Shown: piece by piece, positions 1 through 64,000 of the stretch | Numbering within the stretch: the stretch's first letter is position 1 | Layout of the letters: each line of letters begins with the position of its first letter | DNA from: Kiloniella spongiae | GTDB taxonomy: Bacteria > Pseudomonadota > Alphaproteobacteria > Kiloniellales > Kiloniellaceae | NCBI RefSeq assembly: GCF_001026905.1 | Contig: NZ_LAQL01000007.1 | Span: 124,001-188,000, forward strand | DNA: 64,000 bases | Direction of reading: 5' to 3' | Notes under the pieces: model-generated | Databases searched by the model: none | What the model was told of the DNA's origin: nothing | Seen by the model: only the letters and a program-made list of their open reading frames with translations | Position numbers and translations under genes: made by a program

Positions 1-9
1 TGTTTTGAT

Positions 10-540
10 ATGAGTCAAGACCCTAAAAAGGTGAATTCAAAAAAGGATACTTCTTCAGAGGCAGTAGAAGGCGGCCCGATGGAAGGAATTTTAACCCAAT
101 GGCGTAGGGAAAGGCCTGATATCGATCCGGCGCCTATGGCTGTCTGCGGAGAAGTCTGGCGGGCAGGGGAAAAGCTACGTCAGGGGGTCTTGGATAATAT
201 CGCGAGCTATAATTTGGACTTTGCTGGCATGGATGTGTTGTTTACACTGCGTCGTCAAGGGGAAGGAGAGACATTATCCCCCTCACTGTTGGCAAAAGAT
301 ATGATGCTCTCGACATCTGCCATGACCAACCGGCTTGATCGCCTTGAGAAGCGCGGTCTTGTGGAGCGAATGATGGACCCAAATGACAGACGGGGACAGA
401 TGGTTGCCTTAACCAGTGAAGGCTTTGATCTTGCTAATGAGGTGGTTGTGACGCATGTGGCACGGGAAGAAAAGATGCTGTCGAACCTGTCAGATCAAGA
501 ACGACAGCAACTTCGAACATTATTGGAAAAAATAGTCTGA
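10..540 (+). CDS. MarR-family transcriptional regulator
   Basis: A 176-residue protein with a winged helix-turn-helix in its second half. The recognition-helix region is around residues 95-115 (TSAMTNRLDRLEKRGLV), followed by a basic wing (DPNDRRGQMVALT). This is the classical MarR layout of a dimeric repressor that responds to small molecules. The N-terminal 40 residues are polar and probably disordered, so the internal ATG at residue 23 is a possible alternative start. The upstream region lies outside the window, so operon context and target are unknown. It converges on the bestrophin-like gene across a 32-base gap. Family is confident; ligand cannot be told. Confidence 0.85.
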   Translation: MSQDPKKVNSKKDTSSEAVEGGPMEGILTQWRRERPDIDPAPMAVCGEVWRAGEKLRQGVLDNIASYNLDFAGMDVLFTLRRQGEGETLSPSLLAKDMMLSTSAMTNRLDRLEKRGLVERMMDPNDRRGQMVALTSEGFDLANEVVVTHVAREEKMLSNLSDQERQQLRTLLEKIV

Positions 541-572
541 TTAATGCATTTAAAAGCGCTCAGACGTCATCG

Positions 573-1568
573 TTAGGCATGATAATAACCATTCGGTTTT
601 AGCGGATCAGGCAAGTTTTCTTCATTAAGTGTTTCGAGCAGATTGACCTCAATACTATGGGACATTGTGGTCAGTGCCAGATCGTGTGCAGACGTGCCAA
701 AAGGATCTTCCAATTCTTCACCCAAGGCGTCTAACCCGAAGAAGGTGTATGCGATTATTGCTGTTACAAAGGGTGTCATGATACCGATGGACGTAACGAG
801 GCCAAAAGGAAGGCAGAAGCAATAGATATAGGCCGTTCTGTGAAGGAGGAGATTATAGGCAAAAGGGAGGGGTGTATTACGGATACGTTCACAAGCAGCG
901 AGAATAAAAGATAATGATGTCAGGCGTTCTTCGAGATTACGTGCTGAGATTTCACTAATAAACTCTTTTTGAAGCATCTGCTGTAGCTCTTCGCCCATTA
1001 AATTTAAAATGAAATTGGGTTTGTGCCGTACTTTGTTAAGCCGATTGAGATCTTCTGCGGATAGGAATTGGTGAACATCATCGTTATAATCTGTGCCCCT
1101 GAGGTGATGCCGTAATGCATGTGAAAAGCTAATTGCGAGCTGAACAAATCGCTTTTGACGAGCTTTACATTGGAAAGTTATCTCATCGAATTCATTCGTG
1201 GTATTGAGGCGTGATTCATTATCTCCGATATCTTCTTCCGAAGTATCTTTTACCCATGCATATGTTTGAATCTGCCTTGCAAGAGAACGTGTATCTATAA
1301 TCAATTGTCCCCAAAGTTTTCTGGCTTCCCACCATCTTTCATAAGACGCGCGGTTCCTAAAGCCGAGAAAAATTGAAAGCGTAACGCCCAGCAAGATAAA
1401 GGGCGTTACAGTCAGGTTTGGTAGATAATTCAGGAAGTGACTGTGAGCCAAATAGGCAAACAAGCCTACCAAAGCTGAAAACAGGATTTGAGGCGCGATT
1501 GTTGGAACAACAGATCCTTTTAGAACGAAAAAGAGCTTAAACGCGTTGGGTTTATCCCGGATAATCAT
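573..1568 (-). CDS. Bestrophin-like (UPF0187) membrane protein
   Basis: A 331-residue membrane protein. Hydrophobic segments lie near residues 20-60 and 235-275, and the family signature RNRASYERWWEARKLWGQ lies near residues 71-88. Bacterial bestrophin homologues form pentameric ion channels (KpBest is the structural model). Length and the N-terminal motif IIRDKPNAFKLFFVLKGS fit the family. A promoter should lie in the 168 bases between this gene and the end of the next minus-strand gene. Ion selectivity cannot be inferred from the sequence. Confidence 0.82.
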   Translation of the reverse strand: MIIRDKPNAFKLFFVLKGSVVPTIAPQILFSALVGLFAYLAHSHFLNYLPNLTVTPFILLGVTLSIFLGFRNRASYERWWEARKLWGQLIIDTRSLARQIQTYAWVKDTSEEDIGDNESRLNTTNEFDEITFQCKARQKRFVQLAISFSHALRHHLRGTDYNDDVHQFLSAEDLNRLNKVRHKPNFILNLMGEELQQMLQKEFISEISARNLEERLTSLSFILAACERIRNTPLPFAYNLLLHRTAYIYCFCLPFGLVTSIGIMTPFVTAIIAYTFFGLDALGEELEDPFGTSAHDLALTTMSHSIEVNLLETLNEENLPDPLKPNGYYHA

Positions 1569-1736
1569 TAGGAAGCTTGCCTTGGATATAAGAAAGTTAT
1601 CCGCAAGATTTATGATAATGTGTGATCATGGCAATTCGTATATTTGGTATATGAATTTTGATATTTCGAACAGAAAAAATATGGGGCTAATTTTTGCGTA
1701 AAAATACGGCTCTTTCTTTTGATTGGCAGAATAAAA

Positions 1737-2396
1737 TTAGCGTTCTTTGTATCGTGAGTGTGCAGTGAAGAGTGTCCATTCAACAAGCTTCTTTGTCACT
1801 TTTCCCAAGCCTTCATCAAAGGCGGCAACGACAGAGTTCAGCTGATCAGATCGGGCTGGAATGTTTGCTTCAAAGCTCTGTGAGCCAATAATCGTTCGAC
1901 GAGGCATTTGTACGATCTTGGCATTGAGGACAACTCTGACTTCTGGAGTGTTTCCTAAATAGAGAGTTTGGAATTCACGAAGTTCTGTTTTTAAAATAAA
2001 ATCGGATCGCAAGCCAATTGTTTCCCGCCCGACAGCGACGATTTTTCCTGTATTTTCAAATGACTCCACCAAAAGTGTTTGAACCATAATAGGCGCTTTA
2101 TCAACCCATCCCGCGTTCGCGTAGTATTCCATCTGGTTGGCTTTACGCTGTAGGGCAATTTTCGTTGTATTGAGGCTGGCATTTGCAGAGGTTTGTTCCA
2201 AAACCAGTTGCCAGGGAACTTCCGGTAAAGCAACATCAAAGGTACTTTTAGGAGACAGGCGATAGAGGTCGGGAAGAGGACCTTGTCCAGGAATAAGTGT
2301 TGAACATGATGTGAGAAGTCCAGAGACAGAGAGCAGGCTTGCAAGCTTTAGGAAGTGGCGTCGATTATTTTTTTTTGTATCGTTCATTGGACTCAC
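1737..2396 (-). CDS. ABC-type transport auxiliary lipoprotein (PqiC/LptL-like)
   Basis: A 219-residue outer-membrane lipoprotein candidate. A basic N-terminus and hydrophobic stretch end in the lipobox LLTSC near residue 30, where cleavage and lipidation would occur. The rest fits the ABC-type transport auxiliary lipoprotein family (PF03886), which partners MCE-type lipid transporters. The GTG start at 2396 is preferred over the ATG at 2387 because a GAGGT Shine-Dalgarno sits seven bases upstream of it. It is the last gene of the Mla-like operon, downstream of the MCE protein, and probably supplies the outer-membrane end of the lipid bridge. The basic RRHFLK before the hydrophobic core looks Tat-like, but the lipobox argues for lipoprotein export. 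Confidence 0.8.
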   Translation of the reverse strand: MSPMNDTKKNNRRHFLKLASLLSVSGLLTSCSTLIPGQGPLPDLYRLSPKSTFDVALPEVPWQLVLEQTSANASLNTTKIALQRKANQMEYYANAGWVDKAPIMVQTLLVESFENTGKIVAVGRETIGLRSDFILKTELREFQTLYLGNTPEVRVVLNAKIVQMPRRTIIGSQSFEANIPARSDQLNSVVAAFDEGLGKVTKKLVEWTLFTAHSRYKER

Positions 2397-2497
2397 TTGT
2401 TCTACCTCATGTCATCATAGTTTTGGGGACCGTGACGAAGCTGTTTTAAGGCTCTTTAATGGTCACTATTCCTATATATTACAGATATTCTTATTTA

Positions 2498-3532
2498 TTA
2501 TTCTGGCGGTTCAAAGCCTTTTTGCTTGTCGCCGAAGAAGAATCTTGCGGGATCACGTTCAATTTCTCCAGCGATGAGTTGTAAATCCCTCACAAGGGTT
2601 CTGGTTTCAGACAAAAGGTTTGAAAATTCATAAAGACCCGTAGAAGTGAAATCCTGAAGAGGTTCTCGGTTTTCATTTATTAGAGCTTCAACCTGATTAC
2701 TGGTCTTTGCAAAGCTACGGGCTGTTTGTTGAAAATCCTGGACCAGAATTTTTATTTCAGGCGAACTTTCAGCGACGAGCTTGTCAATGGATACAGCAGC
2801 ATTATCCAATGATGTGATGGCATTTTTGGTTTTTCCGATTATCTCTGAACTACCTTGTTGCAATTCTTGGGTTAGATCTCTTACTGATACGGACACAGCC
2901 TTCATGTTGCTGGCGGTCATTGCCGTGTCATCTATAAGGCGAGCGATCTGGTTTTCCTTCTCAGCAAGCGCTTTTGTAAGAGCTTCTATATTTTGCAAGG
3001 TTTGCGCGATGTTTGCTCGGTTTTGGTCGTTAAGCAGGTCATTTCCACGAGCAAGAAGGACGTTAGCATTTGAGACAAGTTCTGGTGCACCTTCCAGTAA
3101 TTGGTCTAATGCTGATGTTTTCGACTGGATAACAGGATGTCCATAAGGTCCTTCTTCAACCAGAGGTTCTGATTGCATGTTGCCGATCGTTAACTGGATA
3201 GATTTTACGCCTGTAATTCCTTCGAGTTGCAGGGTCGCAGTTGTGTCTTTTTTGACCGGTGTGCCTTCTTCGACTTCGAGAAGAATAACAACTTCTTCTG
3301 CGGGTTTGTCGGGCGATAAGGCGACATCGATGACTTCCCCGACGTTGACCCCGTGGTAGCGGACGGAGCTACCGGGCTTAAGACCTGTCACGTCTCCACG
3401 ATAGATAATGTTGTAATGGGCATAGCTGCGATCTGCTTCAAACTTGGCGAGCCAGATAACAAAAACCAAAGCCCCTATAAAGAAAGCAATGACAAAAGAA
3501 CCGACAATCATATGGTTTCCGCGGGTTTCCAT
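2498..3532 (-). CDS. MlaD-family (MCE domain) periplasmic lipid-binding protein
   Basis: A 344-residue MCE protein. One N-terminal membrane anchor (residues 8-28, MIVGSFVIAFFIGALVFVIW) is followed by a single MCE domain (about 35-120, YRGDVTGLKPGSSVRYHGV) and a long helical, coiled-coil-like tail. MlaD proteins form a hexameric ring under the MlaFE transporter and shuttle phospholipid between membranes. The start at 3532 is chosen because GAGGAGA lies just upstream; a longer frame to 3553 would cover that site. It follows the ATPase gene and precedes the lipoprotein gene, matching mlaE-mlaF-mlaD order. The extended tail is longer than E. coli MlaD and more like PqiB/YebT or Mce-type needles. 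Confidence 0.9.
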   Translation of the reverse strand: METRGNHMIVGSFVIAFFIGALVFVIWLAKFEADRSYAHYNIIYRGDVTGLKPGSSVRYHGVNVGEVIDVALSPDKPAEEVVILLEVEEGTPVKKDTTATLQLEGITGVKSIQLTIGNMQSEPLVEEGPYGHPVIQSKTSALDQLLEGAPELVSNANVLLARGNDLLNDQNRANIAQTLQNIEALTKALAEKENQIARLIDDTAMTASNMKAVSVSVRDLTQELQQGSSEIIGKTKNAITSLDNAAVSIDKLVAESSPEIKILVQDFQQTARSFAKTSNQVEALINENREPLQDFTSTGLYEFSNLLSETRTLVRDLQLIAGEIERDPARFFFGDKQKGFEPPE

Positions 3533-3646
3533 TATATCTCCTCGGCAAGGCAAGATGCCCCTGTATCAGCTTTTGTTAGAGTATAGGCTTTTGTGTGATC
3601 GCTGTTAAAAAATCTCAAAAGAGTGTCGGTCATTATTTTTATAATA

Positions 3647-4435
3647 TCAATCATGTGATCTTGTCGCAGCACGTCCTCTGGGCCCGCCAAAGTATTCTTT
3701 TATCCAAGGGTCTGCTTCCTTGGTTAATTCAATGATCGTACCAACCTTTATTTTTTTATCCAATAAAACGCCAATACGATTACAGATAGCATGAAGTGAA
3801 TCCAGATCGTGGGTGATCATCACTACAGTAAGCCCCAAGGTGTCTTGAAGCTTTGCGATTAAGGAATCAAATTGTGCGGCACCAATCGGGTCGAGACCAG
3901 CGGTTGGTTCATCGAGAAAAAGGATGTCGGGATCAAGGGCTAAGGCGCGTGCAATGCCAGCCCTCTTTCTCATGCCGCCTGATAATTCAGATGGATACTT
4001 GCCACCGGCTTCGATCGGTAGGCCAGCCAAGGCGATTTTCAGGGCTGCAACCTCTCGCACAAATTGGGCAGGAAGTTTAGTATGTTCATTGATTACAGCT
4101 TCGATATTTTGCGAAACAGTAAGCGAGGAAAAGAGTGCGCCATCCTGAAAGAGAACACCCATACGTTGTCTTAAAACACCAAGCTCTGTTTGAGATACTT
4201 GATCTACGTCTTGCCCAAGGATTTTAATCGTCCCGGCAGCCTTTTGATTAAGGCCGACGATTGTGCGCATAAGAACCGATTTTCCGGTTCCTGAGCCTCC
4301 TACAATACCTAAAACTTCGCCTTTTCTGATATCCAAATCGAGATGGTTATGGAGGATTTGATCGCCAAACTGATTACGAATACCTTTGAGAGAGATGACA
4401 AAGTTTTGAGGTTTAGCTTCTTTGGGCATTCTCAT
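3647..4435 (-). CDS. MlaF-like ABC transporter ATP-binding protein
   Basis: A 262-residue ATPase with Walker A GGSGTGKSVLMR, ABC signature LSGGMRKRAGIARAL and Walker B DILFLDEPTAGLDP, then the switch histidine in MITHDLDSL. It energises the MlaE-type permease encoded just upstream. The longest open frame runs back to 4570 through the permease gene. I place the start at 4435, where ATGA overlaps the permease stop, the usual sign of translational coupling. An ATG six bases further in is the alternative. Together with the STAS-permease, MCE protein and lipoprotein it forms a complete retrograde or anterograde phospholipid transport machine. Confidence 0.93.
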   Translation of the reverse strand: MRMPKEAKPQNFVISLKGIRNQFGDQILHNHLDLDIRKGEVLGIVGGSGTGKSVLMRTIVGLNQKAAGTIKILGQDVDQVSQTELGVLRQRMGVLFQDGALFSSLTVSQNIEAVINEHTKLPAQFVREVAALKIALAGLPIEAGGKYPSELSGGMRKRAGIARALALDPDILFLDEPTAGLDPIGAAQFDSLIAKLQDTLGLTVVMITHDLDSLHAICNRIGVLLDKKIKVGTIIELTKEADPWIKEYFGGPRGRAATRSHD

Positions 4436-5559
4436 ATTCCCATGACAGAAAAGAGAATGGAAAGAAGAGCATCCAGGACAATGACAAAAAAGATTGCCTC
4501 GACAACCGAGCGTGTTGTTTGTCGTCCGACTGATTCTGCACTTCTGCTTACCTGAAGCCCCTCGTGACAACCAATCAAAGCAATTACAAAGGCAAAAACG
4601 GGTGCTTTGACCATGCCAACAAAAAAATCACCAAGAGAGGCTGCATCCTGAAGATAACGGATGTATTGAAACAGGGATAAGTCCAAGGTGATCATGGTCA
4701 TGGCCGCACCACCAAGTAACCCCATGATATCGGCATAGAAAGTGAGTAGTGGTAGGACGAGAATGAGGCCGAGGATACGGGGAAGCACCAAAACATCAAT
4801 CGGGTCGAGGCCAATGGTTCGCATGGCATCAATTTCTTCGTTGACCTTCATGGTGCCCAATTGGGCTGTGAAAGCACTACCCGATCGACCGGCAACGATA
4901 ATAGCAGTTAACAAAATGCCCATCTCTCTTAACACGCCAACCGCGACAAGATTAATGGTGAAAATCTGTGCGCCAAATCGTTCCAGTTGCCCCGCCCCTT
5001 GAAAAGCAAGGACAACGCCAATAAGGAAGGAAATAAGACCCACAATAGGAAGTGCATGAATGCCGATTTGTTCCATCTGCGCGACAAGGGGTGTCCAGCG
5101 GATCCGCTTGGGGTTGATTAGCTGTTTAGCAAATGCGTTGAGGACAAGCCCCAAAAAAGTGACCAGTGCGCGCCCTTGATCGATAATCTTGAAAAAGCTT
5201 TCGCCCGTATCTGTGAGTAGCTTTCTTATTCCTTTGAGTGAGGTTTCTGGCGGACATTCTTTGAGGCGATGGTCTTGTACGGTATCAATGATTTGTCTGA
5301 CATGTTTGGGTACATTCTTAAGTGATGTCTTATGCCCGTTAGCTTCAACGCTGTCTTGATGTTGTAAAAAATAGAGCGCGCCCGCTGTATCCATGATTTC
5401 AACGGCTTTGAGGTCAAAAATTTGTTCTTGATGGTCTGATTTATTTTTATCTGGTGTTTGGTTGATGACGTTTGCAAGCTCTTGCGTTGTCCAGGAACCG
5501 GAAAGAGAGCAGGTCAGGGTCGTTTTGTCAGAGGAGAGCTTGATTTCCGGTGAAGTCAA
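4432..5559 (-). CDS. MlaE-like permease with N-terminal STAS (MlaB-like) domain
   Basis: A 375-residue fusion. Residues 1-110 resemble a STAS domain (SGSWTTQELANVINQ; FDLKAVEIMDTAGALYF), the role MlaB plays as a separate protein in E. coli. Residues 115-375 are an MlaE/PF02405 permease, with five hydrophobic segments and the conserved AGRSGSAFTAQLGTMKVNEE loop that contacts the ATPase. The only in-frame start before an upstream stop is TTG at 5557-5559, and no strong Shine-Dalgarno precedes it, so translation may be weak. First gene of the four-gene lipid-transport operon. Confidence 0.9.
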   Translation of the reverse strand: MTSPEIKLSSDKTTLTCSLSGSWTTQELANVINQTPDKNKSDHQEQIFDLKAVEIMDTAGALYFLQHQDSVEANGHKTSLKNVPKHVRQIIDTVQDHRLKECPPETSLKGIRKLLTDTGESFFKIIDQGRALVTFLGLVLNAFAKQLINPKRIRWTPLVAQMEQIGIHALPIVGLISFLIGVVLAFQGAGQLERFGAQIFTINLVAVGVLREMGILLTAIIVAGRSGSAFTAQLGTMKVNEEIDAMRTIGLDPIDVLVLPRILGLILVLPLLTFYADIMGLLGGAAMTMITLDLSLFQYIRYLQDAASLGDFFVGMVKAPVFAFVIALIGCHEGLQVSRSAESVGRQTTRSVVEAIFFVIVLDALLSILFSVMGI

Positions 5560-5647
5560 ATTATCAGAGGCCGCATTTTTTGTTTCAGGTTGGTTTGTGG
5601 ATATATATTAAGCTTTCTTTTCCTAAAAAGACCAGTTTTAAAGAATG

Positions 5648-6217
5648 TTAGGTTACCCGGTATGTTGAAATCAACTCTTGAACGGCATCTTCGCCAGCAA
5701 TAAAAGCGGCTTCAACTTGTCTGGCATAATCAACGTGCAAAAGGCGTTTGTTTGAGAGTGTTTTGTCGTGCCGTCCTGTGCCCCCCAAAACATAATCCTT
5801 TATCAAGGCAGGCGGTGTTGGAACTGTTCGTTGAGCTTCGGGTAGTTCTACTTCAGCTAAAGAAAAATAGGTTTTTCCCTGGTTCTTCAAAAAATCCACG
5901 TCCCATGTCGCATCATCGGCGACGAATTTAAAACGAATTTTTGTTACATCATATTCGCGGACAGACCAAAGACGATTAAAGTCTTCTTTGGAAATATCGG
6001 TCTCTACTTCGATAACATCATCATCAACGCGATGTTTATAGGTGAAAATATAGCGGATGGTTTCAGTCTGAAGGTCGTGCCATTCACGAATGCGAGCGCC
6101 TTTTCGAATATAGCCCTGCCGTATGCCGACCCGAAAACAATTCGAGGCCAACAACTTTGCTTCAAGTTTGCCCTCTGGATCGTGGAGCGCGAATTTATAC
6201 TCGTTTTCAACTGGCAC
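5648..6217 (-). CDS. CYTH-domain protein (class IV adenylate cyclase / triphosphatase family)
   Basis: A 189-residue protein that opens with the CYTH signature ExExK (E4-N-E6-Y-K8). Strand-forming charged repeats follow, such as RIREWHDL, FTYKHRVDDDVIEVETDIS and KIRFKFVADD, as expected of the eight-stranded triphosphate tunnel fold. CYTH enzymes act on triphosphate substrates: inorganic triphosphate, thiamine triphosphate, or ATP to cAMP. The substrate cannot be assigned here. The start is GTG at 6217, with AAAGG about nine bases upstream. It lies 89 bases upstream of the lipid-transport operon on the same strand, so it may be co-transcribed. Confidence 0.8.
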   Translation of the reverse strand: MPVENEYKFALHDPEGKLEAKLLASNCFRVGIRQGYIRKGARIREWHDLQTETIRYIFTYKHRVDDDVIEVETDISKEDFNRLWSVREYDVTKIRFKFVADDATWDVDFLKNQGKTYFSLAEVELPEAQRTVPTPPALIKDYVLGGTGRHDKTLSNKRLLHVDYARQVEAAFIAGEDAVQELISTYRVT

Positions 6218-6430
6218 TTTCTTGCCTTTCTCCTTTGTAGAGAGGATTTATTACCTTTTTCCGACTGTGCAAGCCAGCGCAAGAAGTTACTGTCATAATA
6301 GTTTCATATTTCTCAATTTTCTTTAAATTACAATGTAAATATCTCCTCTTAATATAACACTTGATGGTAAGTGGGATTGTTGTAATGATCTGCTTACGTT
6401 TAAAGAGTTCTCGTCTGGTTGCTTGCGTTT

Positions 6431-7195
6431 ATGAAATTGTTTTCCTTTTTTGTGTTGATGACAGTGTCATTGACAAGCTACGGCTTTGCAGCGGGTGCCC
6501 CCTTGAAAGCAGTCGTACTCGCCGAAAAACCTTGGGGTTTTTATAATGAGTCAGGACATCTGGACGGGATTACGGTCTCTTATTTCAAAACACTAGCAAA
6601 GTTCTTGGGTGAACCGATTGAAATTGTTCTTGTGCCTGAACAAAGACTTATCCATGGGATTGAAAAAGGTAAATACGATTTAACGGTAACATTTCCAGAA
6701 TATCTATCAGAAGAATTTGTAACATCTTTGGAGCCAACTATACGGCTTGATAAAATGCTTGTTGGTTTGAAGGGGGTAACGATTACATCAACGAATGATA
6801 TTGAAAAGCTTCGTTTAGCGGTTGTCAGAGGGACAAGTACTGGTTCCTGGATAGATCATAATCGCTCAATCAAGAAGGTCAAAACGGCAAACTTTACTGA
6901 AGCTCTTTGGCTTTTGAAAAAAGGGCGGGTAGATGTGGTAACTGCGACTAAACAGGTTATTCACGCATCTTTGCCTAAAGTAGGTATGACCGTGGATGAC
7001 ATTGGGGAGCCTTATTTGTTAAGCTGTCAGCAAGCCATTTTGATGATTTCCAATGCATCAAGGAAAGTTGCCATGATGCCTATGATCAAAAAGGCTGCGA
7101 AAGACTTTAAAAACAGTCCAGAGTGGAAAGCATTGTTACTGGATGCGAAAAAGTTGGCACCTCATCTGTCTCACAGCCATAACCATTCTAATTAA
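6431..7195 (+). CDS. Periplasmic substrate-binding protein (SBP_bac_3-like)
   Basis: A 254-residue secreted protein. A Sec signal peptide (residues 1-20, MKLFSFFVLMTVSLTSYGFA) is followed by a type-II periplasmic-binding fold of the amino-acid family (KPWGFYNESGHLDGITVSYF; EKGKYDLTVTFP). The start is the ATG at 6431; the open frame extends four codons upstream to a TTG. No ABC permease or ATPase is nearby, so it may be an orphan binding or sensing protein. The C-terminus ends in a short histidine-rich tail (HLSHSHNHSN) that could bind metal. Fold confidence is good; ligand unknown. Confidence 0.75.
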   Translation: MKLFSFFVLMTVSLTSYGFAAGAPLKAVVLAEKPWGFYNESGHLDGITVSYFKTLAKFLGEPIEIVLVPEQRLIHGIEKGKYDLTVTFPEYLSEEFVTSLEPTIRLDKMLVGLKGVTITSTNDIEKLRLAVVRGTSTGSWIDHNRSIKKVKTANFTEALWLLKKGRVDVVTATKQVIHASLPKVGMTVDDIGEPYLLSCQQAILMISNASRKVAMMPMIKKAAKDFKNSPEWKALLLDAKKLAPHLSHSHNHSN

Positions 7196-7334
7196 AGCGG
7201 GCTTTGAGGGGTTCTTTTGTCAAAAGCATGGCAGCACAACAAAGCTTACATCAGTAAAAAAGATGATACCTGATGAAGTCTTAATGATTTTAAATGTGTT
7301 ATGGGTTGGGGGGAACCTGTGATCAAATAATAGC

Positions 7335-7628
7335 TTAATTGTAAAGAGGTAGAGTGCCTTGGCGACTATCAAGCTTTGCTTCTTGCGTATGGTCGAGAAT
7401 AACGAAGCTTGTTTTTACATGCTTGTTTTTGCGGGCTTCTTCTTTGACTTGTGAGGCTTTCCACTTTTTGGAAATTTTCTGACGCCATGCGGCATCTTTT
7501 GCCAAAGCCGCAAGATTCATGACCTGGCCTCTATTATTTTTAGGAACAAAGGTTTCTTGCGAAAACGCATGGCTTGAAAATGAAAAAGACATGAGGATAA
7601 GCGACACGATAAAGAAAGATTTTTTCAT
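7335..7628 (-). CDS. Small secreted protein of unknown function
   Basis: About 97 residues. It begins with a clear Sec signal peptide (MKKSFFIVSLILMSFSFSSH, cleavage probably after AFS), followed by a basic, lysine-rich segment around residues 45-70 (KISKKWKASQVKEEARKNKH). I do not recognise the family. The start at 7628 is the first ATG giving a normal signal peptide; a TTG four codons upstream is possible. It converges with the binding-protein gene on its left and diverges from the TSUP gene on its right. The signal peptide and the coherent composition after it are the main support that it is real. Confidence 0.6.
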   Translation of the reverse strand: MKKSFFIVSLILMSFSFSSHAFSQETFVPKNNRGQVMNLAALAKDAAWRQKISKKWKASQVKEEARKNKHVKTSFVILDHTQEAKLDSRQGTLPLYN

Positions 7629-8075
7629 TGTAAGAACCAATCACAGTTTTAAGACGACGAATTCGTTTAATCTGGGCTGCTACTTGTTTGGGGCGGTATA
7701 CCCTACAGCCTGTACTGCGTTCTTAACGCGAGAGATCGACGTTAAGCCTGCACGAAATAAACTTCATTTAGACACGGCATAAATACTGCAATTCGGGCTC
7801 CTCTTAATTTATCTGTTTAAACTCTAAACTACGATATTTCGTTCGTAGCGAGATAAACCTAATAGATGTGATGAGATCCGTGGTGTGATATTAAAAAGAC
7901 AATCATTTGTTCACAAAGTGGCAGAAGAAAAGAAGTGCTTTTTAGGAAGAAATAGTGTTTGATTTAATGATTAATAACAATTGCTTATGTTGATTAACTT
8001 TGTAAGCGATCGCCCTTCACTCAAACAGGTTGTGTCACTGTCTGACACATAATTCTCACAGGATAACCCTGCCAT
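7629..8075. other. 447-base intergenic region between divergent genes
   Basis: An AT-rich non-coding stretch between the small secreted protein and the TSUP exporter. I see no ORF with coding character. It holds a small dyad near 7828-7848 (CTACGA/TCGTAG) and a better one at 8031-8049, listed separately. Promoters for both flanking genes should lie here, but I cannot place them firmly. Confidence 0.5.
8031..8049. promoter_or_regulatory. Inverted repeat upstream of TSUP gene (possible operator)
   Basis: TGTGTCA and TGACACA, 7-base perfect arms with a 5-base spacer, lie 27-45 bases upstream of the TSUP start. Size and position suit a repressor or activator site. No cognate regulator is adjacent. 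Confidence 0.35.
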
Positions 8076-8840
8076 ATGTTGCTCGATGTCTCTTATAGCT
8101 TTTATATCGTTGCGGCGATTGCCGTTCTTATAACCGGGATTTCTAAAAGCGGATTTTCAGGCGGGATGGGGGCTTTAACTGTGCCGTTGATGGCGATGTT
8201 TATTTCACCTTTCAAAGCCGCGGCGATAATGTTGCCGATCCTGTGTTGTATGGATGTTCTTAGCATCTGGGCTTATCGAAAGAGTTTTCACCGTAAAAAC
8301 CTGATTGTATTAGTTTTGGGCGCTTTATCCGGAATTGGTATCGGAGCTTTAACCTATAGTTATGTTGATGCGGATGATATCCGGATTTTGCTGGGTCTTC
8401 TGACACTCTTGTTTGGATTAAGTTATTTTGTTGGTAATCAGAAAGAAAAGAAGCAGACGCAGACATCAACGCCTGTCGGTGTTGGCTGTGGGATGATTGC
8501 GGGATTTACCAGCTTTGTTGCGCATGCTGGTGGCCCCCCGGTTAAGTTCTTCCTTTTGAGGCAACGGTTGGATAAAACGGTTTTTGTCGGGACAAATGTC
8601 GCCTTTTTTCTGATTGTTAATCAGGTCAAGCTGATACCCTATGCATGGATGGGCCAATTCTCTGCGGAAAACTTGCTGCTATCGCTTCTCTTTGTACCAA
8701 TTGTGCCTTTGGGCATTTGGTTAGGGCTTAAGTTACACAAAATAATTGCCCCTGATTTGTTCTATCAAATCAGCTATCTGATGATGATCTTTGCGGGGGT
8801 AAAATTACTTTATGATGGAATGTTACCACTCGTTTGGTAA
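8076..8840 (+). CDS. TSUP-family (TauE/SafE) anion exporter
   Basis: A 254-residue integral membrane protein with about eight hydrophobic segments. It has the family's early glycine-rich motif (GISKSGFSGGMGALTVPL, residues 21-38) and its second-half counterpart (FTSFVAHAGGPPVKFFLL). TSUP proteins export or import sulfite, sulfoacetate and related anions. Nothing nearby is plainly organosulfur metabolism, so the substrate is open. The gene ends at a bidirectional terminator shared with the convergent dioxygenase gene. Confidence 0.88.
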   Translation: MLLDVSYSFYIVAAIAVLITGISKSGFSGGMGALTVPLMAMFISPFKAAAIMLPILCCMDVLSIWAYRKSFHRKNLIVLVLGALSGIGIGALTYSYVDADDIRILLGLLTLLFGLSYFVGNQKEKKQTQTSTPVGVGCGMIAGFTSFVAHAGGPPVKFFLLRQRLDKTVFVGTNVAFFLIVNQVKLIPYAWMGQFSAENLLLSLLFVPIVPLGIWLGLKLHKIIAPDLFYQISYLMMIFAGVKLLYDGMLPLVW

Positions 8841-8846
8841 AAAATA

Positions 8847-8876
8847 AAAAGCTCGATCCATTTGGGCCGAGCTTTT
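8847..8876. terminator. Bidirectional Rho-independent terminator
   Basis: AAAAGCTCG pairs with CGAGCTTTT across a 12-base loop, in the gap between the convergent TSUP and dioxygenase genes. An A-rich left side and T-rich right side allow it to work in both directions. Confidence 0.8.
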
Positions 8877-8903
8877 GTTAAATGAAGATTGCTTGTCTTA
8901 GAA

Positions 8904-10061
8904 TTAAGTGTACTTGCGCCCCAGAACGCGAAGACGGCTTTCAAAGTCACTTCTATCTACATAGCAACCTCGGAGGTGCCTTGCACCACTATAGCCTTCG
9001 CCCGCTTCGAATGCATTACGGCCATGCATGACCCTTCTGTTATCAAAGATGCATAGATCGCCTGATTTCATTTTTACGGAAATAACAAATCGCGGATCAT
9101 TGATTAGAACCATAAGTTTTCTGAAGGCTAGATAGAAACTATCCATCATGCTCTCATCCATATCGAAAGTATCTACGAGGTGCGGGCTGTATCTCAATTC
9201 AACAAGTTGGCCGTTTTCATCTGCATTTATGATGGTGTTTCGTGTCCGAATATCGGTTTCTGTATCGTGGAAGCGCATGGGCACGGTGACAGTACACAAC
9301 AGATGAAAAGCTTCCGGATCTGTATCTCTCAGTTCTTCGATAATCCTGAAGCCATCAGCATAGGTTGATTCACCGCCACGACTATCATTCACAAGGCAGT
9401 GGAGAAATTGATATCCTGGTGGAATTTCCTGATTGATCAGATCAATGTGCAAGGGCAAAGCTTCGGAGGTATAGGCGTTATTGATGGGGTTTGGTTTTGA
9501 TTGTACATCAAAAACGGTTCCGAAGTTGGTTTGTCGCAGGAATGAAATACGATTGGCAACGTCCGTTACCCCTTCGTCTGTGCAGGGTACATTTCTTACA
9601 TAAGAAATACCGGATTTTTGTACTGCTTTTAGCCAGTTAAAGAGGGCAAGGTCGTCCTGCATGAGATCGTTATATTCGACTTCATAGAGCTTATTTAGAA
9701 TTTCTGTGCCCCAAGGCACGATAACGGATGTATCTGTTTTTTTGAAATCCGGAGAATAGGCATTTTCATAAAGCCATTGCAATCGATAGGCACTCTTGTG
9801 AGCCCCCTCTGACCAACTAATATAGAGCGTGCTTTTGTCAAAAGTACTGTTAACAGCATGAATGTCCGGGCTTATGGTTGTCAGGTTGAACAGGCGCTCT
9901 TGCGTGGAAGGGTGAAAGCCACTTGGGCAATTGTCGCGAAGCCATAGGTAATGGAATGTTGCAACCTTTCCATCTGACCACTTAACTTCCAGAGAACGTT
10001 CTAATAGGTTCAATGTTTCCACAGAAACGTCAAATTGTTCTTCTTTGGCGAGCGAACTCAT
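8904..10061 (-). CDS. Gamma-butyrobetaine hydroxylase-like Fe(II)/2-oxoglutarate dioxygenase
   Basis: A 385-residue, two-domain protein. The N-terminal domain (residues 12-100) has the WLRDNC motif of the gamma-butyrobetaine hydroxylase zinc domain. The TauD-like catalytic domain follows, with iron ligands H205-x-D207 (LHIDL) and H346 (VMHGRNAF), and R361/R364 near the 2-oxoglutarate site. Known members hydroxylate gamma-butyrobetaine to carnitine, or trimethyllysine. Of the three clustered cysteines usual in the zinc motif, only C45 is kept (NCPSGFH), so the zinc site looks degenerate. Its divergent neighbour is an aminotransferase. Substrate not proven. Confidence 0.85.
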   Translation of the reverse strand: MSSLAKEEQFDVSVETLNLLERSLEVKWSDGKVATFHYLWLRDNCPSGFHPSTQERLFNLTTISPDIHAVNSTFDKSTLYISWSEGAHKSAYRLQWLYENAYSPDFKKTDTSVIVPWGTEILNKLYEVEYNDLMQDDLALFNWLKAVQKSGISYVRNVPCTDEGVTDVANRISFLRQTNFGTVFDVQSKPNPINNAYTSEALPLHIDLINQEIPPGYQFLHCLVNDSRGGESTYADGFRIIEELRDTDPEAFHLLCTVTVPMRFHDTETDIRTRNTIINADENGQLVELRYSPHLVDTFDMDESMMDSFYLAFRKLMVLINDPRFVISVKMKSGDLCIFDNRRVMHGRNAFEAGEGYSGARHLRGCYVDRSDFESRLRVLGRKYT

Positions 10062-10304
10062 TTTCTACTCCGTAAATAACTGCTCCGTCTCTAGTGAATA
10101 AGAGGGAGAATCTGTTGGTGATTTAAAAAAGAACTTGGAGGAGATCAACTTCATCGGGAAGTGATTTTATTTGATGAACCAGTCAGTTTTTTTCAGGGAA
10201 AGGTAAAAATGGTGCAATTCTAATAATAGTTTCAACTTTCGTTGTGTGTAAATCAGCTAAGGTGTTACTATTAATACAAGAAATTCTAAACGGGAGCCAA
10301 TACC

Positions 10305-11459
10305 ATGAAAGATGCCAATTCTGTCCTCTCTTCCTATAGTACGACTGTTTTTGAAGTGATGTCTCAATTGGCATTGGAACATGACGCTATTAATCTGGGG
10401 CAAGGTTTTCCCGATGAGGATGGGCCGGAAGAGCTGCGAAAAATAGCGGCCGATAGCTTGATGGAAGGGCCTAACCAATATCCGTCAATGATGGGCATAC
10501 CCGAATTGCGTCAAGCTATTGCTGATCATGACAAGAGGTTTTATGGCATCAATCTGGATTGGAAGACGGAAGTGATGGTGACCTCTGGTGCGACAGAAGC
10601 ATTGGCGGATTGTTTATTCGGCCTGATTGAACCCGGTGATGAAGTTGTCGTTCTGGAACCATCGTATGATTGTTATATCCCTCTGATTAAAAGGGCGGGC
10701 GGAATTCCGGTAATTGTGCCTATGTCGGCACCAGACTGGAAGCTACCGATTGAAGAGCTAGACGAAGCCCTTACCCATGAAACCAAGCTGATTATTATCA
10801 ATAGTCCGATGAATCCGACTGGAAAAGCATTTCATTGGGATGAGTTGGAAGCATTGGCTGAATTGTGCCTGCGTTATGATATCTATGCGGTTTGTGACGA
10901 AGTTTATGAGCATCTTATTTTTGACGGGCGCAAACACTATCCCTTGATCACGCTTCCGGGCATGAGGGATCGGACCGTGCGTATCGGATCTGCTGGAAAA
11001 AGTTTCGCTCTCACGGGATGGAAAGTCGGTTATGTTTGTGGCGCACCAGATGTGTTGACGCCAATTATCAAAGCACATCAGTTTACGACCTTTACCACGC
11101 CGCCAAATTTACAAAAGGCTGTGGCTGCTGGATTGTCAAAAGATCAAAGCTATTTCGATAATCTGACAAAAGATCTGGAAACCAAACGAGATTATCTGGC
11201 TAAAGCACTCTCAGATATTGGTTTTGATGTCCTGCCTTGTGATGGAACCTATTTTGTCACCGTGGATATTCGCGGGGTTCACAATGGCAGGGATGAAGAG
11301 TTCTGTCGCTACATTACGACTGAGGCAAAGGTGGCCGCAATTCCGGTCAGCGTGTTCTATGATATTGAAGGGCCGTCCAACCTGGTTCGTTTTTGCTTTA
11401 GCAAACGGATGGAGGTTCTCGAAGAAGCTATGAAGCGGTTGGAGAAAGCCCTGTCGTAA
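10305..11459 (+). CDS. Class I/II PLP-dependent aminotransferase (YbdL/KAT-like)
   Basis: A 384-residue fold-type I aminotransferase. The start NLGQGFPDEDGPEEL and the GPNQYPSMMGIPELRQAI segment are typical of the methionine/kynurenine aminotransferase (YbdL/KAT) branch. The PLP lysine is K232 in GSAGKSFALTGWKVGY; N170 (NSPMNPTGK), D198 and Y201 (CDEVYEH) are the other cofactor contacts. Members transaminate methionine, glutamine or aromatic amino acids with 2-oxo acids. It diverges from the dioxygenase gene across a 243-base gap and is convergent with the MocR gene. Specific substrate unknown. Confidence 0.88.
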   Translation: MKDANSVLSSYSTTVFEVMSQLALEHDAINLGQGFPDEDGPEELRKIAADSLMEGPNQYPSMMGIPELRQAIADHDKRFYGINLDWKTEVMVTSGATEALADCLFGLIEPGDEVVVLEPSYDCYIPLIKRAGGIPVIVPMSAPDWKLPIEELDEALTHETKLIIINSPMNPTGKAFHWDELEALAELCLRYDIYAVCDEVYEHLIFDGRKHYPLITLPGMRDRTVRIGSAGKSFALTGWKVGYVCGAPDVLTPIIKAHQFTTFTTPPNLQKAVAAGLSKDQSYFDNLTKDLETKRDYLAKALSDIGFDVLPCDGTYFVTVDIRGVHNGRDEEFCRYITTEAKVAAIPVSVFYDIEGPSNLVRFCFSKRMEVLEEAMKRLEKALS

Positions 11460-11525
11460 TTTTGGAGTCATAGCTTTTCGGGCATAACTTCGTGTGTACA
11501 ATAAATTGTCAGGGGGCTTCTTAGG

Positions 11526-13025
11526 TTAGAGGATCTCTTTCAATATCCTGGCGACGCCTTTGATGCCATCGGAGATTTTTTCTTCGGGGGTGCCCGCAAA
11601 GCCGATCATAAAGCCTTTTTTCTTAAGCGGTTTCATGCAGTAATAATCCAGGTTGTTTACGGCGTAGCCTGCGGCTCGTAACGTTTGTTCTACCTGTTCC
11701 GGATCTGCATGATCGGGAAGCCAGGCGTTACAGTGAAATCCTTGTTCCACCGGATTTATTTCGACGAGGCCTTTGAGGTGTTTTTCCGCTGCTTCAATAA
11801 GAATTTGCTGACGCTGGTGGTATATCCGGCGCATCTTGCGCATGTGTGTGGCAAAGAAACCTTCGTTAATAAAGTCAGCAATAATCTGTTGAGTCAATTT
11901 GGGTGTAGAGCGCTGCAAAATAGTTGAAGCATGGGCAAAGTCCTCTGCCATTGATTTAGGGACGATCATGTAACCCAACCGAAGGCCGGGGTAGAGTATC
12001 TTGGTGAAGGAGCTGACATAAAGAACTCGCCCGTCCTTATCCAATCCTTGCAGAGCGGATAGAGGCCGCCCTGTATACCTGAACTCGCTATTGTAATCGT
12101 CTTCAAAAATCCAGGTATTGTTTTGCTGTGCCCATTCCAAAAGCTTGATGCGTCGGGTAAGGGGCATACGATAACCAAGTGGGTGCTGGCTAGACGGCGT
12201 TACATAGGCAAGACGTGCAGGTATATTTTTAGCTTCTTCAGGGCATAGGTCTGGATTAAAGCCGTGTTCATCGGAAGGAACGGGGACGACATTGGCGCCG
12301 GTACCTTCAAATACGCATCGCGCTGCCGTGTGGCCGGGATCTTCCATCCAGACCGTGTCACCGGGATCCAATAGCAGCTGGCTTGCAAGATTCAGGGCTG
12401 ATTGGGTTCCAGAAGTGATAATAATTTGCTCGGGCGTGCAGCGCACAGAACGTGATGTTTTCAGATAGCTTGAAATTGCTTCCCGTAAAGGCATAAACCC
12501 ACCCCGATCTGCGTAGGTTAAATCGTCGTTGGACGGCTTGCGCTGATACCTGTTGGTCAGGCGAGAGAAAATATCATGGGGCAACAGCTCGTAGGCTGGC
12601 TGGCTAGGCCTAAAGGTGTAGATGCCTTCTGGTTCATATTGATGAGGCAGTTCCGAATATTTAAGTCCACGGTTTGAAAGTGTTAAATCAGGATCTTCTT
12701 CGAAAGAATCGGGGTCGTCATCGCTGGCGGATTGGTAGAAATCTGTCATCGCGGATAAACGATGGGTTACATAAGTACCGGCACCCCGACGTGTTTCCAG
12801 AAAACCTTCGGAAATCATTTGCTCAATTGTATTGATAACCGTCGTTCTGGAAATTTCGAGTTCTGTGGCGATTGTTCTACTCGCCGAAAGTTTGGTTCCG
12901 GGGGGTAAGTCACCGGAAAGAATAAGTTTTCTGATTCCACTATATAGTTGCCTATAGAGTGGAGTTTGTGATGTCGGGTCCAGTTTGATGCCTTCGAGTA
13001 GAGCGCCGGATGCAAATTTAGCCAT
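11526..13025 (-). CDS. MocR/PdxR-type regulator (GntR HTH fused to aminotransferase domain)
   Basis: A 499-residue fusion. It has an N-terminal GntR-type winged helix (residues 20-90, with SRTTVINTIEQMISEGFLE), an acidic linker (97-115) and a fold-type I aminotransferase domain with PLP lysine K342 in SSFTKILYPGLRLGY. MocR proteins use PLP adducts as the signal; GabR and PdxR are known examples. It is divergent from the polyamine-type transporter operon, which makes it the likely local regulator. A good inverted repeat at 13212-13230 in the shared gap is a candidate operator. Confidence 0.9.
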   Translation of the reverse strand: MAKFASGALLEGIKLDPTSQTPLYRQLYSGIRKLILSGDLPPGTKLSASRTIATELEISRTTVINTIEQMISEGFLETRRGAGTYVTHRLSAMTDFYQSASDDDPDSFEEDPDLTLSNRGLKYSELPHQYEPEGIYTFRPSQPAYELLPHDIFSRLTNRYQRKPSNDDLTYADRGGFMPLREAISSYLKTSRSVRCTPEQIIITSGTQSALNLASQLLLDPGDTVWMEDPGHTAARCVFEGTGANVVPVPSDEHGFNPDLCPEEAKNIPARLAYVTPSSQHPLGYRMPLTRRIKLLEWAQQNNTWIFEDDYNSEFRYTGRPLSALQGLDKDGRVLYVSSFTKILYPGLRLGYMIVPKSMAEDFAHASTILQRSTPKLTQQIIADFINEGFFATHMRKMRRIYHQRQQILIEAAEKHLKGLVEINPVEQGFHCNAWLPDHADPEQVEQTLRAAGYAVNNLDYYCMKPLKKKGFMIGFAGTPEEKISDGIKGVARILKEIL

Positions 13026-13328
13026 GATCGTGAACTTAATATAAAATTGGTCTGGTTGGGTGCCTAATAATGGATCTTAAAGTGATGCCACTATCTGTGT
13101 AGTATTTCCAAAACAACAAAGCCGCAAGCAAAACTGTGTAAAAACGGAATTGCAAACAAAGTTCAATGTCACTGTAATACATGCCCTGTAGGTGTGCATT
13201 CACGATAGGAAAATGTTCATTCTGAACATTGAAGTCAGACTTGGAGAGCTCTTGTTCGGTGAATAAAAAGCCCTTTGGGGGCCAGAACGCATTCGAACAT
13301 GCGCATTTTAAAACACGGAGGTTTTTTT
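13026..13328. other. Divergent regulatory region between MocR and polyamine operon
   Basis: About 300 non-coding bases separating the divergent mocR-type gene from the transporter operon. It contains the 8-base-arm inverted repeat listed separately and a strong Shine-Dalgarno (CGGAGG) seven bases before the binding-protein ATG at 13329. I see no ORF with coding character. Confidence 0.6.
13212..13230. promoter_or_regulatory. Candidate MocR operator (inverted repeat)
   Basis: AATGTTCA-TTC-TGAACATT, perfect 8-base arms, 99 bases upstream of the transporter operon start. The same TGTTCA/TGAACA half-sites occur upstream of the second MocR gene at 58418-58430, with a different spacer. No other dyad this good is seen in the gap. 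Confidence 0.5.
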
Positions 13329-14423
13329 ATGATTAACACGAAAGCCAAGCTTTCGCTTAAACAGGCAATTCTGGGTGTCACTGCAATTGCAGGTCTAGCA
13401 TTCGCCGGTCAGGCACACGCAGAAGAACTACGCCTTCTTACCTGGGGTGGTTATGCACCTGAATCTGTTGTTAAACAGTTCAAGGAAGAAACTGGCATCG
13501 ATGTTAAGGTTACTAAATCTAACAACGAAGAAATGATCGCAAAGCTTCGTGCAACTGGTGGTGGCGGGTTCGACCTTGCTCAGCCAAGCCAAGACCGTAT
13601 TTCCAGTGCGCAGGCTGAGCACAGAATTTACAAGCCAATTGATCTTTCCAAGATTGATTCCAACCAGTTTATCGGTTCTATGCTTGAAGCAACTAAGGTG
13701 AACACGACTTACAAGGGTGATGTTTATGGTGTGCCACATGTATGGGGTACAAGTGGTCTGGTTCTGAACACAAAGCTGGCTAGTACTGTTAAAGATTATA
13801 CAGATCTTTGTAACGATGCTGTTGCTGGTAAAGTTTCTTACCGTCTAAAACGTCCAACATTGATTGGTTTTGCTTTTGCTCTTGGTCACGACCCATTTGC
13901 TGCTTATGGCGATAAAGCAAAATACGCAGAAATCATGGGCGATGTTGAGAACAAGCTTATCTCTTGTAAAGCTAATGTGAAAACTTACTGGGACGGCGGC
14001 GATTCCCTTCTTAGCTTAGTTCGTTCAAGTGAAGTTGTAGCTGCCATGGCTTGGGATGCTGGTGGTTGGAAGCTTAATAACGATAATGCAGACGTAACCT
14101 TTGTTGCCCCTAAATCTGGCGCTCTTGGTTGGATGGATACTTTTGCTCTGCCAAAGAAAACTGAAAACGAAGCTGCGGCTTACAAGTGGATCAACTTTGT
14201 GATGCGTCCTGAAATCGCTGCACAGATTACCGCTGCTGCTGGTAATTTTACAGCATCTAAAGGTGCTGATGAGTATGCTGATGACAAACTGAAAGCTCAG
14301 TTCCAGGGGAGCTTCCCACAGGCTGATCTGGACAACATCAAATGGTACCCAACTGTACCACCAGGGCTTGAAACTATCGAAGGTAAAGTTCTGGATCGTG
14401 TAAAGGCTGCTTCTTCTAACTAA
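13329..14423 (+). CDS. Polyamine-type ABC transporter substrate-binding protein (PotD/PotF-like)
   Basis: A 364-residue periplasmic binding protein. A Sec signal peptide ends near residue 31 (GQAHA/EE), followed by the spermidine/putrescine-binding fold (RLLTWGGYAPESVVKQF; VPHVWGTSGLVLNTKL; AMAWDAGGWKLN; FVMRPEIAAQI). The start at 13329 is set by CGGAGG seven bases upstream; the frame is open 18 codons further but without that support. It is first in the operon with ATPase and two permeases. An imperfect GC-rich hairpin after it may raise its expression relative to the membrane components. Confidence 0.92.
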   Translation: MINTKAKLSLKQAILGVTAIAGLAFAGQAHAEELRLLTWGGYAPESVVKQFKEETGIDVKVTKSNNEEMIAKLRATGGGGFDLAQPSQDRISSAQAEHRIYKPIDLSKIDSNQFIGSMLEATKVNTTYKGDVYGVPHVWGTSGLVLNTKLASTVKDYTDLCNDAVAGKVSYRLKRPTLIGFAFALGHDPFAAYGDKAKYAEIMGDVENKLISCKANVKTYWDGGDSLLSLVRSSEVVAAMAWDAGGWKLNNDNADVTFVAPKSGALGWMDTFALPKKTENEAAAYKWINFVMRPEIAAQITAAAGNFTASKGADEYADDKLKAQFQGSFPQADLDNIKWYPTVPPGLETIEGKVLDRVKAASSN

Positions 14424-14455
14424 GAAGATGGTGTCATACGATGCACAAACGGCAG

Positions 14456-14481
14456 CCCCCGGTCTTGTAGGAGATCGGGGG
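14456..14481 (+). terminator. Intra-operon hairpin (attenuator or mRNA stabiliser)
   Basis: CCCCCG...CGGGGG, a 9-of-10-base stem located 33 bases after the binding-protein stop and upstream of the ATPase gene. Only a weak T-stretch follows (GTCTTG), so partial termination or 3'-end protection is more likely than full termination. This is a common arrangement after binding-protein genes. Confidence 0.55.
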
Positions 14482-14612
14482 TCTTGCCATCAGCTACTTG
14501 ATGAATATTCAATAGCTAAAGTCCTAATCTCGAGGGACTTTAAATAATGCCCAGCATAAAAGGTCAACAGACCTGATAAAACAAAACGTCCTTTCGTAGG
14601 TAAGTAAAAAAT

Positions 14613-15773
14613 ATGAACAATCAATTGGATCTTGAGTGTCGCCGGCTGGTGAAATCCTTTGGGAAATTTACAGCGGTTGATAATGTGTCTTTGGAAATTC
14701 CAAAGGGATCTTTCTTCTCAATACTCGGTCCAAGTGGCTGTGGTAAAACCACTCTTTTACGTATGCTCGCCGGTTTTATTGAGCCGTCTGCAGGTGACAT
14801 TGTTATCAAAGGACAGTCCATGTTGGGCGTACCCCCGAACAAGCGTCCTGTGAACATGGTTTTCCAGCATCTCGCGCTCTTCCCGATGATGAATGTGGCT
14901 GAGAATATCGCCTATGGCTTAAAACGTAGAAAACTGCCACAGGCCGAAATAGATAAAAAAGTTGCAGATGTTCTAGAACGGGTCAGTTTGCCTGACGCAG
15001 GGTCAAAGGACGTGACCCAACTTTCCGGTGGGCAGCGTCAGCGCATTGCCATTGCGCGTTCCCTTGTTCTTGAGCCCGCTGTTTTGCTTCTTGACGAGCC
15101 ATTAGGGGCGCTTGATCTTAAGCTTCGCGAGCACATGAAGGTCGAACTGAAACAGCTTCAGCATGAGGTCGGAACAACCTTTGTGTATATTACGCATGAT
15201 CAATCCGAAGCATTGGTGATGTCTGACAATGTTGCCGTTATGAACGAAGGACGTTTTGAGCAAGTCGGATCGCCTCAAGACCTTTATTATAATCCGAAAA
15301 CGGCTTTTGTTGCTGGATTTGTGGGTGATTCAAACCGCTGGAGTGGCCGAGTTGATTCCATTGATAAGGGGCAGGCTTTGGTGTCTTTGGATGATGGTGG
15401 CGTTATTGCCGGGATTACTGGGAACGAAAAAGTACTTGCCGCTGGTGACAAAGTTGAACTTTTTGTTCGTCCGGAAGCGATTATCATTGAGCGGGATAGT
15501 TCTGCACAGACAGGTGCTCATCTTGAAAATGGCCAGAATACGCTGTCCGGGATTGTAGAAAATCTTCTCTTTGACGGCGCAAACAGTCGGGCGCAAGTTC
15601 GTGATCAACAAACAGGACATCAAGTAACGGTTTCTTTGCCGCAGACAGGTGCGTTTAGCGACCTTAAGTCTGGGGAACAGCTCCGTCTTTCTTGGGGGGT
15701 GGATAAGGCACGTGCCTATGGATCTCAAACAGGTGCATCTCAGCCCGGTCTTGGTAAGGAGCAGGCGGCATGA
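14613..15773 (+). CDS. Polyamine-type ABC transporter ATP-binding protein (PotA-like)
   Basis: A 386-residue ATPase with Walker A GPSGCGKTTLLRMLAGF, Q-loop VFQHLALFP, signature LSGGQRQRIAIARSL and Walker B VLLLDEPLGALD. A C-terminal TOBE-type regulatory region runs from about residue 240 to 370. This is the PotA architecture. The 3' end overlaps the first permease gene by four bases (ATGA), so the two are translationally coupled. The exact substrate (spermidine, putrescine or another cationic compound) is not fixed by sequence. Confidence 0.93.
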   Translation: MNNQLDLECRRLVKSFGKFTAVDNVSLEIPKGSFFSILGPSGCGKTTLLRMLAGFIEPSAGDIVIKGQSMLGVPPNKRPVNMVFQHLALFPMMNVAENIAYGLKRRKLPQAEIDKKVADVLERVSLPDAGSKDVTQLSGGQRQRIAIARSLVLEPAVLLLDEPLGALDLKLREHMKVELKQLQHEVGTTFVYITHDQSEALVMSDNVAVMNEGRFEQVGSPQDLYYNPKTAFVAGFVGDSNRWSGRVDSIDKGQALVSLDDGGVIAGITGNEKVLAAGDKVELFVRPEAIIIERDSSAQTGAHLENGQNTLSGIVENLLFDGANSRAQVRDQQTGHQVTVSLPQTGAFSDLKSGEQLRLSWGVDKARAYGSQTGASQPGLGKEQAA

Positions 15774-16669
15774 GTACATTCCAGATGACCTCTGGAACAG
15801 AAAAGAGTGACACCATCCCGATGCTCAAACTCGGGACTTTCCTGTTGATGTTACCGCTTTTGCTCTGGCTGTTCCTTCTTATTATTTTACCACATCTTGA
15901 TCTTCTGACTGTCTCTCTGCGCGAAAAACTCGGGTATCGGGAATATGCGTTCAGTCTTCAAAATTATATCGAATTCTTTACCGAACCTCTTTACTGGAAC
16001 ACTTTTGTTCGTACAGCTGTTATGTCAATTGTCGCAACGATGATCACATTGGTTATCGGCTTTCCGGTATCTTATTACATCGCCAAAGTGATTAAGGGTA
16101 AAAAGCGTAACCTGTTATTCATGATGTGCCTGATTCCTTTTTGGGTTTCAGAGCTTGTCAGAACCTTTGGGTGGATGATTTTGCTGCGTGAATCTGGTGT
16201 AATCAGTAGCTTCCTCCAATGGGCTGGCTTGGTTGATGGTCCAGTTGAGCTGCTTTACAGCGATGCAACGTTAATGGTTGGTTTGGTCTATACATCCATG
16301 CTCTTTATGGTCGTGCCGTTGGTGTCTGTGTTGGATACGCTGGATGATAGCCTGATCGAAGCCGGGTATGATCTTGGGGGCAGCACCTATTCTATTCTGC
16401 GTGAGATTGTCATCCCGCATGCCATGCCGGGCATCGCTTCTGGCTGTATCGTTGTTTTTATGCTGACGCTTGGGAACTATCTGACGCCAACGCTTCTTGG
16501 TGGGAAAGACAGCTTGTGGTTTACCGAGCAGATCTACAATCAGTTCATCACACGTTTTAACTGGGAATCTGGTTCTGCCTTTGGTTTCCTTCTTTTGTTC
16601 CTTTCATCTGCGATTGTTTTTGTTGGCTTGAAATTAAGTCGCCAAACACTTGCTGATACCGTGAAATAG
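15770..16669 (+). CDS. Polyamine-type ABC transporter permease (PotB-like)
   Basis: A 299-residue inner-membrane permease with about six hydrophobic segments and the BPD-type EAA loop (EAGYDLGGSTYSILREIVIP, near residues 203-222) that docks to the ATPase. The first membrane segment follows a polar N-terminus of about 20 residues. Its ATG overlaps the ATPase stop and the next permease begins 11 bases after its stop, so the four transporter genes form one operon. Confidence 0.92.
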   Translation: MSTFQMTSGTEKSDTIPMLKLGTFLLMLPLLLWLFLLIILPHLDLLTVSLREKLGYREYAFSLQNYIEFFTEPLYWNTFVRTAVMSIVATMITLVIGFPVSYYIAKVIKGKKRNLLFMMCLIPFWVSELVRTFGWMILLRESGVISSFLQWAGLVDGPVELLYSDATLMVGLVYTSMLFMVVPLVSVLDTLDDSLIEAGYDLGGSTYSILREIVIPHAMPGIASGCIVVFMLTLGNYLTPTLLGGKDSLWFTEQIYNQFITRFNWESGSAFGFLLLFLSSAIVFVGLKLSRQTLADTVK

Positions 16670-16680
16670 GGGACTTTGAT

Positions 16681-17550
16681 ATGATACCGTCTCTTCCTCA
16701 GTCAAAGTTCAGTACCCGTCTTTATGCCGCTTATATAACGCTGTTTTTCATCTATCTGGCGGCACCACTTGTGGTGGTTGGCGTGTTTGCGTTCAATGAT
16801 AGTCTGTTCCCATCCATGCCTTGGAATGGCGTTACCTTTGACTGGTTCATTGGTACAGAAGCCCCTCGCCTTGGTGTGTTTAATGATGGGCAGCTTCTGG
16901 AATCAATTGGTTATTCCGGCTTTATTGCCATCTGTGTGACACTGCTGTCCGTCTTTGTCGGAACCTGTAATGCGTTTTTGTTCGAACGCCATACCTTCCC
17001 AGGTAAAAATGTACTCTATATCTTCGCCCTAATGCCATTGGTTATCCCAGGTGTGATTTTGGGGATCTCGATTTTGATTTTCACAAACTCAATCGCCAAT
17101 GGTGTCGAAGATAGCTTTGGGCTGGATCTGGACTTCCTACGCCCGGGCTTGTTTATCGTTATTATGGGGCAGTTTGCCTTTGTGACGACGATTACGACGC
17201 TAGTGATTTCTGCGCGCCTGCGCAAGTTTGATACCAGTTTAGAAGAAGCTGCCTTGAACTTGGGGGCAACAAAATGGGAAGCGGTTAAGACCATTACACT
17301 TCCCTTTTTGAAGCCCGCAATGATTGGGGCGGGGATTGTTTGTTTCCTGATGTCTTTTGAAAACTTCAACACAACCCTGATGTTGGTGGGATCGGACTCT
17401 CCCCTGACAATCACAATGTTTGACCGCCTCAAGCAAGGGTCGACCCCTGCGTTGAATGCTGTGTCATTGATTTTGATGGTCGTATCAGGTGTCTTGGCCT
17501 TGATTTCTGTATTTGTCCAGCGAGATAAAAAGGTGCCGGACAGTGAGTAA
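16681..17550 (+). CDS. Polyamine-type ABC transporter permease (PotC-like)
   Basis: A 289-residue permease, the second half of the heterodimeric channel. It has about six transmembrane segments and an EAA loop (EEAALNLGATKWEAVKTITL, near residues 188-207). It is the last gene of the transporter operon and is followed by three hairpins in 150 bases, the last a classical terminator. The usual PotC/PotI position and length support the call. Confidence 0.92.
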   Translation: MIPSLPQSKFSTRLYAAYITLFFIYLAAPLVVVGVFAFNDSLFPSMPWNGVTFDWFIGTEAPRLGVFNDGQLLESIGYSGFIAICVTLLSVFVGTCNAFLFERHTFPGKNVLYIFALMPLVIPGVILGISILIFTNSIANGVEDSFGLDLDFLRPGLFIVIMGQFAFVTTITTLVISARLRKFDTSLEEAALNLGATKWEAVKTITLPFLKPAMIGAGIVCFLMSFENFNTTLMLVGSDSPLTITMFDRLKQGSTPALNAVSLILMVVSGVLALISVFVQRDKKVPDSE

Positions 17551-17972
17551 TAGCGTGGTGCTGTTAAGGAATTGAGAAATTCCTGTGCTGATTGACCACA
17601 AGAGTTATGCGTCGGTCGATCCGAAAGGTCGACGCATAAAAAGGAAGTTGCTCTTCGAGTAACTTACCCCACATGACTTGACCGGGCTTTCTAGCCCGGT
17701 CTTTTTTTGTCTCCGGCTTTTTTTATTTCTGACTTTTTTATCTCGAACTTTTTATCCGTTACATCATAAGTTCAGAGTTACTTTCTGAGTGGCTTTTTTG
17801 TGGCGGGCCTATTATGCTGCGTTTAAATGCTTGTTGGAGGCTTGGGGACTGATCTCTAACAAGAGTATGATTTGTATTTTGATGAAGTTTTATTTAACCA
17901 AATCAGACAAGTGGATTAAGTGGGGGCTTGGTCGCATGTCTCGATCAAGAATGTATTAGAAAGTATCAGTCC
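17551..17972. other. Intergenic region with tandem hairpins
   Basis: About 420 bases after the transporter operon. Hairpins are seen at 17605-17639 (TTATGCGTCG/CGACGCATAA), around 17644-17665 (AAGTTGCTC/GAGTAACTT, one wobble pair) and 17680-17708 (terminator, listed separately). The rest is AT-rich and should hold the promoter of the Tat-exported binding protein. Confidence 0.6.
17680..17708 (+). terminator. Rho-independent terminator of polyamine operon
   Basis: GACCGGGC pairs with GCCCGGTC around a short loop and is followed by seven T residues. It lies 130 bases after the last permease gene. Confidence 0.88.
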
Positions 17973-19199
17973 ATGGTCGTGCCGTATCGCCCACTTGTTC
18001 AAAGCCTATTGACTTCTCGTCGATCTCATTCCGAGAAAAGCACTGTTAGAGCAAAAAAATCAGATCATGAAATTAGTCGTCGTCATCTTTTAAAAGGTAC
18101 GATTGGTCTTGCCGGGATTGGTTGTGCATCATCCTTTCTTGCATCACCTTCTCTTGCATCACCGGCCATTAGCGCAGAACAGGAATTAGAAGTCTTTTCC
18201 TGGCAGGGGTATTTCAGTGATGAAATGATTGCGGAGTTCAAAAAAGATACCGGCATTCAAATTTATTTGACGGAATACGACAGTAATAGTGAAGCCCTGC
18301 TTACCTTGAAAGCGACCAAGGGGTACGGATTTGATCTGGTTTTTCCGTCGTCTTCCTTTTTAACAAACTGGTATTTGGCCAAAGATCTTTTACGGCCGAT
18401 TGAAGAGGAAAAACTTAATCTTGACCTTATACATAGCAGTATTTTGAAGAATGCTGAAAATATGGGGACGATATACAGGGGGCGGAGATATGCATTACCT
18501 TTTGCCTGGGGCTGCGAAGGTATCGTGTTCGATAGCATTTTGAGAGACTATCAACCGGGTGAACTTTCGTGGAATGACCAATGGTCAATTGAAAACAAAG
18601 GCTTTGTCGCAACGCGTCCAGAATCCGCACTGACGTCAATGGCATTGATGCTGGATGGTACTGGTGAGCGTTTGAATTCAGCCTATGTCAACGAAGATCT
18701 TGCCCGCCAGATTCTGGGGGAAGCCCTTCTTTTTGCCCAAGAGCATAAATCACATGTCCGCCAATTTTGGATGGATACAGAAGGTTTAGCCTCGGCCTTT
18801 ACACTTAATAATTGCGTTATTGGACAAGGTTGGGGAGGTGCAGCGCATACACTATGGAAGCAAACAACCAGCAGGTTTAAATTTCTGGCCCCGAAAGAAG
18901 GAGCGCTCGCATGGATGGATACACTTGCCATTCCAGAGGGAAGCCAGAATGTGGATCAGAGCTATGAGCTGATCAACTGGCTGTTCTCGCCAAAGGGAGC
19001 TGGAATGTTTATGGCCTATTCTGGGTATAATTCTGCTGTGAAAGATGCCCATGAAGAGTTGGATCTTGCAGCACAGGAACGATTTAATTTTTCGTATGAT
19101 GACGGCAAGATGATCGACGATCTCTATTGGCTTAAACCCGAGGTCGCTTGGTTCAAAGATTTACGGGATGTGTATGTGCGGAAATACATAGAAGCCTGA
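17973..19199 (+). CDS. Tat-exported polyamine-type substrate-binding protein (orphan)
   Basis: About 408 residues. A twin-arginine motif (SRRHLLKG) followed by a hydrophobic, alanine/serine-rich stretch marks Tat export. The mature part matches the PotD-like family (FSWQGYFSDEMIAEFKKD; LPFAWGCEGIVFDS; GQGWGGAAHTLW). It is a diverged paalogue-type relative of the binding protein at 13329 and has no transporter of its own, so it may feed the adjacent ABC system or act as a sensor. The start is uncertain: ATG 17973 is used, while TTG 17928 adds 15 residues. The 40 residues before the RR motif are unusually long. Confidence 0.78.
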   Translation: MVVPYRPLVQSLLTSRRSHSEKSTVRAKKSDHEISRRHLLKGTIGLAGIGCASSFLASPSLASPAISAEQELEVFSWQGYFSDEMIAEFKKDTGIQIYLTEYDSNSEALLTLKATKGYGFDLVFPSSSFLTNWYLAKDLLRPIEEEKLNLDLIHSSILKNAENMGTIYRGRRYALPFAWGCEGIVFDSILRDYQPGELSWNDQWSIENKGFVATRPESALTSMALMLDGTGERLNSAYVNEDLARQILGEALLFAQEHKSHVRQFWMDTEGLASAFTLNNCVIGQGWGGAAHTLWKQTTSRFKFLAPKEGALAWMDTLAIPEGSQNVDQSYELINWLFSPKGAGMFMAYSGYNSAVKDAHEELDLAAQERFNFSYDDGKMIDDLYWLKPEVAWFKDLRDVYVRKYIEA

Positions 19200-19472
19200 T
19201 TTTTCTATTCAGTTTCTTGAAAGGTAAAAAATTGCCTTTTGCCGCAATGCTGGCATTAGAATGAATGCTGGCAGCATAATTCGGGTATTCGACTTCAAAT
19301 ATTGTGTATACTGTTGATGGTAAAGGCTAACTTGTAAGATGGGTCGAGTTTAATTTTTATGTGAATTGAAATTTTATGTTATTAAAAGCCACAATAAAGT
19401 CGTTTTTGTACAAACAGTAGAGGGTTTGCGATCTATACTAACTATATGATGCACAGGAAAAGGAATTGTGAC

Positions 19473-20015
19473 ATGGCGAATACCATTATCCTTACAGTTA
19501 TTGGCTCTGACCGGCCTGGGTTGGTTGATGACTTGTCCACTATGGTAAATAAGCATGGTGGGAATTGGCTGGAAAGCCGGATGACCAGATTATCAAATAC
19601 CTTTGCAGGTATTGTTCGCGTTTCAGTTCCTGAAGCTAATCATGAAGCGCTTGAGCGTGATATTCAATCTCTGGGGTGCGCAAACTGCCAGTTGATCATC
19701 GAACAAGAAGCTAAATCAGGTTCTGATGAGACACTACGTGAGCTTAGCCTGGAAATTATTGGCCCGGATCACCCCGGAATCGTTCAAGATATTTCCCATG
19801 CTCTGGCAGAGAAGAAAATAGGGATCAATGAAATTTCTACTGACTGTCAGGATGGCGCGATGTCTTCTGAGAGGATTTTCAGCGCCGAGATTAACATTGC
19901 TATCCCGTCATCTGTTCCTGTTGATAGTATTCGTGATCAGCTGGAAGATCTGGCAAATCAGTTATTTGTCGATATCACAATGGATGATTTACAAGGAACT
20001 GTGACACGGATTTAA
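19473..20015 (+). CDS. GcvR-like tandem ACT-domain protein
   Basis: A 180-residue protein with two ACT domains: residues 3-75 (LTVIGSDRPGLVDDLSTMVN) and about 90-170 (LEIIGPDHPGIVQDISHALA). The GxDxPGLV-type motif of each is the amino-acid-binding turn. The layout matches GcvR, which in E. coli antagonises the glycine-cleavage activator GcvA, but no gcv genes are in the window. The start at 19473 is chosen because AGGA lies upstream and the first ACT strand begins right after it; the frame is open nine codons further. Confidence 0.8.
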   Translation: MANTIILTVIGSDRPGLVDDLSTMVNKHGGNWLESRMTRLSNTFAGIVRVSVPEANHEALERDIQSLGCANCQLIIEQEAKSGSDETLRELSLEIIGPDHPGIVQDISHALAEKKIGINEISTDCQDGAMSSERIFSAEINIAIPSSVPVDSIRDQLEDLANQLFVDITMDDLQGTVTRI

Positions 20016-20069
20016 ACCCGTATTCTATCGATCATTTATAAAGACAGTCAAAAGCTGGTTCTGAAGATA

Positions 20070-20768
20070 CTATGGATTTTCAGGAAGTAACCAGTTGATG
20101 GCTGTCTTTTTTTGTTGTTCCAAATAAGTATTTGCTGTTGAGAAATGCTGATTGCCAAAAAAACCGCGATGTGCGCTGAGAGGGGAGGGATGCGGCGATT
20201 GCAAAACAAGATGTCGATCACGATCAATGACGGCACCTTTCTTTTGCGCATAACTTCCCCATAGCATAAAGACTAATCCGTCATGCCGATCGTTGAGCGT
20301 TTCGATTATTTTGTCCGTGAAGAGTTCCCAGCCGCGCCCTTGATGTGATCCGGCTTTGTTTTGCTCGACGGTTAAAACTGAATTAAGCAGTAAGACGCCC
20401 TGTTCGGCCCAAGAGTTTAGGAAGCCATGGGCAGGTTGATGAATATCAAGATCCTGTTCCATTTCTTTATAAATATTCCTAAGAGAAGGCGGAATGGGGA
20501 CATCGGGTCTTACTGAAAAACACAAACCATGAGCTTGCCCTGGTCCGTGGTAAGGATCTTGTCCTAAAATAACGATTTTGACTTTATCGATCGGTGTGAG
20601 ATCAAGCGCCTGAAAGTACTCATTTCCCTTGGGGAAGATAACTTTTCGATTGTCCTTTTGCTGTTTCAAAAAAACTTTCAAGTTGCGCATGTAATCTTTG
20701 CTGAACTCAGAAGACAGGGCTTCTTTCCAGCTCGGGTCGAGCTTGATGGTGTCTGATGGTGTACTCAT
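20070..20768 (-). CDS. ung: Uracil-DNA glycosylase (family 1)
   Basis: A 232-residue enzyme that removes uracil from DNA to start base-excision repair. The water-activating motif [13 protein letters not shown] has its catalytic aspartate at D71. The C-terminal [13 protein letters not shown] motif supplies the histidine and the minor-groove loop. The open frame runs back to 20882 into the LysR gene; the ATG at 20768 gives the family's normal length and is preferred. It lies 37 bases downstream of the LysR stop on the same strand and may be co-transcribed. Confidence 0.96.
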
Positions 20769-20805
20769 CACAGATATTGGTTGGTCTCTATCGTTAAGAA
20801 TGGTT

Positions 20806-21723
20806 TCAGCTTTCTTGTCCAGCTTCATGCAACAGTTTTTCGACATCCAAACGCTTGGTATGTTTGAAGAACTCTTTGGCAATGGGCGAACTCGGTTCTC
20901 TTTTTGCGATAATCATACCGATCTTATTAACAAGTCTTGGCTCAGAAAGCGGGATGGCAACAACGCCTTCCAAATTTCGCAGAACATGAATCAGGCTGAT
21001 AGGAACGATGCTGGACGTATTCCCAAATCTCGTTTCATGCAGAAGCTGTGTAATGGAATTTGTTTGCGTGTGGGGAGTGACGAAACAGTCTAATTCTTCA
21101 AAAGTTTTGTCAATAATGCGGCGGTACTGCATATCACGCGTCAAAAGGCTGAGCGGGATTTCGGCGGCTTCCTGCCAGGTAATCGTCTTGTGATCTTTCA
21201 GAGGGCCGTCTGCTTTGTGAATGAGGGAGTATTCTTCGTGATATAACTCGTGGCTCTCGACGTTGGTACTAAGTTCGCTGCTCAGATAAGTGACGCCGAC
21301 TTCTAGATCGAATTTTTCCAAACCTAGCTGAATCTCTGCTGAGGAGAGAGATAAAATGGAAACGGTTATGTTCGGGTGGGCTTCGCAAAAAGGATTTTTG
21401 ATGAGTGACATCATCGGCATGGCTGATGGAATGGCCCCGATACGAAGATGCCCGGCCAAGCCTTTACTCATTTGGCTTAGGGATTGTTTCAAAGTACGGG
21501 CTTCTGCCAAAATGCGCTGTGCGATGGAGACAACCAGTTCTCCCTCGGTTGTTAATCCCTGAAAACTGCGCTCTCGCTTGACGATTGGAACGCCAAGTTC
21601 ATTTTCCAGCTGTCGAATTCTGGCGGAAAAAGCGGGCTGTGAAATGTTGCAGTTTTTAGCTGCTCGTCCAAAATGCTTTTCGCGCGCCAGCGCACAGAGT
21701 AGTTCCAATTGGCGCAAATCCAA
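20806..21723 (-). CDS. LysR-family transcriptional regulator
   Basis: A 305-residue LTTR. An N-terminal helix-turn-helix (residues 1-60, [37 protein letters not shown]) is followed by an effector domain from about residue 90. The start is probably TTG at 21723: a perfect AGGAGG lies eight bases upstream, and this gives the usual LDLRQLEL beginning. An upstream GTG at 21732 abuts that Shine-Dalgarno and is less likely. The effector domain belongs to the CbbR/CynR-like group, but no obvious target operon is adjacent. An inverted repeat at 21814-21846 is a possible operator. Confidence 0.85.
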
Positions 21724-21813
21724 GGTCGTCACCTCCTGTGGTGCAGTGAGTTTATTGTTTTGTTATTATTTTAGAACTACGGCGTGCCGAATTCCTGACA
21801 TAAGGATATATAT

Positions 21814-21846
21814 AACATATCCCTAAAAGATATAAGGGGATATGTT
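21814..21846. promoter_or_regulatory. Inverted repeat upstream of LysR gene
   Basis: AACATATCCC and GGGATATGTT, perfect 10-base arms 13 bases apart, about 90 bases upstream of the LysR start. There is no U-run on either side, so an operator (autoregulation) is more likely than a terminator for the upstream UbiH-type gene. Confidence 0.4.
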
Positions 21847-21901
21847 TTGAAAGCCATTCATCAAAGCGCCAATGTCATATAACTCTGGCGACATTCGTCG
21901 A

Positions 21902-23161
21902 TTATTTTTTTATTTCCTTGCCAGTCATTAGACTTGGGGTGCCTAGGGGAGACGTCATACCTGATTTCATCATGAAATGGCGTAAGGGGGCAAAATTCCG
22001 GACTGCGGACAACCCAAGATCCCGGACCTTGTGCAGGATTGCGCTGTCATTAGATGCAAATCTGTTTAGGCCGTCTGCTGCGGCTAAGCGAGTAAAAACA
22101 TCAAAGCGCCTGGCTCTGTCATATTCTTCGAGCAACTGAATGTCACCGAGATCGTTTCCTTTATTGTTTTGGTCAATTAGTAGTTCTGCAAGAACAGCGA
22201 CATCTCGTAAGCTAAGGTTAAGTCCCTGGGCAGCAATCGGGGGCAACGCGTGTGCAGCTTCCGCAATCAGGGCAAAGCGTTGATCGTGAAAGGAATTGCT
22301 GAGCATGGCAGAAATGGGGAAACCGCCCCGTTTTCCAAACAGCTTTACAGTTCCCAAACGTCCTTTGATTTTCTCTTTAAGTGCCTTGGTAAAACCTTCT
22401 TCATCCAAACCAAGTAGTTTTTTTGCCAACGAGGTTTCTTCTACCCAGACAATGGAAGATCGTTTTCCCATCATGGGAACGAGGGTGAAAGGACCTGCGG
22501 GGTAATGGGTTTCTGTTGAGACGTTTTGGTGTGGCTTGCTGTGTTCTATATAACAAGTTATCGCTGTCTGTGGGTAAGGCCAAGACATGGATTTAATGCC
22601 GACGGCTTTACGGCTGGGGGAATTTTTTCCGTCTGCGCCAACCGTTAATTCTGCTATAGATTTCTGCCCGTTGGATAGATTGAGAATATAACCGTTTTCT
22701 CTGGCCTCTAGGGTTTCCATCTTTGTTGAGGTCAGGTGCGTGACAGAAGGGAGTTCATTTAATCTGTTACACAAAGCTCTTCGCAAAACGGCATTTGGTA
22801 CATTAAAACCAAAGGCGCTGTCGTTTATTTCCCGGGAATCAAAATTTGTTGAACTAGGGTATTTTTGTTTTCCCCGGGGCAGATTAACAATTCGCATGAC
22901 GGTTAGAGCTGTGGCGTATTCTTCACACCCAACCCAAGTGCCACAAGCATTGAGTAAATTGATCGAGTTTTGGATTAGTGCTGTTGTGCGGTTATCTTTT
23001 GCATCTTGATAAGGGTTTTCCGGCAAAGGAGGTTCAAGGTCAATCAGAAGTGTTTTTATGCCCGCTGTTCCAAGCGCTGCACAAAGACTTAACCCAGCCA
23101 ATCCTCCACCGATGATCTGAACCTGATTTGTTAGCATTGGGAGAGGGTTCTGGTTAGTCAT
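21902..23161 (-). CDS. UbiH/UbiF/COQ6-family FAD-dependent hydroxylase
   Basis: A 419-residue flavoprotein monooxygenase. The Rossmann GxGxxG motif for FAD is IIGGGLAGLSL (residues 16-26). The mid motif TVGADGKNSPSRKAVG holds the DG pair, and the second FAD motif GFPISAMLSN...ALIAEAAHALPPIAAQGLN fits ubiquinone ring hydroxylases. These enzymes add hydroxyls to the ubiquinone ring in aerobic biosynthesis. The usual GD in the second FAD motif reads as AEAAH here, a variation worth noting. It stands alone, followed by the LysR gene on the same strand. Which ring position it hydroxylates cannot be told. Confidence 0.85.
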   Translation of the reverse strand: MTNQNPLPMLTNQVQIIGGGLAGLSLCAALGTAGIKTLLIDLEPPLPENPYQDAKDNRTTALIQNSINLLNACGTWVGCEEYATALTVMRIVNLPRGKQKYPSSTNFDSREINDSAFGFNVPNAVLRRALCNRLNELPSVTHLTSTKMETLEARENGYILNLSNGQKSIAELTVGADGKNSPSRKAVGIKSMSWPYPQTAITCYIEHSKPHQNVSTETHYPAGPFTLVPMMGKRSSIVWVEETSLAKKLLGLDEEGFTKALKEKIKGRLGTVKLFGKRGGFPISAMLSNSFHDQRFALIAEAAHALPPIAAQGLNLSLRDVAVLAELLIDQNNKGNDLGDIQLLEEYDRARRFDVFTRLAAADGLNRFASNDSAILHKVRDLGLSAVRNFAPLRHFMMKSGMTSPLGTPSLMTGKEIKK

Positions 23162-23283
23162 TGTTTCTGGTTACACTTGTGCTGAATGCGAAATATATTG
23201 TTTTATATTTGAGGTACTCTCAAACTAGCAGTGGTGCAAGGCGTTGTCTTGTCACAGTTCTAAGATTTTTCATAATATGACAA

Positions 23284-23320
23284 AAAAATGGAGCCACTTA
23301 TACTCAAGGGCTCCATTTTT
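23284..23320 (-). terminator. Rho-independent terminator (bidirectional shape)
   Basis: AAAAATGGAGCC pairs with GGCTCCATTTTT. On the minus strand it follows the AsmA-like gene and runs into a U-stretch, so it ends that transcript before the UbiH-type gene. Confidence 0.82.
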
Positions 23321-23352
23321 ATTTACGTCTAGTCGATTAGCATAGGGTTTAT

Positions 23353-24189
23353 TTAGTCGCCAAGCAGACCTTTTAGAGCATCTCCAGCACCATCGGCTGC
23401 GTCTTTTAGGCCTTCGCCCGCACCTGAAGCAGCATCGCCCACTGTATCCGTGACTGCCGACGCACCATCGGCGACGCCATCGGCAACACCTTTGACCCCA
23501 TCAGTTACGCCCTTGGCTAACCCTTTCAGGTCAACAGATCCTAAAGCACCAGTGATGTTTTTGCTAACTGCGCCAAGAGCAGCTTTTAAAATAACATCAG
23601 GGCTGGCACCGCTGTCACCTTTGCCAATGTCTTTGAGATGGATGTTAGGTAAAGCAACATCAATTGTTTTGTCGCCAAGTGGAGCGGCGGCAACAGAAAT
23701 TTCGCCGTCATTAAGATACAGGTGTTCAACGATAAATTTAGGGCCTGAATCTGATCCACTATCTGAACTCTCAGACGAGTTACTATTTGTCTGGGCATTT
23801 TCGTTGATTGTATCAATGTTACTTTTCGAGGGGCCAACTTCATAAGTTATATGAGGAGCCGTTATTCTGATTTCGTTGATTATGACGACATCGTTTGCGA
23901 TAGAGGTCGGGTCAACTTTGATGCTGATGTTCTCGAATTTAAAAGCATCATCGGACTTAAAGCCTTCTGGGTTACTCATGGTAAAGCCGCTTAGGCTTCC
24001 CTCACCGGTGGTTGGAGAGATTGAGACATTATCCAGTGTGACTTCTGTCTGAGTCATGTCCGAAGCAACGCTTTCAACGGCTGCTTTGACGATTGAATCC
24101 AGAGATGAATATATAAAAATGACACCAACAACGATCAGTACAGCGATCGAGATGAGTGTGATGCCAGCAACTTTAATGGTCTTGTTCAT
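23353..24189 (-). CDS. AsmA-like membrane-anchored protein with repetitive C-terminus
   Basis: About 278 residues. One N-terminal transmembrane anchor (residues 5-28) is followed by a beta-rich AsmA/DUF748-like segment (VTLDNVSISPTTGEGSLSGF; DVVIINEIRITAPHITYEV), a serine-rich linker around 135-150 and a glycine/aspartate-rich C-terminus of repeated amphipathic GVADG/DAASGAG-like units. AsmA-type proteins bridge the periplasm, and some move lipids. The low-complexity tail is unusual for the family. The start at 24189 puts the anchor at the N-terminus; the frame is open 15 codons further. Function unknown. Confidence 0.6.
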   Translation of the reverse strand: MNKTIKVAGITLISIAVLIVVGVIFIYSSLDSIVKAAVESVASDMTQTEVTLDNVSISPTTGEGSLSGFTMSNPEGFKSDDAFKFENISIKVDPTSIANDVVIINEIRITAPHITYEVGPSKSNIDTINENAQTNSNSSESSDSGSDSGPKFIVEHLYLNDGEISVAAAPLGDKTIDVALPNIHLKDIGKGDSGASPDVILKAALGAVSKNITGALGSVDLKGLAKGVTDGVKGVADGVADGASAVTDTVGDAASGAGEGLKDAADGAGDALKGLLGD

Positions 24190-24922
24190 TGTTTCAGGCT
24201 TCCCCGAGGTTTTTGTGATAGGGCACTTAAACATCTGTGACAGCTAAAATCTATAGGTAGATGCCGCAAAACGATGTCATTTCTGAGTAAAATATTGGAA
24301 GGACGGGGGGTAATTGGCTGAGTGAATCCATATAAACCAAGAGGTTTTAGTATAGTAAATATGGTTAACGCTTGAAGTAAAAAGGTTAATTTAAATAAGA
24401 GGTGTTTTAAGACTGTTTCGAATGCTTTTTGCCAGTTGTAATTTTGTCACAGGGGGCTTTTTAAATAAAAATTGTTAACGTGAAGAATTCATTGAAAAAG
24501 GATCTTTCTTTAAAAAGTGTTATTTATCAATTGATTGATTGTTTTCAATTTTCTTGGAAGCGAAGTCTCATTTTTATCACAATAAATAAGGTCGCTTTTC
24601 ATTAGGTAGCATAGGGACCATGCGAAAGTTGCATGGCTTATTATTTTTTATTTAAAGTAATAACGATATTTTTAAAGTAATAGATGTTTTTAGTTTGTGT
24701 ATTCATTGGTGATATAAGTAATTTTGTGTGCTTTTGTCTCTAATTCATGATAAATATTTCTTTGACTCTTGATGTTAATCTCTTGTAAAGATTTGAACGT
24801 AGCAAGCGACATAGGGTTGTTTGTTTTCTATTCATCCCCATATCGGGGTACGCTCACAATGATACAGGCTGTGTGAGCACGGGCTTGAAGAAGCTGCTGA
24901 AGTGATAAACTGAGGTACTTAA
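24190..24922. other. Long AT-rich intergenic region with structured leader
   Basis: More than 700 bases without a credible ORF between the AsmA-like gene and the cell-wall hydrolase. It holds a hairpin at 24618-24636 (CCATGC/GCATGG), a 12-base direct repeat with 20-base spacing (24651-24682) and, close to the hydrolase, a CCCC/GGGG hairpin near 24837-24848 and another at 24852-24878 (GCTCACA/TGTGAGC). Promoters and a long 5' leader are likely; I recognise no known riboswitch class. Confidence 0.5.
24651..24682. repeat. Direct repeat TTTAAAGTAATA x2
   Basis: Two identical 12-base copies start exactly 20 bases apart (24651 and 24671), which puts them on the same face of the helix. They are compatible with an activator or response-regulator site, about 240 bases upstream of the cell-wall hydrolase gene. 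Confidence 0.45.
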
Positions 24923-25612
24923 ATGAGACGTGGTTTACGACAGATCAGACGGATGGGATATCGGCTACGTGGCCAATTCCGCAGTCATTGGTATGGATTT
25001 TCATCATTCCTTTTTGCGCTTGTTATCAGCGCTGGTTTGATTGCACCAGATGCACAGAAGAACGCGCAAGCTGTTCAAGTTGCTGAAGGTGACTTTATTT
25101 CCCCTGTTGATGTGAGGCCTTTAGCACGTGATTACGCTGTTCTGCCAGAGCTGGAACGCCGTCGCCCAACACCAGCTAGCTATGATACTGAATTAGAGTG
25201 TCTGGCACAGAACATCTATTTTGAATCTCGTAGTGAGAATACAAGTGGGAAACGTGCTGTTGCCCATGTTGTTCTCAATCGCGTTGCTAGCAAAAGATTT
25301 CCTTCGACTATTTGTGGTGTCGTGCAGCAAGGTGGATCTTCTCGTCTAAACAAATGCCAATTCTCTTGGTGGTGTGATGGCAAGAAGGACGAGATCAAAG
25401 ATCAGGCATCTTGGGAAGAAGCGCAAAAGCTTGCACGCTATGTATATTGGGGCGTTTCCAATGATGTAAGCGAAGGAGCTCTTTGGTATCACGCTGATTA
25501 TGTGAATCCTAAATGGCGTACCGCTTTTGATGAAGGACCAACAATCGGGCGTCACATTTTCTATCGCGAGAAAACGGATGATCTGGAAGTTGCTTCTCTT
25601 GAAGTGAAGTGA
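24923..25612 (+). CDS. Cell wall hydrolase (SleB/CwlJ-like, Hydrolase_2)
   Basis: A 229-residue peptidoglycan hydrolase. A basic N-terminus and one hydrophobic segment (residues 22-42) act as membrane anchor or signal. The SleB-type domain covers about 88-215, with LECLAQNIYFESRSE (including the catalytic glutamate), AVAHVVLNRV, CQFSWWCDG and ALWYHADYVNPKW. The family includes spore cortex lytic enzymes, but in alphaproteobacteria such proteins serve cell-wall remodelling. A GAGGT Shine-Dalgarno precedes the ATG. A long structured leader upstream and a strong terminator downstream make it a single-gene unit. Confidence 0.88.
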   Translation: MRRGLRQIRRMGYRLRGQFRSHWYGFSSFLFALVISAGLIAPDAQKNAQAVQVAEGDFISPVDVRPLARDYAVLPELERRRPTPASYDTELECLAQNIYFESRSENTSGKRAVAHVVLNRVASKRFPSTICGVVQQGGSSRLNKCQFSWWCDGKKDEIKDQASWEEAQKLARYVYWGVSNDVSEGALWYHADYVNPKWRTAFDEGPTIGRHIFYREKTDDLEVASLEVK

Positions 25613-25634
25613 TTTACTGCTGAAGTCAAAATGT

Positions 25635-25667
25635 AAAAAAGCGCCAATTTCTATGGCGCTTTTTTTG
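25635..25667 (+). terminator. Rho-independent terminator (bidirectional shape)
   Basis: AAAAAAGCGCCA pairs with TGGCGCTTTTTT, followed by further T residues. It separates the cell-wall hydrolase gene from the convergent CMD gene and can serve both. Confidence 0.88.
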
Positions 25668-25693
25668 TATCGGAATGATTTTTTATATAACCA

Positions 25694-26095
25694 CTATTGT
25701 GTCTTTTGAGCTTCAAAAACTTCTTTTGCCGTATTTAATCCATTAATTGCAGCAGGTAAGCCACCGTATACGGCCATTTGCCAGATTGCTTCTGCAATTT
25801 CTTTTTTATTGGCCCCACTTTTGAGCGCATGCTCGATATTGATTTTAAGCTGAGGTGCTGTATGTCCACCCAACACAGTTAATGCAGCAACCGTACAGAG
25901 CTGTCTGGTTTTTGCATCAAGGCCTTCTCGGCAATAATGGCGCCCATAGGCCCATTCAATAAGACTTTCTGACATGTCCGGAACCATAGCATCATAACGC
26001 TCTCCTAAAATTTTCTCTATATTTGGGGCCAAATTTTCTGCTGCATAGTCACGTCCCTTTTGGAGTGCTGATTTATCCATTGTTTTAATCGTCAT
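25694..26095 (-). CDS. Carboxymuconolactone decarboxylase (CMD) family protein
   Basis: A 133-residue all-helical protein of the gamma-CMD/AhpD-like family. The core is CREGLDAKTRQLCTVAALTV followed by LGGHTAPQLKINIEHAL and IAEAIWQMAVYGGLPAAING. It has no CxxC peroxidatic pair, so AhpD-like thiol peroxidase activity is unlikely; the gamma-CMD-type histidine (GGHTAPQL) is present. It overlaps the MerR gene by 11 bases and is translated from the same operon. The context suggests a response to an electrophile or aldehyde rather than protocatechuate breakdown, since no pca genes are near. Confidence 0.85.
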   Translation of the reverse strand: MTIKTMDKSALQKGRDYAAENLAPNIEKILGERYDAMVPDMSESLIEWAYGRHYCREGLDAKTRQLCTVAALTVLGGHTAPQLKINIEHALKSGANKKEIAEAIWQMAVYGGLPAAINGLNTAKEVFEAQKTQ

Positions 26096-26507
26096 TTTTC
26101 AAAATACCTTTGGTTTGAACTCCGGCTTCCAGCGGGGAGTTTACTTTACTATCGGATGCTTCTATTTTTTTGTACAAATCAATTTTGTAATTCAACAAAT
26201 TCAGGCAATCAGAAAGTTCTGTGATCTTGTCTTTGACAATTTCCCGCCTTTCTTCAAGCATCTGGCGTCGCTGACTTGCAGTCTCTGGCCCAAGTTCTCT
26301 CAAAGCGGCGTAGTGGGCCATGTCCTTGACGCCCATTCCAGTGGCCCGGAGCTTCTTTAAAAAGCTGATCCAGTCTTTGATGGAAGGCTGGTACACTCGC
26401 CGTCCACCGTGATCTCTGTTGGTGTCTGGGATCAAACCGATCTTTTCGTAATAACGAAGAGTATCTATGGAGAGACCACTCTGGGCTGAAAGCTCACCGA
26501 TATACAT
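26085..26507 (-). CDS. MerR-family transcriptional regulator
   Basis: A 140-residue MerR protein. The N-terminal winged helix-turn-helix is YIGELSAQSGLSIDTLRYYE with GLIPDTNRDHGGRRVY, and a coiled-coil dimerisation helix covers about residues 80-118. It has one cysteine, in the coiled coil, and no metal-binding cysteine cluster, so a small organic or electrophilic signal is more likely than a metal. Closest in style to AdhR/NmlR-type regulators that flank CMD genes. A promoter with the 19-base spacer typical of MerR control lies upstream (26610-26640). Confidence 0.88.
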   Translation of the reverse strand: MYIGELSAQSGLSIDTLRYYEKIGLIPDTNRDHGGRRVYQPSIKDWISFLKKLRATGMGVKDMAHYAALRELGPETASQRRQMLEERREIVKDKITELSDCLNLLNYKIDLYKKIEASDSKVNSPLEAGVQTKGILKNDD

Positions 26508-26609
26508 AACTTTTCTCGTCCATTTGTTCGCGAATAGAAGCGTTTACCTGCATCGTGCTTTTGGGCACTGCGTCAACGCTCTCTATGCTCTTTGGGATAG
26601 ATAAATTAT

Positions 26610-26640
26610 ATCGTAAATGCTGGAGCACACTCTAGGTCAA
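26610..26640 (-). promoter_or_regulatory. MerR-type promoter with 19-base spacer
   Basis: Reading on the minus strand: -35 TTGACC (26635-26640), a 19-base spacer holding the imperfect dyad CTAGAG-TGTG-CTCCAG, and -10 TACGAT (26610-26615). Overlong spacers around a dyad are the hallmark of MerR-controlled promoters, which the regulator untwists. It reads towards the merR-CMD operon about 100 bases away, implying autoregulation. Confidence 0.6.
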
Positions 26641-26709
26641 GAGTGTTTTTATAAAAGAATTTAAATATGTAGGGAGTTGTAGGATTTTATGCGTCAGTTG
26701 GGGATTGAT

Positions 26710-26886
26710 TTATGAATCAAGTTTGTGGTCGTCAACGATCTTTGCCTGACGTTTATTTTCGATCTTGGAGGCTTCTTTTTCTACTTTTGTTCGGCCGAAT
26801 TCAATCCGGTTGTCAGCGGCCTTTACAGCCTTTTCTTCGCGCGCCTTGTTCTTACGAGCCTGCTTTAAATTGATAACATTACTCAT
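26710..26886 (-). CDS. DUF4169-family small protein
   Basis: A 58-residue, highly charged protein that begins MSNVINLKQARKNKAREEK and continues with FGRTKVEKEASKIE. This is the DUF4169 pattern found in alphaproteobacteria (V-I-N-L-x-x-A-R-K, then FGRTK). It is too short for many ORF cutoffs but has family motifs over its whole length and a clean stop. No function is known. It is divergent from the prolyl oligopeptidase gene and 203 bases upstream of the MerR gene. Confidence 0.82.
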   Translation of the reverse strand: MSNVINLKQARKNKAREEKAVKAADNRIEFGRTKVEKEASKIENKRQAKIVDDHKLDS

Positions 26887-27012
26887 GAAATGTTTCTGCC
26901 TTTTATAAGCGCTGTTGTCAGATGCAATTTCCTGTCGTTTCTTGTTTCATAATATGATGTAACCATTTAATGCTTCTGTACCAGAACTTTTTTATGACCA
27001 GATGGAACCAAG

Positions 27013-29112
27013 ATGAGCAGCCGCCTTGTATCTGAAAATACCTTTGCCCCAAAAGCGGAGCAAAAACCTTACGTACATGAACTTCACAATGATCGACGCG
27101 AAGATCCTTATGCGTGGTTGCGGGCGGATAATTGGCAGGAAGTTATGCGGCAACCGGATAAGCTGGCGCCAGATATTCGGAACTATCTTGAACAGGAAAA
27201 CGGTTATTGCAAAGCTGTTATGGCTGATACAGGCGATTTGCAAAAACGATTGTTTGAGGAATTGAAAGGGCGGATTAAAGAGGATGATTCATCTGTGCCA
27301 TCGCCCGATGGTCCATGGCTTTATTATGTTCGTTATGAAGAAGGACAACAGCACCCGATTTTCTGTCGTAAACCAATAGATAATCAAGGAAACGAAGAGG
27401 TTCTTCTTGATGGTAACAAAAAGGCCGAGGGCAAAGATTTTTTCCAGATTGCGAGTTGTACTCACAGTCCGGATCATCGTTATGTCGCCTATAGTGTCGA
27501 TGAAAAGGGATCTGAATATTACACCCTGAGAATTAAGGATCTGGTGACGGGGGCGGAACTGGACGATGTAATCGACAGTACATCGGGGTCAGTGGTTTGG
27601 GCAGCTGATAATCAAACACTGTTTTATACTGTACTGGATGATAATCATCGTCCGTCAAAAGTTCTTCGACATTATCTGGGCGATAACGAAAACCTTGATG
27701 TGCTGGTATATGAAGAAAACGATTCTGGCTTTTTTGTTGGCATCGGTAAAAGTGAGTCCGGCAAGTTCATTCATATATTGGCGCATGATCACCAAACATC
27801 AGAAGTCCATTTAATTCCTGCAAATAATCCTGCATCAAAACCTGTTGTCGTATCAGTACGTGAACCGGGTATTGAATATGATGTTAGTGATCATGAGGGG
27901 CGTCTTCTTATTTTGACGAATGCTGATGATGCAGTGGATTTCAAAATCTGTGAAACGTCTTTAGACAAGACGGAACGGGGAAATTGGAAAGATCTGATTG
28001 CTCACAAACCGGGCGTTTTGATTCTGAGCCTGATTGTGTTCAAGGACTTTATGGCAAGACTGGAGCGTGTTGAAGGTCTGCCTAAAATCATTGTGACGCA
28101 CTTTTTTGATGACCAGGAGCACGAGATCGCTTTTGATGAAGAGGCTTACAGTCTTGGTATGTCCGGTGGATATGAATTTGATACCAAAACACTCCGCTTT
28201 AGCTATTCATCGCCGTCGACACCGGCGTGCGTTTTTGATTACGATATGGAAAGCCGGGAGCGGACACTACGCAAAGAAGATGAAATTCCGAGTGGGCATA
28301 GTCCGGACGACTACATTGTTCGCAGGCTATTGGCTCCTTCGCATGATGGCGCGCTCGTGCCGATCTCTCTGATGCATAGAAAAGATACTGAACTGGATGG
28401 CAAAGCACCGCTCTTGCTCTATGGCTACGGATCTTATGGGAATGCCATTCCTGCAGGTTTTATGCGCAACAGCTTTTCACTGGTGGACCGTGGTTTTGTC
28501 TATGCCATTGCTCATATTCGCGGTGGTACAGACAAGGGCTATGGCTGGTATCTTGATGGTAAAATGGACAAGAAGAAGAATACCTTCATCGATTTTATCG
28601 CCGCGGCAGAGCATCTAATTGCGGAGGGCTATACCGCTGCGGGGCAAATCGCGGCACATGGCGGGAGTGCGGGCGGTATGCTAATGGGTGTGATTTCCAA
28701 CATGCGGCCAGATCTATTCAAGGCGATTGTTGCAGATGTGCCTTTTGTGGATGTGCTGACAACCATGTGTGATGAAACCTTGCCGTTGACGCCACCTGAA
28801 TGGCCGGAATGGGGCAACCCGATTGCCGATAAAGCGGCATATGATTACATCAAATCCTATTCCCCTGTTGATAATGTAAGAGCACAAGATTATCCGAATA
28901 TACTGGTAACGGCTGGATTGACTGATCCTCGCGTGACCTATTGGGAACCGGCTAAATGGGTTGCGCGTTTACGTGAACTTAAAACAGATACCAACCATCT
29001 GATCTTCAAAACCAATATGTCCGCAGGCCACGGCGGCGCATCCGGGCGTTTCGAGCGGTTGAAAGAAGTGGCCCTGATGGATGCGTTTTTATTGAAAGTG
29101 TTTGAGATTTAA
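27013..29112 (+). CDS. S9 family prolyl oligopeptidase / oligopeptidase B
   Basis: A 699-residue serine peptidase. An N-terminal beta-propeller (about residues 75-410) gates an alpha/beta-hydrolase domain with nucleophile S552 in HGGSAGGMLMG, aspartate in AGLTDPRV and histidine in SAGHGGASGRF. Oligopeptidase B cleaves short peptides after basic residues; prolyl oligopeptidase cleaves after proline. EDPYAWLR near the N-terminus and GGTDKGYGWYLDGKMDKKKN are typical of the PtrB branch, so oligopeptidase B is favoured. No signal peptide, so it is cytoplasmic. Length is normal. Confidence 0.93.
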   Translation: MSSRLVSENTFAPKAEQKPYVHELHNDRREDPYAWLRADNWQEVMRQPDKLAPDIRNYLEQENGYCKAVMADTGDLQKRLFEELKGRIKEDDSSVPSPDGPWLYYVRYEEGQQHPIFCRKPIDNQGNEEVLLDGNKKAEGKDFFQIASCTHSPDHRYVAYSVDEKGSEYYTLRIKDLVTGAELDDVIDSTSGSVVWAADNQTLFYTVLDDNHRPSKVLRHYLGDNENLDVLVYEENDSGFFVGIGKSESGKFIHILAHDHQTSEVHLIPANNPASKPVVVSVREPGIEYDVSDHEGRLLILTNADDAVDFKICETSLDKTERGNWKDLIAHKPGVLILSLIVFKDFMARLERVEGLPKIIVTHFFDDQEHEIAFDEEAYSLGMSGGYEFDTKTLRFSYSSPSTPACVFDYDMESRERTLRKEDEIPSGHSPDDYIVRRLLAPSHDGALVPISLMHRKDTELDGKAPLLLYGYGSYGNAIPAGFMRNSFSLVDRGFVYAIAHIRGGTDKGYGWYLDGKMDKKKNTFIDFIAAAEHLIAEGYTAAGQIAAHGGSAGGMLMGVISNMRPDLFKAIVADVPFVDVLTTMCDETLPLTPPEWPEWGNPIADKAAYDYIKSYSPVDNVRAQDYPNILVTAGLTDPRVTYWEPAKWVARLRELKTDTNHLIFKTNMSAGHGGASGRFERLKEVALMDAFLLKVFEI

Positions 29113-29140
29113 AAGAATTTTCGAAGCTGAGGAAGATGGT

Positions 29141-29797
29141 ATGAAGAAAAACTATTTCCGTTTTTTGAAGATGTTACCTCTCCTTTGCGCTTTTACAATT
29201 CTTGAAGCCAAAGCCGATGAGAGTTCACAAACTCAGATCGTGAAAGAGTTGGTTTATAAAGAGTTCCACGATCCGGGTTATGTGTATTTCCTGACCGAGA
29301 AGGGCAAAGAACTGGAAGCGGCTTTCTATTATCGCTTTATTACTTATGAGCAAATTGAGAAATGGAGTGTTGGTGAGAAATTTGAATTGGTGATTGATGC
29401 AAACAAAGGTGTTGGCGTGCGTCATAAGTCAGAGGCCGAATTCTTTAAGGTCGTCTTCGCTCGACCAGATAATCCAATAGGGCTTCTTGAGAAGACGTGC
29501 CTCGAAACAGCAGTGACGACCTTGGATATTGCAGGGTGTTTTCATCAAAGTGCAGAGCGCTGGCGCCGTGAAAGTGATTATTTATTTCGCGAGCTTTCAA
29601 CAAGTGCCTCTAAAACTGTGTTTGGACAACTTTCCGACGCGAGGACTAAGTGGTTGGCTTATGAAGCTAGTTTGATGGATAGCTTTTATACATATGGGCA
29701 AGAGCAAGGTGGTTCTATTATGAAAATTCACAGCGCATCCCTAAAAAGTGAACTTGCTCAGTCTTTCTATTATCAAACAGTTCGATTTTTTGAGTAG
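29141..29797 (+). CDS. Secreted protein with LprI-like (DUF1311) C-terminal region
   Basis: A 218-residue protein. The signal peptide (MKKNYFRFLKMLPLLCAFTI, cleavage near AKA/DE) is followed by an unassigned region to about residue 115. The C-terminal part (CFHQSAERWRRESDYLF, LSDARTKWLAYEASLMDSFY) has the spacing of the DUF1311/LprI lysozyme-inhibitor helix pair, though only one of its cysteines is obvious. The ATG at 29141 follows GAGGAAG and is preferred over the upstream frame that overlaps the peptidase gene. Probably co-transcribed with it. The LprI link is tentative. Confidence 0.6.
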   Translation: MKKNYFRFLKMLPLLCAFTILEAKADESSQTQIVKELVYKEFHDPGYVYFLTEKGKELEAAFYYRFITYEQIEKWSVGEKFELVIDANKGVGVRHKSEAEFFKVVFARPDNPIGLLEKTCLETAVTTLDIAGCFHQSAERWRRESDYLFRELSTSASKTVFGQLSDARTKWLAYEASLMDSFYTYGQEQGGSIMKIHSASLKSELAQSFYYQTVRFFE

Positions 29798-29828
29798 GTG
29801 GCTTCAGGCTTCTTCTGAAGTATAAGAG

Positions 29829-29853
29829 GGGCCAGATTTATTTAATCTGGCCC
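29829..29853. terminator. Hairpin between convergent genes
   Basis: GGGCCAGATT and AATCTGGCCC, perfect 10-base arms with a 5-base loop, lie between the LprI-like gene and pyrF. No U-run on either side, so termination efficiency is doubtful despite the strong stem. Confidence 0.5.
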
Positions 29854-29887
29854 GAACTGTAATAGATAATCACAATGATATACTTAT

Positions 29888-30679
29888 TTAAATTTGCTCT
29901 ATCGCTGTTTGAATATCAGAAACCTTTGGGCCTGCTGCGGCAAGTCTTCTGCTAGAGTTGACAATAATTCTCTTCAGATCTGGAGTTAAAGCCTTTACAT
30001 CATCTGGTTTAGCCCCTTGTTGACCGATGCCCGGGGCAAGAAAATAGGCGTTAGGCAGGACATCAAGAGCGTATTTCAAATCTTCTGGAACAGTTGCCCC
30101 TACTACGGCACCGATGGTTTTGTTATTACGGGCTGCTTCCCAATTAGCAATATCATCAAGAATAGAGTGCCATAATTTAGGTGAGCCGTGTTCCTGTAAA
30201 GCAGTGCCTTCAGGGTTTGAAGAGCGTGTTACAACAAAGACATAAGCGCCTGTGTCATAGGCTCTCTCAAGCAAAGGAGCTAGAGAGGCGAAGCCAAGAT
30301 AGGGTGTGACGGTGATCGCGTCTACCTGCATAGGGGCATCGTTGCCAAGCCAGGCTCTGGAATAAGCATCAACAGTAGAGCCGATGTCTCCTCTTTTTGC
30401 ATCTGCCAGCACAAGGAGGCCCATTTTCCTTGCCTCCTTAATGATATCAGTTAGTGCTCTATAGCCTTCGACCCCAAATCTTTCGAAGTAGGCGACCTGG
30501 GGTTTTACAATAGAGGCATTATTGTGAGCTGCTTCTAACATCGTCAGCGCAAATTTTCGAGCACCAGCAGCGGTGTCATCCAGTCCCCAAGCTGATAGTG
30601 TATCTTGGGTAGGATCAATCCCGACACATCTGGTTAGAGCATCATATGGGGCTTTTGATAAGGTTTCGAATAATGTCAT
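29888..30679 (-). CDS. pyrF: Orotidine 5'-phosphate decarboxylase (group 2)
   Basis: A 263-residue TIM-barrel enzyme that converts OMP to UMP, the last step of pyrimidine synthesis. The catalytic motif LADAKRGDIGST (residues 91-102) contains the Asp-Lys-Asp set, and VGIDPTQDTL, VTPYLGFASL and LAPGIGQQGAKPDDV fit the longer group-2 (PyrF-II) enzymes. AAGGGAG precedes the ATG. It follows the histidine phosphatase gene on the same strand, with carB and carA further upstream, so three pyrimidine genes lie within 7 kb. Confidence 0.93.
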   Translation of the reverse strand: MTLFETLSKAPYDALTRCVGIDPTQDTLSAWGLDDTAAGARKFALTMLEAAHNNASIVKPQVAYFERFGVEGYRALTDIIKEARKMGLLVLADAKRGDIGSTVDAYSRAWLGNDAPMQVDAITVTPYLGFASLAPLLERAYDTGAYVFVVTRSSNPEGTALQEHGSPKLWHSILDDIANWEAARNNKTIGAVVGATVPEDLKYALDVLPNAYFLAPGIGQQGAKPDDVKALTPDLKRIIVNSSRRLAAAGPKVSDIQTAIEQI

Positions 30680-30729
30680 AATTGATGCTCCCTTCCAAAT
30701 GTCTTGCTGCTGATTAGATTATGTCGTTG

Positions 30730-31311
30730 TTAGTTTATCTTGTTCACAAACCGCCGTTGCCAAATAGGGCTTTCCAAGTTCGGCGGGGTGTGATGACAAA
30801 GGGCGCAGTTGGGCAGTGGTTCATAATCCGGTAAATCGAAATGATGTTTGATGGCCCCATAGAGACCACCGTGGGCAGCGATTAAAACTGGACCGGGTCG
30901 ATTGATGGCTGTGTTGACTGCATTTGCTGCGCGTTCGATAAACACTTGCCTTGTTTCTGCCCCTTCAGGGGTGAATTCGCCGTCTTTCCAGGCTTCGAAC
31001 CATCCGTCGTCGACAAGCCCTTCTTGATTGCCAAAGCCTGCTTCTTTTAGATCATCAATAATGACGATTTCGCAATTGAGAACCTGATTAAGAATTTGTG
31101 CGGTTTCGAGTGCCCGTCCCAATGGACTTGCACAGATAGTTTGGATTTTTACATGTTTAATGGATTCAGCCGCTTCGTAAGCTTGTTTACGCCCAGTGTC
31201 ATTCAAGGGAATATCTGTAAAACCCTGCATCAAACCCTTGGCGTTCCAATCAGTTTGTCCATGGCGAATGTAATAGAATTCTTTGTGAAGCAGCATAGAA
31301 AATGAATCCAT
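30730..31311 (-). CDS. Histidine phosphatase family protein (phosphoglycerate-mutase-like)
   Basis: About 193 residues. The catalytic YIRHGQTDWNAKGLMQGFTD motif lies near the N-terminus and the second histidine in AAHGGLYGAI near residue 135. Members are phosphomonoesterases with a phosphohistidine intermediate; substrates range from phosphoglycerate to alpha-ribazole phosphate. The start is uncertain: 31311 and 31296 are both plausible, while the longest frame reaches back through the greA terminator and is rejected. No strong Shine-Dalgarno is seen for either. Lies between greA and pyrF. Confidence 0.8.
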   Translation of the reverse strand: MDSFSMLLHKEFYYIRHGQTDWNAKGLMQGFTDIPLNDTGRKQAYEAAESIKHVKIQTICASPLGRALETAQILNQVLNCEIVIIDDLKEAGFGNQEGLVDDGWFEAWKDGEFTPEGAETRQVFIERAANAVNTAINRPGPVLIAAHGGLYGAIKHHFDLPDYEPLPNCALCHHTPPNLESPIWQRRFVNKIN

Positions 31312-31423
31312 TTTATAGTTGTTTGGCTTAACTCTTACCCGTCGTTGTTTCATTGTTCGTGTCGCTTTACCTACACTTCTTTCTTCACGCCTAACGCAAA
31401 GATTAAACAAACCGACGATATAA

Positions 31424-31463
31424 AATAATACCCGGTATCTCAAAAGAGGTACCGGGTATTATT
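31424..31463 (-). terminator. Rho-independent terminator of greA
   Basis: AATAATACCCGGTA pairs with TACCGGGTATTATT, a perfect 14-base stem, on the minus strand just after greA, running into TTTAT. It is strong enough to separate greA from the phosphatase-pyrF pair. Confidence 0.85.
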
Positions 31464-31481
31464 TAGCCAAAAAATTGTGGC

Positions 31482-31958
31482 TTAAATATATTCAATCTTG
31501 ACGATCTCGTAGCCTTTTTCACCCGCTGGTGTTCTGACTTCAACGGAATCGCCTTCTTCTTTACCGATCATTGCGCGTGCCATCGGTGATGTGATAGCGA
31601 TGCGTCCCGCTTTTACATCTGCTTCCAGATCGCCAACTAGTTGATAGGTGGATTCTTCATCAGTATCTTCGTCGGCAATGGTTATGGTGGCGCCAAACTT
31701 CACGGTTGAACCGCTCATAGCAGCGACGTCAATAACCTCTGCACGGGAAATTCGAGCTTCGAGCTCAAGAACACGACCCTCGATAAAGCTCTGCTTTTCA
31801 CGGGCGGCGTGGTACTCGGCGTTTTCCGATAGGTCGCCGTGTTCGCGTGCTTCGGCGATTGCGCGAATCACTGCCGGACGCTCGACAACTTTCAGGTTAC
31901 GGAGCTCTTCTTCAAGGCGGGCAAGGCCCTCCTTGGTCATAGGGAACTTTTCACTCAT
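31482..31958 (-). CDS. greA: Transcription elongation factor GreA
   Basis: A 158-residue factor that inserts its coiled coil into the RNA polymerase secondary channel and stimulates transcript cleavage in backtracked complexes. The N-terminal coiled coil carries the acidic tip [15 protein letters not shown]. The C-terminal FKBP-like domain includes ISITSP-type [18 protein letters not shown]. Length and motifs are standard. It follows carB by 78 bases on the same strand, a conserved order in many alphaproteobacteria, and ends at a strong terminator. Confidence 0.96.
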
Positions 31959-31989
31959 TCGCTTTTCCAGGCGTATTTACAAACAGTTA

Positions 31990-32027
31990 CTCCCGATTCC
32001 ACCGCCGTTATAGGGCAGAATCGGGAG
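31990..32027. other. Hairpin between carB and greA
   Basis: CTCCCGATTC and GAATCGGGAG, perfect 10-base arms around an 18-base loop, lie immediately after the carB stop. On the transcribed strand no U-run follows, so an mRNA-processing or partial termination signal is more likely than a full terminator. Confidence 0.5.
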
Positions 32028-32036
32028 CCACTTAAA

Positions 32037-35000
32037 TTAGAACGAAGATTTAAAATAAGCCTGAAGTGGCTCGACTTCAAGTAGGCCTTCTCTTTTTGCT
32101 TTCAAAGCCTCTACCATGGCGCGGGCACCATTAGCAGTTGTGAAGTACGGAACCGAGCTATCAAGGGCGCCGCGACGGATATCAAAACTGTCCGCAATGG
32201 CCTTGGCACCTTCGGTTGTATTGATGATCAGGTGAACTTTGCCGGATTTGATGGTATCGGCAATGTTTGGTCGACCTTCACGAACCTTCAGAGCGCGCTC
32301 AACTTCGAAGCCTTTTTCCTGAAGATGGGTTGCAGTGCCGCTGGTTGCGACAATCTTGTAGCCCATATCCAGTAAATCTTTTGCGAGGTCTTCCATGACT
32401 TTTTTGTCACGGTCTTTTACAGAGATGAAGACTGTTCCCTCATCTGGCAGATCAATGCCAACAGCCATCTGTGCTTTGAGGAAGGCTCGGCCAAAGGATG
32501 TGTCCAGACCCATAACTTCGCCTGTTGACCGCATTTCAGGGCCAAGCATGACATCGACACCAGGGAAACGATTGAAGGGGAAAACAGCTTCCTTGATGGC
32601 AATATGGTCACCGCGTTCTGTGATCAGGTCGATATTGGCAAGTTTTTCTCCAGCCATGACACGGGAGGCAATTTTAGCTACCGCATTTCCAGTGGCTTTC
32701 GCAACAAACGGAACTGTTCGGCTGGCGCGCGGGTTTACTTCTAGGATGTAAACAACATCATCTTTAACCGCGAATTGCACATTCATCAGGCCAACAACAT
32801 TAAGCGCGAGGGCCAGTTTATGGGCTTGCGCATTAATCTCGGCAATAATGCTTTCAGACAGGCTGTAAGGCGGCAGGGAACAGGCTGAGTCACCAGAGTG
32901 AATGCCGGCTTCTTCAATGTGTTCCATAATCCCGGCAACGAAGACATCTTTGCCATCGCAAATCGCATCAACATCCACCTCAATTGCGTCCTGCAGATAG
33001 CTATCAAGAAGCACAGGGTTTTTACCGGATACTTGCACCGCGGTATTGATATAACGCTCGAGCTGGCTGGTCTCGTGAATAATCTCCATGGCACGTCCCC
33101 CCAGAACATAGGACGGGCGGATAACAACCGGGAAGCCAATGCGTTCTGCGACGGCGAAAGCTTCTTCTTTGGTCGTTGCTGTGCCGTTGATTGGCTGACG
33201 AAGATCAAGTTCCTGCAAGAGCTTCTGGAAGCGCTCCCGATCTTCGGCAAGGTCAATGGCATCCGGGGACGTTCCAAGGATCGGAATACCCGCATCTTCG
33301 AGAGCCTGAGACAGTTTAAGCGGTGTTTGGCCGCCAAACTGCACAATTACACCCTTGAGTGTGCCGTTGCTTTGTTCCTTGCGGGCAATCTCAATAACGT
33401 CTTCACCTGTAAGGGGCTCGAAATAGAGACGGTCCGAAGTGTCGTAGTCCGTGGAAACAGTTTCAGGATTACAGTTGACCATAATGGTCTCGTAACCTGC
33501 GTCGCTAAGGGCGTAGGCCGCATGGACACAACAGTAATCAAACTCGATACCTTGACCGATACGGTTTGGGCCACCGCCAAGGATCATAATTTTTTCGCGG
33601 TCAGTCGGCTCTGATTCACATTCGGCTGGGTTCACGCCATCGCCTTCGTAACAAGAGTACATATAAGGCGTTGTGGACGGGAACTCACCTGCGCAGGTAT
33701 CAATCCGTTTGAAGACCGGGGATACGTTCAGGCTATGACGGTGTTTGGTGACCTCTGCTTCGTCCTGATTGGTCAACTCGGCAAGGCGCGCGTCGGCAAA
33801 GCCCATTTTCTTTAGGGTCAGGAAGGATTGACGATCTTTTGGCAAGCCGTTTTCACGAATATCATTTTCCATCAAGACAATGTCTTCGATCTGGCGCACA
33901 AACCATGGATCAAACTTTGTGACGTCAAAAATTTCTTCAACGGTCAAGCCGTGACGCAGTGCCTGAGCAATGGTTAGCATTCTGTCTTTAGTTGGCTTCG
34001 ACAGGAAGGAACGAACGGTGTCTTTGTCGACATTGCCGTTTGCATCAACAGCACCAGGGATATCGACTTCATTAAAGCCGGTTAAGCCGGTTTCCATGGA
34101 CCGTAGCGCTTTTTGAACTGATTCGCCAAAGCAGCGACCGATAGACATGGCTTCACCAACAGATTTCATCGCTGTGGTCAGGTAATCTTCAGCACCGGGG
34201 AATTTTTCGAAGGTAAAGCGCGGGATCTTGGTCACGACGTAATCAATTGTCGGCTCAAAAGATGCCGGTGTTACCTTGGTAATGTCATTTTTGAGTTCGT
34301 CCAGTGTGTAACCAACCGCAAGCTTTGCTGCGATCTTGGCAATCGGGAAGCCTGTTGCTTTGGAAGCCAGAGCGGAAGAGCGAGACACACGCGGGTTCAT
34401 CTCAATGACCACGAGCTCACCATTTTCCGGGTTGAGGCCGAACTGCACGTTCGATCCACCAGTATCGACACCGATTTCACGTAGGCAGTCAATCGAAGCA
34501 TCTCTGAGAATCTGGTATTCTTTATCTGTCAATGTCAGAGCCGGAGCGACAGTCACTGAGTCGCCGGTATGAATGCCCATAGGATCGATGTTTTCGATGG
34601 AACAAATGATGATGCAGTTGTCTGCGCTGTCGCGGACAACTTCCATCTCGTACTCTTTCCATCCCAATACAGACTGTTCGACCAGAACTTCTGTCGTCGG
34701 TGAAGCTTTCAGACCGTTTTTGACAATCTCTTCAAACTCTTCCGGGTTATAGGCAATGCCACCGCCTGTACCGCCGAGAGTGAAAGATGGACGGATAATT
34801 GCAGGAATGCCGACCGTTTCCAGAGCTTCTAGAGCTTCTTCGTAAGAATGGACAACGCTTGAACGCGGGGACTTCAGGCCAATTTTTTCCATAGCTGTTC
34901 TGAACAGCAAGCGATCTTCGGCTTTTTCGATAACATCAGCTTTAGCGCCGATCATTTCAACGCCGTGTTTGTGTAATGCACCAGAGCGTTCCAGAGCAAG

Positions 35001-35297
35001 ACCTGTATTCAAGGCTGTCTGGCCACCCATTGTTGGCAAAAGTGCATCGGGTTTTTCTTTCTCGATGATCTTTTCAACGACTTCCGGTGTGATCGGTTCG
35101 ATGTAGGTTGCATCGGCGAGACCGGGATCCGTCATAATCGTTGCCGGGTTCGAGTTTACCAGAATAACCCGGTAGCCTTCTTCGCGTAGCGCTTTACAGG
35201 CCTGTGCGCCGGAATAGTCAAACTCACAAGCCTGACCGATAATGATCGGCCCTGCGCCGATGATCATGATGGATTTGATGTCTGTTCTTTTAGGCAT
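32037..35297 (-). CDS. carB: Carbamoyl-phosphate synthase large subunit
   Basis: A 1086-residue enzyme that makes carbamoyl phosphate from ammonia (supplied by CarA), bicarbonate and two ATP, for pyrimidine and arginine synthesis. It shows the duplicated ATP-grasp halves: [20 protein letters not shown] at the start and [20 protein letters not shown] in the second half. Each has its own [11 protein letters not shown]- or [11 protein letters not shown]-type motif. A C-terminal MGS-like allosteric domain covers about residues 940-1080. Length is normal. It is preceded by carA with a hairpin in the 113-base gap. Confidence 0.97.
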
Positions 35298-35373
35298 GGT
35301 CTGCTGTACTCATCTTTTGTCTGTTTGCTCTTGCCTTATTCAGGGCAGTGAGCTTTTCAGCTGTCTCGTAAAA

Positions 35374-35406
35374 CAATGGCGGCTGCTGTCGAAAGCGCCG
35401 CCATTG
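35374..35406 (-). terminator. Hairpin between carA and carB (possible attenuator)
   Basis: CAATGGCGGC and GCCGCCATTG, perfect 10-base arms. On the transcribed minus strand it begins four bases after the carA stop and is followed by TTTTA. The weak U-run suggests partial termination or processing between the subunit genes. Confidence 0.55.
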
Positions 35407-35410
35407 CAAA

Positions 35411-36625
35411 TTATTTTCGGCGGTCTGCCATAAGATCGCGGAACCGCTTGAACAGATACTGACTGTCCTGTGGCCCGGGTGAAGCCTCTGGGTGATATTG
35501 AACAGAGAACACCGGGCGATCTTTCAGACGGATACCTTGATTGGTGTTGTCGAAAAGCGAAACATGGGTCTCTTCAACACTTTCCGGCAGGCTGTCTTTG
35601 TCGACCATAAAGCCATGGTTTTGACTGGTGATCTCTACCTTGTTGGTGGTGAAGTCTTTGACAGGATGGTTTGCACCGCGGTGGCCAAGATGCATTTTCT
35701 TGGTGTCTGCACCAAGTGCAAGTGCAAGGATCTGGTGACCAAGACAGATGCCAAAAATAGGCAGATCTTTCTGGTCCAGAAGTGCTTTCACCATTGGGAT
35801 GGCATATTCACCTGTCGCAGCCGGGTCACCCGGGCCGTTAGAAAGGAAGACACCATCTGGTTTGTGGTTAAGGATCTCGTCTGCTGTTGCATTTGCAGGT
35901 ACGACGGTTACACGACATCCTTGTGAACTGAGTGAGCGCAGGATATTGCGTTTCGCCCCAAAATCCACTGCGACGACATGAAACTCGGGATTTTCTTCGC
36001 TCTGGTATCCTTCTTCGAGGGTCCAGCGTTTTTCATTCCAGTTTGATGTCTGTGCGCAAGTGACATCTTTGGCAAGGTCCATACCGTTCAAGCCAGGGAA
36101 GTCAGCGGCCTTCTTGCGGAGTGCTTCCAGATCAAACTTGCCGTCAGCATGATAGGCAATGCAGCCGTTAGGCGCGCCATTGTCACGGATCAGGCGGGTA
36201 AGGACACGAGTGTCGACACCTGTGATCGCACTGAGGTTATGAGATTTTAACCAAGCATCGAGATCGCGGGTTGCGCGCCAGTTAGACGGCTGGGTGATGT
36301 CCATTCGGAGAATGGCGCCGCGTGATGAAGGGGTGATCGTCTCGATGTCTTCATCATTGACCCCAACATTCCCAATGTGTGGGAAGGTAAAGGTAATGAT
36401 TTGTCCTGCATAGGAAGGGTCGGTCAGGATTTCCTGATACCCTGTCATCGAGGTGTTGAAGCAAACTTCTGCAACGGCTTCACCTTCTGCGCCCAAACCC
36501 TTTCCCCAAAACACTTGCCCGTTGGCAAGAACGAGGACCGCGGTTGCTCCCGCAGGTTGTTTGCAGGCAGAATCAATAGCCCCTGTCTGAGAGACGGAGG
36601 TTTCTTTTGATGTCATAATACTCAT
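35411..36625 (-). CDS. carA: Carbamoyl-phosphate synthase small subunit (glutaminase)
   Basis: A 404-residue glutamine amidotransferase subunit that hydrolyses glutamine and passes ammonia to CarB. The N-terminal CPSase_sm domain (about residues 27-165) has EVCFNTSMTGYQEILTDPSY. The class-I GATase domain follows, with the nucleophile cysteine in FGICLGHQILAL and the His-Glu pair in YHPEASPGP. An N-terminal extension of about 25 polar residues precedes the domain; a start at the ATG four codons in is possible. The first gene of the carA-carB-greA cluster, with its promoter in the 200-base gap before yqeY. Confidence 0.97.
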   Translation of the reverse strand: MSIMTSKETSVSQTGAIDSACKQPAGATAVLVLANGQVFWGKGLGAEGEAVAEVCFNTSMTGYQEILTDPSYAGQIITFTFPHIGNVGVNDEDIETITPSSRGAILRMDITQPSNWRATRDLDAWLKSHNLSAITGVDTRVLTRLIRDNGAPNGCIAYHADGKFDLEALRKKAADFPGLNGMDLAKDVTCAQTSNWNEKRWTLEEGYQSEENPEFHVVAVDFGAKRNILRSLSSQGCRVTVVPANATADEILNHKPDGVFLSNGPGDPAATGEYAIPMVKALLDQKDLPIFGICLGHQILALALGADTKKMHLGHRGANHPVKDFTTNKVEITSQNHGFMVDKDSLPESVEETHVSLFDNTNQGIRLKDRPVFSVQYHPEASPGPQDSQYLFKRFRDLMADRRK

Positions 36626-36825
36626 GGATGAGGCGTCCTTTAGGCAGACGTAATCGTCAGCGATTTAATAGCTGAGGCCTTTGTATAAGCATAAGTGGCT
36701 TTTAGGTCAAGAAAAACACGAAAGAAAATAGTGTTTAATAACAGCGGCTTATAAAGTTTTTAAAACTTTGCCATTTCTTTCTTTTTAGAGTAGGTTCTGG
36801 TCCTTTCTAAACATGTTCGGGGCAA

Positions 36826-37281
36826 ATGATGCTACGTAACAGCTTGAATGATGCTCTCAAAGAAGCTATGCGCAACAAAGATAAGCAAGCGATATCAACG
36901 CTTAGGCTTATTCTGGCTGCTTTAAAAGACCGCGATATTGCGGCGCGCGGCGAGGGGAGTGATCCTATTGGTGAGGAAGCGGTTCTGGAAATGCTCCAGA
37001 AAATGATTCGCCAAAGAAGAGATTCGATTGAAATGTACGAGAAGGCTGGTCGTACAGAACTCGCAGAACGCGAACAGAGTGAGATTGAGATCATCGAAAA
37101 GTTTCTTCCGAAGCAAATGTCTTCTGAAGAAATCGAAAAGATTGTCGAAGATCTTATCGCAGAACTCGGGGCGGATTCCATTAAAGATATGGGAAAAGTC
37201 ATGGGTGCGCTCAAAGGTAAGTACGCAGGTACAATGGATTTTGGTAAAGCCAGTGGTGTCGTAAAAGCCAAACTGGTTTAA
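36826..37281 (+). CDS. GatB/YqeY domain-containing protein
   Basis: A 151-residue helical protein of the YqeY family, related to the tail of the GatB amidotransferase subunit (MRNKDKQAISTLRLILAALK; EIEIIEKFLPKQMSSEEIEK; GKVMGALKGKYAGTMDFGKA). It is thought to bind tRNA or assist amidation; its precise role is not established. It is located, as in many proteobacteria, just upstream of dnaG and rpoD, and is followed by its own terminator. Two ATGs in tandem make the start uncertain by one codon. Confidence 0.92.
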   Translation: MMLRNSLNDALKEAMRNKDKQAISTLRLILAALKDRDIAARGEGSDPIGEEAVLEMLQKMIRQRRDSIEMYEKAGRTELAEREQSEIEIIEKFLPKQMSSEEIEKIVEDLIAELGADSIKDMGKVMGALKGKYAGTMDFGKASGVVKAKLV

Positions 37282-37305
37282 ATCTGCCAAAAACGGATTA
37301 TATGT

Positions 37306-37346
37306 AAACAGAACTCATGGGATGCCTATGGGTTCTGTTTTCTTTT
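37306..37346 (+). terminator. Rho-independent terminator of yqeY
   Basis: AAACAGAACTCAT pairs with ATGGGTTCTGTTT (one wobble), followed by a T-rich tail. It lies 25 bases after the YqeY stop, so dnaG needs its own promoter or readthrough. Confidence 0.82.
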
Positions 37347-37408
37347 GCACTGCTGTGATAAGCTAACTTTCAGATCAAGGTACTGTTGGTTTGGGAACAC
37401 GCCCTTCA

Positions 37409-39397
37409 ATGTCATTCACGCCTGAGTTTTTAGATGAACTGCGCGCACGTGTGCCGGTTTCCGGTGTGGTTGGCCGTAAGGTCAAACTTATCAAGCGTGG
37501 TCGGGAATTCAGCGGCCTCTGCCCATTCCATAATGAAAAAAGCCCTTCATTTACTGTTAATGATGATAAGGGATTCTATCACTGCTTTGGCTGTGGTGCC
37601 CACGGCGATGTCATTACCTTTGTCACAGAGACAGAGGGCCTTTCTTTTCCCGAATCTGTTGAACGCCTTGCCGAACAAGCGGGCCTTCAAGTGCCAAAGG
37701 CAACGAAGGAAGAAGCCGAAAGATCTAAAAAACGTGCCAGCCTTTATGATGTGATGGAAGAAGTCGCCAAGTGGTTCGAAGAGCAACTGGCAGGTGATGC
37801 AGGTAAGGAGGCGCGTGACTATGTTAATCGTCGAGGATTAAGACCGGAAACCGTCAGTCGTTTTCGTTTGGGTTATTCCCCTAACCAGCGTGGCCTGATT
37901 CGCAAGGCTATGAACGCACGCGGGATTGATGACGAGCAACTGGTTGATGTCGGGGTGATCAAGCTCAGTGATGAAGATAAACGTAAAGATGGTAACGAAT
38001 ACTGGGATTATTTTATTCATCGTCTGATGTTCCCGATAACTGATCGTCGCGGCAGAATTATCGCATTTGGTGGGCGTGCACTTGGTGACAGTAAGGCTAA
38101 GTACCTGAACTCGCCGGATACGATCCTCTTCCACAAAGGTAAGGTACTCTATAATTTGGCAAGTGCGCGGCAGGCTGCTCATGACCTGGGCGAGGTCGTT
38201 GTTACCGAAGGGTACATGGATGTCATCGCCCTATCACAAGCTGGTTTTCCATCGGCTGTTGCGCCATTGGGGACGGCGGTAACCGAAGACCAGATACAGG
38301 AACTCTGGCGTATGGTGCCGGAACCAGTGTTATGTCTTGATGGTGATACTGCCGGTATTCGGGCAGCGAACAGAGTGGTTGAACGGGCTTTGCCTATCAT
38401 TCAGCCGGGTAAATCGCTTAGCTTTGCGACATTGCCGGAAGGAGAAGATCCGGATAGCCTTATTCAGACACAAGGTCCTGCCCAGATGCGGGAAGTTCTG
38501 CGCACGGCAAAACCCTTGTCAGAAATGCTGTGGCGGAAAACGACCATGGGCGTGGATATCGAAACGCCTGAAAGGCGTGCTGCTTTGAAGGCGGAACTGC
38601 GCAGACAGTTCAGTGTTATTACCGATAAGGATTTGAAGTTCGAATATCAAAAGGAAATGTTTCGCCGCTTTGATGAACTAACGGGAGCAACCAACAAAGG
38701 TGCGACGCAATCTGCTGCTCAAGCTTATGGCGGGTCCAGTTATAATCAGGGCTCTGGTTATGGCGGAAATAACTATCAAGGTTATAACAAGCCCTTCAAA
38801 AAACAGGCCGGGCGGAAGAAGAATCGCAACAGCCAATGGGGGAAGAAGGATTCGTTTGAATTGGACCCGCGTATCCCCCGACCGAATTTACCCGCGAGAA
38901 AATTAGCGCAGCGACAGGAACAGCTTTTACTGGCGACGCTGATCAATCATCCCAATGTTTTGTCCAAACAGCTAGAGGATCTGGCGAGTTTGAAGCTTCC
39001 GAGTGACGAATATAACAGGGTGTTACAAGATCTCGTGGATGTTATTGTTCGAGACCCAGATCTTGACAGAGAGGCACTTAAATGCCAACTCTGCGATAAG
39101 GGATATTCTCGACTAATGGATGAACTCTTGAGTCCTGCTGTTATGGATCACGGAAAATTTGCGCGACCGGCAACGGACAGCTACGCAGCTGAGCACGGTG
39201 TGACGCATATAGCGGCTATGTTCCGCGAGAAACAGGCAGAACAGGAAAAAGGTGTTCACAGTCGCGAATTTGCGGCGAATATGGATGAAACGGGATTGAC
39301 TCAGCTAGAGGCGCACAAGCAACTCCGGCAAGAGACATCCGGTATAGCTATTGATTTGGATAGTTATGACCCGGATGCCTATGAAGACAGTCACTAA
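37409..39397 (+). CDS. dnaG: DNA primase
   Basis: A 662-residue primase that makes RNA primers for replication. It has an N-terminal CHC2 zinc finger (CPFHNEKSPSF and FYHCFGCG), a TOPRIM catalytic core (VVTEGYMDVIALSQAG with the glutamate; LCLDGDTAGIRAA with the DxD-type pair), a glycine/asparagine/tyrosine-rich linker (about residues 425-465) and a C-terminal DnaB-interaction domain. The ATG at 37409 gives the canonical SFTPEFLDELRARV beginning and is preferred over an upstream TTG. Followed by rpoD, as in the macromolecular synthesis operon. Confidence 0.96.
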   Translation: MSFTPEFLDELRARVPVSGVVGRKVKLIKRGREFSGLCPFHNEKSPSFTVNDDKGFYHCFGCGAHGDVITFVTETEGLSFPESVERLAEQAGLQVPKATKEEAERSKKRASLYDVMEEVAKWFEEQLAGDAGKEARDYVNRRGLRPETVSRFRLGYSPNQRGLIRKAMNARGIDDEQLVDVGVIKLSDEDKRKDGNEYWDYFIHRLMFPITDRRGRIIAFGGRALGDSKAKYLNSPDTILFHKGKVLYNLASARQAAHDLGEVVVTEGYMDVIALSQAGFPSAVAPLGTAVTEDQIQELWRMVPEPVLCLDGDTAGIRAANRVVERALPIIQPGKSLSFATLPEGEDPDSLIQTQGPAQMREVLRTAKPLSEMLWRKTTMGVDIETPERRAALKAELRRQFSVITDKDLKFEYQKEMFRRFDELTGATNKGATQSAAQAYGGSSYNQGSGYGGNNYQGYNKPFKKQAGRKKNRNSQWGKKDSFELDPRIPRPNLPARKLAQRQEQLLLATLINHPNVLSKQLEDLASLKLPSDEYNRVLQDLVDVIVRDPDLDREALKCQLCDKGYSRLMDELLSPAVMDHGKFARPATDSYAAEHGVTHIAAMFREKQAEQEKGVHSREFAANMDETGLTQLEAHKQLRQETSGIAIDLDSYDPDAYEDSH

Positions 39398-39472
39398 GCG
39401 TTACGAGAGAGCACGTTGGCTAATTATCGAATCGGCTAGCGTGCTAAATTGCTATTTGGGGTACAAGGTTAT

Positions 39473-41491
39473 ATGGCGACCAAGGCGACCGAAACCGCTG
39501 AAAAAAGCACGGAAAATCGGGAAGAAACTTCCGACGGACCTCTAATGGATATTACATCCGCGACCGTCAAAAAGATGATCGCGAAGGCAAAAGAAGTTGG
39601 CTATGTCACATATGACGAGCTCAACAAGGTTTTGCCATCTGATGAGATGTCATCCGAGCAGATCGAAGACATCATGGCCCTTCTTTCCGAGATGGGTATC
39701 AATGTTGTCGAAAATGAAGAAGCAGACGAAGCCGTTGATGAAGAAGCGAAGCCTGACGAAGTTGTTGTCGGTAACGTAAAGGAAGAGGACGCCGGACGTA
39801 CCGATGATCCTGTCCGTATGTATCTTCGTGAAATGGGCACGGTTGAATTGCTGTCTCGTGAAGGCGAGATTGCGATTGCAAAGCGTATCGAAGCTGGCCG
39901 GGATAAAATGATCGGCGGTATTTGCGAAAGTCCGCTGACAATTCGTTCATTGCTACACTGGCGCGAAGGCCTGATCCAAGGCGATCTTCTGCTTAGAGAC
40001 ATTATTGATCTGGATGCCACCTATGGCGGCGGACCAAACGACGATGATATCGCGTTTGAAGAATCCGGCGCGGGTGACAAAGCGGATGTCGAAGATGAAA
40101 TCGTTAGTCAGCCTGGCGAAAAAGTTGCTGACGACGATGATGAAGACAAACCTGCACCTGCAGAAGGTGAGGCGGCGTCTGCAGAAGGTGGTGACGACGA
40201 TGATGATGACGCAGAAGAGAACAATATGTCTCTTGCTGCCATGGAAGAAGCCTTGCTGCCACAGGTTCTCGAGATGCTCGAAAGCATTGCGGGTCATCAA
40301 CAGAAACTGAGCAAAGTTCAGGAAAAGCGCCTGACATCCTTGCTTGCCGGTGACAAAGTCCCGGATGCTGTAGAGAAAAAATACAGCAAAATGAAGCAGG
40401 AAATGATCGAGCTTATGGAAGGGGTTCACTTTAACTCCAACCGTCTTGAACAGCTTATGGATCAGCTTTACGGTCTCAACAAAAACCTGATGTCTCAAGA
40501 AGGTAAACTTCTGCGTCTGGCTGAAAAATCAGGTGTTGCGCGTCAGGAATTTCTCGATACCTATTTCGGTAGTGAGCTTCACCCGAACTGGCTCGAAGAA
40601 ATCAAAAGTTACAAAGGCAAGGGTTGGGACAAATTCGCGGAACGCTATTCCGAGGATATTACCAAAATCCGTGGCAGCATTTCCAAGGTTGCCGATGATG
40701 TTGGTTTGCCAATTCCTGAATTCCGTAAGACTGTTAAAGTCGTGCAGACCAGTGAAAAAGAAGCCAGTCGCGCCAAGACCGAAATGGTCGAAGCCAACCT
40801 GCGTCTTGTGATCTCTATTGCCAAGAAGTACACGAACCGTGGCCTTCAGTTCCTGGATCTTATTCAGGAAGGTAACATTGGTTTGATGAAGGCGGTGGAC
40901 AAGTTTGAATACCGTCGCGGTTACAAGTTCTCGACTTACGCGACTTGGTGGATCCGTCAGGCCATTACCCGCTCTATCGCGGATCAGGCCCGGACAATCC
41001 GTATTCCGGTTCACATGATTGAAACCATCAACAAGCTGGTTCGTACCAGCCGTCAGATGCTTCATGAAATTGGCCGCGAGCCACAGCCGGAAGAATTGGC
41101 CGAACGTTTGGGCATGCCGCTTGAAAAAGTGCGCAAGGTCCTGAAAATTGCCAAGGAACCTATTTCACTTGAAACCCCGATCGGGGACGAGGAAGACAGC
41201 CATCTCGGTGATTTCATCGAAGATAAAAATGCTGTTATTCCGCTTGATTCTGCGATCCAGTCAAATCTGCGCGAAACCACAACCCGTGTTCTCGCCAGCT
41301 TGACCCCGCGTGAAGAGCGTGTGCTTCGCATGCGCTTTGGTATCGGTATGAACACCGACCATACGCTGGAAGAAGTTGGTCAGCAGTTCTCGGTAACACG
41401 TGAGCGTATTCGTCAGATCGAAGCGAAAGCACTGCGTAAGCTCAAGCATCCAAGTCGTTCGCGCAAGTTGCGCAGCTTCCTGGATACTTGA
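39473..41491 (+). CDS. rpoD: Primary sigma factor RpoD (sigma-70)
   Basis: A 672-residue housekeeping sigma factor. Region 1.1 (about 20-80) is followed by region 1.2 ([20 protein letters not shown]). A non-conserved region contains a very acidic stretch around residues 215-250 ([14 protein letters not shown]). The core regions 2.1-2.4 ([40 protein letters not shown]), region 3, and region 4.2 ([20 protein letters not shown]) follow. It directs transcription of most genes in growing cells. The ATG at 39473 is preferred, with AAGG just upstream; the open frame extends eight codons to a TTG. Confidence 0.97.
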
Positions 41492-41523
41492 TTACGGCGT
41501 AAAAGTATTACTGGGCCCTGAAG

Positions 41524-42006
41524 ATGGCAGAAAATTCACTTCGGGAATCAGATGAAAAGCTAGAGGCGTTCTGGAAAAACTGTTGGGACTATATCCCGAC
41601 AGAAGACCGGAACGCCTCTTTTTCGTCATGGTTCTTTGGTGATAGCCCTGAGTTGGCCGACGATCTTCTGGCTCTTGTTATGAAAGGTCAGAAAACGGCA
41701 ACCTGTGGTGCGTTGTTTGATTACGAGCACGATAAGGAAGATCCCCCCGAAGAGGGGAGTTATCATATTCTCACCGATTTTGCGGGAAAGCCACGCTGCT
41801 TGATCCAGATGACATCGGTATCATTCGCTGCCTACAAGGACGTTACAGAAGATTTTGCGCTGGCAGAGGGAGAGGGAAGCTATCAGGAGTGGCAGCAAGT
41901 TCATGAGGAGTTTTTTACACGCCGTGCTGAAGTAACTGGAAACAGCTTTACGGCTGACACTTTGTTGGTGCTAGAGCGTTTCAAGCTGATCTATCCAATA
42001 AAATAA
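41524..42006 (+). CDS. ASCH-domain protein
   Basis: A 160-residue protein of the ASCH superfamily, a PUA-like beta-barrel fold often linked to RNA binding; some bacterial members have ribonuclease or amidohydrolase activity. Recognisable parts are FGDSPELADDLLALVMKGQK (the helix with the GxKxxT-like GQKTATC turn) and the FAGKPRCLIQMTSVSF strands. Typical length. Located 32 bases after rpoD on the same strand, so readthrough from rpoD is possible. Confidence 0.8.
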   Translation: MAENSLRESDEKLEAFWKNCWDYIPTEDRNASFSSWFFGDSPELADDLLALVMKGQKTATCGALFDYEHDKEDPPEEGSYHILTDFAGKPRCLIQMTSVSFAAYKDVTEDFALAEGEGSYQEWQQVHEEFFTRRAEVTGNSFTADTLLVLERFKLIYPIK

Positions 42007-42139
42007 TACCAATAAATATTATAGTTTCATTTGATACTTTTTCTGTGCAGAGTACAGAACCAGAAAGAAAGTTAAAAAAAACGTGCCATGACGTCCGCGT
42101 TAAGACGGACAGGATGTGACGGACAATAGGGAGGTAAAG

Positions 42140-43054
42140 ATGGATATCACACTTTTGGGGACGGGCTGCCCGGCGGTTCACACGGAACGCTATGGGGCGG
42201 GACAATTAATCCGTCATTCTGGCGTGGATGGTGATACTGAAATCCTGATCGACTGTGGTTCCGGTGTGACGCAGCGTCTCGTCGGCACAGGATCATCAGG
42301 GGCCAAGCTGGATGCTATTTTACTTACCCATCTACACTCTGATCATGTGATTGATATCTATCAGGTTATCGTCTCTGCCTGGCATCAAGGCCGGACAACG
42401 CCGCAACGGATTTATGGCCCCACGGGAACACGCAAGTTTGTTGAGGGCTTGATGGCGGTCTGGAAAGAAGAACTGGACCTGCGCATCGCACACGAAAAGC
42501 GCCCTTCCACAGCGGCTCTGGAACTGGATATTACCGAAATCAAAGCGGGCGAACGCCTACAGTTTGGCGAAGTGACTGTTGATGTTGTCGCGGTGGATCA
42601 CCAGCCGATTGACCCGGCCTTTGGCTTTGTCTTTGCAGCGCCAAAGGACGCTGGAAAGGATAAGGGAAGGGCAGCGACCAAGATCGCGCTGTCTGGCGAT
42701 ACCACCTATTGCCCGGCCTTGATTGAAGCAGCCAAGGGTGTTGATCTCTTGGTACACGAGGTTTTTGTCCACCGGGAAATGCACGTGGTTGAGGGAGTTC
42801 GATCCGCCGAAACCATTGCTGCCGTTGCGGGCTATCATACTCTGTCAGACGAAGTGGGGAAGGTGGCAAGCGAAGCAGGCGTTGGATGCCTGCTCCTGAC
42901 CCATATCGTTCCGCCAAACAGCAACCGCGATGACCTGCTTGCCGAAGTTCAGAAATCATTCGATGGCCCTGTACTGGTCGGCGAAGACCTGATGCGGGTT
43001 GATCCGGTCAGTAAATCCGTCTCCTACGGTGCGGCACGACTTTCCTATGCCTGA
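42140..43054 (+). CDS. MBL-fold metallo-hydrolase (RNase Z / arylsulfatase-like)
   Basis: A 304-residue metallo-beta-lactamase fold enzyme. The zinc motif is THLHSDHVID (HxHxDH), with further ligands in LSGDTTYCP (Asp), VHEVF and LTHIVPP (His). It begins with DITLLGTGCP, typical of the RNase Z/AtsA-like branch. No tRNA-binding exosite arm of canonical RNase Z can be assigned with certainty, so the substrate is open. The ATG at 42140 is chosen because GGGAGG lies six bases upstream; an in-frame GTG at 42116 lacks this. Located upstream of the tRNA gene. Confidence 0.86.
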   Translation: MDITLLGTGCPAVHTERYGAGQLIRHSGVDGDTEILIDCGSGVTQRLVGTGSSGAKLDAILLTHLHSDHVIDIYQVIVSAWHQGRTTPQRIYGPTGTRKFVEGLMAVWKEELDLRIAHEKRPSTAALELDITEIKAGERLQFGEVTVDVVAVDHQPIDPAFGFVFAAPKDAGKDKGRAATKIALSGDTTYCPALIEAAKGVDLLVHEVFVHREMHVVEGVRSAETIAAVAGYHTLSDEVGKVASEAGVGCLLLTHIVPPNSNRDDLLAEVQKSFDGPVLVGEDLMRVDPVSKSVSYGAARLSYA

Positions 43055-43209
43055 TACACTGCGTGTACTATTTGGTTTATGAGCGTGTATGATGCAAAGC
43101 GTGATATCCATCGCCTGTCATTGGGCTCAATATTTGATGGGTAAAATTATCAAGTCGAAAATTTTTATAATTCTGTTATAGAATCGAACATTTAACACTT
43201 GAAGATTCC

Positions 43210-43235
43210 GAGCGCCTGAGCAACATTAGGCGCTC
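43210..43235. other. Hairpin just upstream of tRNA gene
   Basis: GAGCGCCT and AGGCGCTC, perfect 8-base arms with a 10-base loop, end four bases before the tRNA. No U-run follows. It may be a structured leader of the tRNA precursor or an upstream transcript end. Confidence 0.45.
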
Positions 43236-43239
43236 AAGT

Positions 43240-43316
43240 GGGCCTGTAGTTCAGTTGGTTAGAACCCTCCGCTCATAACGGAGATGTCGCAGGTTCAAGT
43301 CCTGCCGGGCCCACCA
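43240..43316 (+). tRNA. tRNA with CAU anticodon, probably tRNA-Ile2
   Basis: A 77-base cloverleaf with encoded CCA. The acceptor GGGCCTG pairs with CGGGCCC, the D-stem is GTTC/GAAC, the anticodon stem is CTCCG/CGGAG with loop CTCATAA (anticodon CAT at 43274-43276), and the T-arm is GCAGG-TTCAAGT-CCTGC. A CAU anticodon can mean initiator Met, elongator Met or lysidine-modified Ile2. C4-G69 and C5-G68 in the acceptor are the pairs TilS uses to recognise tRNA-Ile2, and G1-C72 excludes the usual initiator mismatch. I therefore favour Ile2; automatic pipelines may label it Met. Confidence 0.95.
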
Positions 43317-43338
43317 ATTTCTTGTAATTGGTTTTTGT

Positions 43339-43752
43339 TCATGTCACCAACTTGAACGACCAACTTTTAGCACTGCATTCAAAAGTACTATCTCGAAAAT
43401 AAAATAAGAAATTATCTAAAGTAGTATCCTTTTGAGCGTGATGTTGCCATGGTGTCGCATTTTCTTGTTCTTTAAAGTTTCTCTGCACAAGGTAAAACTC
43501 CCCCCAACTAGGAGCTAATTTGCTAAAGCGACATTCTCCTTTGTACCATGCCTCATCGTTAATATCTGTGAATCGAAAGCGTGAACAATTTGAAAATTCT
43601 ATACAACCTTTATCTCCCTCGTTGTAATTTTCGAACTGATACGGGTTTAGGAAAAAATGAAGCTCTAAATTAGATTTTATCAGCTTTACCTGAGGGATTG
43701 GAGTGTTAGGTTCTGCATTCCAACCTTGGTTTAGTTTTACAAATTCGGTCAT
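43339..43752 (-). CDS. Hypothetical protein beside tRNA
   Basis: A 137-residue protein I do not recognise. It has many aromatic residues and alternating strand-like segments (LKLIKSNLELHFFLNP-like start, GEFYLVQRNF, FLFYFRDSTF), which suggests a compact beta-rich cytoplasmic fold. No signal peptide, no transmembrane segment. Its AT-rich codon use differs from neighbours such as the MBL gene. It begins 23 bases beyond the tRNA 3' end, on the opposite strand, and follows a methyltransferase gene. Small acidic-aromatic proteins in such islands can be immunity proteins, but nothing here proves that. Confidence 0.65.
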   Translation of the reverse strand: MTEFVKLNQGWNAEPNTPIPQVKLIKSNLELHFFLNPYQFENYNEGDKGCIEFSNCSRFRFTDINDEAWYKGECRFSKLAPSWGEFYLVQRNFKEQENATPWQHHAQKDTTLDNFLFYFRDSTFECSAKSWSFKLVT

Positions 43753-43842
43753 TTATTTCCAAGCCAAAATAAAAATTGAACTGCTGTTTTCTGGTTTCCT
43801 TGATTGGAAGATTTCATATTGATCGTATTATTGTTCAGAGGT

Positions 43843-44484
43843 TTAGCTCGCTTTCTTTGCTGCAACAAAATAACTCGTTGCTCCGTAGTATATATTTTCA
43901 GTTTCAATTGTTTGAAAATTCCCGTTTTCAATCATGTCGTTCACCTCTGAACTTTTAAATCTTCTTATAGATATGGGAACTATTCCAGTTTTGGATAATA
44001 TTCGGAATAGGAAAATTTGGATGCTAACCAAAAAAGACATCTTTTCCTGCAAACAGGGTGTTGCTGAAATAAATAATCCTTCAGGCTTTAGTAGCTCATG
44101 TATTCTAACCATAATATCCTGAGGATTGGGGACGGTATGAAGCATATTGAAAGCCAGAACGACATCAAATGACTCTTTTTTATATTTTTCGTCAAATATA
44201 GTTGTTTTTAAGAAATTTACATTCTCTACTTTGTTTGCAACGCTTTTATTTTTCGCGATTTCAATCATTTTTGAGGATATATCAATAGCGTGAATTTCTT
44301 TTACCTGATTGGCAAATTCGCAAGATTTTGTACCTGTGCCACATCCATAATCTAATACAATGTCCGTAGCATTTAGATATTTCTTGGTATTTTGACTTGT
44401 TTTGCTATGAATATGTTCAAAGCGATCTTCTGTCTTATCGTAGTTTTTCGAAGCCTTATCCCAAAATTCCTCTGATTGGCTCAT
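43843..44484 (-). CDS. Class I SAM-dependent methyltransferase
   Basis: A 213-residue methyltransferase. The SAM-binding motif I is VLDYGCGTGTKSCEFA, with the acidic motif II IHAIDISSKMIEIAKN and motif IV SFDVVLAFNMLHTVPN. The C-terminal third (LFISATPCLQEKMSF) shares pattern with the next gene's LTGIMRF segment, so the two are paralogues. Base composition is very AT-rich, unlike the second copy, which implies a separate origin or recent arrival. Substrate unknown; UbiE-like members act on small molecules. Confidence 0.86.
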   Translation of the reverse strand: MSQSEEFWDKASKNYDKTEDRFEHIHSKTSQNTKKYLNATDIVLDYGCGTGTKSCEFANQVKEIHAIDISSKMIEIAKNKSVANKVENVNFLKTTIFDEKYKKESFDVVLAFNMLHTVPNPQDIMVRIHELLKPEGLFISATPCLQEKMSFLVSIQIFLFRILSKTGIVPISIRRFKSSEVNDMIENGNFQTIETENIYYGATSYFVAAKKAS

Positions 44485-44607
44485 TGCTTTTTTCTTTCAT
44501 TTATCAAACCATAATTGCTGGATCATGTCGTAGGTGTGTATGCGCCTAGTCTTTACAATTTTCTTTGAAAACTCTCCACTTAAGTCGCTAATATAAATAA
44601 GAAATAT

Positions 44608-45261
44608 TTACGGTATCTTCCTCGCTACGATAAACACAGAATGGCTCTTTTGGGGCTCCCATGAACTGATGATTTTAAAGCCTGTATTGGCGATGCTTTT
44701 TTCCAGATGTTTGGTAGAGAAGAACTTTACCAGTGGCATAAATCCGAAAAGTCTTCCGATGGGCACTATTAATTGCAGGAATCTCATGATCCCGGTCAGG
44801 CAGACGGTGCTGCTGATGAAATAGCCGCCGGGTTTGAGCATTTTATGGATGTTGGCGATGGTGGCTTCTTTGTCTTCGAGTAAGTGGAGTACACTGTGGG
44901 TCATGATGATGTCATAGGACTGATCCGGGGCAATGAAAGTATCAATGGCTGCCTGAGCAAAGGTGACGTTTGTAACGTTCTGTTTCGCCGCTTTGTCTCT
45001 CGCGATTTCCAGCATCTTTTCCGAGATATCAACGGCGTGGATATGTTTTACAAAGGGCGCATGAATAAGCGCCGTTGTGCCAGTGCCACAGCCAAGTTCC
45101 AGAACTTCCATGTCAGGTGTGAAATAGCTTTGCGTGATCTCTAGCTTCTTTTCATAGGCGGCCTGATTGGAGACGGGAGATTTTGAATAACGATCGGCCA
45201 TTTTGTTCCAGAATTTCGCGGAGGGAGCTTCTGGTGATGATGTTCTTTCTGGTGTCGTCAT
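44608..45261 (-). CDS. Class I SAM-dependent methyltransferase (second paralogue)
   Basis: A 217-residue methyltransferase. Motif I is VLELGCGTGTTALIHA, motif II IHAVDISEKMLEIARD and motif IV SYDIIMTHSVLHLLED, followed by MLKPGGYFISSTVCL. The start at 45261 (ATG) is preferred over a GTG ten codons upstream. Same order and strand as the AT-rich copy downstream, from which it differs widely in sequence, so they are old paralogues rather than a fresh duplication. No neighbouring biosynthetic pathway shows the substrate. Confidence 0.87.
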   Translation of the reverse strand: MTTPERTSSPEAPSAKFWNKMADRYSKSPVSNQAAYEKKLEITQSYFTPDMEVLELGCGTGTTALIHAPFVKHIHAVDISEKMLEIARDKAAKQNVTNVTFAQAAIDTFIAPDQSYDIIMTHSVLHLLEDKEATIANIHKMLKPGGYFISSTVCLTGIMRFLQLIVPIGRLFGFMPLVKFFSTKHLEKSIANTGFKIISSWEPQKSHSVFIVARKIP

Positions 45262-45469
45262 GCCTGTTTCTCTGGTTGCTTTGTTAATCACATACTTAGC
45301 GACTGCTCTTTAACGAGACTCCTCAATGAGAGGATGCTCGTACTGTGGCTTCATTTTAATATTGAGTCAAATATATTTGACTCTGAGTATTATTTGTTTA
45401 ACATTATGTCGTAAATACAGGACACATTATGTGACAAAAATTAAACGAGATGGCAGGAAGATAACAACG

Positions 45470-45919
45470 ATGTCTCAACAGGAAAGAAGAGTGGGTGTTT
45501 CCCTGATAACCACGTTGATTATGTTTGGGGTATTTGGCTTTTATATGCTTGGCTTCTATCAGGACGGGGCGATGGACGGGTCGGATGGATATCGTTTGAT
45601 TGGGAAGAGCTTCTTTATTCTTGTGGGCGGGGGTATTGTGGTTAGCATTGTGGTGCATATCCTCTTTACCATTATTCATTCCATCGTGACCAAAGACTAT
45701 GAACCGATGATGAATGATGAGCGAGACAAGTTGTTCGACCTCAAGTCCATGCAAATCATTTTGTTGGTTTTCAGCTTTGGTTTTATGGTGTCTATGGGGG
45801 TGTTGGCGCTGGACGTTCTTGCGCCTGGTCTGGTTTTTCTGTTGATCATCTTTTTCATGTTTATTGCCAATGTCATAGGTGATGTGGTTAAGCTGTTCCT
45901 CTATCGCGGTGGCATTTGA
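45470..45919 (+). CDS. Four-helix membrane protein paired with XRE regulator
   Basis: A 149-residue membrane protein with four hydrophobic segments (about residues 9-27, 40-66, 88-110, 115-140). A cytoplasmic loop carries NDERDKLFDLKSMQ between the second and third. This loop (DERD plus a short helix) is the hallmark of small DUF2178-like proteins encoded with an XRE regulator. The ATG at 45470 follows AGGAAG and is preferred over the 48-codon upstream extension, which has no such support. The next gene starts one base after its stop. Confidence 0.72.
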   Translation: MSQQERRVGVSLITTLIMFGVFGFYMLGFYQDGAMDGSDGYRLIGKSFFILVGGGIVVSIVVHILFTIIHSIVTKDYEPMMNDERDKLFDLKSMQIILLVFSFGFMVSMGVLALDVLAPGLVFLLIIFFMFIANVIGDVVKLFLYRGGI

Positions 45920-45920
45920 T

Positions 45921-46154
45921 ATGGTCAAAAGGGAAATGATTAAAGGGCAGATTACCAATAACATCCGCAGATTACGTTTTGACCATGATGAAATGACACA
46001 AAAGCAGTTGGCTGAAAAAACCGGCGTTTCCCGACAGACGATTGTGGCGATTGAAAAGGCAAAATACTCACCGTCGCTTGAGCTGGCGTTTCAGATCGCC
46101 CATGTGTTTGGCTGTTCGCTGGGGGATGTTTTTTCCTATGAGATCGGTGATTAA
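45921..46154 (+). CDS. XRE-family transcriptional regulator (YozG-like)
   Basis: A 77-residue single-domain helix-turn-helix protein: MTQKQLAEKTGVSRQTIVAI with KYSPSLELAFQIAHVFGCSL and a terminal FSYEIGD. This compact form is typical of regulators that control a partner membrane protein encoded just upstream. The start is ATG 45921 or ATG 45936. It overlaps the 3' end of the GNAT gene on the other strand by four bases. It probably autoregulates the two-gene operon. Confidence 0.85.
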   Translation: MVKREMIKGQITNNIRRLRFDHDEMTQKQLAEKTGVSRQTIVAIEKAKYSPSLELAFQIAHVFGCSLGDVFSYEIGD

Positions 46155-46603
46155 CCAAGATCAATAAACATTTTCGGAAGCATTTTATCCTGTACTTCCG
46201 AAGGGACTTCACCCACGCGTTTGGCGCCCATAGTTTTGTAAAAACCTTCTGCATAGGTATCAGAGATGATCGTGAGGTTTGGCCAGCCAAGTTTTCGTGC
46301 TTCTTTGATCAGAAGATCAAAGGCCTGTTTACCATAACCTTTGCCGATATTTTCAGGCAGTAACCAGAAGCTGTCGATCATCGGTATGTCGTTCCACAGC
46401 AGGCTGCCCATGCCAATGATTTCGTCGCTTTGTAGGAACAGAAAAGTATAGGATTTTTTCAGGTATTCTTCTGTGTATTCCGCTTCAAAGAAGGTTTTGC
46501 ATTTGTCCAGAAAGTCCTGGGGGTAATCCCAATGACTTTTGGATCTTAGGGCAATTGAGGGCAGAAGAGGAAGATCTTCAAGGCGGGCGGGAACAAGTTT
46601 CAT
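46151..46603 (-). CDS. GNAT-family N-acetyltransferase
   Basis: A 150-residue GNAT protein. The acetyl-CoA site is in PENIGKGYGKQAFDLLIKEA (the Q/RxxGxG/A motif reads GKGYGK) and IISDTYAEGFYKTMGAKRVG is the usual C-terminal signature. Substrate unknown. Its ATG overlaps the stop of the saccharopine dehydrogenase-like gene by one base (TGATG), so it is translationally coupled as the third gene of a small operon. Confidence 0.85.
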   Translation of the reverse strand: MKLVPARLEDLPLLPSIALRSKSHWDYPQDFLDKCKTFFEAEYTEEYLKKSYTFLFLQSDEIIGMGSLLWNDIPMIDSFWLLPENIGKGYGKQAFDLLIKEARKLGWPNLTIISDTYAEGFYKTMGAKRVGEVPSEVQDKMLPKMFIDLG

Positions 46604-47718
46604 CAGATTTCATCTTCAAAGGTGCGGATATGGAAGGGCGCAAGTTCCTGTAGATAATCGGCAAGAGAAACCAGTCCGACACAAGGCATTGCACCTGACG
46701 CTATCCTTTCGTTTCGGACAATTTTTTTCGCAAGGATGATGGCCGGAATTGTCGGGATCTGCGGGCCGTCACCGTCCAGCCCGATAATAAACCATTTTTT
46801 TGTCAGTGATTGACCGTTGTGATCTTTCCCTTTGAGGATGATATGCATACCGCCGTCGCTGGTACCAAAAATGTTGAACCAATTGCTTAGCTTTAGTAAA
46901 GAGGCAGCGTGTTTTTCAAGCCTTATAGGCAAACCCCAGCGAATAAGCCATGATAGGCCCCATAAGCCAAGGTGTATCAGGCCAAGTTCCATACCTGCTG
47001 AAAATTGCAGAGACTTGATGTTGTACTGTGACTGCAAAAGATCGAGATCGGGAATGTCGCAATTCGCCATCCAGCGTTTTCCGAGTAAAGGGAATTCCTG
47101 GCGATAAATATCCTGCCATCCATAACGTGATGCTGATGATCCCTGCGTAGGGGAAAGCTTCTTGCCCAGATAACTCAGTATTCCTTGTGTTGTGGCCAGG
47201 CCGCGTTCGGCTCCTTGTCCGGGGGAAATGCCATAGATCATCTGGTCAATTTCTGAAAAGAGATCTTTGTATCTATCCAGTACGGCAGATGACAATCCGG
47301 GAACAGTCGAAGCACCTGAAATTACAGGTATTCCTGCTAATCTGGCTTTATCATCTAAGGCTTTGATGCCGAAAACAAAATCCCGTCCATCTGCAAGATC
47401 AATATAGGGAACAGCCGCCCTAATGCAGATTTTTGCTACCTCATAGTTATTGTTCTGAAAGGGACCACAGGTATTGATGACAACCGCTGGATTAAGACGC
47501 TGAAGCTCGATAGCAAGGTCCTTGTAAACATCAAAACAAGCTGTTCGCGTCAACTTACCGGGGAGTTGATTTGCAAAGTCATTGGCTTTTTCTGCATTTC
47601 TGCCCGCGATGATAACCGGAATATTGTCACGCGTTAAGGCAGAGGCAATGCGCTTACCAAAGTTACCATACCCCCCAAGGATCAGTACTGGCCGTTGTGG
47701 TGTTTCTACTTCTGGCAT
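46603..47718 (-). CDS. Saccharopine dehydrogenase-like NAD(P)-binding protein
   Basis: A 371-residue protein. The Rossmann motif ILGGYGNFGKRIASAL at residues 13-28 and the VVINTCGPFQNNNYEVAKIC segment place it in the saccharopine dehydrogenase/trans-acting enoyl reductase superfamily. True lysine-pathway function is unlikely, because there are no lysine genes nearby and the C-terminal half differs. It overlaps the DUF4166 gene by 13 bases. In other bacteria these two domains are neighbours or one fusion, which supports a joint function, still undefined. Confidence 0.82.
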   Translation of the reverse strand: MPEVETPQRPVLILGGYGNFGKRIASALTRDNIPVIIAGRNAEKANDFANQLPGKLTRTACFDVYKDLAIELQRLNPAVVINTCGPFQNNNYEVAKICIRAAVPYIDLADGRDFVFGIKALDDKARLAGIPVISGASTVPGLSSAVLDRYKDLFSEIDQMIYGISPGQGAERGLATTQGILSYLGKKLSPTQGSSASRYGWQDIYRQEFPLLGKRWMANCDIPDLDLLQSQYNIKSLQFSAGMELGLIHLGLWGLSWLIRWGLPIRLEKHAASLLKLSNWFNIFGTSDGGMHIILKGKDHNGQSLTKKWFIIGLDGDGPQIPTIPAIILAKKIVRNERIASGAMPCVGLVSLADYLQELAPFHIRTFEDEI

Positions 47719-48332
47719 TTGACTTCCGTGACTTTAAAAGTACCTGCGTAACCAAAGGTCGGGCCGAATAGAGAGTGTTTGGCGTGGGTCCACATGGAAA
47801 AATCGTCATCGGAAAGCGGCGTTTCTTCAGCATGACCTTCACCCATTACCCATGAGAGAGGTAGCGGGAGTAGTTTGCCAAAGAGCCGCCAGACATAGCC
47901 TTTGTGGCGGAGAATAACTTTTTTACCGTCCCACTCGTAAGCGAGCTTCCAGCCAATGCCAAAGCGCATGAATTCAACAAGTATATTACCTTGGATCTGT
48001 TCCATGCGTGAGCGAAAAGTGATGTCGCCACGATCAGGAAAATGAAAAGTACGATCAAAGTAAAAGGGCGTATTCGATACAGAGGCACTGGCATGATTAT
48101 CACTTCTGAACACAACGGTAACGGGGATGTTTTTGCCAGAGTACGCGAGAAGCATGCCGCTAATCCGTGCCATCAAGCTGACTATTGGCGATATTTTTAC
48201 ATCCAATTTACCTTTGACCACTACACGGTCACGACTGTTTGAACGCACGGCGTAATGCTTTTTCATCACAGATGGAAGTTTGTCCCAGTCTTTTCCGAAG
48301 ACAGATTTAAATATGGGGTCACCTGTGGGCAC
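47706..48332 (-). CDS. DUF4166 domain protein
   Basis: A 208-residue protein with the DUF4166 pattern: F-x-W-type FKSVFGKDWDKLPSVMKKHY at the N-terminus, then SGKNIPVTVVFRSDNHASAS, FYFDRTFHF and a C-terminal LPLSWVMGEGHAEETPLSDD. No signal peptide. No function established for the family. Its coupling to a saccharopine dehydrogenase-like gene and a GNAT gene defines a three-gene unit. Promoter expected in the 154-base gap before the DUF2269 gene. Confidence 0.8.
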   Translation of the reverse strand: MPTGDPIFKSVFGKDWDKLPSVMKKHYAVRSNSRDRVVVKGKLDVKISPIVSLMARISGMLLAYSGKNIPVTVVFRSDNHASASVSNTPFYFDRTFHFPDRGDITFRSRMEQIQGNILVEFMRFGIGWKLAYEWDGKKVILRHKGYVWRLFGKLLPLPLSWVMGEGHAEETPLSDDDFSMWTHAKHSLFGPTFGYAGTFKVTEVKCQK

Positions 48333-48486
48333 GTGTTGCTCCGAAATGTGGGGTTGGGAAACGTATACAGGAATTAAATCAGTTTAGGCTGGATTTTGTT
48401 TGTGGGACAAGATGAAAACAAACTAATCTTTCAAATGCTTATGAATGTTAAATTCATTAAATGAGGGTTAAGTGAAGCTATGATCA

Positions 48487-48951
48487 ATGGACTATGATCT
48501 ACTGAAATGGATACATATTCTGAGCTCAACAATCCTATTTGGTACTGGGATTGGCAGTGCTTTTTATATGTTTATGGCTAATCGGAGCAGAGATTTACCC
48601 GCTATGTATTTTGCGGTGCGGCATGTAGTTATTGCTGATTGGCTGTTTACAACGCCGTCTGTGATTGTACAGCTTCTTTCTGGAATCGGATTAATCATTG
48701 TTACAGGTTATAGCCTGAGTGACACTTGGGTACTGTGGGGTGTAGGTCTTTATTTGGGCGCAGGTATTTGTTGGCTTCCTGTTGTGTGGATTCAAATCCG
48801 GATGCGGGAATTGATCAAGACTGCGATAGATAGCCACACGGATGTAGCTACTGAATATTGGATGCTGGATCGTTGGTGGATTTTGTTAGGGTCTTTGGCT
48901 TTTCCAATGATTTTAGTTGTTTTCTATCTTATGGTTTTCAAGCCGGGTTAA
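48487..48951 (+). CDS. DUF2269 family integral membrane protein
   Basis: A 154-residue protein with four hydrophobic segments. Conserved features are YDLLKWIHILSSTILFGTGI (with the membrane histidine), RHVVIADWLFTTPSVIVQ and LDRWWILLGSLAFPMI. This is the DUF2269 pattern; function is unknown, although the conserved His and aromatic residues invite a haem or quinone role. Stands alone between divergent and downstream genes. Confidence 0.82.
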   Translation: MDYDLLKWIHILSSTILFGTGIGSAFYMFMANRSRDLPAMYFAVRHVVIADWLFTTPSVIVQLLSGIGLIIVTGYSLSDTWVLWGVGLYLGAGICWLPVVWIQIRMRELIKTAIDSHTDVATEYWMLDRWWILLGSLAFPMILVVFYLMVFKPG

Positions 48952-49036
48952 GTAAAGGTGTGTTATACTGATTAAGATAAGGGGCCCGAATAAGGAGAAA
49001 GCTCGCTGGAAAAGCGGAGAGAAAATAAGTGCATCC

Positions 49037-49339
49037 ATGTCGGAATTGAATAAGAAGCTATGCGTTGAAGCGTCTCATCTTGTTGAATTACTTGATTATT
49101 GGGAAGCTTTGCCACGGGTTAAAAAACTGCCATCTCGCACGGATATTGATCCGCAGGCAATACCAGCGTTACTGCCCTATTGTGAACTTATTAATGTTCA
49201 TAGGGACCCGCTCGATTTTGAATATCGTCTTGTCGGAACTTTGATTGATGAGATTTCAACACAGAGCTACACAGGCTTACGGGTAAGTGAAATTTTAACT
49301 CAAAACCCGCCTAGCCGGATGACGATGATTTTTGATTGA
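49037..49339 (+). pseudogene. Truncated PAS-domain (PAS_5) protein
   Basis: A 100-residue open frame that matches the start of the alphaproteobacterial PAS_5 family: LLDYWEALPRVKKLPSRTDI, DPQAIPALLPYCELINV and FEYRLVGTLIDEISTQ. Full-length members run to roughly 150-200 residues, but here a stop comes straight after RVSEILTQNP. The in-frame sequence after the stop still reads PTHSGI before another stop, faintly like the family's HSG segment. A truncating mutation or a sequencing error is likely. It could still give a short functional protein. Confidence 0.6.
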
Positions 49340-49477
49340 GATTGTATGATTCCCACCCATTCAGGAATATGTCGTTTTCCATACATGAAAAGATGCCTTG
49401 ATTGACCTACGTCAAAGTATGAATAGGGACTTGGCTCTATTATTACACCTGTAGATGGCAGTAATAAGGGAGTGGGA

Positions 49478-49717
49478 ATGTCACAGCACACACCGCATGA
49501 ACTCGTAGAGGAATTTCCTGAGTTTAAGGACCGCATCCATACCAAGAAGCAGTCTGATAAACATTTTGCGAAACTCGCCGAGGATTATCACCGAATTAAC
49601 AGGATGATTCATCGGCACGAAAGTGAGGTCGAGACGTTAAGTGATGATCACATCCATGAGATCAAAAAGGAACGTTTGGTGCTTAAAGATACGATCTACT
49701 CGCTATTAGCTGTTTAA
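49478..49717 (+). CDS. YdcH family (DUF465) small protein
   Basis: A 79-residue helical protein: HELVEEFPEFKDRIHTKKQS, then FAKLAEDYHRINRMIHRHES and ETLSDDHIHEIKKERLVLKD. This is the DUF465 pattern (F-P-E-x-x-D-x-I-x-x-L followed by heptad-like helices). Function unknown; abundant in proteobacteria. ATG 49478 is preceded by AAGGGAG at good spacing; a GTG two codons upstream is less likely. Ends at a terminator. Confidence 0.88.
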   Translation: MSQHTPHELVEEFPEFKDRIHTKKQSDKHFAKLAEDYHRINRMIHRHESEVETLSDDHIHEIKKERLVLKDTIYSLLAV

Positions 49718-49747
49718 TTTACTTGTTAAATTCCCCAAGACAAACTT

Positions 49748-49777
49748 TGGCTGCCTATTTTGGGCAGCCATTTTTTT
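49748..49777 (+). terminator. Rho-independent terminator after ydcH-like gene
   Basis: TGGCTGCC pairs with GGCAGCCA, followed by seven T residues. Located between convergent genes. Confidence 0.87.
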
Positions 49778-49793
49778 GTTTAGGTTTTGTTGT

Positions 49794-50465
49794 TCATGGC
49801 TCAGACCAAAGTCGTAATAGATTAGCATGGGTCTTGGTTAGAAGGTCAAATTCCCTACTTTTTCCATCACGTTCAAAAAGTGCGCGTCGGGTTGTGTCAA
49901 TATCATAGATTATTTCGCGTCGTTCACCTGATCTGACAAGGCTTTGTATCCAACTGACGGCGACTTGTCTGGTGCCTTTGGTAACAGGGGCAACTCTATG
50001 TAGTGTGGTTGAGGGATATACGACCGCTGATCCTGCAGGCAATTTAAACTTTTGCTCACCAACAGAACTGTCCATTATTAATTCACCGCCTTCATAGCTG
50101 TTCGGATCGTTCAGAAAAACGGTAAAAGATATATCGGTGCGAAAACCTCTGTCAGATCCCATAATGGCATCATCCACGTGACTACCATATTCCATACCAG
50201 GTTCGTAGCGACTGAACAGAAGCGGGCGCATCTGTCGGAGAAGGGTTGCCCGTGCAAAAGTGGCGTTGCGTTGTAGCGTGTTTGTTAACAGGGCTGTTGC
50301 CTGTTTTGCTGCTTTATCTCTGCCTGAAAGTTGAGTGTTGTTTTTTACGAGTTTTGCATGCCATCCAGCGGTAAGCTTTCCATCTTTGAATTGTCCCTGA
50401 TCAAGCAGCTCATTTATTCTAGTGAGCCCCGGTGGATCTAAAATATCTGGTATGGTTATCAACAT
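49794..50465 (-). CDS. PiuC/YbiX-type Fe(II)/2-oxoglutarate dioxygenase (PKHD hydroxylase)
   Basis: A 223-residue PKHD-type hydroxylase. The iron ligands are the His and Asp of GMEYGSHVDDAIM and the His of STTLHRVAPVTKG, with the 2-oxoglutarate arginine in GTRQVAVSWIQS. The start MLITIPDILDPPGL is typical of PiuC. In gammaproteobacteria piuC is iron-regulated and lies next to a TonB-dependent siderophore receptor. Here no receptor is present, but the gene sits at the head of an iron block with imelysins. Likely cytoplasmic. Confidence 0.92.
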   Translation of the reverse strand: MLITIPDILDPPGLTRINELLDQGQFKDGKLTAGWHAKLVKNNTQLSGRDKAAKQATALLTNTLQRNATFARATLLRQMRPLLFSRYEPGMEYGSHVDDAIMGSDRGFRTDISFTVFLNDPNSYEGGELIMDSSVGEQKFKLPAGSAVVYPSTTLHRVAPVTKGTRQVAVSWIQSLVRSGERREIIYDIDTTRRALFERDGKSREFDLLTKTHANLLRLWSEP

Positions 50466-50566
50466 TTTCTGCTAATCCGTAGAGAGGAAAGTGGAATGTT
50501 GATTACAAGGATAACATTTGAAAGGTTAATGAGTAATAACGGCTATTTTGGGTAGCAGTTTTTTGA

Positions 50567-51667
50567 TTATTTGACTGAGCTAAGGTGATTATCCCAGGCT
50601 ATTTCCGGGTTATGATAAATGGCCTTGTCATTTTGCCACAGATTTCCTCGCCCGTCTGAAATTGTAAAATCTTTGTCATTCGGTGCAACGCCGCCAGCAT
50701 CCTGATGTTTTATGATCTTCACGAGTTCATGGGTGTCACTATTCCATATTGCGATTTTATTGCCCTTGGGGGCTGTTGTTGCCACTAAGCTGCCGTCGAT
50801 ATTCGTACTGACGGACCCAATGTATTGTTTCATCCCGAGATAGGTTTGTCCTTTGGACACGGGGATGATTTCATCACCGATGCGATGCGATGCGACCAGG
50901 CTGATGCTGTTGCTTGGGTCGCCTTCGTATTGGCCGCCAATCCAGATCTGGTCTTTTGCTGCGCTCATATGTCTAAGTGAAAGCTGACTGTATTCTGATG
51001 GCAATTTGCTTTGTGATATGAGTTTTCCATCTCGCCGATCTACGTAACTTATCTGTGGCTCCATAGAGGCAAGGTTCAATTTTTGTCGGGGATAATCCGG
51101 ATGGGTAATAATACCTCCATTTGAAATGGCAATGGTAATTCCGTCAGCAAGCAGGATGGCTTCGTGTGGACCGATGCCAAAGCTGTCATGTTGTCCTATA
51201 CGCATAAAGTTATTTTCTGTGTCGTATATGCCGATGATACCACGCTCGTTCTCGTAGTCATTCTCGGTCGCATATAGCAGTTTACCATCAGGAGAGAAAA
51301 AACCATGGCCATAAAAATGGTGATCTGCCGGAGGAGAAAAGGCCAGATGACGCTGATTCTTTATGAGATCAAGTACCAATGCAAAGCGTCCCGGGCGCCG
51401 GGCAAAAACAACGGCGAATTTTTTGTTGGGTGCGATAGCTGTTGCATGGCCTCTATCATCCAGAAGTTCCTGGAAAATTAAGTTTCCTGAATGGTCGATG
51501 ACAGCAGCGGCATACCTACCATCTGCACGTCTGAGAGTGGAAACGTAAGCTGGTTTATGAGGAGAAGTTGTTTTTGCCTGAACAAAAGAGGCCAGAGGGA
51601 GTTGTCCCGTTGCGAGAACACCGCTGGCGGCAATTCGGCTTAAGAACTCTCTACGGGATAAAGGCAT
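50567..51667 (-). CDS. DUF1513 family Tat-exported protein
   Basis: A 366-residue protein. The N-terminus SRREFLSRIAASGVLATG is a twin-arginine signal peptide. The rest is a beta-propeller-like DUF1513 domain (HHFYGHGFFSPDGKLLYATE-like blade; GIGPHEAILLADGITIAISN; RHMSAAKDQIWIGGQYEGD). DUF1513 proteins recur with imelysins and di-haem oxidoreductases in iron-acquisition loci. Tat export would allow folding with a cofactor in the cytoplasm. It begins three bases after the second imelysin's stop, so the genes are coupled. Its biochemical role is unknown. Confidence 0.85.
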   Translation of the reverse strand: MPLSRREFLSRIAASGVLATGQLPLASFVQAKTTSPHKPAYVSTLRRADGRYAAAVIDHSGNLIFQELLDDRGHATAIAPNKKFAVVFARRPGRFALVLDLIKNQRHLAFSPPADHHFYGHGFFSPDGKLLYATENDYENERGIIGIYDTENNFMRIGQHDSFGIGPHEAILLADGITIAISNGGIITHPDYPRQKLNLASMEPQISYVDRRDGKLISQSKLPSEYSQLSLRHMSAAKDQIWIGGQYEGDPSNSISLVASHRIGDEIIPVSKGQTYLGMKQYIGSVSTNIDGSLVATTAPKGNKIAIWNSDTHELVKIIKHQDAGGVAPNDKDFTISDGRGNLWQNDKAIYHNPEIAWDNHLSSVK

Positions 51668-51670
51668 TTG

Positions 51671-52852
51671 TTAATCGCCGTCTAAAGAGTTAAAGCCTAG
51701 GCTGAGACCAAGCTCCTGAGGAATGAGATCACTAACAATGTATTGTGCACCTTCCAGCGGGATAAGGGTAAAGGTCAAGAGTTCGTGAGCTTCTTTTTGT
51801 TTTACCTGTTTCTCCCAAGATGTGTTCTCTTTTTCCAACTCGGCCAAGAATTTATTGGTTTGTTCCAACTCAAAAGCAAGGGATTTTGTGTAACGGGGTG
51901 TAAGCTGTCCAAGCCCGCCAATTGTGAAGAGACTCACGACAGCATCAAGGTTATTCCTGTAAGCGTGGAGCGTTAAATTTGATCGCCAGAAGGGCGCGCG
52001 CTTTGGTTTTGATTTTTCCGGACTGTCCTTAATTGTATTTTTGATTTTAAGATCCCGCGTACTCTGTATCATTTCACTACTGATACGGAGGAGGTCCTGC
52101 ATAACTTCTGCGTCGGATCGATAAATTGGGTTTGTAGAACTTGTGTCGAGCATCTGCGCGGCGTAGCCGGATGGTGAAGACCAGTCATCTACAATCGTTT
52201 GCGCAGTAACCCCGATTGCCTGGGCAATGGTCGCGCCATATTCACATCGATAGGATTTGGGTGTGGCCACAGAGAGTGTTTCTGAATTTTTCCCAAACAG
52301 AACATATTCAAGCGCCAGAATACCTTGAACAGCGACGCTTTTCTTTTTTAGGGTTTCTGTTGTAAGCGCTGTTTGTTCTTCGGTATCGATTAACTTTCGA
52401 ACCTGTCGTAATCCAATAGATTTACGGTCTGGCCAAAAGAACAGTTTTTCCTGACGATTATCTTTAATCGCAGGCCCAATACGGTACATCTCAACGCGAG
52501 ACCAGGCTGAGACGAGAGAGCGAAAGCTATCTTTGGCACTGTTCAGATTAGTTTCGCTCGGGGATAGGCATAGTTTCTCTATATTACTTTCTTGGTGAGC
52601 AGCTTCTTCAACCAACTTTTCATAGCTGGGAAGAATGGCCTTTTTGATGACCTGTTCTATAATTGGCTTATAGGCTGTTTCAGAAGACTGTCCCCATGCA
52701 TTTACTGAAAGTCCTGAAATGATTATCCCAGTAATTGCTATCCCAGTAATTGCTATCCGGGGGATGGTACTTCCTCTGAGTGTGCCACAAACAACGTTTT
52801 TGACGCGTTGTTTGAGTGGGCGCGCAGATTTAAGGGGAATATTCATCGTCAT
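51671..52852 (-). CDS. Imelysin family protein (variant lacking the GxHxxE histidine)
   Basis: A 393-residue periplasmic protein. A long basic N-terminus and hydrophobic core are extended by a perfect 15-base tandem repeat (ITGIA ITGI). The mature part is an imelysin-type helical fold with RVEMYRIGPAIKDNRQEKLF, FFWPDRKS and SPSGYAAQML. At the place of the iron-site GxHxxE motif it reads GILALEYVLFG, so the histidine is replaced by leucine while the glutamate remains. Its ATG overlaps the stop of the di-haem oxidoreductase gene by one base. Probably a partner in periplasmic iron handling, with a different metal site from the first imelysin. Confidence 0.85.
   Translation of the reverse strand: MTMNIPLKSARPLKQRVKNVVCGTLRGSTIPRIAITGIAITGIIISGLSVNAWGQSSETAYKPIIEQVIKKAILPSYEKLVEEAAHQESNIEKLCLSPSETNLNSAKDSFRSLVSAWSRVEMYRIGPAIKDNRQEKLFFWPDRKSIGLRQVRKLIDTEEQTALTTETLKKKSVAVQGILALEYVLFGKNSETLSVATPKSYRCEYGATIAQAIGVTAQTIVDDWSSPSGYAAQMLDTSSTNPIYRSDAEVMQDLLRISSEMIQSTRDLKIKNTIKDSPEKSKPKRAPFWRSNLTLHAYRNNLDAVVSLFTIGGLGQLTPRYTKSLAFELEQTNKFLAELEKENTSWEKQVKQKEAHELLTFTLIPLEGAQYIVSDLIPQELGLSLGFNSLDGD
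52725..52754. repeat. 15-base tandem repeat in imelysin signal peptide
   Basis: Two perfect copies of ATCCCAGTAATTGCT back to back. In the protein (minus strand) they lengthen the hydrophobic core of the signal peptide by five residues per copy. In-frame variation here would tune export without breaking the gene. Confidence 0.85.
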
Positions 52853-54381
52853 TACAGAGATTCCAGGAAAGTAATCAGAGATTTTCGTTCTTCGGGTGAC
52901 ATGGTGACAACTTTGTCCCTTGCTGTTTGTGCCTCGCCACCGTGCCAGATAATGGCTTCTAACAGATTTCGTGCCCGCCCATCATGAAGAAAATAGGTAT
53001 GGCCATTCACTTTTTCTGTGAGGCCTATCCCCCATAAAGGCGCTGTTCTCCATTCGTTTCCGGATGCATTACCAACCTGGCGGTTATCAGACAACCCTTC
53101 GCCCATATCGTGGAGAAGAAGGTCGCTATAAGGCCAGATAAGCTGAAAAGCCAACTCTTTTTGAGCAGCATCTCTTCGGGTGACGAACTTGGGTTGGTGA
53201 CAGGATGTGCAACCGCTTGTGTAAAAGAGTTCTTTGCCTTTTAAGACATCAGGAGCGCTTACGTTGCGGCGTGCTGGAACCGCGAGATTTTTTGAATAAA
53301 AAACAACGAGATCAAGGACTTTTTGTGGCGCTTCGCCATCACCAAGGTTTTTCTGTGATCCATGGGGTTGGGAAAGACATTGGGGTTGGTTAGATGTGCA
53401 GTCGCCCCAGTGAGCTGGAATATCCGGGGTTGATAATCCGATATCACCTGCAAAGGCGTTTACTGATTGCGTGTGAACGGTTCTGTTTGATGCTTTCCAG
53501 CCAAAACGCCCAATTTCTCTTTGTCCGCTTTCTGGGTTTAATACCAAGCTGGCTTTACCAGAAATCCCATCGTTATTCCTATCCTCAGGATCTGCCAGTG
53601 ATAAAAGATCCTGCTCATGGATTTCTTCCAAAAGGCCCAAGCCTATCATGGGGGGCGCAACCCGGGGGGAAAGCATTACATCGGGATCCATGTCGCCATA
53701 AGCGAGTTCATCAACACGATAACTGGGTTTGCGAAGAGAGACCCTTTCGCCGCCGTTCAAGGTCACAACTTCTTCTTCGTAGGAAATGAGCATCTTACCT
53801 TCGGCGGGAAGACCTGTCACGGCTTGGTCTTGCAACTGTCCACCGTAGGTGGGTTCAGGGATGCGAAGTAAGGTGCCGGTACGGATCGCTTGCTTTTCTG
53901 CTTCTGTTCGTGCTGGGACGGAAAGGCGCAAAAACATTGACGTGGCCAGATCGTCATTGTTTTCTGGCGGGTGTCCGCGACCATCCTGTAAATGGCAGCG
54001 TTGACAGGACCTGGCATTGAAAAGAGGGCCTAATCCGTCAGATGCTTTGGTGGATGAGGGGGATGAAACCCAGATCTTTTTAAAGAGACTGTTGCCGAGT
54101 TTGAAATCGCGCTCACCCTTGAATGATAAATTGGCAGAAGAATGAGAAAAGGATTTTGACGATATTGTTTTTTTTGATGTCGGGGCCCCGGCAGATTTGT
54201 TCTCGTAGGATTCTGCTTTGGAAAAGTCATTCGTAGGCTTGGTAATGGCCTGGACCCGTTCCAAATCCTTTTGACTAAGATCTTTGCGGTTAGGAGAGGT
54301 CGCATTTACGCTTGAGGTAAGCCCCATGCCGATAAGAAAGGCGTAAAAGAGAGGTAGGTATTTTCCTGATGACGTTGGCAT
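52852..54381 (-). CDS. Di-haem oxidoreductase (DHOR, DUF1111) of iron cluster
   Basis: A 509-residue periplasmic c-type cytochrome. A signal peptide (cleavage near VNA/TS) precedes two haem-binding CxxCH motifs: SCQRCHLQDGRG (about residue 125) and GCTSCHQPKF (about 400). The family signature HDGRARNLLEAIIWHGGEA lies near the C-terminus. DHOR proteins are related to MauG/bacterial di-haem peroxidases and often sit between imelysin genes. A role in oxidising or reducing iron for uptake is plausible but unproven. The stop overlaps the next gene's start, showing tight coupling. Confidence 0.9.
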   Translation of the reverse strand: MPTSSGKYLPLFYAFLIGMGLTSSVNATSPNRKDLSQKDLERVQAITKPTNDFSKAESYENKSAGAPTSKKTISSKSFSHSSANLSFKGERDFKLGNSLFKKIWVSSPSSTKASDGLGPLFNARSCQRCHLQDGRGHPPENNDDLATSMFLRLSVPARTEAEKQAIRTGTLLRIPEPTYGGQLQDQAVTGLPAEGKMLISYEEEVVTLNGGERVSLRKPSYRVDELAYGDMDPDVMLSPRVAPPMIGLGLLEEIHEQDLLSLADPEDRNNDGISGKASLVLNPESGQREIGRFGWKASNRTVHTQSVNAFAGDIGLSTPDIPAHWGDCTSNQPQCLSQPHGSQKNLGDGEAPQKVLDLVVFYSKNLAVPARRNVSAPDVLKGKELFYTSGCTSCHQPKFVTRRDAAQKELAFQLIWPYSDLLLHDMGEGLSDNRQVGNASGNEWRTAPLWGIGLTEKVNGHTYFLHDGRARNLLEAIIWHGGEAQTARDKVVTMSPEERKSLITFLESL

Positions 54382-54382
54382 T

Positions 54383-54397
54383 TTATTATTGTTATCA
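54383..54397. promoter_or_regulatory. Weak Fur-like box at DHOR start
   Basis: On the minus strand TGATAACAATAATAA matches 11 of 14 defined positions of the TGATAATnATTATCA Fur consensus. It abuts the DHOR start codon. AT-rich sequence makes chance matches common, so this is tentative. Confidence 0.3.
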
Positions 54398-54417
54398 AAG
54401 TTTTAGGAATATGAAAT

Positions 54418-54443
54418 GGGCAGCCCTTAATTAAGAACTGCCC
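54418..54443. other. Palindromic hairpin between imelysin and DHOR genes
   Basis: Minus strand GGGCAG-TT-CTTAATTAAG-GG-CTGCCC: a 26-base symmetrical element with two G-T wobbles. It lies between the first imelysin and the DHOR gene. No U-run, so an operator or an mRNA processing site is as likely as a terminator. Confidence 0.5.
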
Positions 54444-54520
54444 ACAAACTAGCATAACTATTTATCCTGAATAGATAGACACGAGGTCGCAGTGCCTAGT
54501 TACTTATCTATTTTCAGATC

Positions 54521-55813
54521 TTAGTTAAAAACAGCATTCGGGTTGTCTAAGCTATCAGAACCTTCAACTTCAATAGCTGAAAGACCAAGCGTAACAACGG
54601 CACGTTCGATTGAACGGGTTTGATCAATCAGGCCGTCGATTGCTTTTTGAACCACAGCGTTGCCGACAACATTACCTTCGCCAATCATTTGGTCATAGGC
54701 TTCGATACTTTCTGCACGGGCTTTCATTACAGCCATTGATGTAACTGTTGCATCCAGTTTAGTTGTAACTTCACTGTCAACCGCAGCATCTTTTGCTCTT
54801 ACAAGATCAGAAATGGACGGGCCGCTTACAACAGAGCCATCAAGGCGACGGTAGTGGCCGGTGTACACGTTACGAATACCAATCTGGTCAAAGTAATGTG
54901 AGTTATGTGTGTTGTCCGAGAAGCAGTCGTGCTCTTCTTCTGGATCGTTCAACAGAAGACCCAGTTTCATGCGCTCACCTGCAAGTTCACCGTAAGAGAG
55001 GGATCCCATGCCAGTCAGGATTGTTACCAGGCCACCAGATGTATCTTTTAGAAGGTTGGTTCTTGCTTCGCCTTTTTCGCCCCAGTTTGCTTTCATTTCT
55101 TCAAGATCAGCGATCAGAAGTGTTGAAGCTGATTTTAGATACTGTGCACGACGGTCACAATTGCCACCTGTGCAATTCTTTACATCAAAATCAGTTGCCG
55201 GACGGCTACCAGCACCAGCGCCGTTGCCATTCAGATCTTGGCCCCAAAGAAGGAATTCAATTGCGTGGTAACCTGTCGCAACGTTTGATTCTACTTCTTC
55301 TGCTTCGTGTAGTGTTTCAGAAATCAATGTCGGTGTAATTGCAGAGGCATCAACTTCTTTGCCGTTTACAGATAGTTTTGAATTGGCGACCACGTTTACA
55401 GTGTAAAGCGCATTTTCGTCTGATTCATCACCATAAGACGTATCGACATAGTCGATGAGGCCTTCATCCAATGGCCATGCGTTAACACGTCCTTCCCAAT
55501 CATCAACGATGGCGTTACCAAACCGATAAACTTCGGTCTGCTGATAAGGGGCACGTGCAGAAACCCAGGCAGCACGAGCAGCGTTCAGGGAAGCTGAAGT
55601 GGGAGAGGCAATTAGTTTATCAATTGCACTGTCCAAAGCTTGTGCAGATGTCAAAGAATCTTCAAAACCTGCGTGGGCAATGTTTGCGTAATTGTTCAGG
55701 ACGCTTTTTGCGTCAACGGTGTCTGCAAATGCAGTACCTGCACCAAGAACAGTAAGGACGGTGACAGTGCTTGCTACACGCGCAGCTTTTTTGAGAGCGT
55801 GACTCATTTTCAT
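54521..55813 (-). CDS. Imelysin family iron-regulated protein (IrpA-like, GxHxxE)
   Basis: A 430-residue periplasmic protein. Signal peptide cleaved near AFA/DT; two helical repeats follow. The first has the imelysin iron motif GYHAIEFLLWGQDLNG (GxHxxE), together with YRFGNAIVDDWEGRVNAWPL. The second carries GLLLNDPEEEHDCFSDNTHN, typical of IrpA-like proteins. Imelysins such as ICMP and IrpA are iron-responsive proteins needed for growth under iron limitation. It heads the iron operon, with a Fur-like box 138 bases upstream and a 15-base tandem repeat in its leader. Confidence 0.93.
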   Translation of the reverse strand: MKMSHALKKAARVASTVTVLTVLGAGTAFADTVDAKSVLNNYANIAHAGFEDSLTSAQALDSAIDKLIASPTSASLNAARAAWVSARAPYQQTEVYRFGNAIVDDWEGRVNAWPLDEGLIDYVDTSYGDESDENALYTVNVVANSKLSVNGKEVDASAITPTLISETLHEAEEVESNVATGYHAIEFLLWGQDLNGNGAGAGSRPATDFDVKNCTGGNCDRRAQYLKSASTLLIADLEEMKANWGEKGEARTNLLKDTSGGLVTILTGMGSLSYGELAGERMKLGLLLNDPEEEHDCFSDNTHNSHYFDQIGIRNVYTGHYRRLDGSVVSGPSISDLVRAKDAAVDSEVTTKLDATVTSMAVMKARAESIEAYDQMIGEGNVVGNAVVQKAIDGLIDQTRSIERAVVTLGLSAIEVEGSDSLDNPNAVFN

Positions 55814-55872
55814 TCCAATTTTGTTTCGGCCAATTTAATTCTGGCCAATTCTGTTTTGGCTATTTCGGACTT
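55814..55872. repeat. 15-base tandem repeats in imelysin leader
   Basis: About four imperfect 15-base units directly upstream of the imelysin ATG: TCCAATTTTGTTTC, GGCCAATTTAATTCT, GGCCAATTCTGTTTT, GGCTATTTCGGACTT. The middle two are the best match. They lie in the expected 5' untranslated region of the minus-strand transcript. Confidence 0.75.
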
Positions 55873-56113
55873 TAATAGCCAGGCGACATCATGTGTTGCT
55901 TCTGAAGAAGTCAGAAGCAGATGAGTATTATTCGCAACAATTAACACTTTTGAGAATGATTTGCAATTTCATATTTGCTCTTTTTTGTCGAAAATACTTT
56001 ACTGAAATCGTCGGATTAAGAAGAGAGTTTCTGGGTTTTTAGGGCGATTTTCTAGAAAGGGCATTGCTGAATTGCATACAAAAATAAGACAAAAAAGCAA
56101 AAGAGTCCGGCAC
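55873..56113. other. Regulatory gap upstream of imelysin
   Basis: Together with the tandem repeats and the bfr terminator, this forms the 374-base gap between the imelysin and bacterioferritin genes. It contains the Fur-like box at 55951-55965. I see no ORF with coding character. Confidence 0.55.
55951..55965. promoter_or_regulatory. Fur-like box upstream of imelysin operon
   Basis: TGAGAATGATTTGCA matches 11 of 14 defined positions of TGATAATnATTATCA. It lies 138 bases upstream of the imelysin start, a sensible place for iron control of the operon. Confidence 0.45.
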
Positions 56114-56150
56114 AAAAAAGCCAGTTACATCATGCGTAACTGGCTTTTTT
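56114..56150 (-). terminator. Terminator of bacterioferritin gene
   Basis: AAAAAAGCCAGTTAC pairs perfectly with GTAACTGGCTTTTTT around a 7-base loop. On the minus strand it follows bfr and runs into a U-tract. Confidence 0.92.
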
Positions 56151-56187
56151 TGTGATCATATTTTGAAGACTGAAATCTCTAAAAAGC

Positions 56188-56667
56188 TTAGTCGCCTTCG
56201 ACTTTACTCTGAGATTGGATGTAGTTCTGGATGCCAACACGTTTGATTAACTCAAACTGTGATTCCAGATGGTCCACATGCTCTTCTTCGTCAACCAAGA
56301 TTTCACGAAGAAGTTCACGACTGCCATAGTCTTGTACAGATTCACAATAGGCGATGCCTTCTTTGTAAACTTCAACGGCTTCGAGTTCGCCAGCGAGATC
56401 ACATTTCAGAATTTCTTCTACATCTTCCCCGATTTTAAGTTTGTTCAGGTTTTGAAGATTTGGGAACCCATCAAGAAGCAGAATGCGATCCATAAGCTTG
56501 TCAGCGTGCTGCATTTCTTCGATGGATTCTTTGTACTCATGCTTGGCAAGACCTTCAACGCCCCAGTCCTGCAGAAGTTTGTAGTGAAGGTAGTACTGGT
56601 TAATTGCCGTCAATTCGTGCGTTAAAGCAGTGTTCAGGTGCTCGATGACTTTTTTGTCGCCTTTCAT
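56188..56667 (-). CDS. bfr: Bacterioferritin
   Basis: A 159-residue ferritin-like protein that stores iron in a 24-mer. Ferroxidase ligands match E. coli Bfr position for position: E18 (THELTAINQYYLH), E51 and H54 (EEMQHAD), and the later E94, E127 and H130 regions (GELEAVEVY; VDEEEHVDHLE). M52, which binds haem between subunits, is present, so it is a true bacterioferritin. GAGGATATC precedes the ATG. A near-perfect Fur box lies 135 bases upstream. Confidence 0.96.
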   Translation of the reverse strand: MKGDKKVIEHLNTALTHELTAINQYYLHYKLLQDWGVEGLAKHEYKESIEEMQHADKLMDRILLLDGFPNLQNLNKLKIGEDVEEILKCDLAGELEAVEVYKEGIAYCESVQDYGSRELLREILVDEEEHVDHLESQFELIKRVGIQNYIQSQSKVEGD

Positions 56668-56975
56668 GATATCCTCGCTTTGAATTTGTTCTTATTTGAA
56701 ATTTATTATCTTACTACAGCTTGCGATCTACTTTAGAATCTTTCCAATAATGTAAATTGTTTGATGAAATTTTCAAGTAGTTTGTAAAAAAATATAGTTA
56801 TTGATAATGATTATTAATTTTTGAATTCTGAAAAAGAAATTTAGAATAGTATAGTTTTGCGTAGTTATAATATTGATGGCTCATGGGTGGTGCGCTTTAA
56901 GCTTGAATTGAATATTGATCGTTAATTCTAGTAATGTATTTGATGCTATATTGTGCTTTTTATTTTAGATTTGTT
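56668..56975. other. AT-rich regulatory gap upstream of bfr
   Basis: About 308 very AT-rich bases between bfr and the end of the MocR-type gene, both on the minus strand. It contains the Fur box at 56802-56816; no coding ORF seen. Confidence 0.6.
56802..56816. promoter_or_regulatory. Near-consensus Fur box upstream of bfr
   Basis: TGATAATGATTATTA matches 13 of 14 defined positions of the 7-1-7 Fur consensus TGATAATnATTATCA (one C-to-T change). It is the best such match in the window and lies in the bfr promoter region. Confidence 0.7.
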
Positions 56976-58400
56976 TTAAAAGAAGTCACAAGAGCTTTCA
57001 TTTGGATTTGAGAGGACTGTACTGAGTTTTATTAATCCTCTTTCCAGTTGTTGTATTGTGTCTGGGGTCATTATCGAGAGCCTGATGTTATGTTTCCCGG
57101 CAGTTGTATTGTTGGCAAAGCGGCTACCGTCGAGAATATGGACTCCGGCCTTGGCCGCGCGACGTACAAGCTGTGATGTAGAGGTTGTTTCCGAAAGCTC
57201 GATCCACGCATGTGATTGGCACGATGCGTAATTGGTGATGTAGGGCGCGAGGATACGATTTGTTAAGTCGTGACGTTTTCCTGCTGCAATGGTGGTTTGA
57301 CGAGTAAAAGAGGTAAGATCTTCTGTGCGTCCGGCAATTTCCATGGCTGCGTTGGTTAGTATTGGCGAAACCATCCAGGTTTGGGCCGTGATGCCCTGGG
57401 CCATAAGCATGGTCAGGTGAGGCGGTGCAACAGTAAAGCCAATGCGTAGAGAAGGAGAGATCCTTTTCGCTAAGCCACTGAGATAAATTGCTTGTTCAGG
57501 GAAGATCTCAGCATAGGGTGGTGGGGCATCTGGATAAAGAAAGCCGTAGATATCATCCTCTATAATGAGGACATCATATTTTTGTGCAATTAACCCAATT
57601 TCTTTCCTGCGTGCGATAGGTGTTGTGATGCAGGTTGGGTTGTGGCCTGTCGCTGTCGTAACCAGAATACGGACGCGGCCCTTTTTACAATGTTGCTCAA
57701 AAGAAACAGGGCAAATGCCCATGGCGTCGGTCTCTACTGTTAAACTGGATAGTCCTAACTGTGATATCGCTGCAGAGACACCGGGGTAGCTCAATGGTTC
57801 TTGGCATATTGTGTCGCCGGGTGATGCTAACCGCCCAAGGGCCGTATAAACACCATTTTGAGCGCCATGATTGATAAGCATCCTATCTTCGCTTATCCCT
57901 TGCAATGTTTCAGGTAAAAATACCCGCAGCGCTCGCTTCTGCTGATTATCGCCAAAGCCATCCCGATAGGTCATTAGGTTGAAGCTTGAAGCTTTGGTTG
58001 AGGTGCGTTGCAGGGCCCAGCGAATTATTTCTTCGCCCCAATCATTGGCGATGGCATTCAAGCCTAAATCAATAATTGTATCGTTTTTTAAGGGGGGCAC
58101 ATAATTTGATTGAAGAGGATTGGGTAGAATAACATCAGCACCAATGTTCGCTGCTTCCTGAACGAAAGTTCCTTGACCTACTCTGGCATTCACTAATCCT
58201 TTACGCTCAAGGGAGCTATAAACCCGAGACATAGTACCAAGGCTGCATTTGGCCTCCCAGGCGGCGGTTCGTAAAGGGGGCAGTTTCTCGCCGGGCAGAA
58301 GAACACCGTCGCGAATTGCTGTCTTGAACAGTTGTTCCAAGTGAGCGTATTTTTGACCTTCGCCGGGTTTATTTTTTGCAATGAGAGAAAGAATTGTCAT
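56976..58400 (-). CDS. MocR/PdxR-type regulator (GntR HTH plus aminotransferase domain)
   Basis: A 474-residue fusion. The N-terminal winged helix-turn-helix (residues 17-82, PPLRTAAWEAKCSLGTMSRV with YSSLERKGLV) is followed by a fold-type I aminotransferase domain with PLP lysine K312 in LSGLAKRISPSLRIGF and aspartate in IIEDDIYGF. ATG 58400 is chosen because it directly precedes the domain; the frame is open 33 codons further without homology. It diverges from a LysE-type exporter gene, its likely target. A TGTTCA/TGAACA dyad lies between them. Confidence 0.9.
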   Translation of the reverse strand: MTILSLIAKNKPGEGQKYAHLEQLFKTAIRDGVLLPGEKLPPLRTAAWEAKCSLGTMSRVYSSLERKGLVNARVGQGTFVQEAANIGADVILPNPLQSNYVPPLKNDTIIDLGLNAIANDWGEEIIRWALQRTSTKASSFNLMTYRDGFGDNQQKRALRVFLPETLQGISEDRMLINHGAQNGVYTALGRLASPGDTICQEPLSYPGVSAAISQLGLSSLTVETDAMGICPVSFEQHCKKGRVRILVTTATGHNPTCITTPIARRKEIGLIAQKYDVLIIEDDIYGFLYPDAPPPYAEIFPEQAIYLSGLAKRISPSLRIGFTVAPPHLTMLMAQGITAQTWMVSPILTNAAMEIAGRTEDLTSFTRQTTIAAGKRHDLTNRILAPYITNYASCQSHAWIELSETTSTSQLVRRAAKAGVHILDGSRFANNTTAGKHNIRLSIMTPDTIQQLERGLIKLSTVLSNPNESSCDFF

Positions 58401-58417
58401 AGGAACAATATAGTAAT

Positions 58418-58430
58418 TGTTCAATGAACA
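58418..58430. promoter_or_regulatory. Candidate MocR operator in mocR-lysE gap
   Basis: TGTTCA-A-TGAACA, perfect 6-base arms, 18 bases upstream of the MocR-type start and 76 bases before the lysE-type start. Half-sites equal those upstream of the other MocR gene (13212-13230), with a one-base instead of three-base spacer. Confidence 0.5.
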
Positions 58431-58505
58431 TTTCAAGATAAATATGTAACGTATGACGAGCGACAAGATGTTCTGTCTGGTAATGAGATAAAAGGACACA
58501 AAGTC

Positions 58506-59120
58506 ATGCCAATAGAAAATATTATTCCAGCATTGATTTTTGCAGCAGTTATGTCCGGTACACCGGGACCGGCAAATATGATTTTGATGGCGACAGGAGC
58601 AAAATTGGGTTTTCGTGGGGCTCTACCTTTTACCTTTGGTGTTCAAAGCGGATTCTTCCTTGTCCTTGCCGTTGCCGCTTTTGGTATAACGAACCTTTTA
58701 AAAGAAGCGCCCGCACTTGCGCCTGTCATAACGGTGATTAGTAGTTGTTATTTGCTGTATCTGGCATGGAAAATTGCGAGATCTGACCCCGGGAAATTGT
58801 CTGGCGAACAAAGTAGCGATACCGTGGGGTATTTGAACGGCTTGATTGTGCATCCTATGAATCCCAAAGCATGGTTAATGGCAACGACTGTATTTGCCCA
58901 ATTTACAAACCAGGCCAGCCCTGTCCTTGAGCAGTGGGCGGTGATGTGTGTGGTGTTTATTATTGGTGGTTTTCCAACAAACTGTATGTGGTCATGGGGC
59001 GGTGCCAGAATAATATCCGCAATCCAAAGCCCGCAAAAGCGCCTGATTGTAAATGGTGTTTTAGCTATATCGACAGTGGCTATTGTGGCCTACATGGCTG
59101 CAGGACAAATCTTGATTTAA
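58506..59120 (+). CDS. LysE/RhtB family amino-acid exporter
   Basis: A 204-residue membrane protein with about six hydrophobic segments and the family's opening motif SGTPGPANMILMATGAKLGF (residues 18-37). HPMNPKAWLMATTVFAQF marks the second conserved block (NPK). These proteins export amino acids or homoserine-type compounds. Divergent pairing with a PLP-binding MocR regulator fits control by an amino compound or its adduct with PLP. Normal length. Confidence 0.9.
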   Translation: MPIENIIPALIFAAVMSGTPGPANMILMATGAKLGFRGALPFTFGVQSGFFLVLAVAAFGITNLLKEAPALAPVITVISSCYLLYLAWKIARSDPGKLSGEQSSDTVGYLNGLIVHPMNPKAWLMATTVFAQFTNQASPVLEQWAVMCVVFIIGGFPTNCMWSWGGARIISAIQSPQKRLIVNGVLAISTVAIVAYMAAGQILI

Positions 59121-59136
59121 TCTTAAGTTTGCAGGC

Positions 59137-59167
59137 AAAAAAAACGAGAGGGGCATTGCCTCTCTCG
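59137..59167 (-). terminator. Minus-strand Rho-independent terminator without a known gene
   Basis: A 10-base stem (CGAGAGGGGC with GCCTCTCTCG, one wobble, 3-base loop) is followed on the minus strand by eight U residues. On the plus strand no U-run follows. No minus-strand CDS lies upstream of it, which points to an unannotated transcript from within 59168-59530. Confidence 0.7.
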
Positions 59168-59356
59168 CTCAGTAAGGTCGATAGAGCTTCGCTGATTACA
59201 AAGTTGGCGGTAACCAGCTTGCCTTATATCCCCAAAGTATTTCTTGCTTGGGCAAAAACACAAAACACCAAAGCTAACTTCAGGAATCAATTTCCTGTCT
59301 TACTCTGAATGTTTTTTACTCAGATAAGAGAAAGAACATCGCAGGACAGGAGTACG

Positions 59357-59455
59357 ATGGCTCATGCACAAAAGCCACAACTAACAATATCAAGCACAGG
59401 GACTGACTTGTTCGTATGGGGCAAAAGTAGAATTCAAAGCGCAGGGTTGCAATAA
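59357..59455 (+). CDS. Possible 32-residue small ORF
   Basis: ATG with AGGAG five bases upstream opens a frame of 32 codons (start MAHAQKPQLTISS, end SRIQSAGLQ). The Shine-Dalgarno is better than those of several real genes nearby. There is no family match I know, and the length is too short to judge coding bias. Listed as a candidate only; it may be chance. Confidence 0.22.
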   Translation: MAHAQKPQLTISSTGTDLFVWGKSRIQSAGLQ

Positions 59456-59530
59456 AGCGTTGTGTAATTTTGCAAAGTTTGTAAAATTATTTAGGATATT
59501 TTTCTAAATTTTGTGAAAGATGTAAATGTC

Positions 59531-61045
59531 ATGGCGCGACAGATATTTGCGGGGCGAAAAATTCGCCATTTAAGAAGCCAGATAGGACTTACTCAAATTG
59601 CCATGGCAAAGAAAATCGACATTTCTGCTGCCTATTTGAATTTAGTTGAGCATAATCAACGCCCCTTATCAAGAAAGCTGCAAAAAAAGCTGGAAGAAGC
59701 TTTTAACGTGAAAGAGGGTGAGCTTACTGGCGGAGAAGAAGCCAGACTCCTCTCTGCGATGAATGAGCTTTTCTCTGATTCCTTGTTTGAAAGATCAAGG
59801 CCTGATGCCACGATACTTGGTGATTTTGTTGCCATGCATCCTGAAATTAGCCGAGCTTTGTTAAAGCTGTATCGAGCTTTTCGAAATGCGCGTGAAGATA
59901 CGCTCAAGGCACGAGAGTCGATTTCTTCTGATCCCTACTTTACAAAAACCAGCCATCAACTTCTGACGCAGCTAACCTCCATCAGATCCTTTGCCGAGAT
60001 TTTACAGGATAATGATGATCTTTCAGAACATCAGCGAGAAAGGTTTACCAACGTCCTTGTAGATGAAAGCCAAAAGTTAACCTTGATGGTTGGGGAGCTG
60101 TTTGATTTTATTAATGGTGAATCAAAGCAAGCTGCATTGTTGAGTGAAACACCGACCGATGAAGTCGTTGATATGCTATCGGCCAATGACCACTACTTCC
60201 CGATTTTGGAGCAAGCCGCGGAGGAGCTCAGGAGCCGTTTGGGTGAGCCAAAACCCTATGGATTATTCGATGCCTTGGCCAACTATCTTGATCAGCAACT
60301 CGGCATTGAGGTTGAGGTTGTGCCGGTCTCTTCGCAAGGGACACTTTTGCGAGGAATGTGGGAGTTAAAGGGAGAGGATGGCGGTACGCTTAGGTTGATG
60401 GAGACTTTGGCGACGAGTTCTCTGAACTTCAGAATGGCAAGGATTATTGCGGAAGTTGCGTATGCTGATGTGCTGGAAAACGTGCTTTCAAATGTTCCTC
60501 TGAGTAGTAAAGAAGCTAAAAACCTGTGCTTGAAGGCTCTAGGGAGTTATTTCGCGGGGGCGGTTATGATGCCTTATAGCGCTTTTCGGAGTGCCGCTTT
60601 TGAGTTGCGTCATGACATTGATTTGTTGCGTCGACGGTTTCGAGCAGGTTTCGAGCAGGTTTGCCATCGACTGACAACCTTGCAAAAGTCCGAGGAAGAG
60701 GGGGTGCCATTCCACTTTATCCGGGTAGACCTCGCGGGCCAGATCTCAAAACGTTTCAGTGCATCTGGTCTACGGATACCAAGGTATGGTGTTCTTTCGC
60801 CTGATTGGGGGGTGCAGGATGCGTTTTTGAAGCCGGGACGTATTAACCTTCATTCATTACGCGCAGAAGATCAAAGTGTGTATTTTTCTATATCAAAAAC
60901 CGTGACCAAACCTGGTGTGATGGTCGGGCAGGCGGGTAATACCTTTGCTGTGAGTTTAGGGTGTGAGGCTTCGTTTGCACGACACGTGGTTTATGCTGAT
61001 GGTGTGGACTTTGCGCACCCAGACAGTGTTTTGATTGGAAATTAA
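59531..61045 (+). CDS. XRE-ScfR regulator carrying a HisKA-like segment
   Basis: A 504-residue regulator. Residues 8-65 form an XRE helix-turn-helix (IRHLRSQIGLTQIAMAKKID, AAYLNLVEHNQRPLS). Residues 138-196 read like a histidine-kinase dimerisation domain: SHQLLTQLTSIRSFAEIL with the phosphoacceptor-position H142, then a second helix RFTNVLVDESQKLTLMVGEL. The C-terminal half is a ScfR domain (LCLKALGSYFAGAVMMPYSA, GFEQVCHRLTTLQ) as in short-chain-acyl-responsive regulators. H+1 is Gln instead of Glu/Asp, so autokinase activity is unlikely; H+4 Thr is kept. No ATPase domain. First of an operon with a receiver and a PutP-type kinase. ATG 59531 is used; GTG 59513 is possible. Confidence 0.85.
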   Translation: MARQIFAGRKIRHLRSQIGLTQIAMAKKIDISAAYLNLVEHNQRPLSRKLQKKLEEAFNVKEGELTGGEEARLLSAMNELFSDSLFERSRPDATILGDFVAMHPEISRALLKLYRAFRNAREDTLKARESISSDPYFTKTSHQLLTQLTSIRSFAEILQDNDDLSEHQRERFTNVLVDESQKLTLMVGELFDFINGESKQAALLSETPTDEVVDMLSANDHYFPILEQAAEELRSRLGEPKPYGLFDALANYLDQQLGIEVEVVPVSSQGTLLRGMWELKGEDGGTLRLMETLATSSLNFRMARIIAEVAYADVLENVLSNVPLSSKEAKNLCLKALGSYFAGAVMMPYSAFRSAAFELRHDIDLLRRRFRAGFEQVCHRLTTLQKSEEEGVPFHFIRVDLAGQISKRFSASGLRIPRYGVLSPDWGVQDAFLKPGRINLHSLRAEDQSVYFSISKTVTKPGVMVGQAGNTFAVSLGCEASFARHVVYADGVDFAHPDSVLIGN

Positions 61046-61161
61046 TTTATGCCAGTGCAAAGGTGTGAAGACTTAGCTTGGCAAAACACCGAACAACACT
61101 GTAATGTAAGGCCAACAGGGAATAATAAAAGAGATAACCGGATAGCGGAGAAAGGCAGAAA

Positions 61162-61545
61162 ATGCCTCAAACGGTTCTTGTGGTCGAGGACGAACCTCAT
61201 ATTGTCGACTCATTAAGCTTTCTCATGAAGAAGGCTGGCTTTGACGTTTTTATTGCACGTGATGGTGATGCCGCCTTGCGGATGGTGGAAAGCCGTCCAC
61301 CTGATCTGATATTGCTTGATATTATGTTGCCTAGAAGAGACGGTTTCGAAGTCTTGAAGTATGTACGTTCAAATGACGCGTGGAAAGAAATGCGTGTTAT
61401 TTTGCTAACGGCAAAAGGACGTGATGTTGATCGATTGAAGGGAATGGAACTCGGCGCGGATGATTTTGTGACAAAGCCCTTTTCAACAAAAGATGTTGTT
61501 CGCTTGGTTAAACAACACTTGGGTGTTGAAGAAAAGCTGGCTTAA
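61162..61545 (+). CDS. Single-domain response regulator (receiver only)
   Basis: A 127-residue CheY-like receiver. The acidic pair is in VVEDEPHIVD, the phosphoacceptor D53 is in LILLDIMLPRRDGFE, the switch threonine is in VILLTAKG and the lysine is in VTKPFSTKD. There is no output domain, so it must act by protein contact or in a phosphorelay. It lies between the HisKA-bearing regulator and the small membrane protein, 116 bases after the former. The downstream symporter-type kinase is its likely phosphodonor. Confidence 0.92.
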   Translation: MPQTVLVVEDEPHIVDSLSFLMKKAGFDVFIARDGDAALRMVESRPPDLILLDIMLPRRDGFEVLKYVRSNDAWKEMRVILLTAKGRDVDRLKGMELGADDFVTKPFSTKDVVRLVKQHLGVEEKLA

Positions 61546-61607
61546 GGTCTTTCAAATTAATGGCAGAACGACGCCCCATGTTCGCGATTTCCCTGGAAGG
61601 AGTATGA

Positions 61608-61946
61608 GTGAGCCGTCCCGGTGATAAAGGTGATCGCAGTATTGCGCTTTTCCTATTGGCGTTGCTGCTTTTTAGTCCTCTTTTTTTATCTATTTTTAGT
61701 GATGAGAAGCTTGTGTGGGGTCTCCCGCCATTATTTCTATATCTCTTTGCCGCTTGGGGAGGAATTATAGCTGCGGTTGCCTGGTCTGCTTCGAAAGATG
61801 CTGATGATGCGACAAATGCAATTGATCCCAATGCACCGACAGTGATTGATACGCTGGTATCCGATACGAGCGCCGTGTCAGATAAAGAACTATCGACGGA
61901 TCAGAATAAGAAATCTTCTTTAAAGGGTGATGGTCGTGCTGGTTGA
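61608..61946 (+). CDS. Small two-helix membrane protein (symporter small-subunit-like)
   Basis: A 112-residue protein with two hydrophobic helices (about residues 11-31 and 36-60, the second WGLPPLFLYLFAAWGGIIAA), then an acidic soluble tail. The start is GTG 61608, with AAGGAG seven bases upstream; the out-of-frame ATG at 61604 gives only a six-codon peptide. The topology and G-x-P motif resemble the small DUF485/DUF4212 subunits that accompany ActP-type sodium symporters. Its stop overlaps the start of the symporter-type sensor kinase by 17 bases, so the proteins are probably made as a pair. Family assignment is inferred. Confidence 0.7.
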   Translation: MSRPGDKGDRSIALFLLALLLFSPLFLSIFSDEKLVWGLPPLFLYLFAAWGGIIAAVAWSASKDADDATNAIDPNAPTVIDTLVSDTSAVSDKELSTDQNKKSSLKGDGRAG

Positions 61947-64000
61947 TTGGATCATCATACTTTCTTCTATCGGATATCTTCTTGTTCTCTTTGCTATTGC
62001 TTATTTCGCGGACAAGCGCGCGGAACGAGGGGCCGGGATTACATCACACCCCTATATCTACGCGCTTTCTCTAGGGGTCTATTGTACATCCTGGACATTT
62101 TACGGGTCGGTTGGCCGCGCGGCTTCAAGTGGTTTGGATTTTCTGCCCATTTATCTGGGACCTACCCTTGTTTTTGTTTTGTGGTGGCTGGTTGTTAAAA
62201 AGATCATCCGAATAACAAAGGCCCATCGTATAACATCAATTGCCGACTTCATATCTTCCCGGTACGGGAAAAGTACGCCTTTGAGTGCTTTGGTGACAGT
62301 GATCGCAGTTGTGGGAATTGTGCCCTATATATCCCTTCAACTTAAGGCGGTTGCCACCAGCTTTAATGTTTTAAAGCAATACCCCGAGGTGATCGCGCCT
62401 CTTAATTCGCCCCCAATCGCCACTGTTGCGGATACAGCCTTTTGGGTGGCATTGGTTCTGGCAATCTTTGCGATCCTGTTTGGGACGCGCCATATTGATA
62501 ACAGTGAACATCACGATGGTGTCGTGGTGGCGATTGCCTTTGAATCCGTTGTGAAGCTTCTTGCCTTTTTAGCAGTCGGGATTTTTGTGACCTTTGGGCT
62601 TTATGACGGTTTTGGTGATCTCTTTCAGCAGGCGTCACGTGTACCGGAGCTTCTACAGTTGATGACCTTTGAAAAGGAGGGCGCCTATACAACATGGGTG
62701 ACGTTGACGACCTTATCCATGGTTGCTGCGGTGTGTTTGCCGCGACAGTTTCAGGTTATTGCTGTCGAGAACGTTAACGAACCCGAGCTTCGAAAAGGCG
62801 TATGGCTTTTCCCACTCTACCTGCTTGCCATTAATATTTTTGTTTTGCCCATTGCGTTGGGCGGGATGCTCCAATTTCCGCGCGGGGATGTAAACGCAGA
62901 TACTTTCATCCTCACCCTTCCCATGGCTCACGAGCAAGAGATGTTGGCCCTGTTGGTGTTTTTGGGGGGACTCTCTGCTGCGACCTCTATGGTGATTGTT
63001 GCGACAATTGCCCTCAGCACGATGGTTTGTAATGATTTGGTGATGCCAGTGCTCTTGCGGTGGAACTGGCTTGGCCTGAAGCGAAAAAGTGATTTTACAG
63101 GCGTCCTGCTTTTTGTTCGTCGCAGTAGTATCATTCTTATTCTCTTGTTTGGATATGCCTACTTCCGCTTCTTGGGCGAGAGTGACGCGCTTGTCACCAT
63201 TGGCTTGATTTCCTTTGCCGCAGTTTTCCAGTTTGCGCCAGCTATGATCGGGGGAATGTTCTGGAAAGGCGGAAATCGTAAAGGAGCGTTGGTTGGACTG
63301 TCTTTGGGATTTGTTGTTTGGGCCTATACGCTTCTTCTACCTGCTTTTGCGAAATCAGGACTATTGCCCATTACGTTTATTGCCGCTGGTCCCCTGGGCA
63401 TTGAACTATTCAGGCCCTATGAGTTATTCGGATTGCAGGGATTGGATCATTTAACCCATGCGCTTTTCTGGACGACGGTCTTTAACGCCGGTGCATATGT
63501 GTTTGTATCGCTCTATACACGACACTCTGCGATTGAGCGTGTACAAGGGGCGCTATTTGTCGATGTCTATCGGTATGCCGACCAAGGACCGCGTTCGCAG
63601 TTATGGCAGGGATCTGCCTCTGTAGAAGACTTGTTCAACCTTCTTGTTCGTTTTTTAGGGCGAGCCAGAGCAGACAGAGCTTTCAGCGGATATTTTAGAG
63701 ATCGAGGTTTGGAACGCAGGCGTGTTATTACGGCTGATGCAGACTTGGTTCACTTAACAGAACGTCTTCTTTCCGGTGCCATTGGTGCAGCGTCTGCCCG
63801 TGTAATGATTTCTTCAGTTGTGAAGGGGGAAGTTGTCCGCCTTGAAGAGGTCATGACTATTCTGGATGAAACTTCACAGGTTATTGAATATAGCCAAAGC
63901 CTGGAGCAGAAATCCAAGGAACTGGAAAGCACGACGGCGCAGTTACGAGCTGCAAATGAACGCCTGCAGGAGCTTGATCGCCTAAAAGATGAATTTTTAT
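61930..64000 (+). CDS. PutP/SSS-type sensor histidine kinase (partial, runs off window)
   Basis: The first 690 residues of a long protein, with no stop before the window end. Residues 1 to about 510 are a sodium:solute symporter domain with many membrane segments (HPYIYALSLGVYCTSWTFYG; SIADFISSRYGKS; TTLSMVAAVCLPRQFQV). A linker then leads into a coiled coil that ends LQELDRLKDEFL, the usual lead-in to a HisKA H-box. This is the CbrA/CrbS architecture, in which a transporter-like sensor drives a kinase for acetate or carbon utilisation. ATG 61930 is used; it overlaps the preceding gene. Confidence 0.9.
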   Translation, partial: MVVLVDWIIILSSIGYLLVLFAIAYFADKRAERGAGITSHPYIYALSLGVYCTSWTFYGSVGRAASSGLDFLPIYLGPTLVFVLWWLVVKKIIRITKAHRITSIADFISSRYGKSTPLSALVTVIAVVGIVPYISLQLKAVATSFNVLKQYPEVIAPLNSPPIATVADTAFWVALVLAIFAILFGTRHIDNSEHHDGVVVAIAFESVVKLLAFLAVGIFVTFGLYDGFGDLFQQASRVPELLQLMTFEKEGAYTTWVTLTTLSMVAAVCLPRQFQVIAVENVNEPELRKGVWLFPLYLLAINIFVLPIALGGMLQFPRGDVNADTFILTLPMAHEQEMLALLVFLGGLSAATSMVIVATIALSTMVCNDLVMPVLLRWNWLGLKRKSDFTGVLLFVRRSSIILILLFGYAYFRFLGESDALVTIGLISFAAVFQFAPAMIGGMFWKGGNRKGALVGLSLGFVVWAYTLLLPAFAKSGLLPITFIAAGPLGIELFRPYELFGLQGLDHLTHALFWTTVFNAGAYVFVSLYTRHSAIERVQGALFVDVYRYADQGPRSQLWQGSASVEDLFNLLVRFLGRARADRAFSGYFRDRGLERRRVITADADLVHLTERLLSGAIGAASARVMISSVVKGEVVRLEEVMTILDETSQVIEYSQSLEQKSKELESTTAQLRAANERLQELDRLKDEFL

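Follow-up and report, generated by a model that had tools for sequence, protein, structure and literature searches.

The operon described here lies at the end of the window, a 64 000 nt stretch of the Kiloniella spongiae genome (contig NZ_LAQL01000007.1, positions 124 001–188 000), and encodes a transcription factor of the ScfR family carrying a kinase-like DHp (HisKA) hairpin, together with a free receiver, a small membrane protein and an SLC5-type histidine kinase. We suggest that these proteins probably form one pathway, in which the kinase would phosphorylate the receiver and the phosphorylated receiver would act on the DHp of the regulator, the output thus being something other than a response regulator. 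This reading is built, at the level of sequence, on the domains, the kinship of the DHps, the conservation of residues, the gene order and a shared upstream motif. Tentatively, the regulator may represent a class of transcription factors across Alphaproteobacteria with a captured kinase DHp as input, in which the phosphorylated receiver would phosphorylate the His and the pathway would end on the phospho-histidine of a DNA-binding protein.

Results

All four ORFs are co-directional (Table 1), with 116 bases between the regulator and receiver genes, 62 between the receiver and membrane-protein genes and an overlap of 20 bases between the membrane-protein and kinase genes, in agreement with the layout given in the original prediction. 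Upstream, two TTTGTRAA boxes spaced 32 bp start to start were found in 8/8 Kiloniella genomes searched, and we consider autoregulation of the operon through them probable. Since the conserved box 2 overlaps GTG 59513, ATG 59531 is the better start for the regulator, as had been favoured before. The palindrome TTTGCAAA occurs in a minority of upstream regions only and was rejected as a general motif, and a regulon prediction with the two-box site in Kiloniella returned little besides the operon. A search for intrinsic terminators between the genes (L002:3000–9000) gave three terminator-like sites, fewer than the shuffle mean of 6.7, one of them inside the membrane-protein gene and one inside the receiver gene; Rfam at the gathering score matched no RNA element in 56000–64000.

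Table 1. Positions of the operon genes, regulator domains and putative operator, in window coordinates
Feature	Position	Strand	Remarks
Putative operator	59469..59517	+	TTTGCAAA 59469-59476; box 1 TTTGTAAA 59478-59485; box 2 TTTGTGAA 59510-59517
DHp-ScfR transcription factor	59531..61045	+	504 aa from ATG 59531; GTG 59513 gives 510 aa
HTH_3 DNA-binding domain	59561..59725	+	Pfam
DHp (HisKA) hairpin, kin to operon kinase DHp	59930..60148	+	His codon 59954-59956
M78/IrrE-like and ScfR domains (PrpR-like core), without Fe-S cysteines	60293..61030	+	
Stand-alone receiver	61162..61545	+	Response_reg by Pfam
Small membrane protein with two predicted helices, positioned like CbrX	61608..61946	+	
SLC5-type histidine kinase	61927..64000, runs past window end	+	start GTG 61927 or ATG 61930

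The regulator passes the curated cut-off of the ScfR family (PF09856; ScfRs 116.6 bits, cut-off 24) and in Pfam also matches HTH_3, Peptidase_M78 and HisKA (30.6 bits, cut-off 26.9), the last lying between the HTH and the ScfR core; no HATPase catalytic domain was matched by Pfam. Its assignment as RamB (equivalog NF038139) was rejected, the score of 293.6 bits being below the curated cut-off of 700 bits. The hairpin shares 40% identity with the DHp of the operon kinase (E 3e-14), which is also its nearest relative within the genome (E 2.2e-13; next 4.9e-5), the kinship being specific in both directions. All 63 regulator DHps form a single clade (support 0.89), and the domain was found in 0/67 ordinary ScfRs. 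Among the top 50 Foldseek results for the regulator the clear matches are PrpR (the best), IrrE and HTH proteins, with no kinase DHp among them. The Pfam HisKA model, which detects the DHp of the window regulator, misses it in the Paracoccus and Neorhizobium regulators examined, where the DHp profile built in this analysis detects it; this blind spot may be the reason why such regulators went unremarked.

The receiver, as first proposed, has no output domain: Pfam finds one Response_reg domain only, and the phosphorylation residues D8, E9, D51, T/S81 and K103 are intact in 84/84 receivers. The kinase, completed outside the window, is 921 aa long and ends at genome C66:188692 (L002:8692), with HisKA and HATPase_c (Pfam). 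Its transporter half aligns with 10ED, a CbrA SLC5-STAC structure (E 6.9e-75 by single sequence, to residue 451; E 3.5e-106 by profile, reaching residue 590 of 606), and together with the kinase domains of the completed protein this bears out the earlier label of a symporter-type kinase. The Pfam SSF model left this half uncalled at E 0.1, and Pfam called neither a STAC domain, nor a PAS domain, nor a C-terminal receiver in the kinase. The membrane protein has two helices as read from the sequence by eye, and its profile gave no homology to any PDB chain; CbrX is a two-helix membrane peptide encoded upstream of, and overlapping, a kinase gene, with which the operon protein agrees in position and overlap. 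In the 11 kb read downstream of the kinase (inspected by eye) there is no receiver–HTH gene, that is, none of the kinase-specific partners that the original prediction had named as counting against a relay; judging by their look, the next genes encode an ABC-F protein, MlaC, MlaA, a thioesterase, a pentapeptide protein, a chloride channel, a desuccinylase-like protein and UvrD.

A DHp-ScfR is present in at least 46 of the 386 alphaproteobacterial genomes sampled, for the most part in the order regulator–receiver–kinase, which is retained well outside Kiloniella. The three genes are contiguous on one strand in 28/41 class-level loci outside the taxonomic order (manual count). Split loci often have one receiver beside the regulator and another beside the kinase (e.g. 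L129/L130, L136/L137, L140/L164), and one genome (G056) has a stand-alone DHp protein and an OmpR-type regulator beside receiver–membrane protein–kinase genes. In the phylum sample 37/397 genomes matched at E 1e-40, all from the same class, a result that does not establish restriction to that class as the classes sampled are not given; 2 of the 38 matches listed are without the DHp end. Neighbouring genes were assigned by named queries, neighbour clustering having been set aside because it was cluttered by antisense ORFs.

Discussion

Considering that the gene order is kept, that the 11 kb read after the kinase contain no further output gene and that the regulator HisKA, with its His, is specifically kin to the kinase DHp, we regard a path from kinase through receiver to regulator as the natural reading; the docking, the phosphotransfer and its direction, the targets and the signal we infer. 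The SLC5-type kinase, with its small two-helix membrane partner, would sense a substrate and phosphorylate the free receiver, which would then dock on the DHp hairpin of the regulator, common by descent with the kinase DHp, and either phosphorylate the conserved His there or switch the regulator by docking. The regulator would bind the paired TTTGTRAA boxes and control its own operon, and in relatives would probably control acs or symporter genes.

The Spo0F–Spo0B and CckA–ChpT phosphorelays consist of a kinase, a free receiver and a catalytic-domain-free DHp with a His. The operon has the same set, but its DHp sits inside a transcription factor, and the chain would end on His with no terminal response regulator. 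With CrbS/CrbR, RpuS/RpuR and CbrA/CbrB the operon has in common that its kinase includes an SLC5 transporter domain, and their link to acs is matched by its relatives. Unlike the SLC5/STAC systems, its kinase is without PAS or receiver (Pfam) and its receiver is free, and whereas those systems use a LuxR- or NtrC-type response regulator, the output here is a DHp-bearing ScfR factor; no LuxR-type response regulator (a CrbR-like partner) lies beside the operon. HTH, M78-like and ScfR domains are common to the regulator and the ScfR/PrpR/RamB factors, from which it differs by the DHp between HTH and core, and the Kiloniella members also by the absence of Fe-S cysteines.

It seems improbable that the DHp is a dimerization module of an ScfR factor only, with receiver and kinase acting elsewhere. 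DHp domains do dimerize, ordinary ScfRs are without one, and PrpR functions as a tetramer according to the available text of PMC6765138, which we count for this explanation; against it, the His and the linked receiver and kinase genes are conserved, and the DHp is specifically kin to that of the operon kinase. The phospho-acceptor His is kept in 71/79 aligned regulators and Thr/Asn at H+4 in 66/79, while the acid at H+1 is kept in 12/79 and missing in 67/79. Since phosphorylation of HisKA by a kinase domain requires that acid (PMC3510030, available text), it is very improbable that the kinase, in a mixed dimer and without the receiver, directly phosphorylates the DHp of the regulator; the homology of the two DHps speaks for this mechanism, but it would leave a conserved receiver without a role.

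The same residues bear on a further alternative, which we consider rather unlikely: docking of the phosphorylated receiver, without phosphotransfer, is itself a steric switch for the regulator, or else the DHp serves as a phosphatase or sink resetting the receiver. The H+1 acid mostly gone and Thr/Asn at H+4 correspond to the phosphatase-competent, kinase-dead HisKA pattern in the available part of PMC3510030; moreover, where Phe, Tyr or Gln replaces the His, the remaining DHp is retained in some regulators. Yet the His is conserved more widely than docking alone or a phosphatase strictly requires (phosphatase activity is little lost in CrdS H371A and lost in PleC H610A; PMC3510030). In favour of the main reading, His is lost in 8/21 regulators without an adjacent receiver versus 0/58 with one; at the clade level, with three independent losses, the difference (3/11 versus 0/14, p 0.07) is not significant. 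Against the main reading, His-bearing regulators without an adjacent receiver number 13/71, and in one genus (four genomes) Phe replaces His, yet receiver, kinase and acs persist about 7.5 kb off.

As to the signal, the system in relatives adjoins acs in three lineages and an SSS symporter in 18/84 loci, neighbours pointing to acetate or similar carboxylates. The originally proposed link to acetate and carbon use gains support from these relatives, although the best acs of the window genome is on a different contig, unlinked to the operon. The [4Fe4S] ligands (a GAF-domain Cys and CX2CX4C) are present in 75/79 aligned regulators and absent from the window regulator and the Kiloniella lineage; in PrpR the Fe-S cluster is needed to bind CoA (PMC6765138, available text). 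Because the four predicted cysteines are lost, acyl-CoA sensing is doubtful in Kiloniella regulators, and the earlier proposal that the window protein senses acyl-CoA through its ScfR domain is not sustained.

If true, the pathway from kinase through receiver to regulator would add a further output type to two-component signalling, provide a partner for receiver-only genes adjoining SLC5 kinases and offer a way into carboxylate control that can be tested in Paracoccus and related bacteria. A DHp-bearing ScfR or XRE regulator is not described in the titles and abstract starts among the literature matches listed, most subscription papers being outside coverage. In the available text of PMC10370305, Pden_1785 is mentioned in passing as an ScfR whose gene lies in a cluster with two-component genes.

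Operon and distribution

The analyses presented here bear out the four-gene operon of the original prediction, in that gene calls and domains agree with its description, and a kinase-receiver-regulator relay is the best reading of it: the chain would run from the kinase to the receiver and on to the DHp-ScfR regulator, with phosphotransfer or docking as the final step. The DNA beyond position 64000, to be read for the kinase core, completes a kinase of 921 aa with HisKA and HATPase_c domains, in which Pfam detected neither a PAS nor a receiver domain. For the N-terminal half of this kinase, the CbrA SLC5-STAC structure 10ED (CbrXA; PMC13022988) is a match at E 6.9e-75, and at 3.5e-106 when a profile of 20 kinase homologues is used; the Pfam SSF model made no call at E 0.1. 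A receiver-HTH partner of the kinase's own, which would have counted against the relay, is absent from the 11 kb read 3' of the kinase, as judged by eye. The regulator is 97% identical to its K. majae counterpart and is the only ScfR protein in the window genome. A GntR/MocR-like regulator and a divergent LysE-like exporter gene elsewhere in the window appear ordinary.

Coordinates of the features discussed (G, genome, G000 being the window genome; C, contig; L, fetched locus)
Feature	Location	Basis
DHp-ScfR regulator	window 59531-61045, + strand	
SLC5-type kinase	window from 61927, past window end, + strand	
GntR/MocR-like regulator and LysE-like exporter genes	window 56976-59120	by eye from translations
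Next-best DHp relative (L269)	G000:C12:803100-803600	
Tandem repeat with box matches	G047:C16:117787-117954	
Two PAS- and EAL-like proteins	L244:4354-7902	by eye
Locus with separate DHp	G056, L314:13477-15738	

At order level the regulator DHp was matched at E 1e-7 in 49 of 61 genomes, and 44 of 61, counted by hand from the match table, have a regulator-sized ORF carrying it. At class level the HTH-DHp profile matched at 1e-12 in 121 of 386 genomes and reached column 194 or further in at least 46, a lower bound that covers the stronger matches; all other listed matches stop by column 162, and four fetched loci with matches ending near column 160 (L236-L239) contain no DHp. A peptide-pattern scan gave 77 loci, of which all eight from the Kiloniella lineage have the four genes; in 67 of the 69 others a single ORF carries both HTH and ScfR core (two are incomplete), and the DHp profile matched none of these 67, even with the cut-off relaxed to E 1, all 46 training sequences scoring at least 85 bits.

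The gene order is conserved, as the prediction required: among 41 class-level loci from outside the order, regulator, receiver and kinase are contiguous and on the same strand in 28. Of the rest, two show mixed orientation, one has 4 kb between the genes, one lacks the receiver, one has regulator and receiver only, and in eight only the regulator is seen in the ≤13 kb fetched. Carriers of the system that can be named include the Neorhizobium sp. SOG26 plasmid NZ_CP025513.1 and Paracoccus ferrooxidans CP038202.1, where the annotation reads XRE regulator, response regulator, hypothetical protein and sodium:solute symporter. The membrane-protein gene was seen in most, not all, of the 41. P24, F30, P40 and W50 are common to 18 aligned membrane proteins, and profile comparison with PDB chains did not establish homology to CbrX. 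CbrX is described as a two-helix peptide on the SLC5 domain of CbrA, encoded 5' of cbrA and overlapping it, and as dispensable for growth on histidine (PMC13022988); translational coupling is reported (PMC6591292).

Origin of the regulator DHp

Regulator residues 140–212 (510-aa numbering) are 40% identical to the DHp of the operon kinase (E 3e-14), which, after self, is also the best match in the whole window genome (2.2e-13, then 4.9e-5), where HisKA matches number 62. In the next-best DHp relative of this genome Tyr replaces the phospho-acceptor His (SYELRTPL); DivL likewise has Tyr where this His would stand. A tree was built from the DHps of 63 regulators and 60 SLC5 kinases, 20 further HisKA domains that we chose from the 62, and one small DHp protein, after thinning of near-identical loci. 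All the regulator DHps fall into one clade, with a support of 0.89, and the 20 further HisKA domains into a separate one (0.82). The tree thus supports a single origin of the regulator DHps; built on 69 columns and with the kinase DHps not grouped together, it does not resolve the exact source.

The AlphaFold2 monomer of the regulator (mean pLDDT 85.2, pTM 0.66) places helices at 135–160 and 166–203, with low confidence near 197–204. Thermotoga HK853 structures match residues 141–209 weakly (E 4e-4); Foldseek found PrpR (E 2.5e-22) and IrrE with the model, and no kinase DHp among its best 50 matches.

Phosphotransfer or docking

D8, E9, D51, T/S81 and K103 (trimmed-domain numbering) occur in 84/84 receivers of the loci scoring >120 bits, and the phospho-acceptor His in 71 of 79 aligned regulators (from 84; five truncated, split or near-identical ones were omitted), Phe (4), Tyr (2) or Gln (2) replacing it elsewhere. 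In HisKA kinases an acid at H+1 serves kinase activity and Thr/Asn at H+4 phosphatase activity (PMC3510030); the regulators have Glu at H+1 in 12/79 and Thr, Ser or Asn at H+4 in 63, 11 and 3. Pro at H+5 is found in 0/46 order-level regulators versus 45/45 kinases. The His is lost in 8/21 regulators without an adjacent receiver versus 0/58 with one (Fisher p 8e-6); by clade, there are three independent losses only (3/11 versus 0/14 clades, p 0.07). Four genomes of one genus (G217, G379, G306 and G098) have Phe at this position, yet receiver, kinase and acs persist ~7.5 kb off, which counts against obligatory His chemistry; the kinase was still present in 15/15 genomes tested, these four included.

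A possible separate-protein version of the relay, with the DHp on its own, is suggested by analogy in genome G056, where receiver, membrane protein and SLC5 kinase adjoin an OmpR-type regulator and a 165-aa ORF that has HisKA but lacks HATPase; the order-level domain search detected no DHp-ScfR in this genome.

Possible inputs and targets

In PrpR, CoA is bound with the help of a [4Fe4S] cluster that has Cys363 and C447-X2-C-X4-C455 among its ligands (PMC6765138). The corresponding cysteines are present in 75/79 aligned regulators, the four rows without them being of the Kiloniella lineage, and the motif in 74/84 of all regulators; of the other ten, six are Kiloniella-lineage, two are cut by contig ends, one has a split frame and one a motif one residue shorter. 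The predicted acyl-CoA sensing through the ScfR domain is thus doubtful here, and the Kiloniella regulator is probably now independent of CoA/[4Fe4S] input.

The box TTTGTAAA or its complement lies 5' of the regulator in 50/84 regions versus ~1 in mononucleotide shuffles; since ordinary ScfR genes also have it (28/67), it is a family feature. Two boxes 32 bp apart on the same strand are found at 21/84 DHp-ScfR loci, six of them Kiloniella-lineage, versus 0/67 ordinary ScfR genes. The pair precedes the operon in 8/8 Kiloniella genomes searched, with 0 or 1 other two-box matches per genome (reversed control, 0 or 1), except in G047, where nine overlapping matches come from a tandemly repeated 16-base unit with TCTGTAAA.

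A divergent SSS symporter gene stands beside the regulator in 18/84 loci; near the kinase, several of these loci encode a CBS-DUF294 protein and a DnaQ-type exonuclease as well. Control by CrbS/CrbR is described for acs in gammaproteobacteria (PMC5436829) and for acetate use in Sinorhizobium fredii (PMC9100948). We find acs beside the system in six genomes of three lineages: in G037 it lies 3' of the regulator (L125; it scores 1031 bits against TIGR02188, for which the cut-off is 725), and in the four Phe-bearing genomes and G257 it lies 5' of receiver and kinase. The window genome has only one acs above cut-off, on contig C55, with no system components in the surrounding 18 kb, as judged by eye; directly 5' of it lie two adjoining, very similar PAS- and EAL-like proteins.
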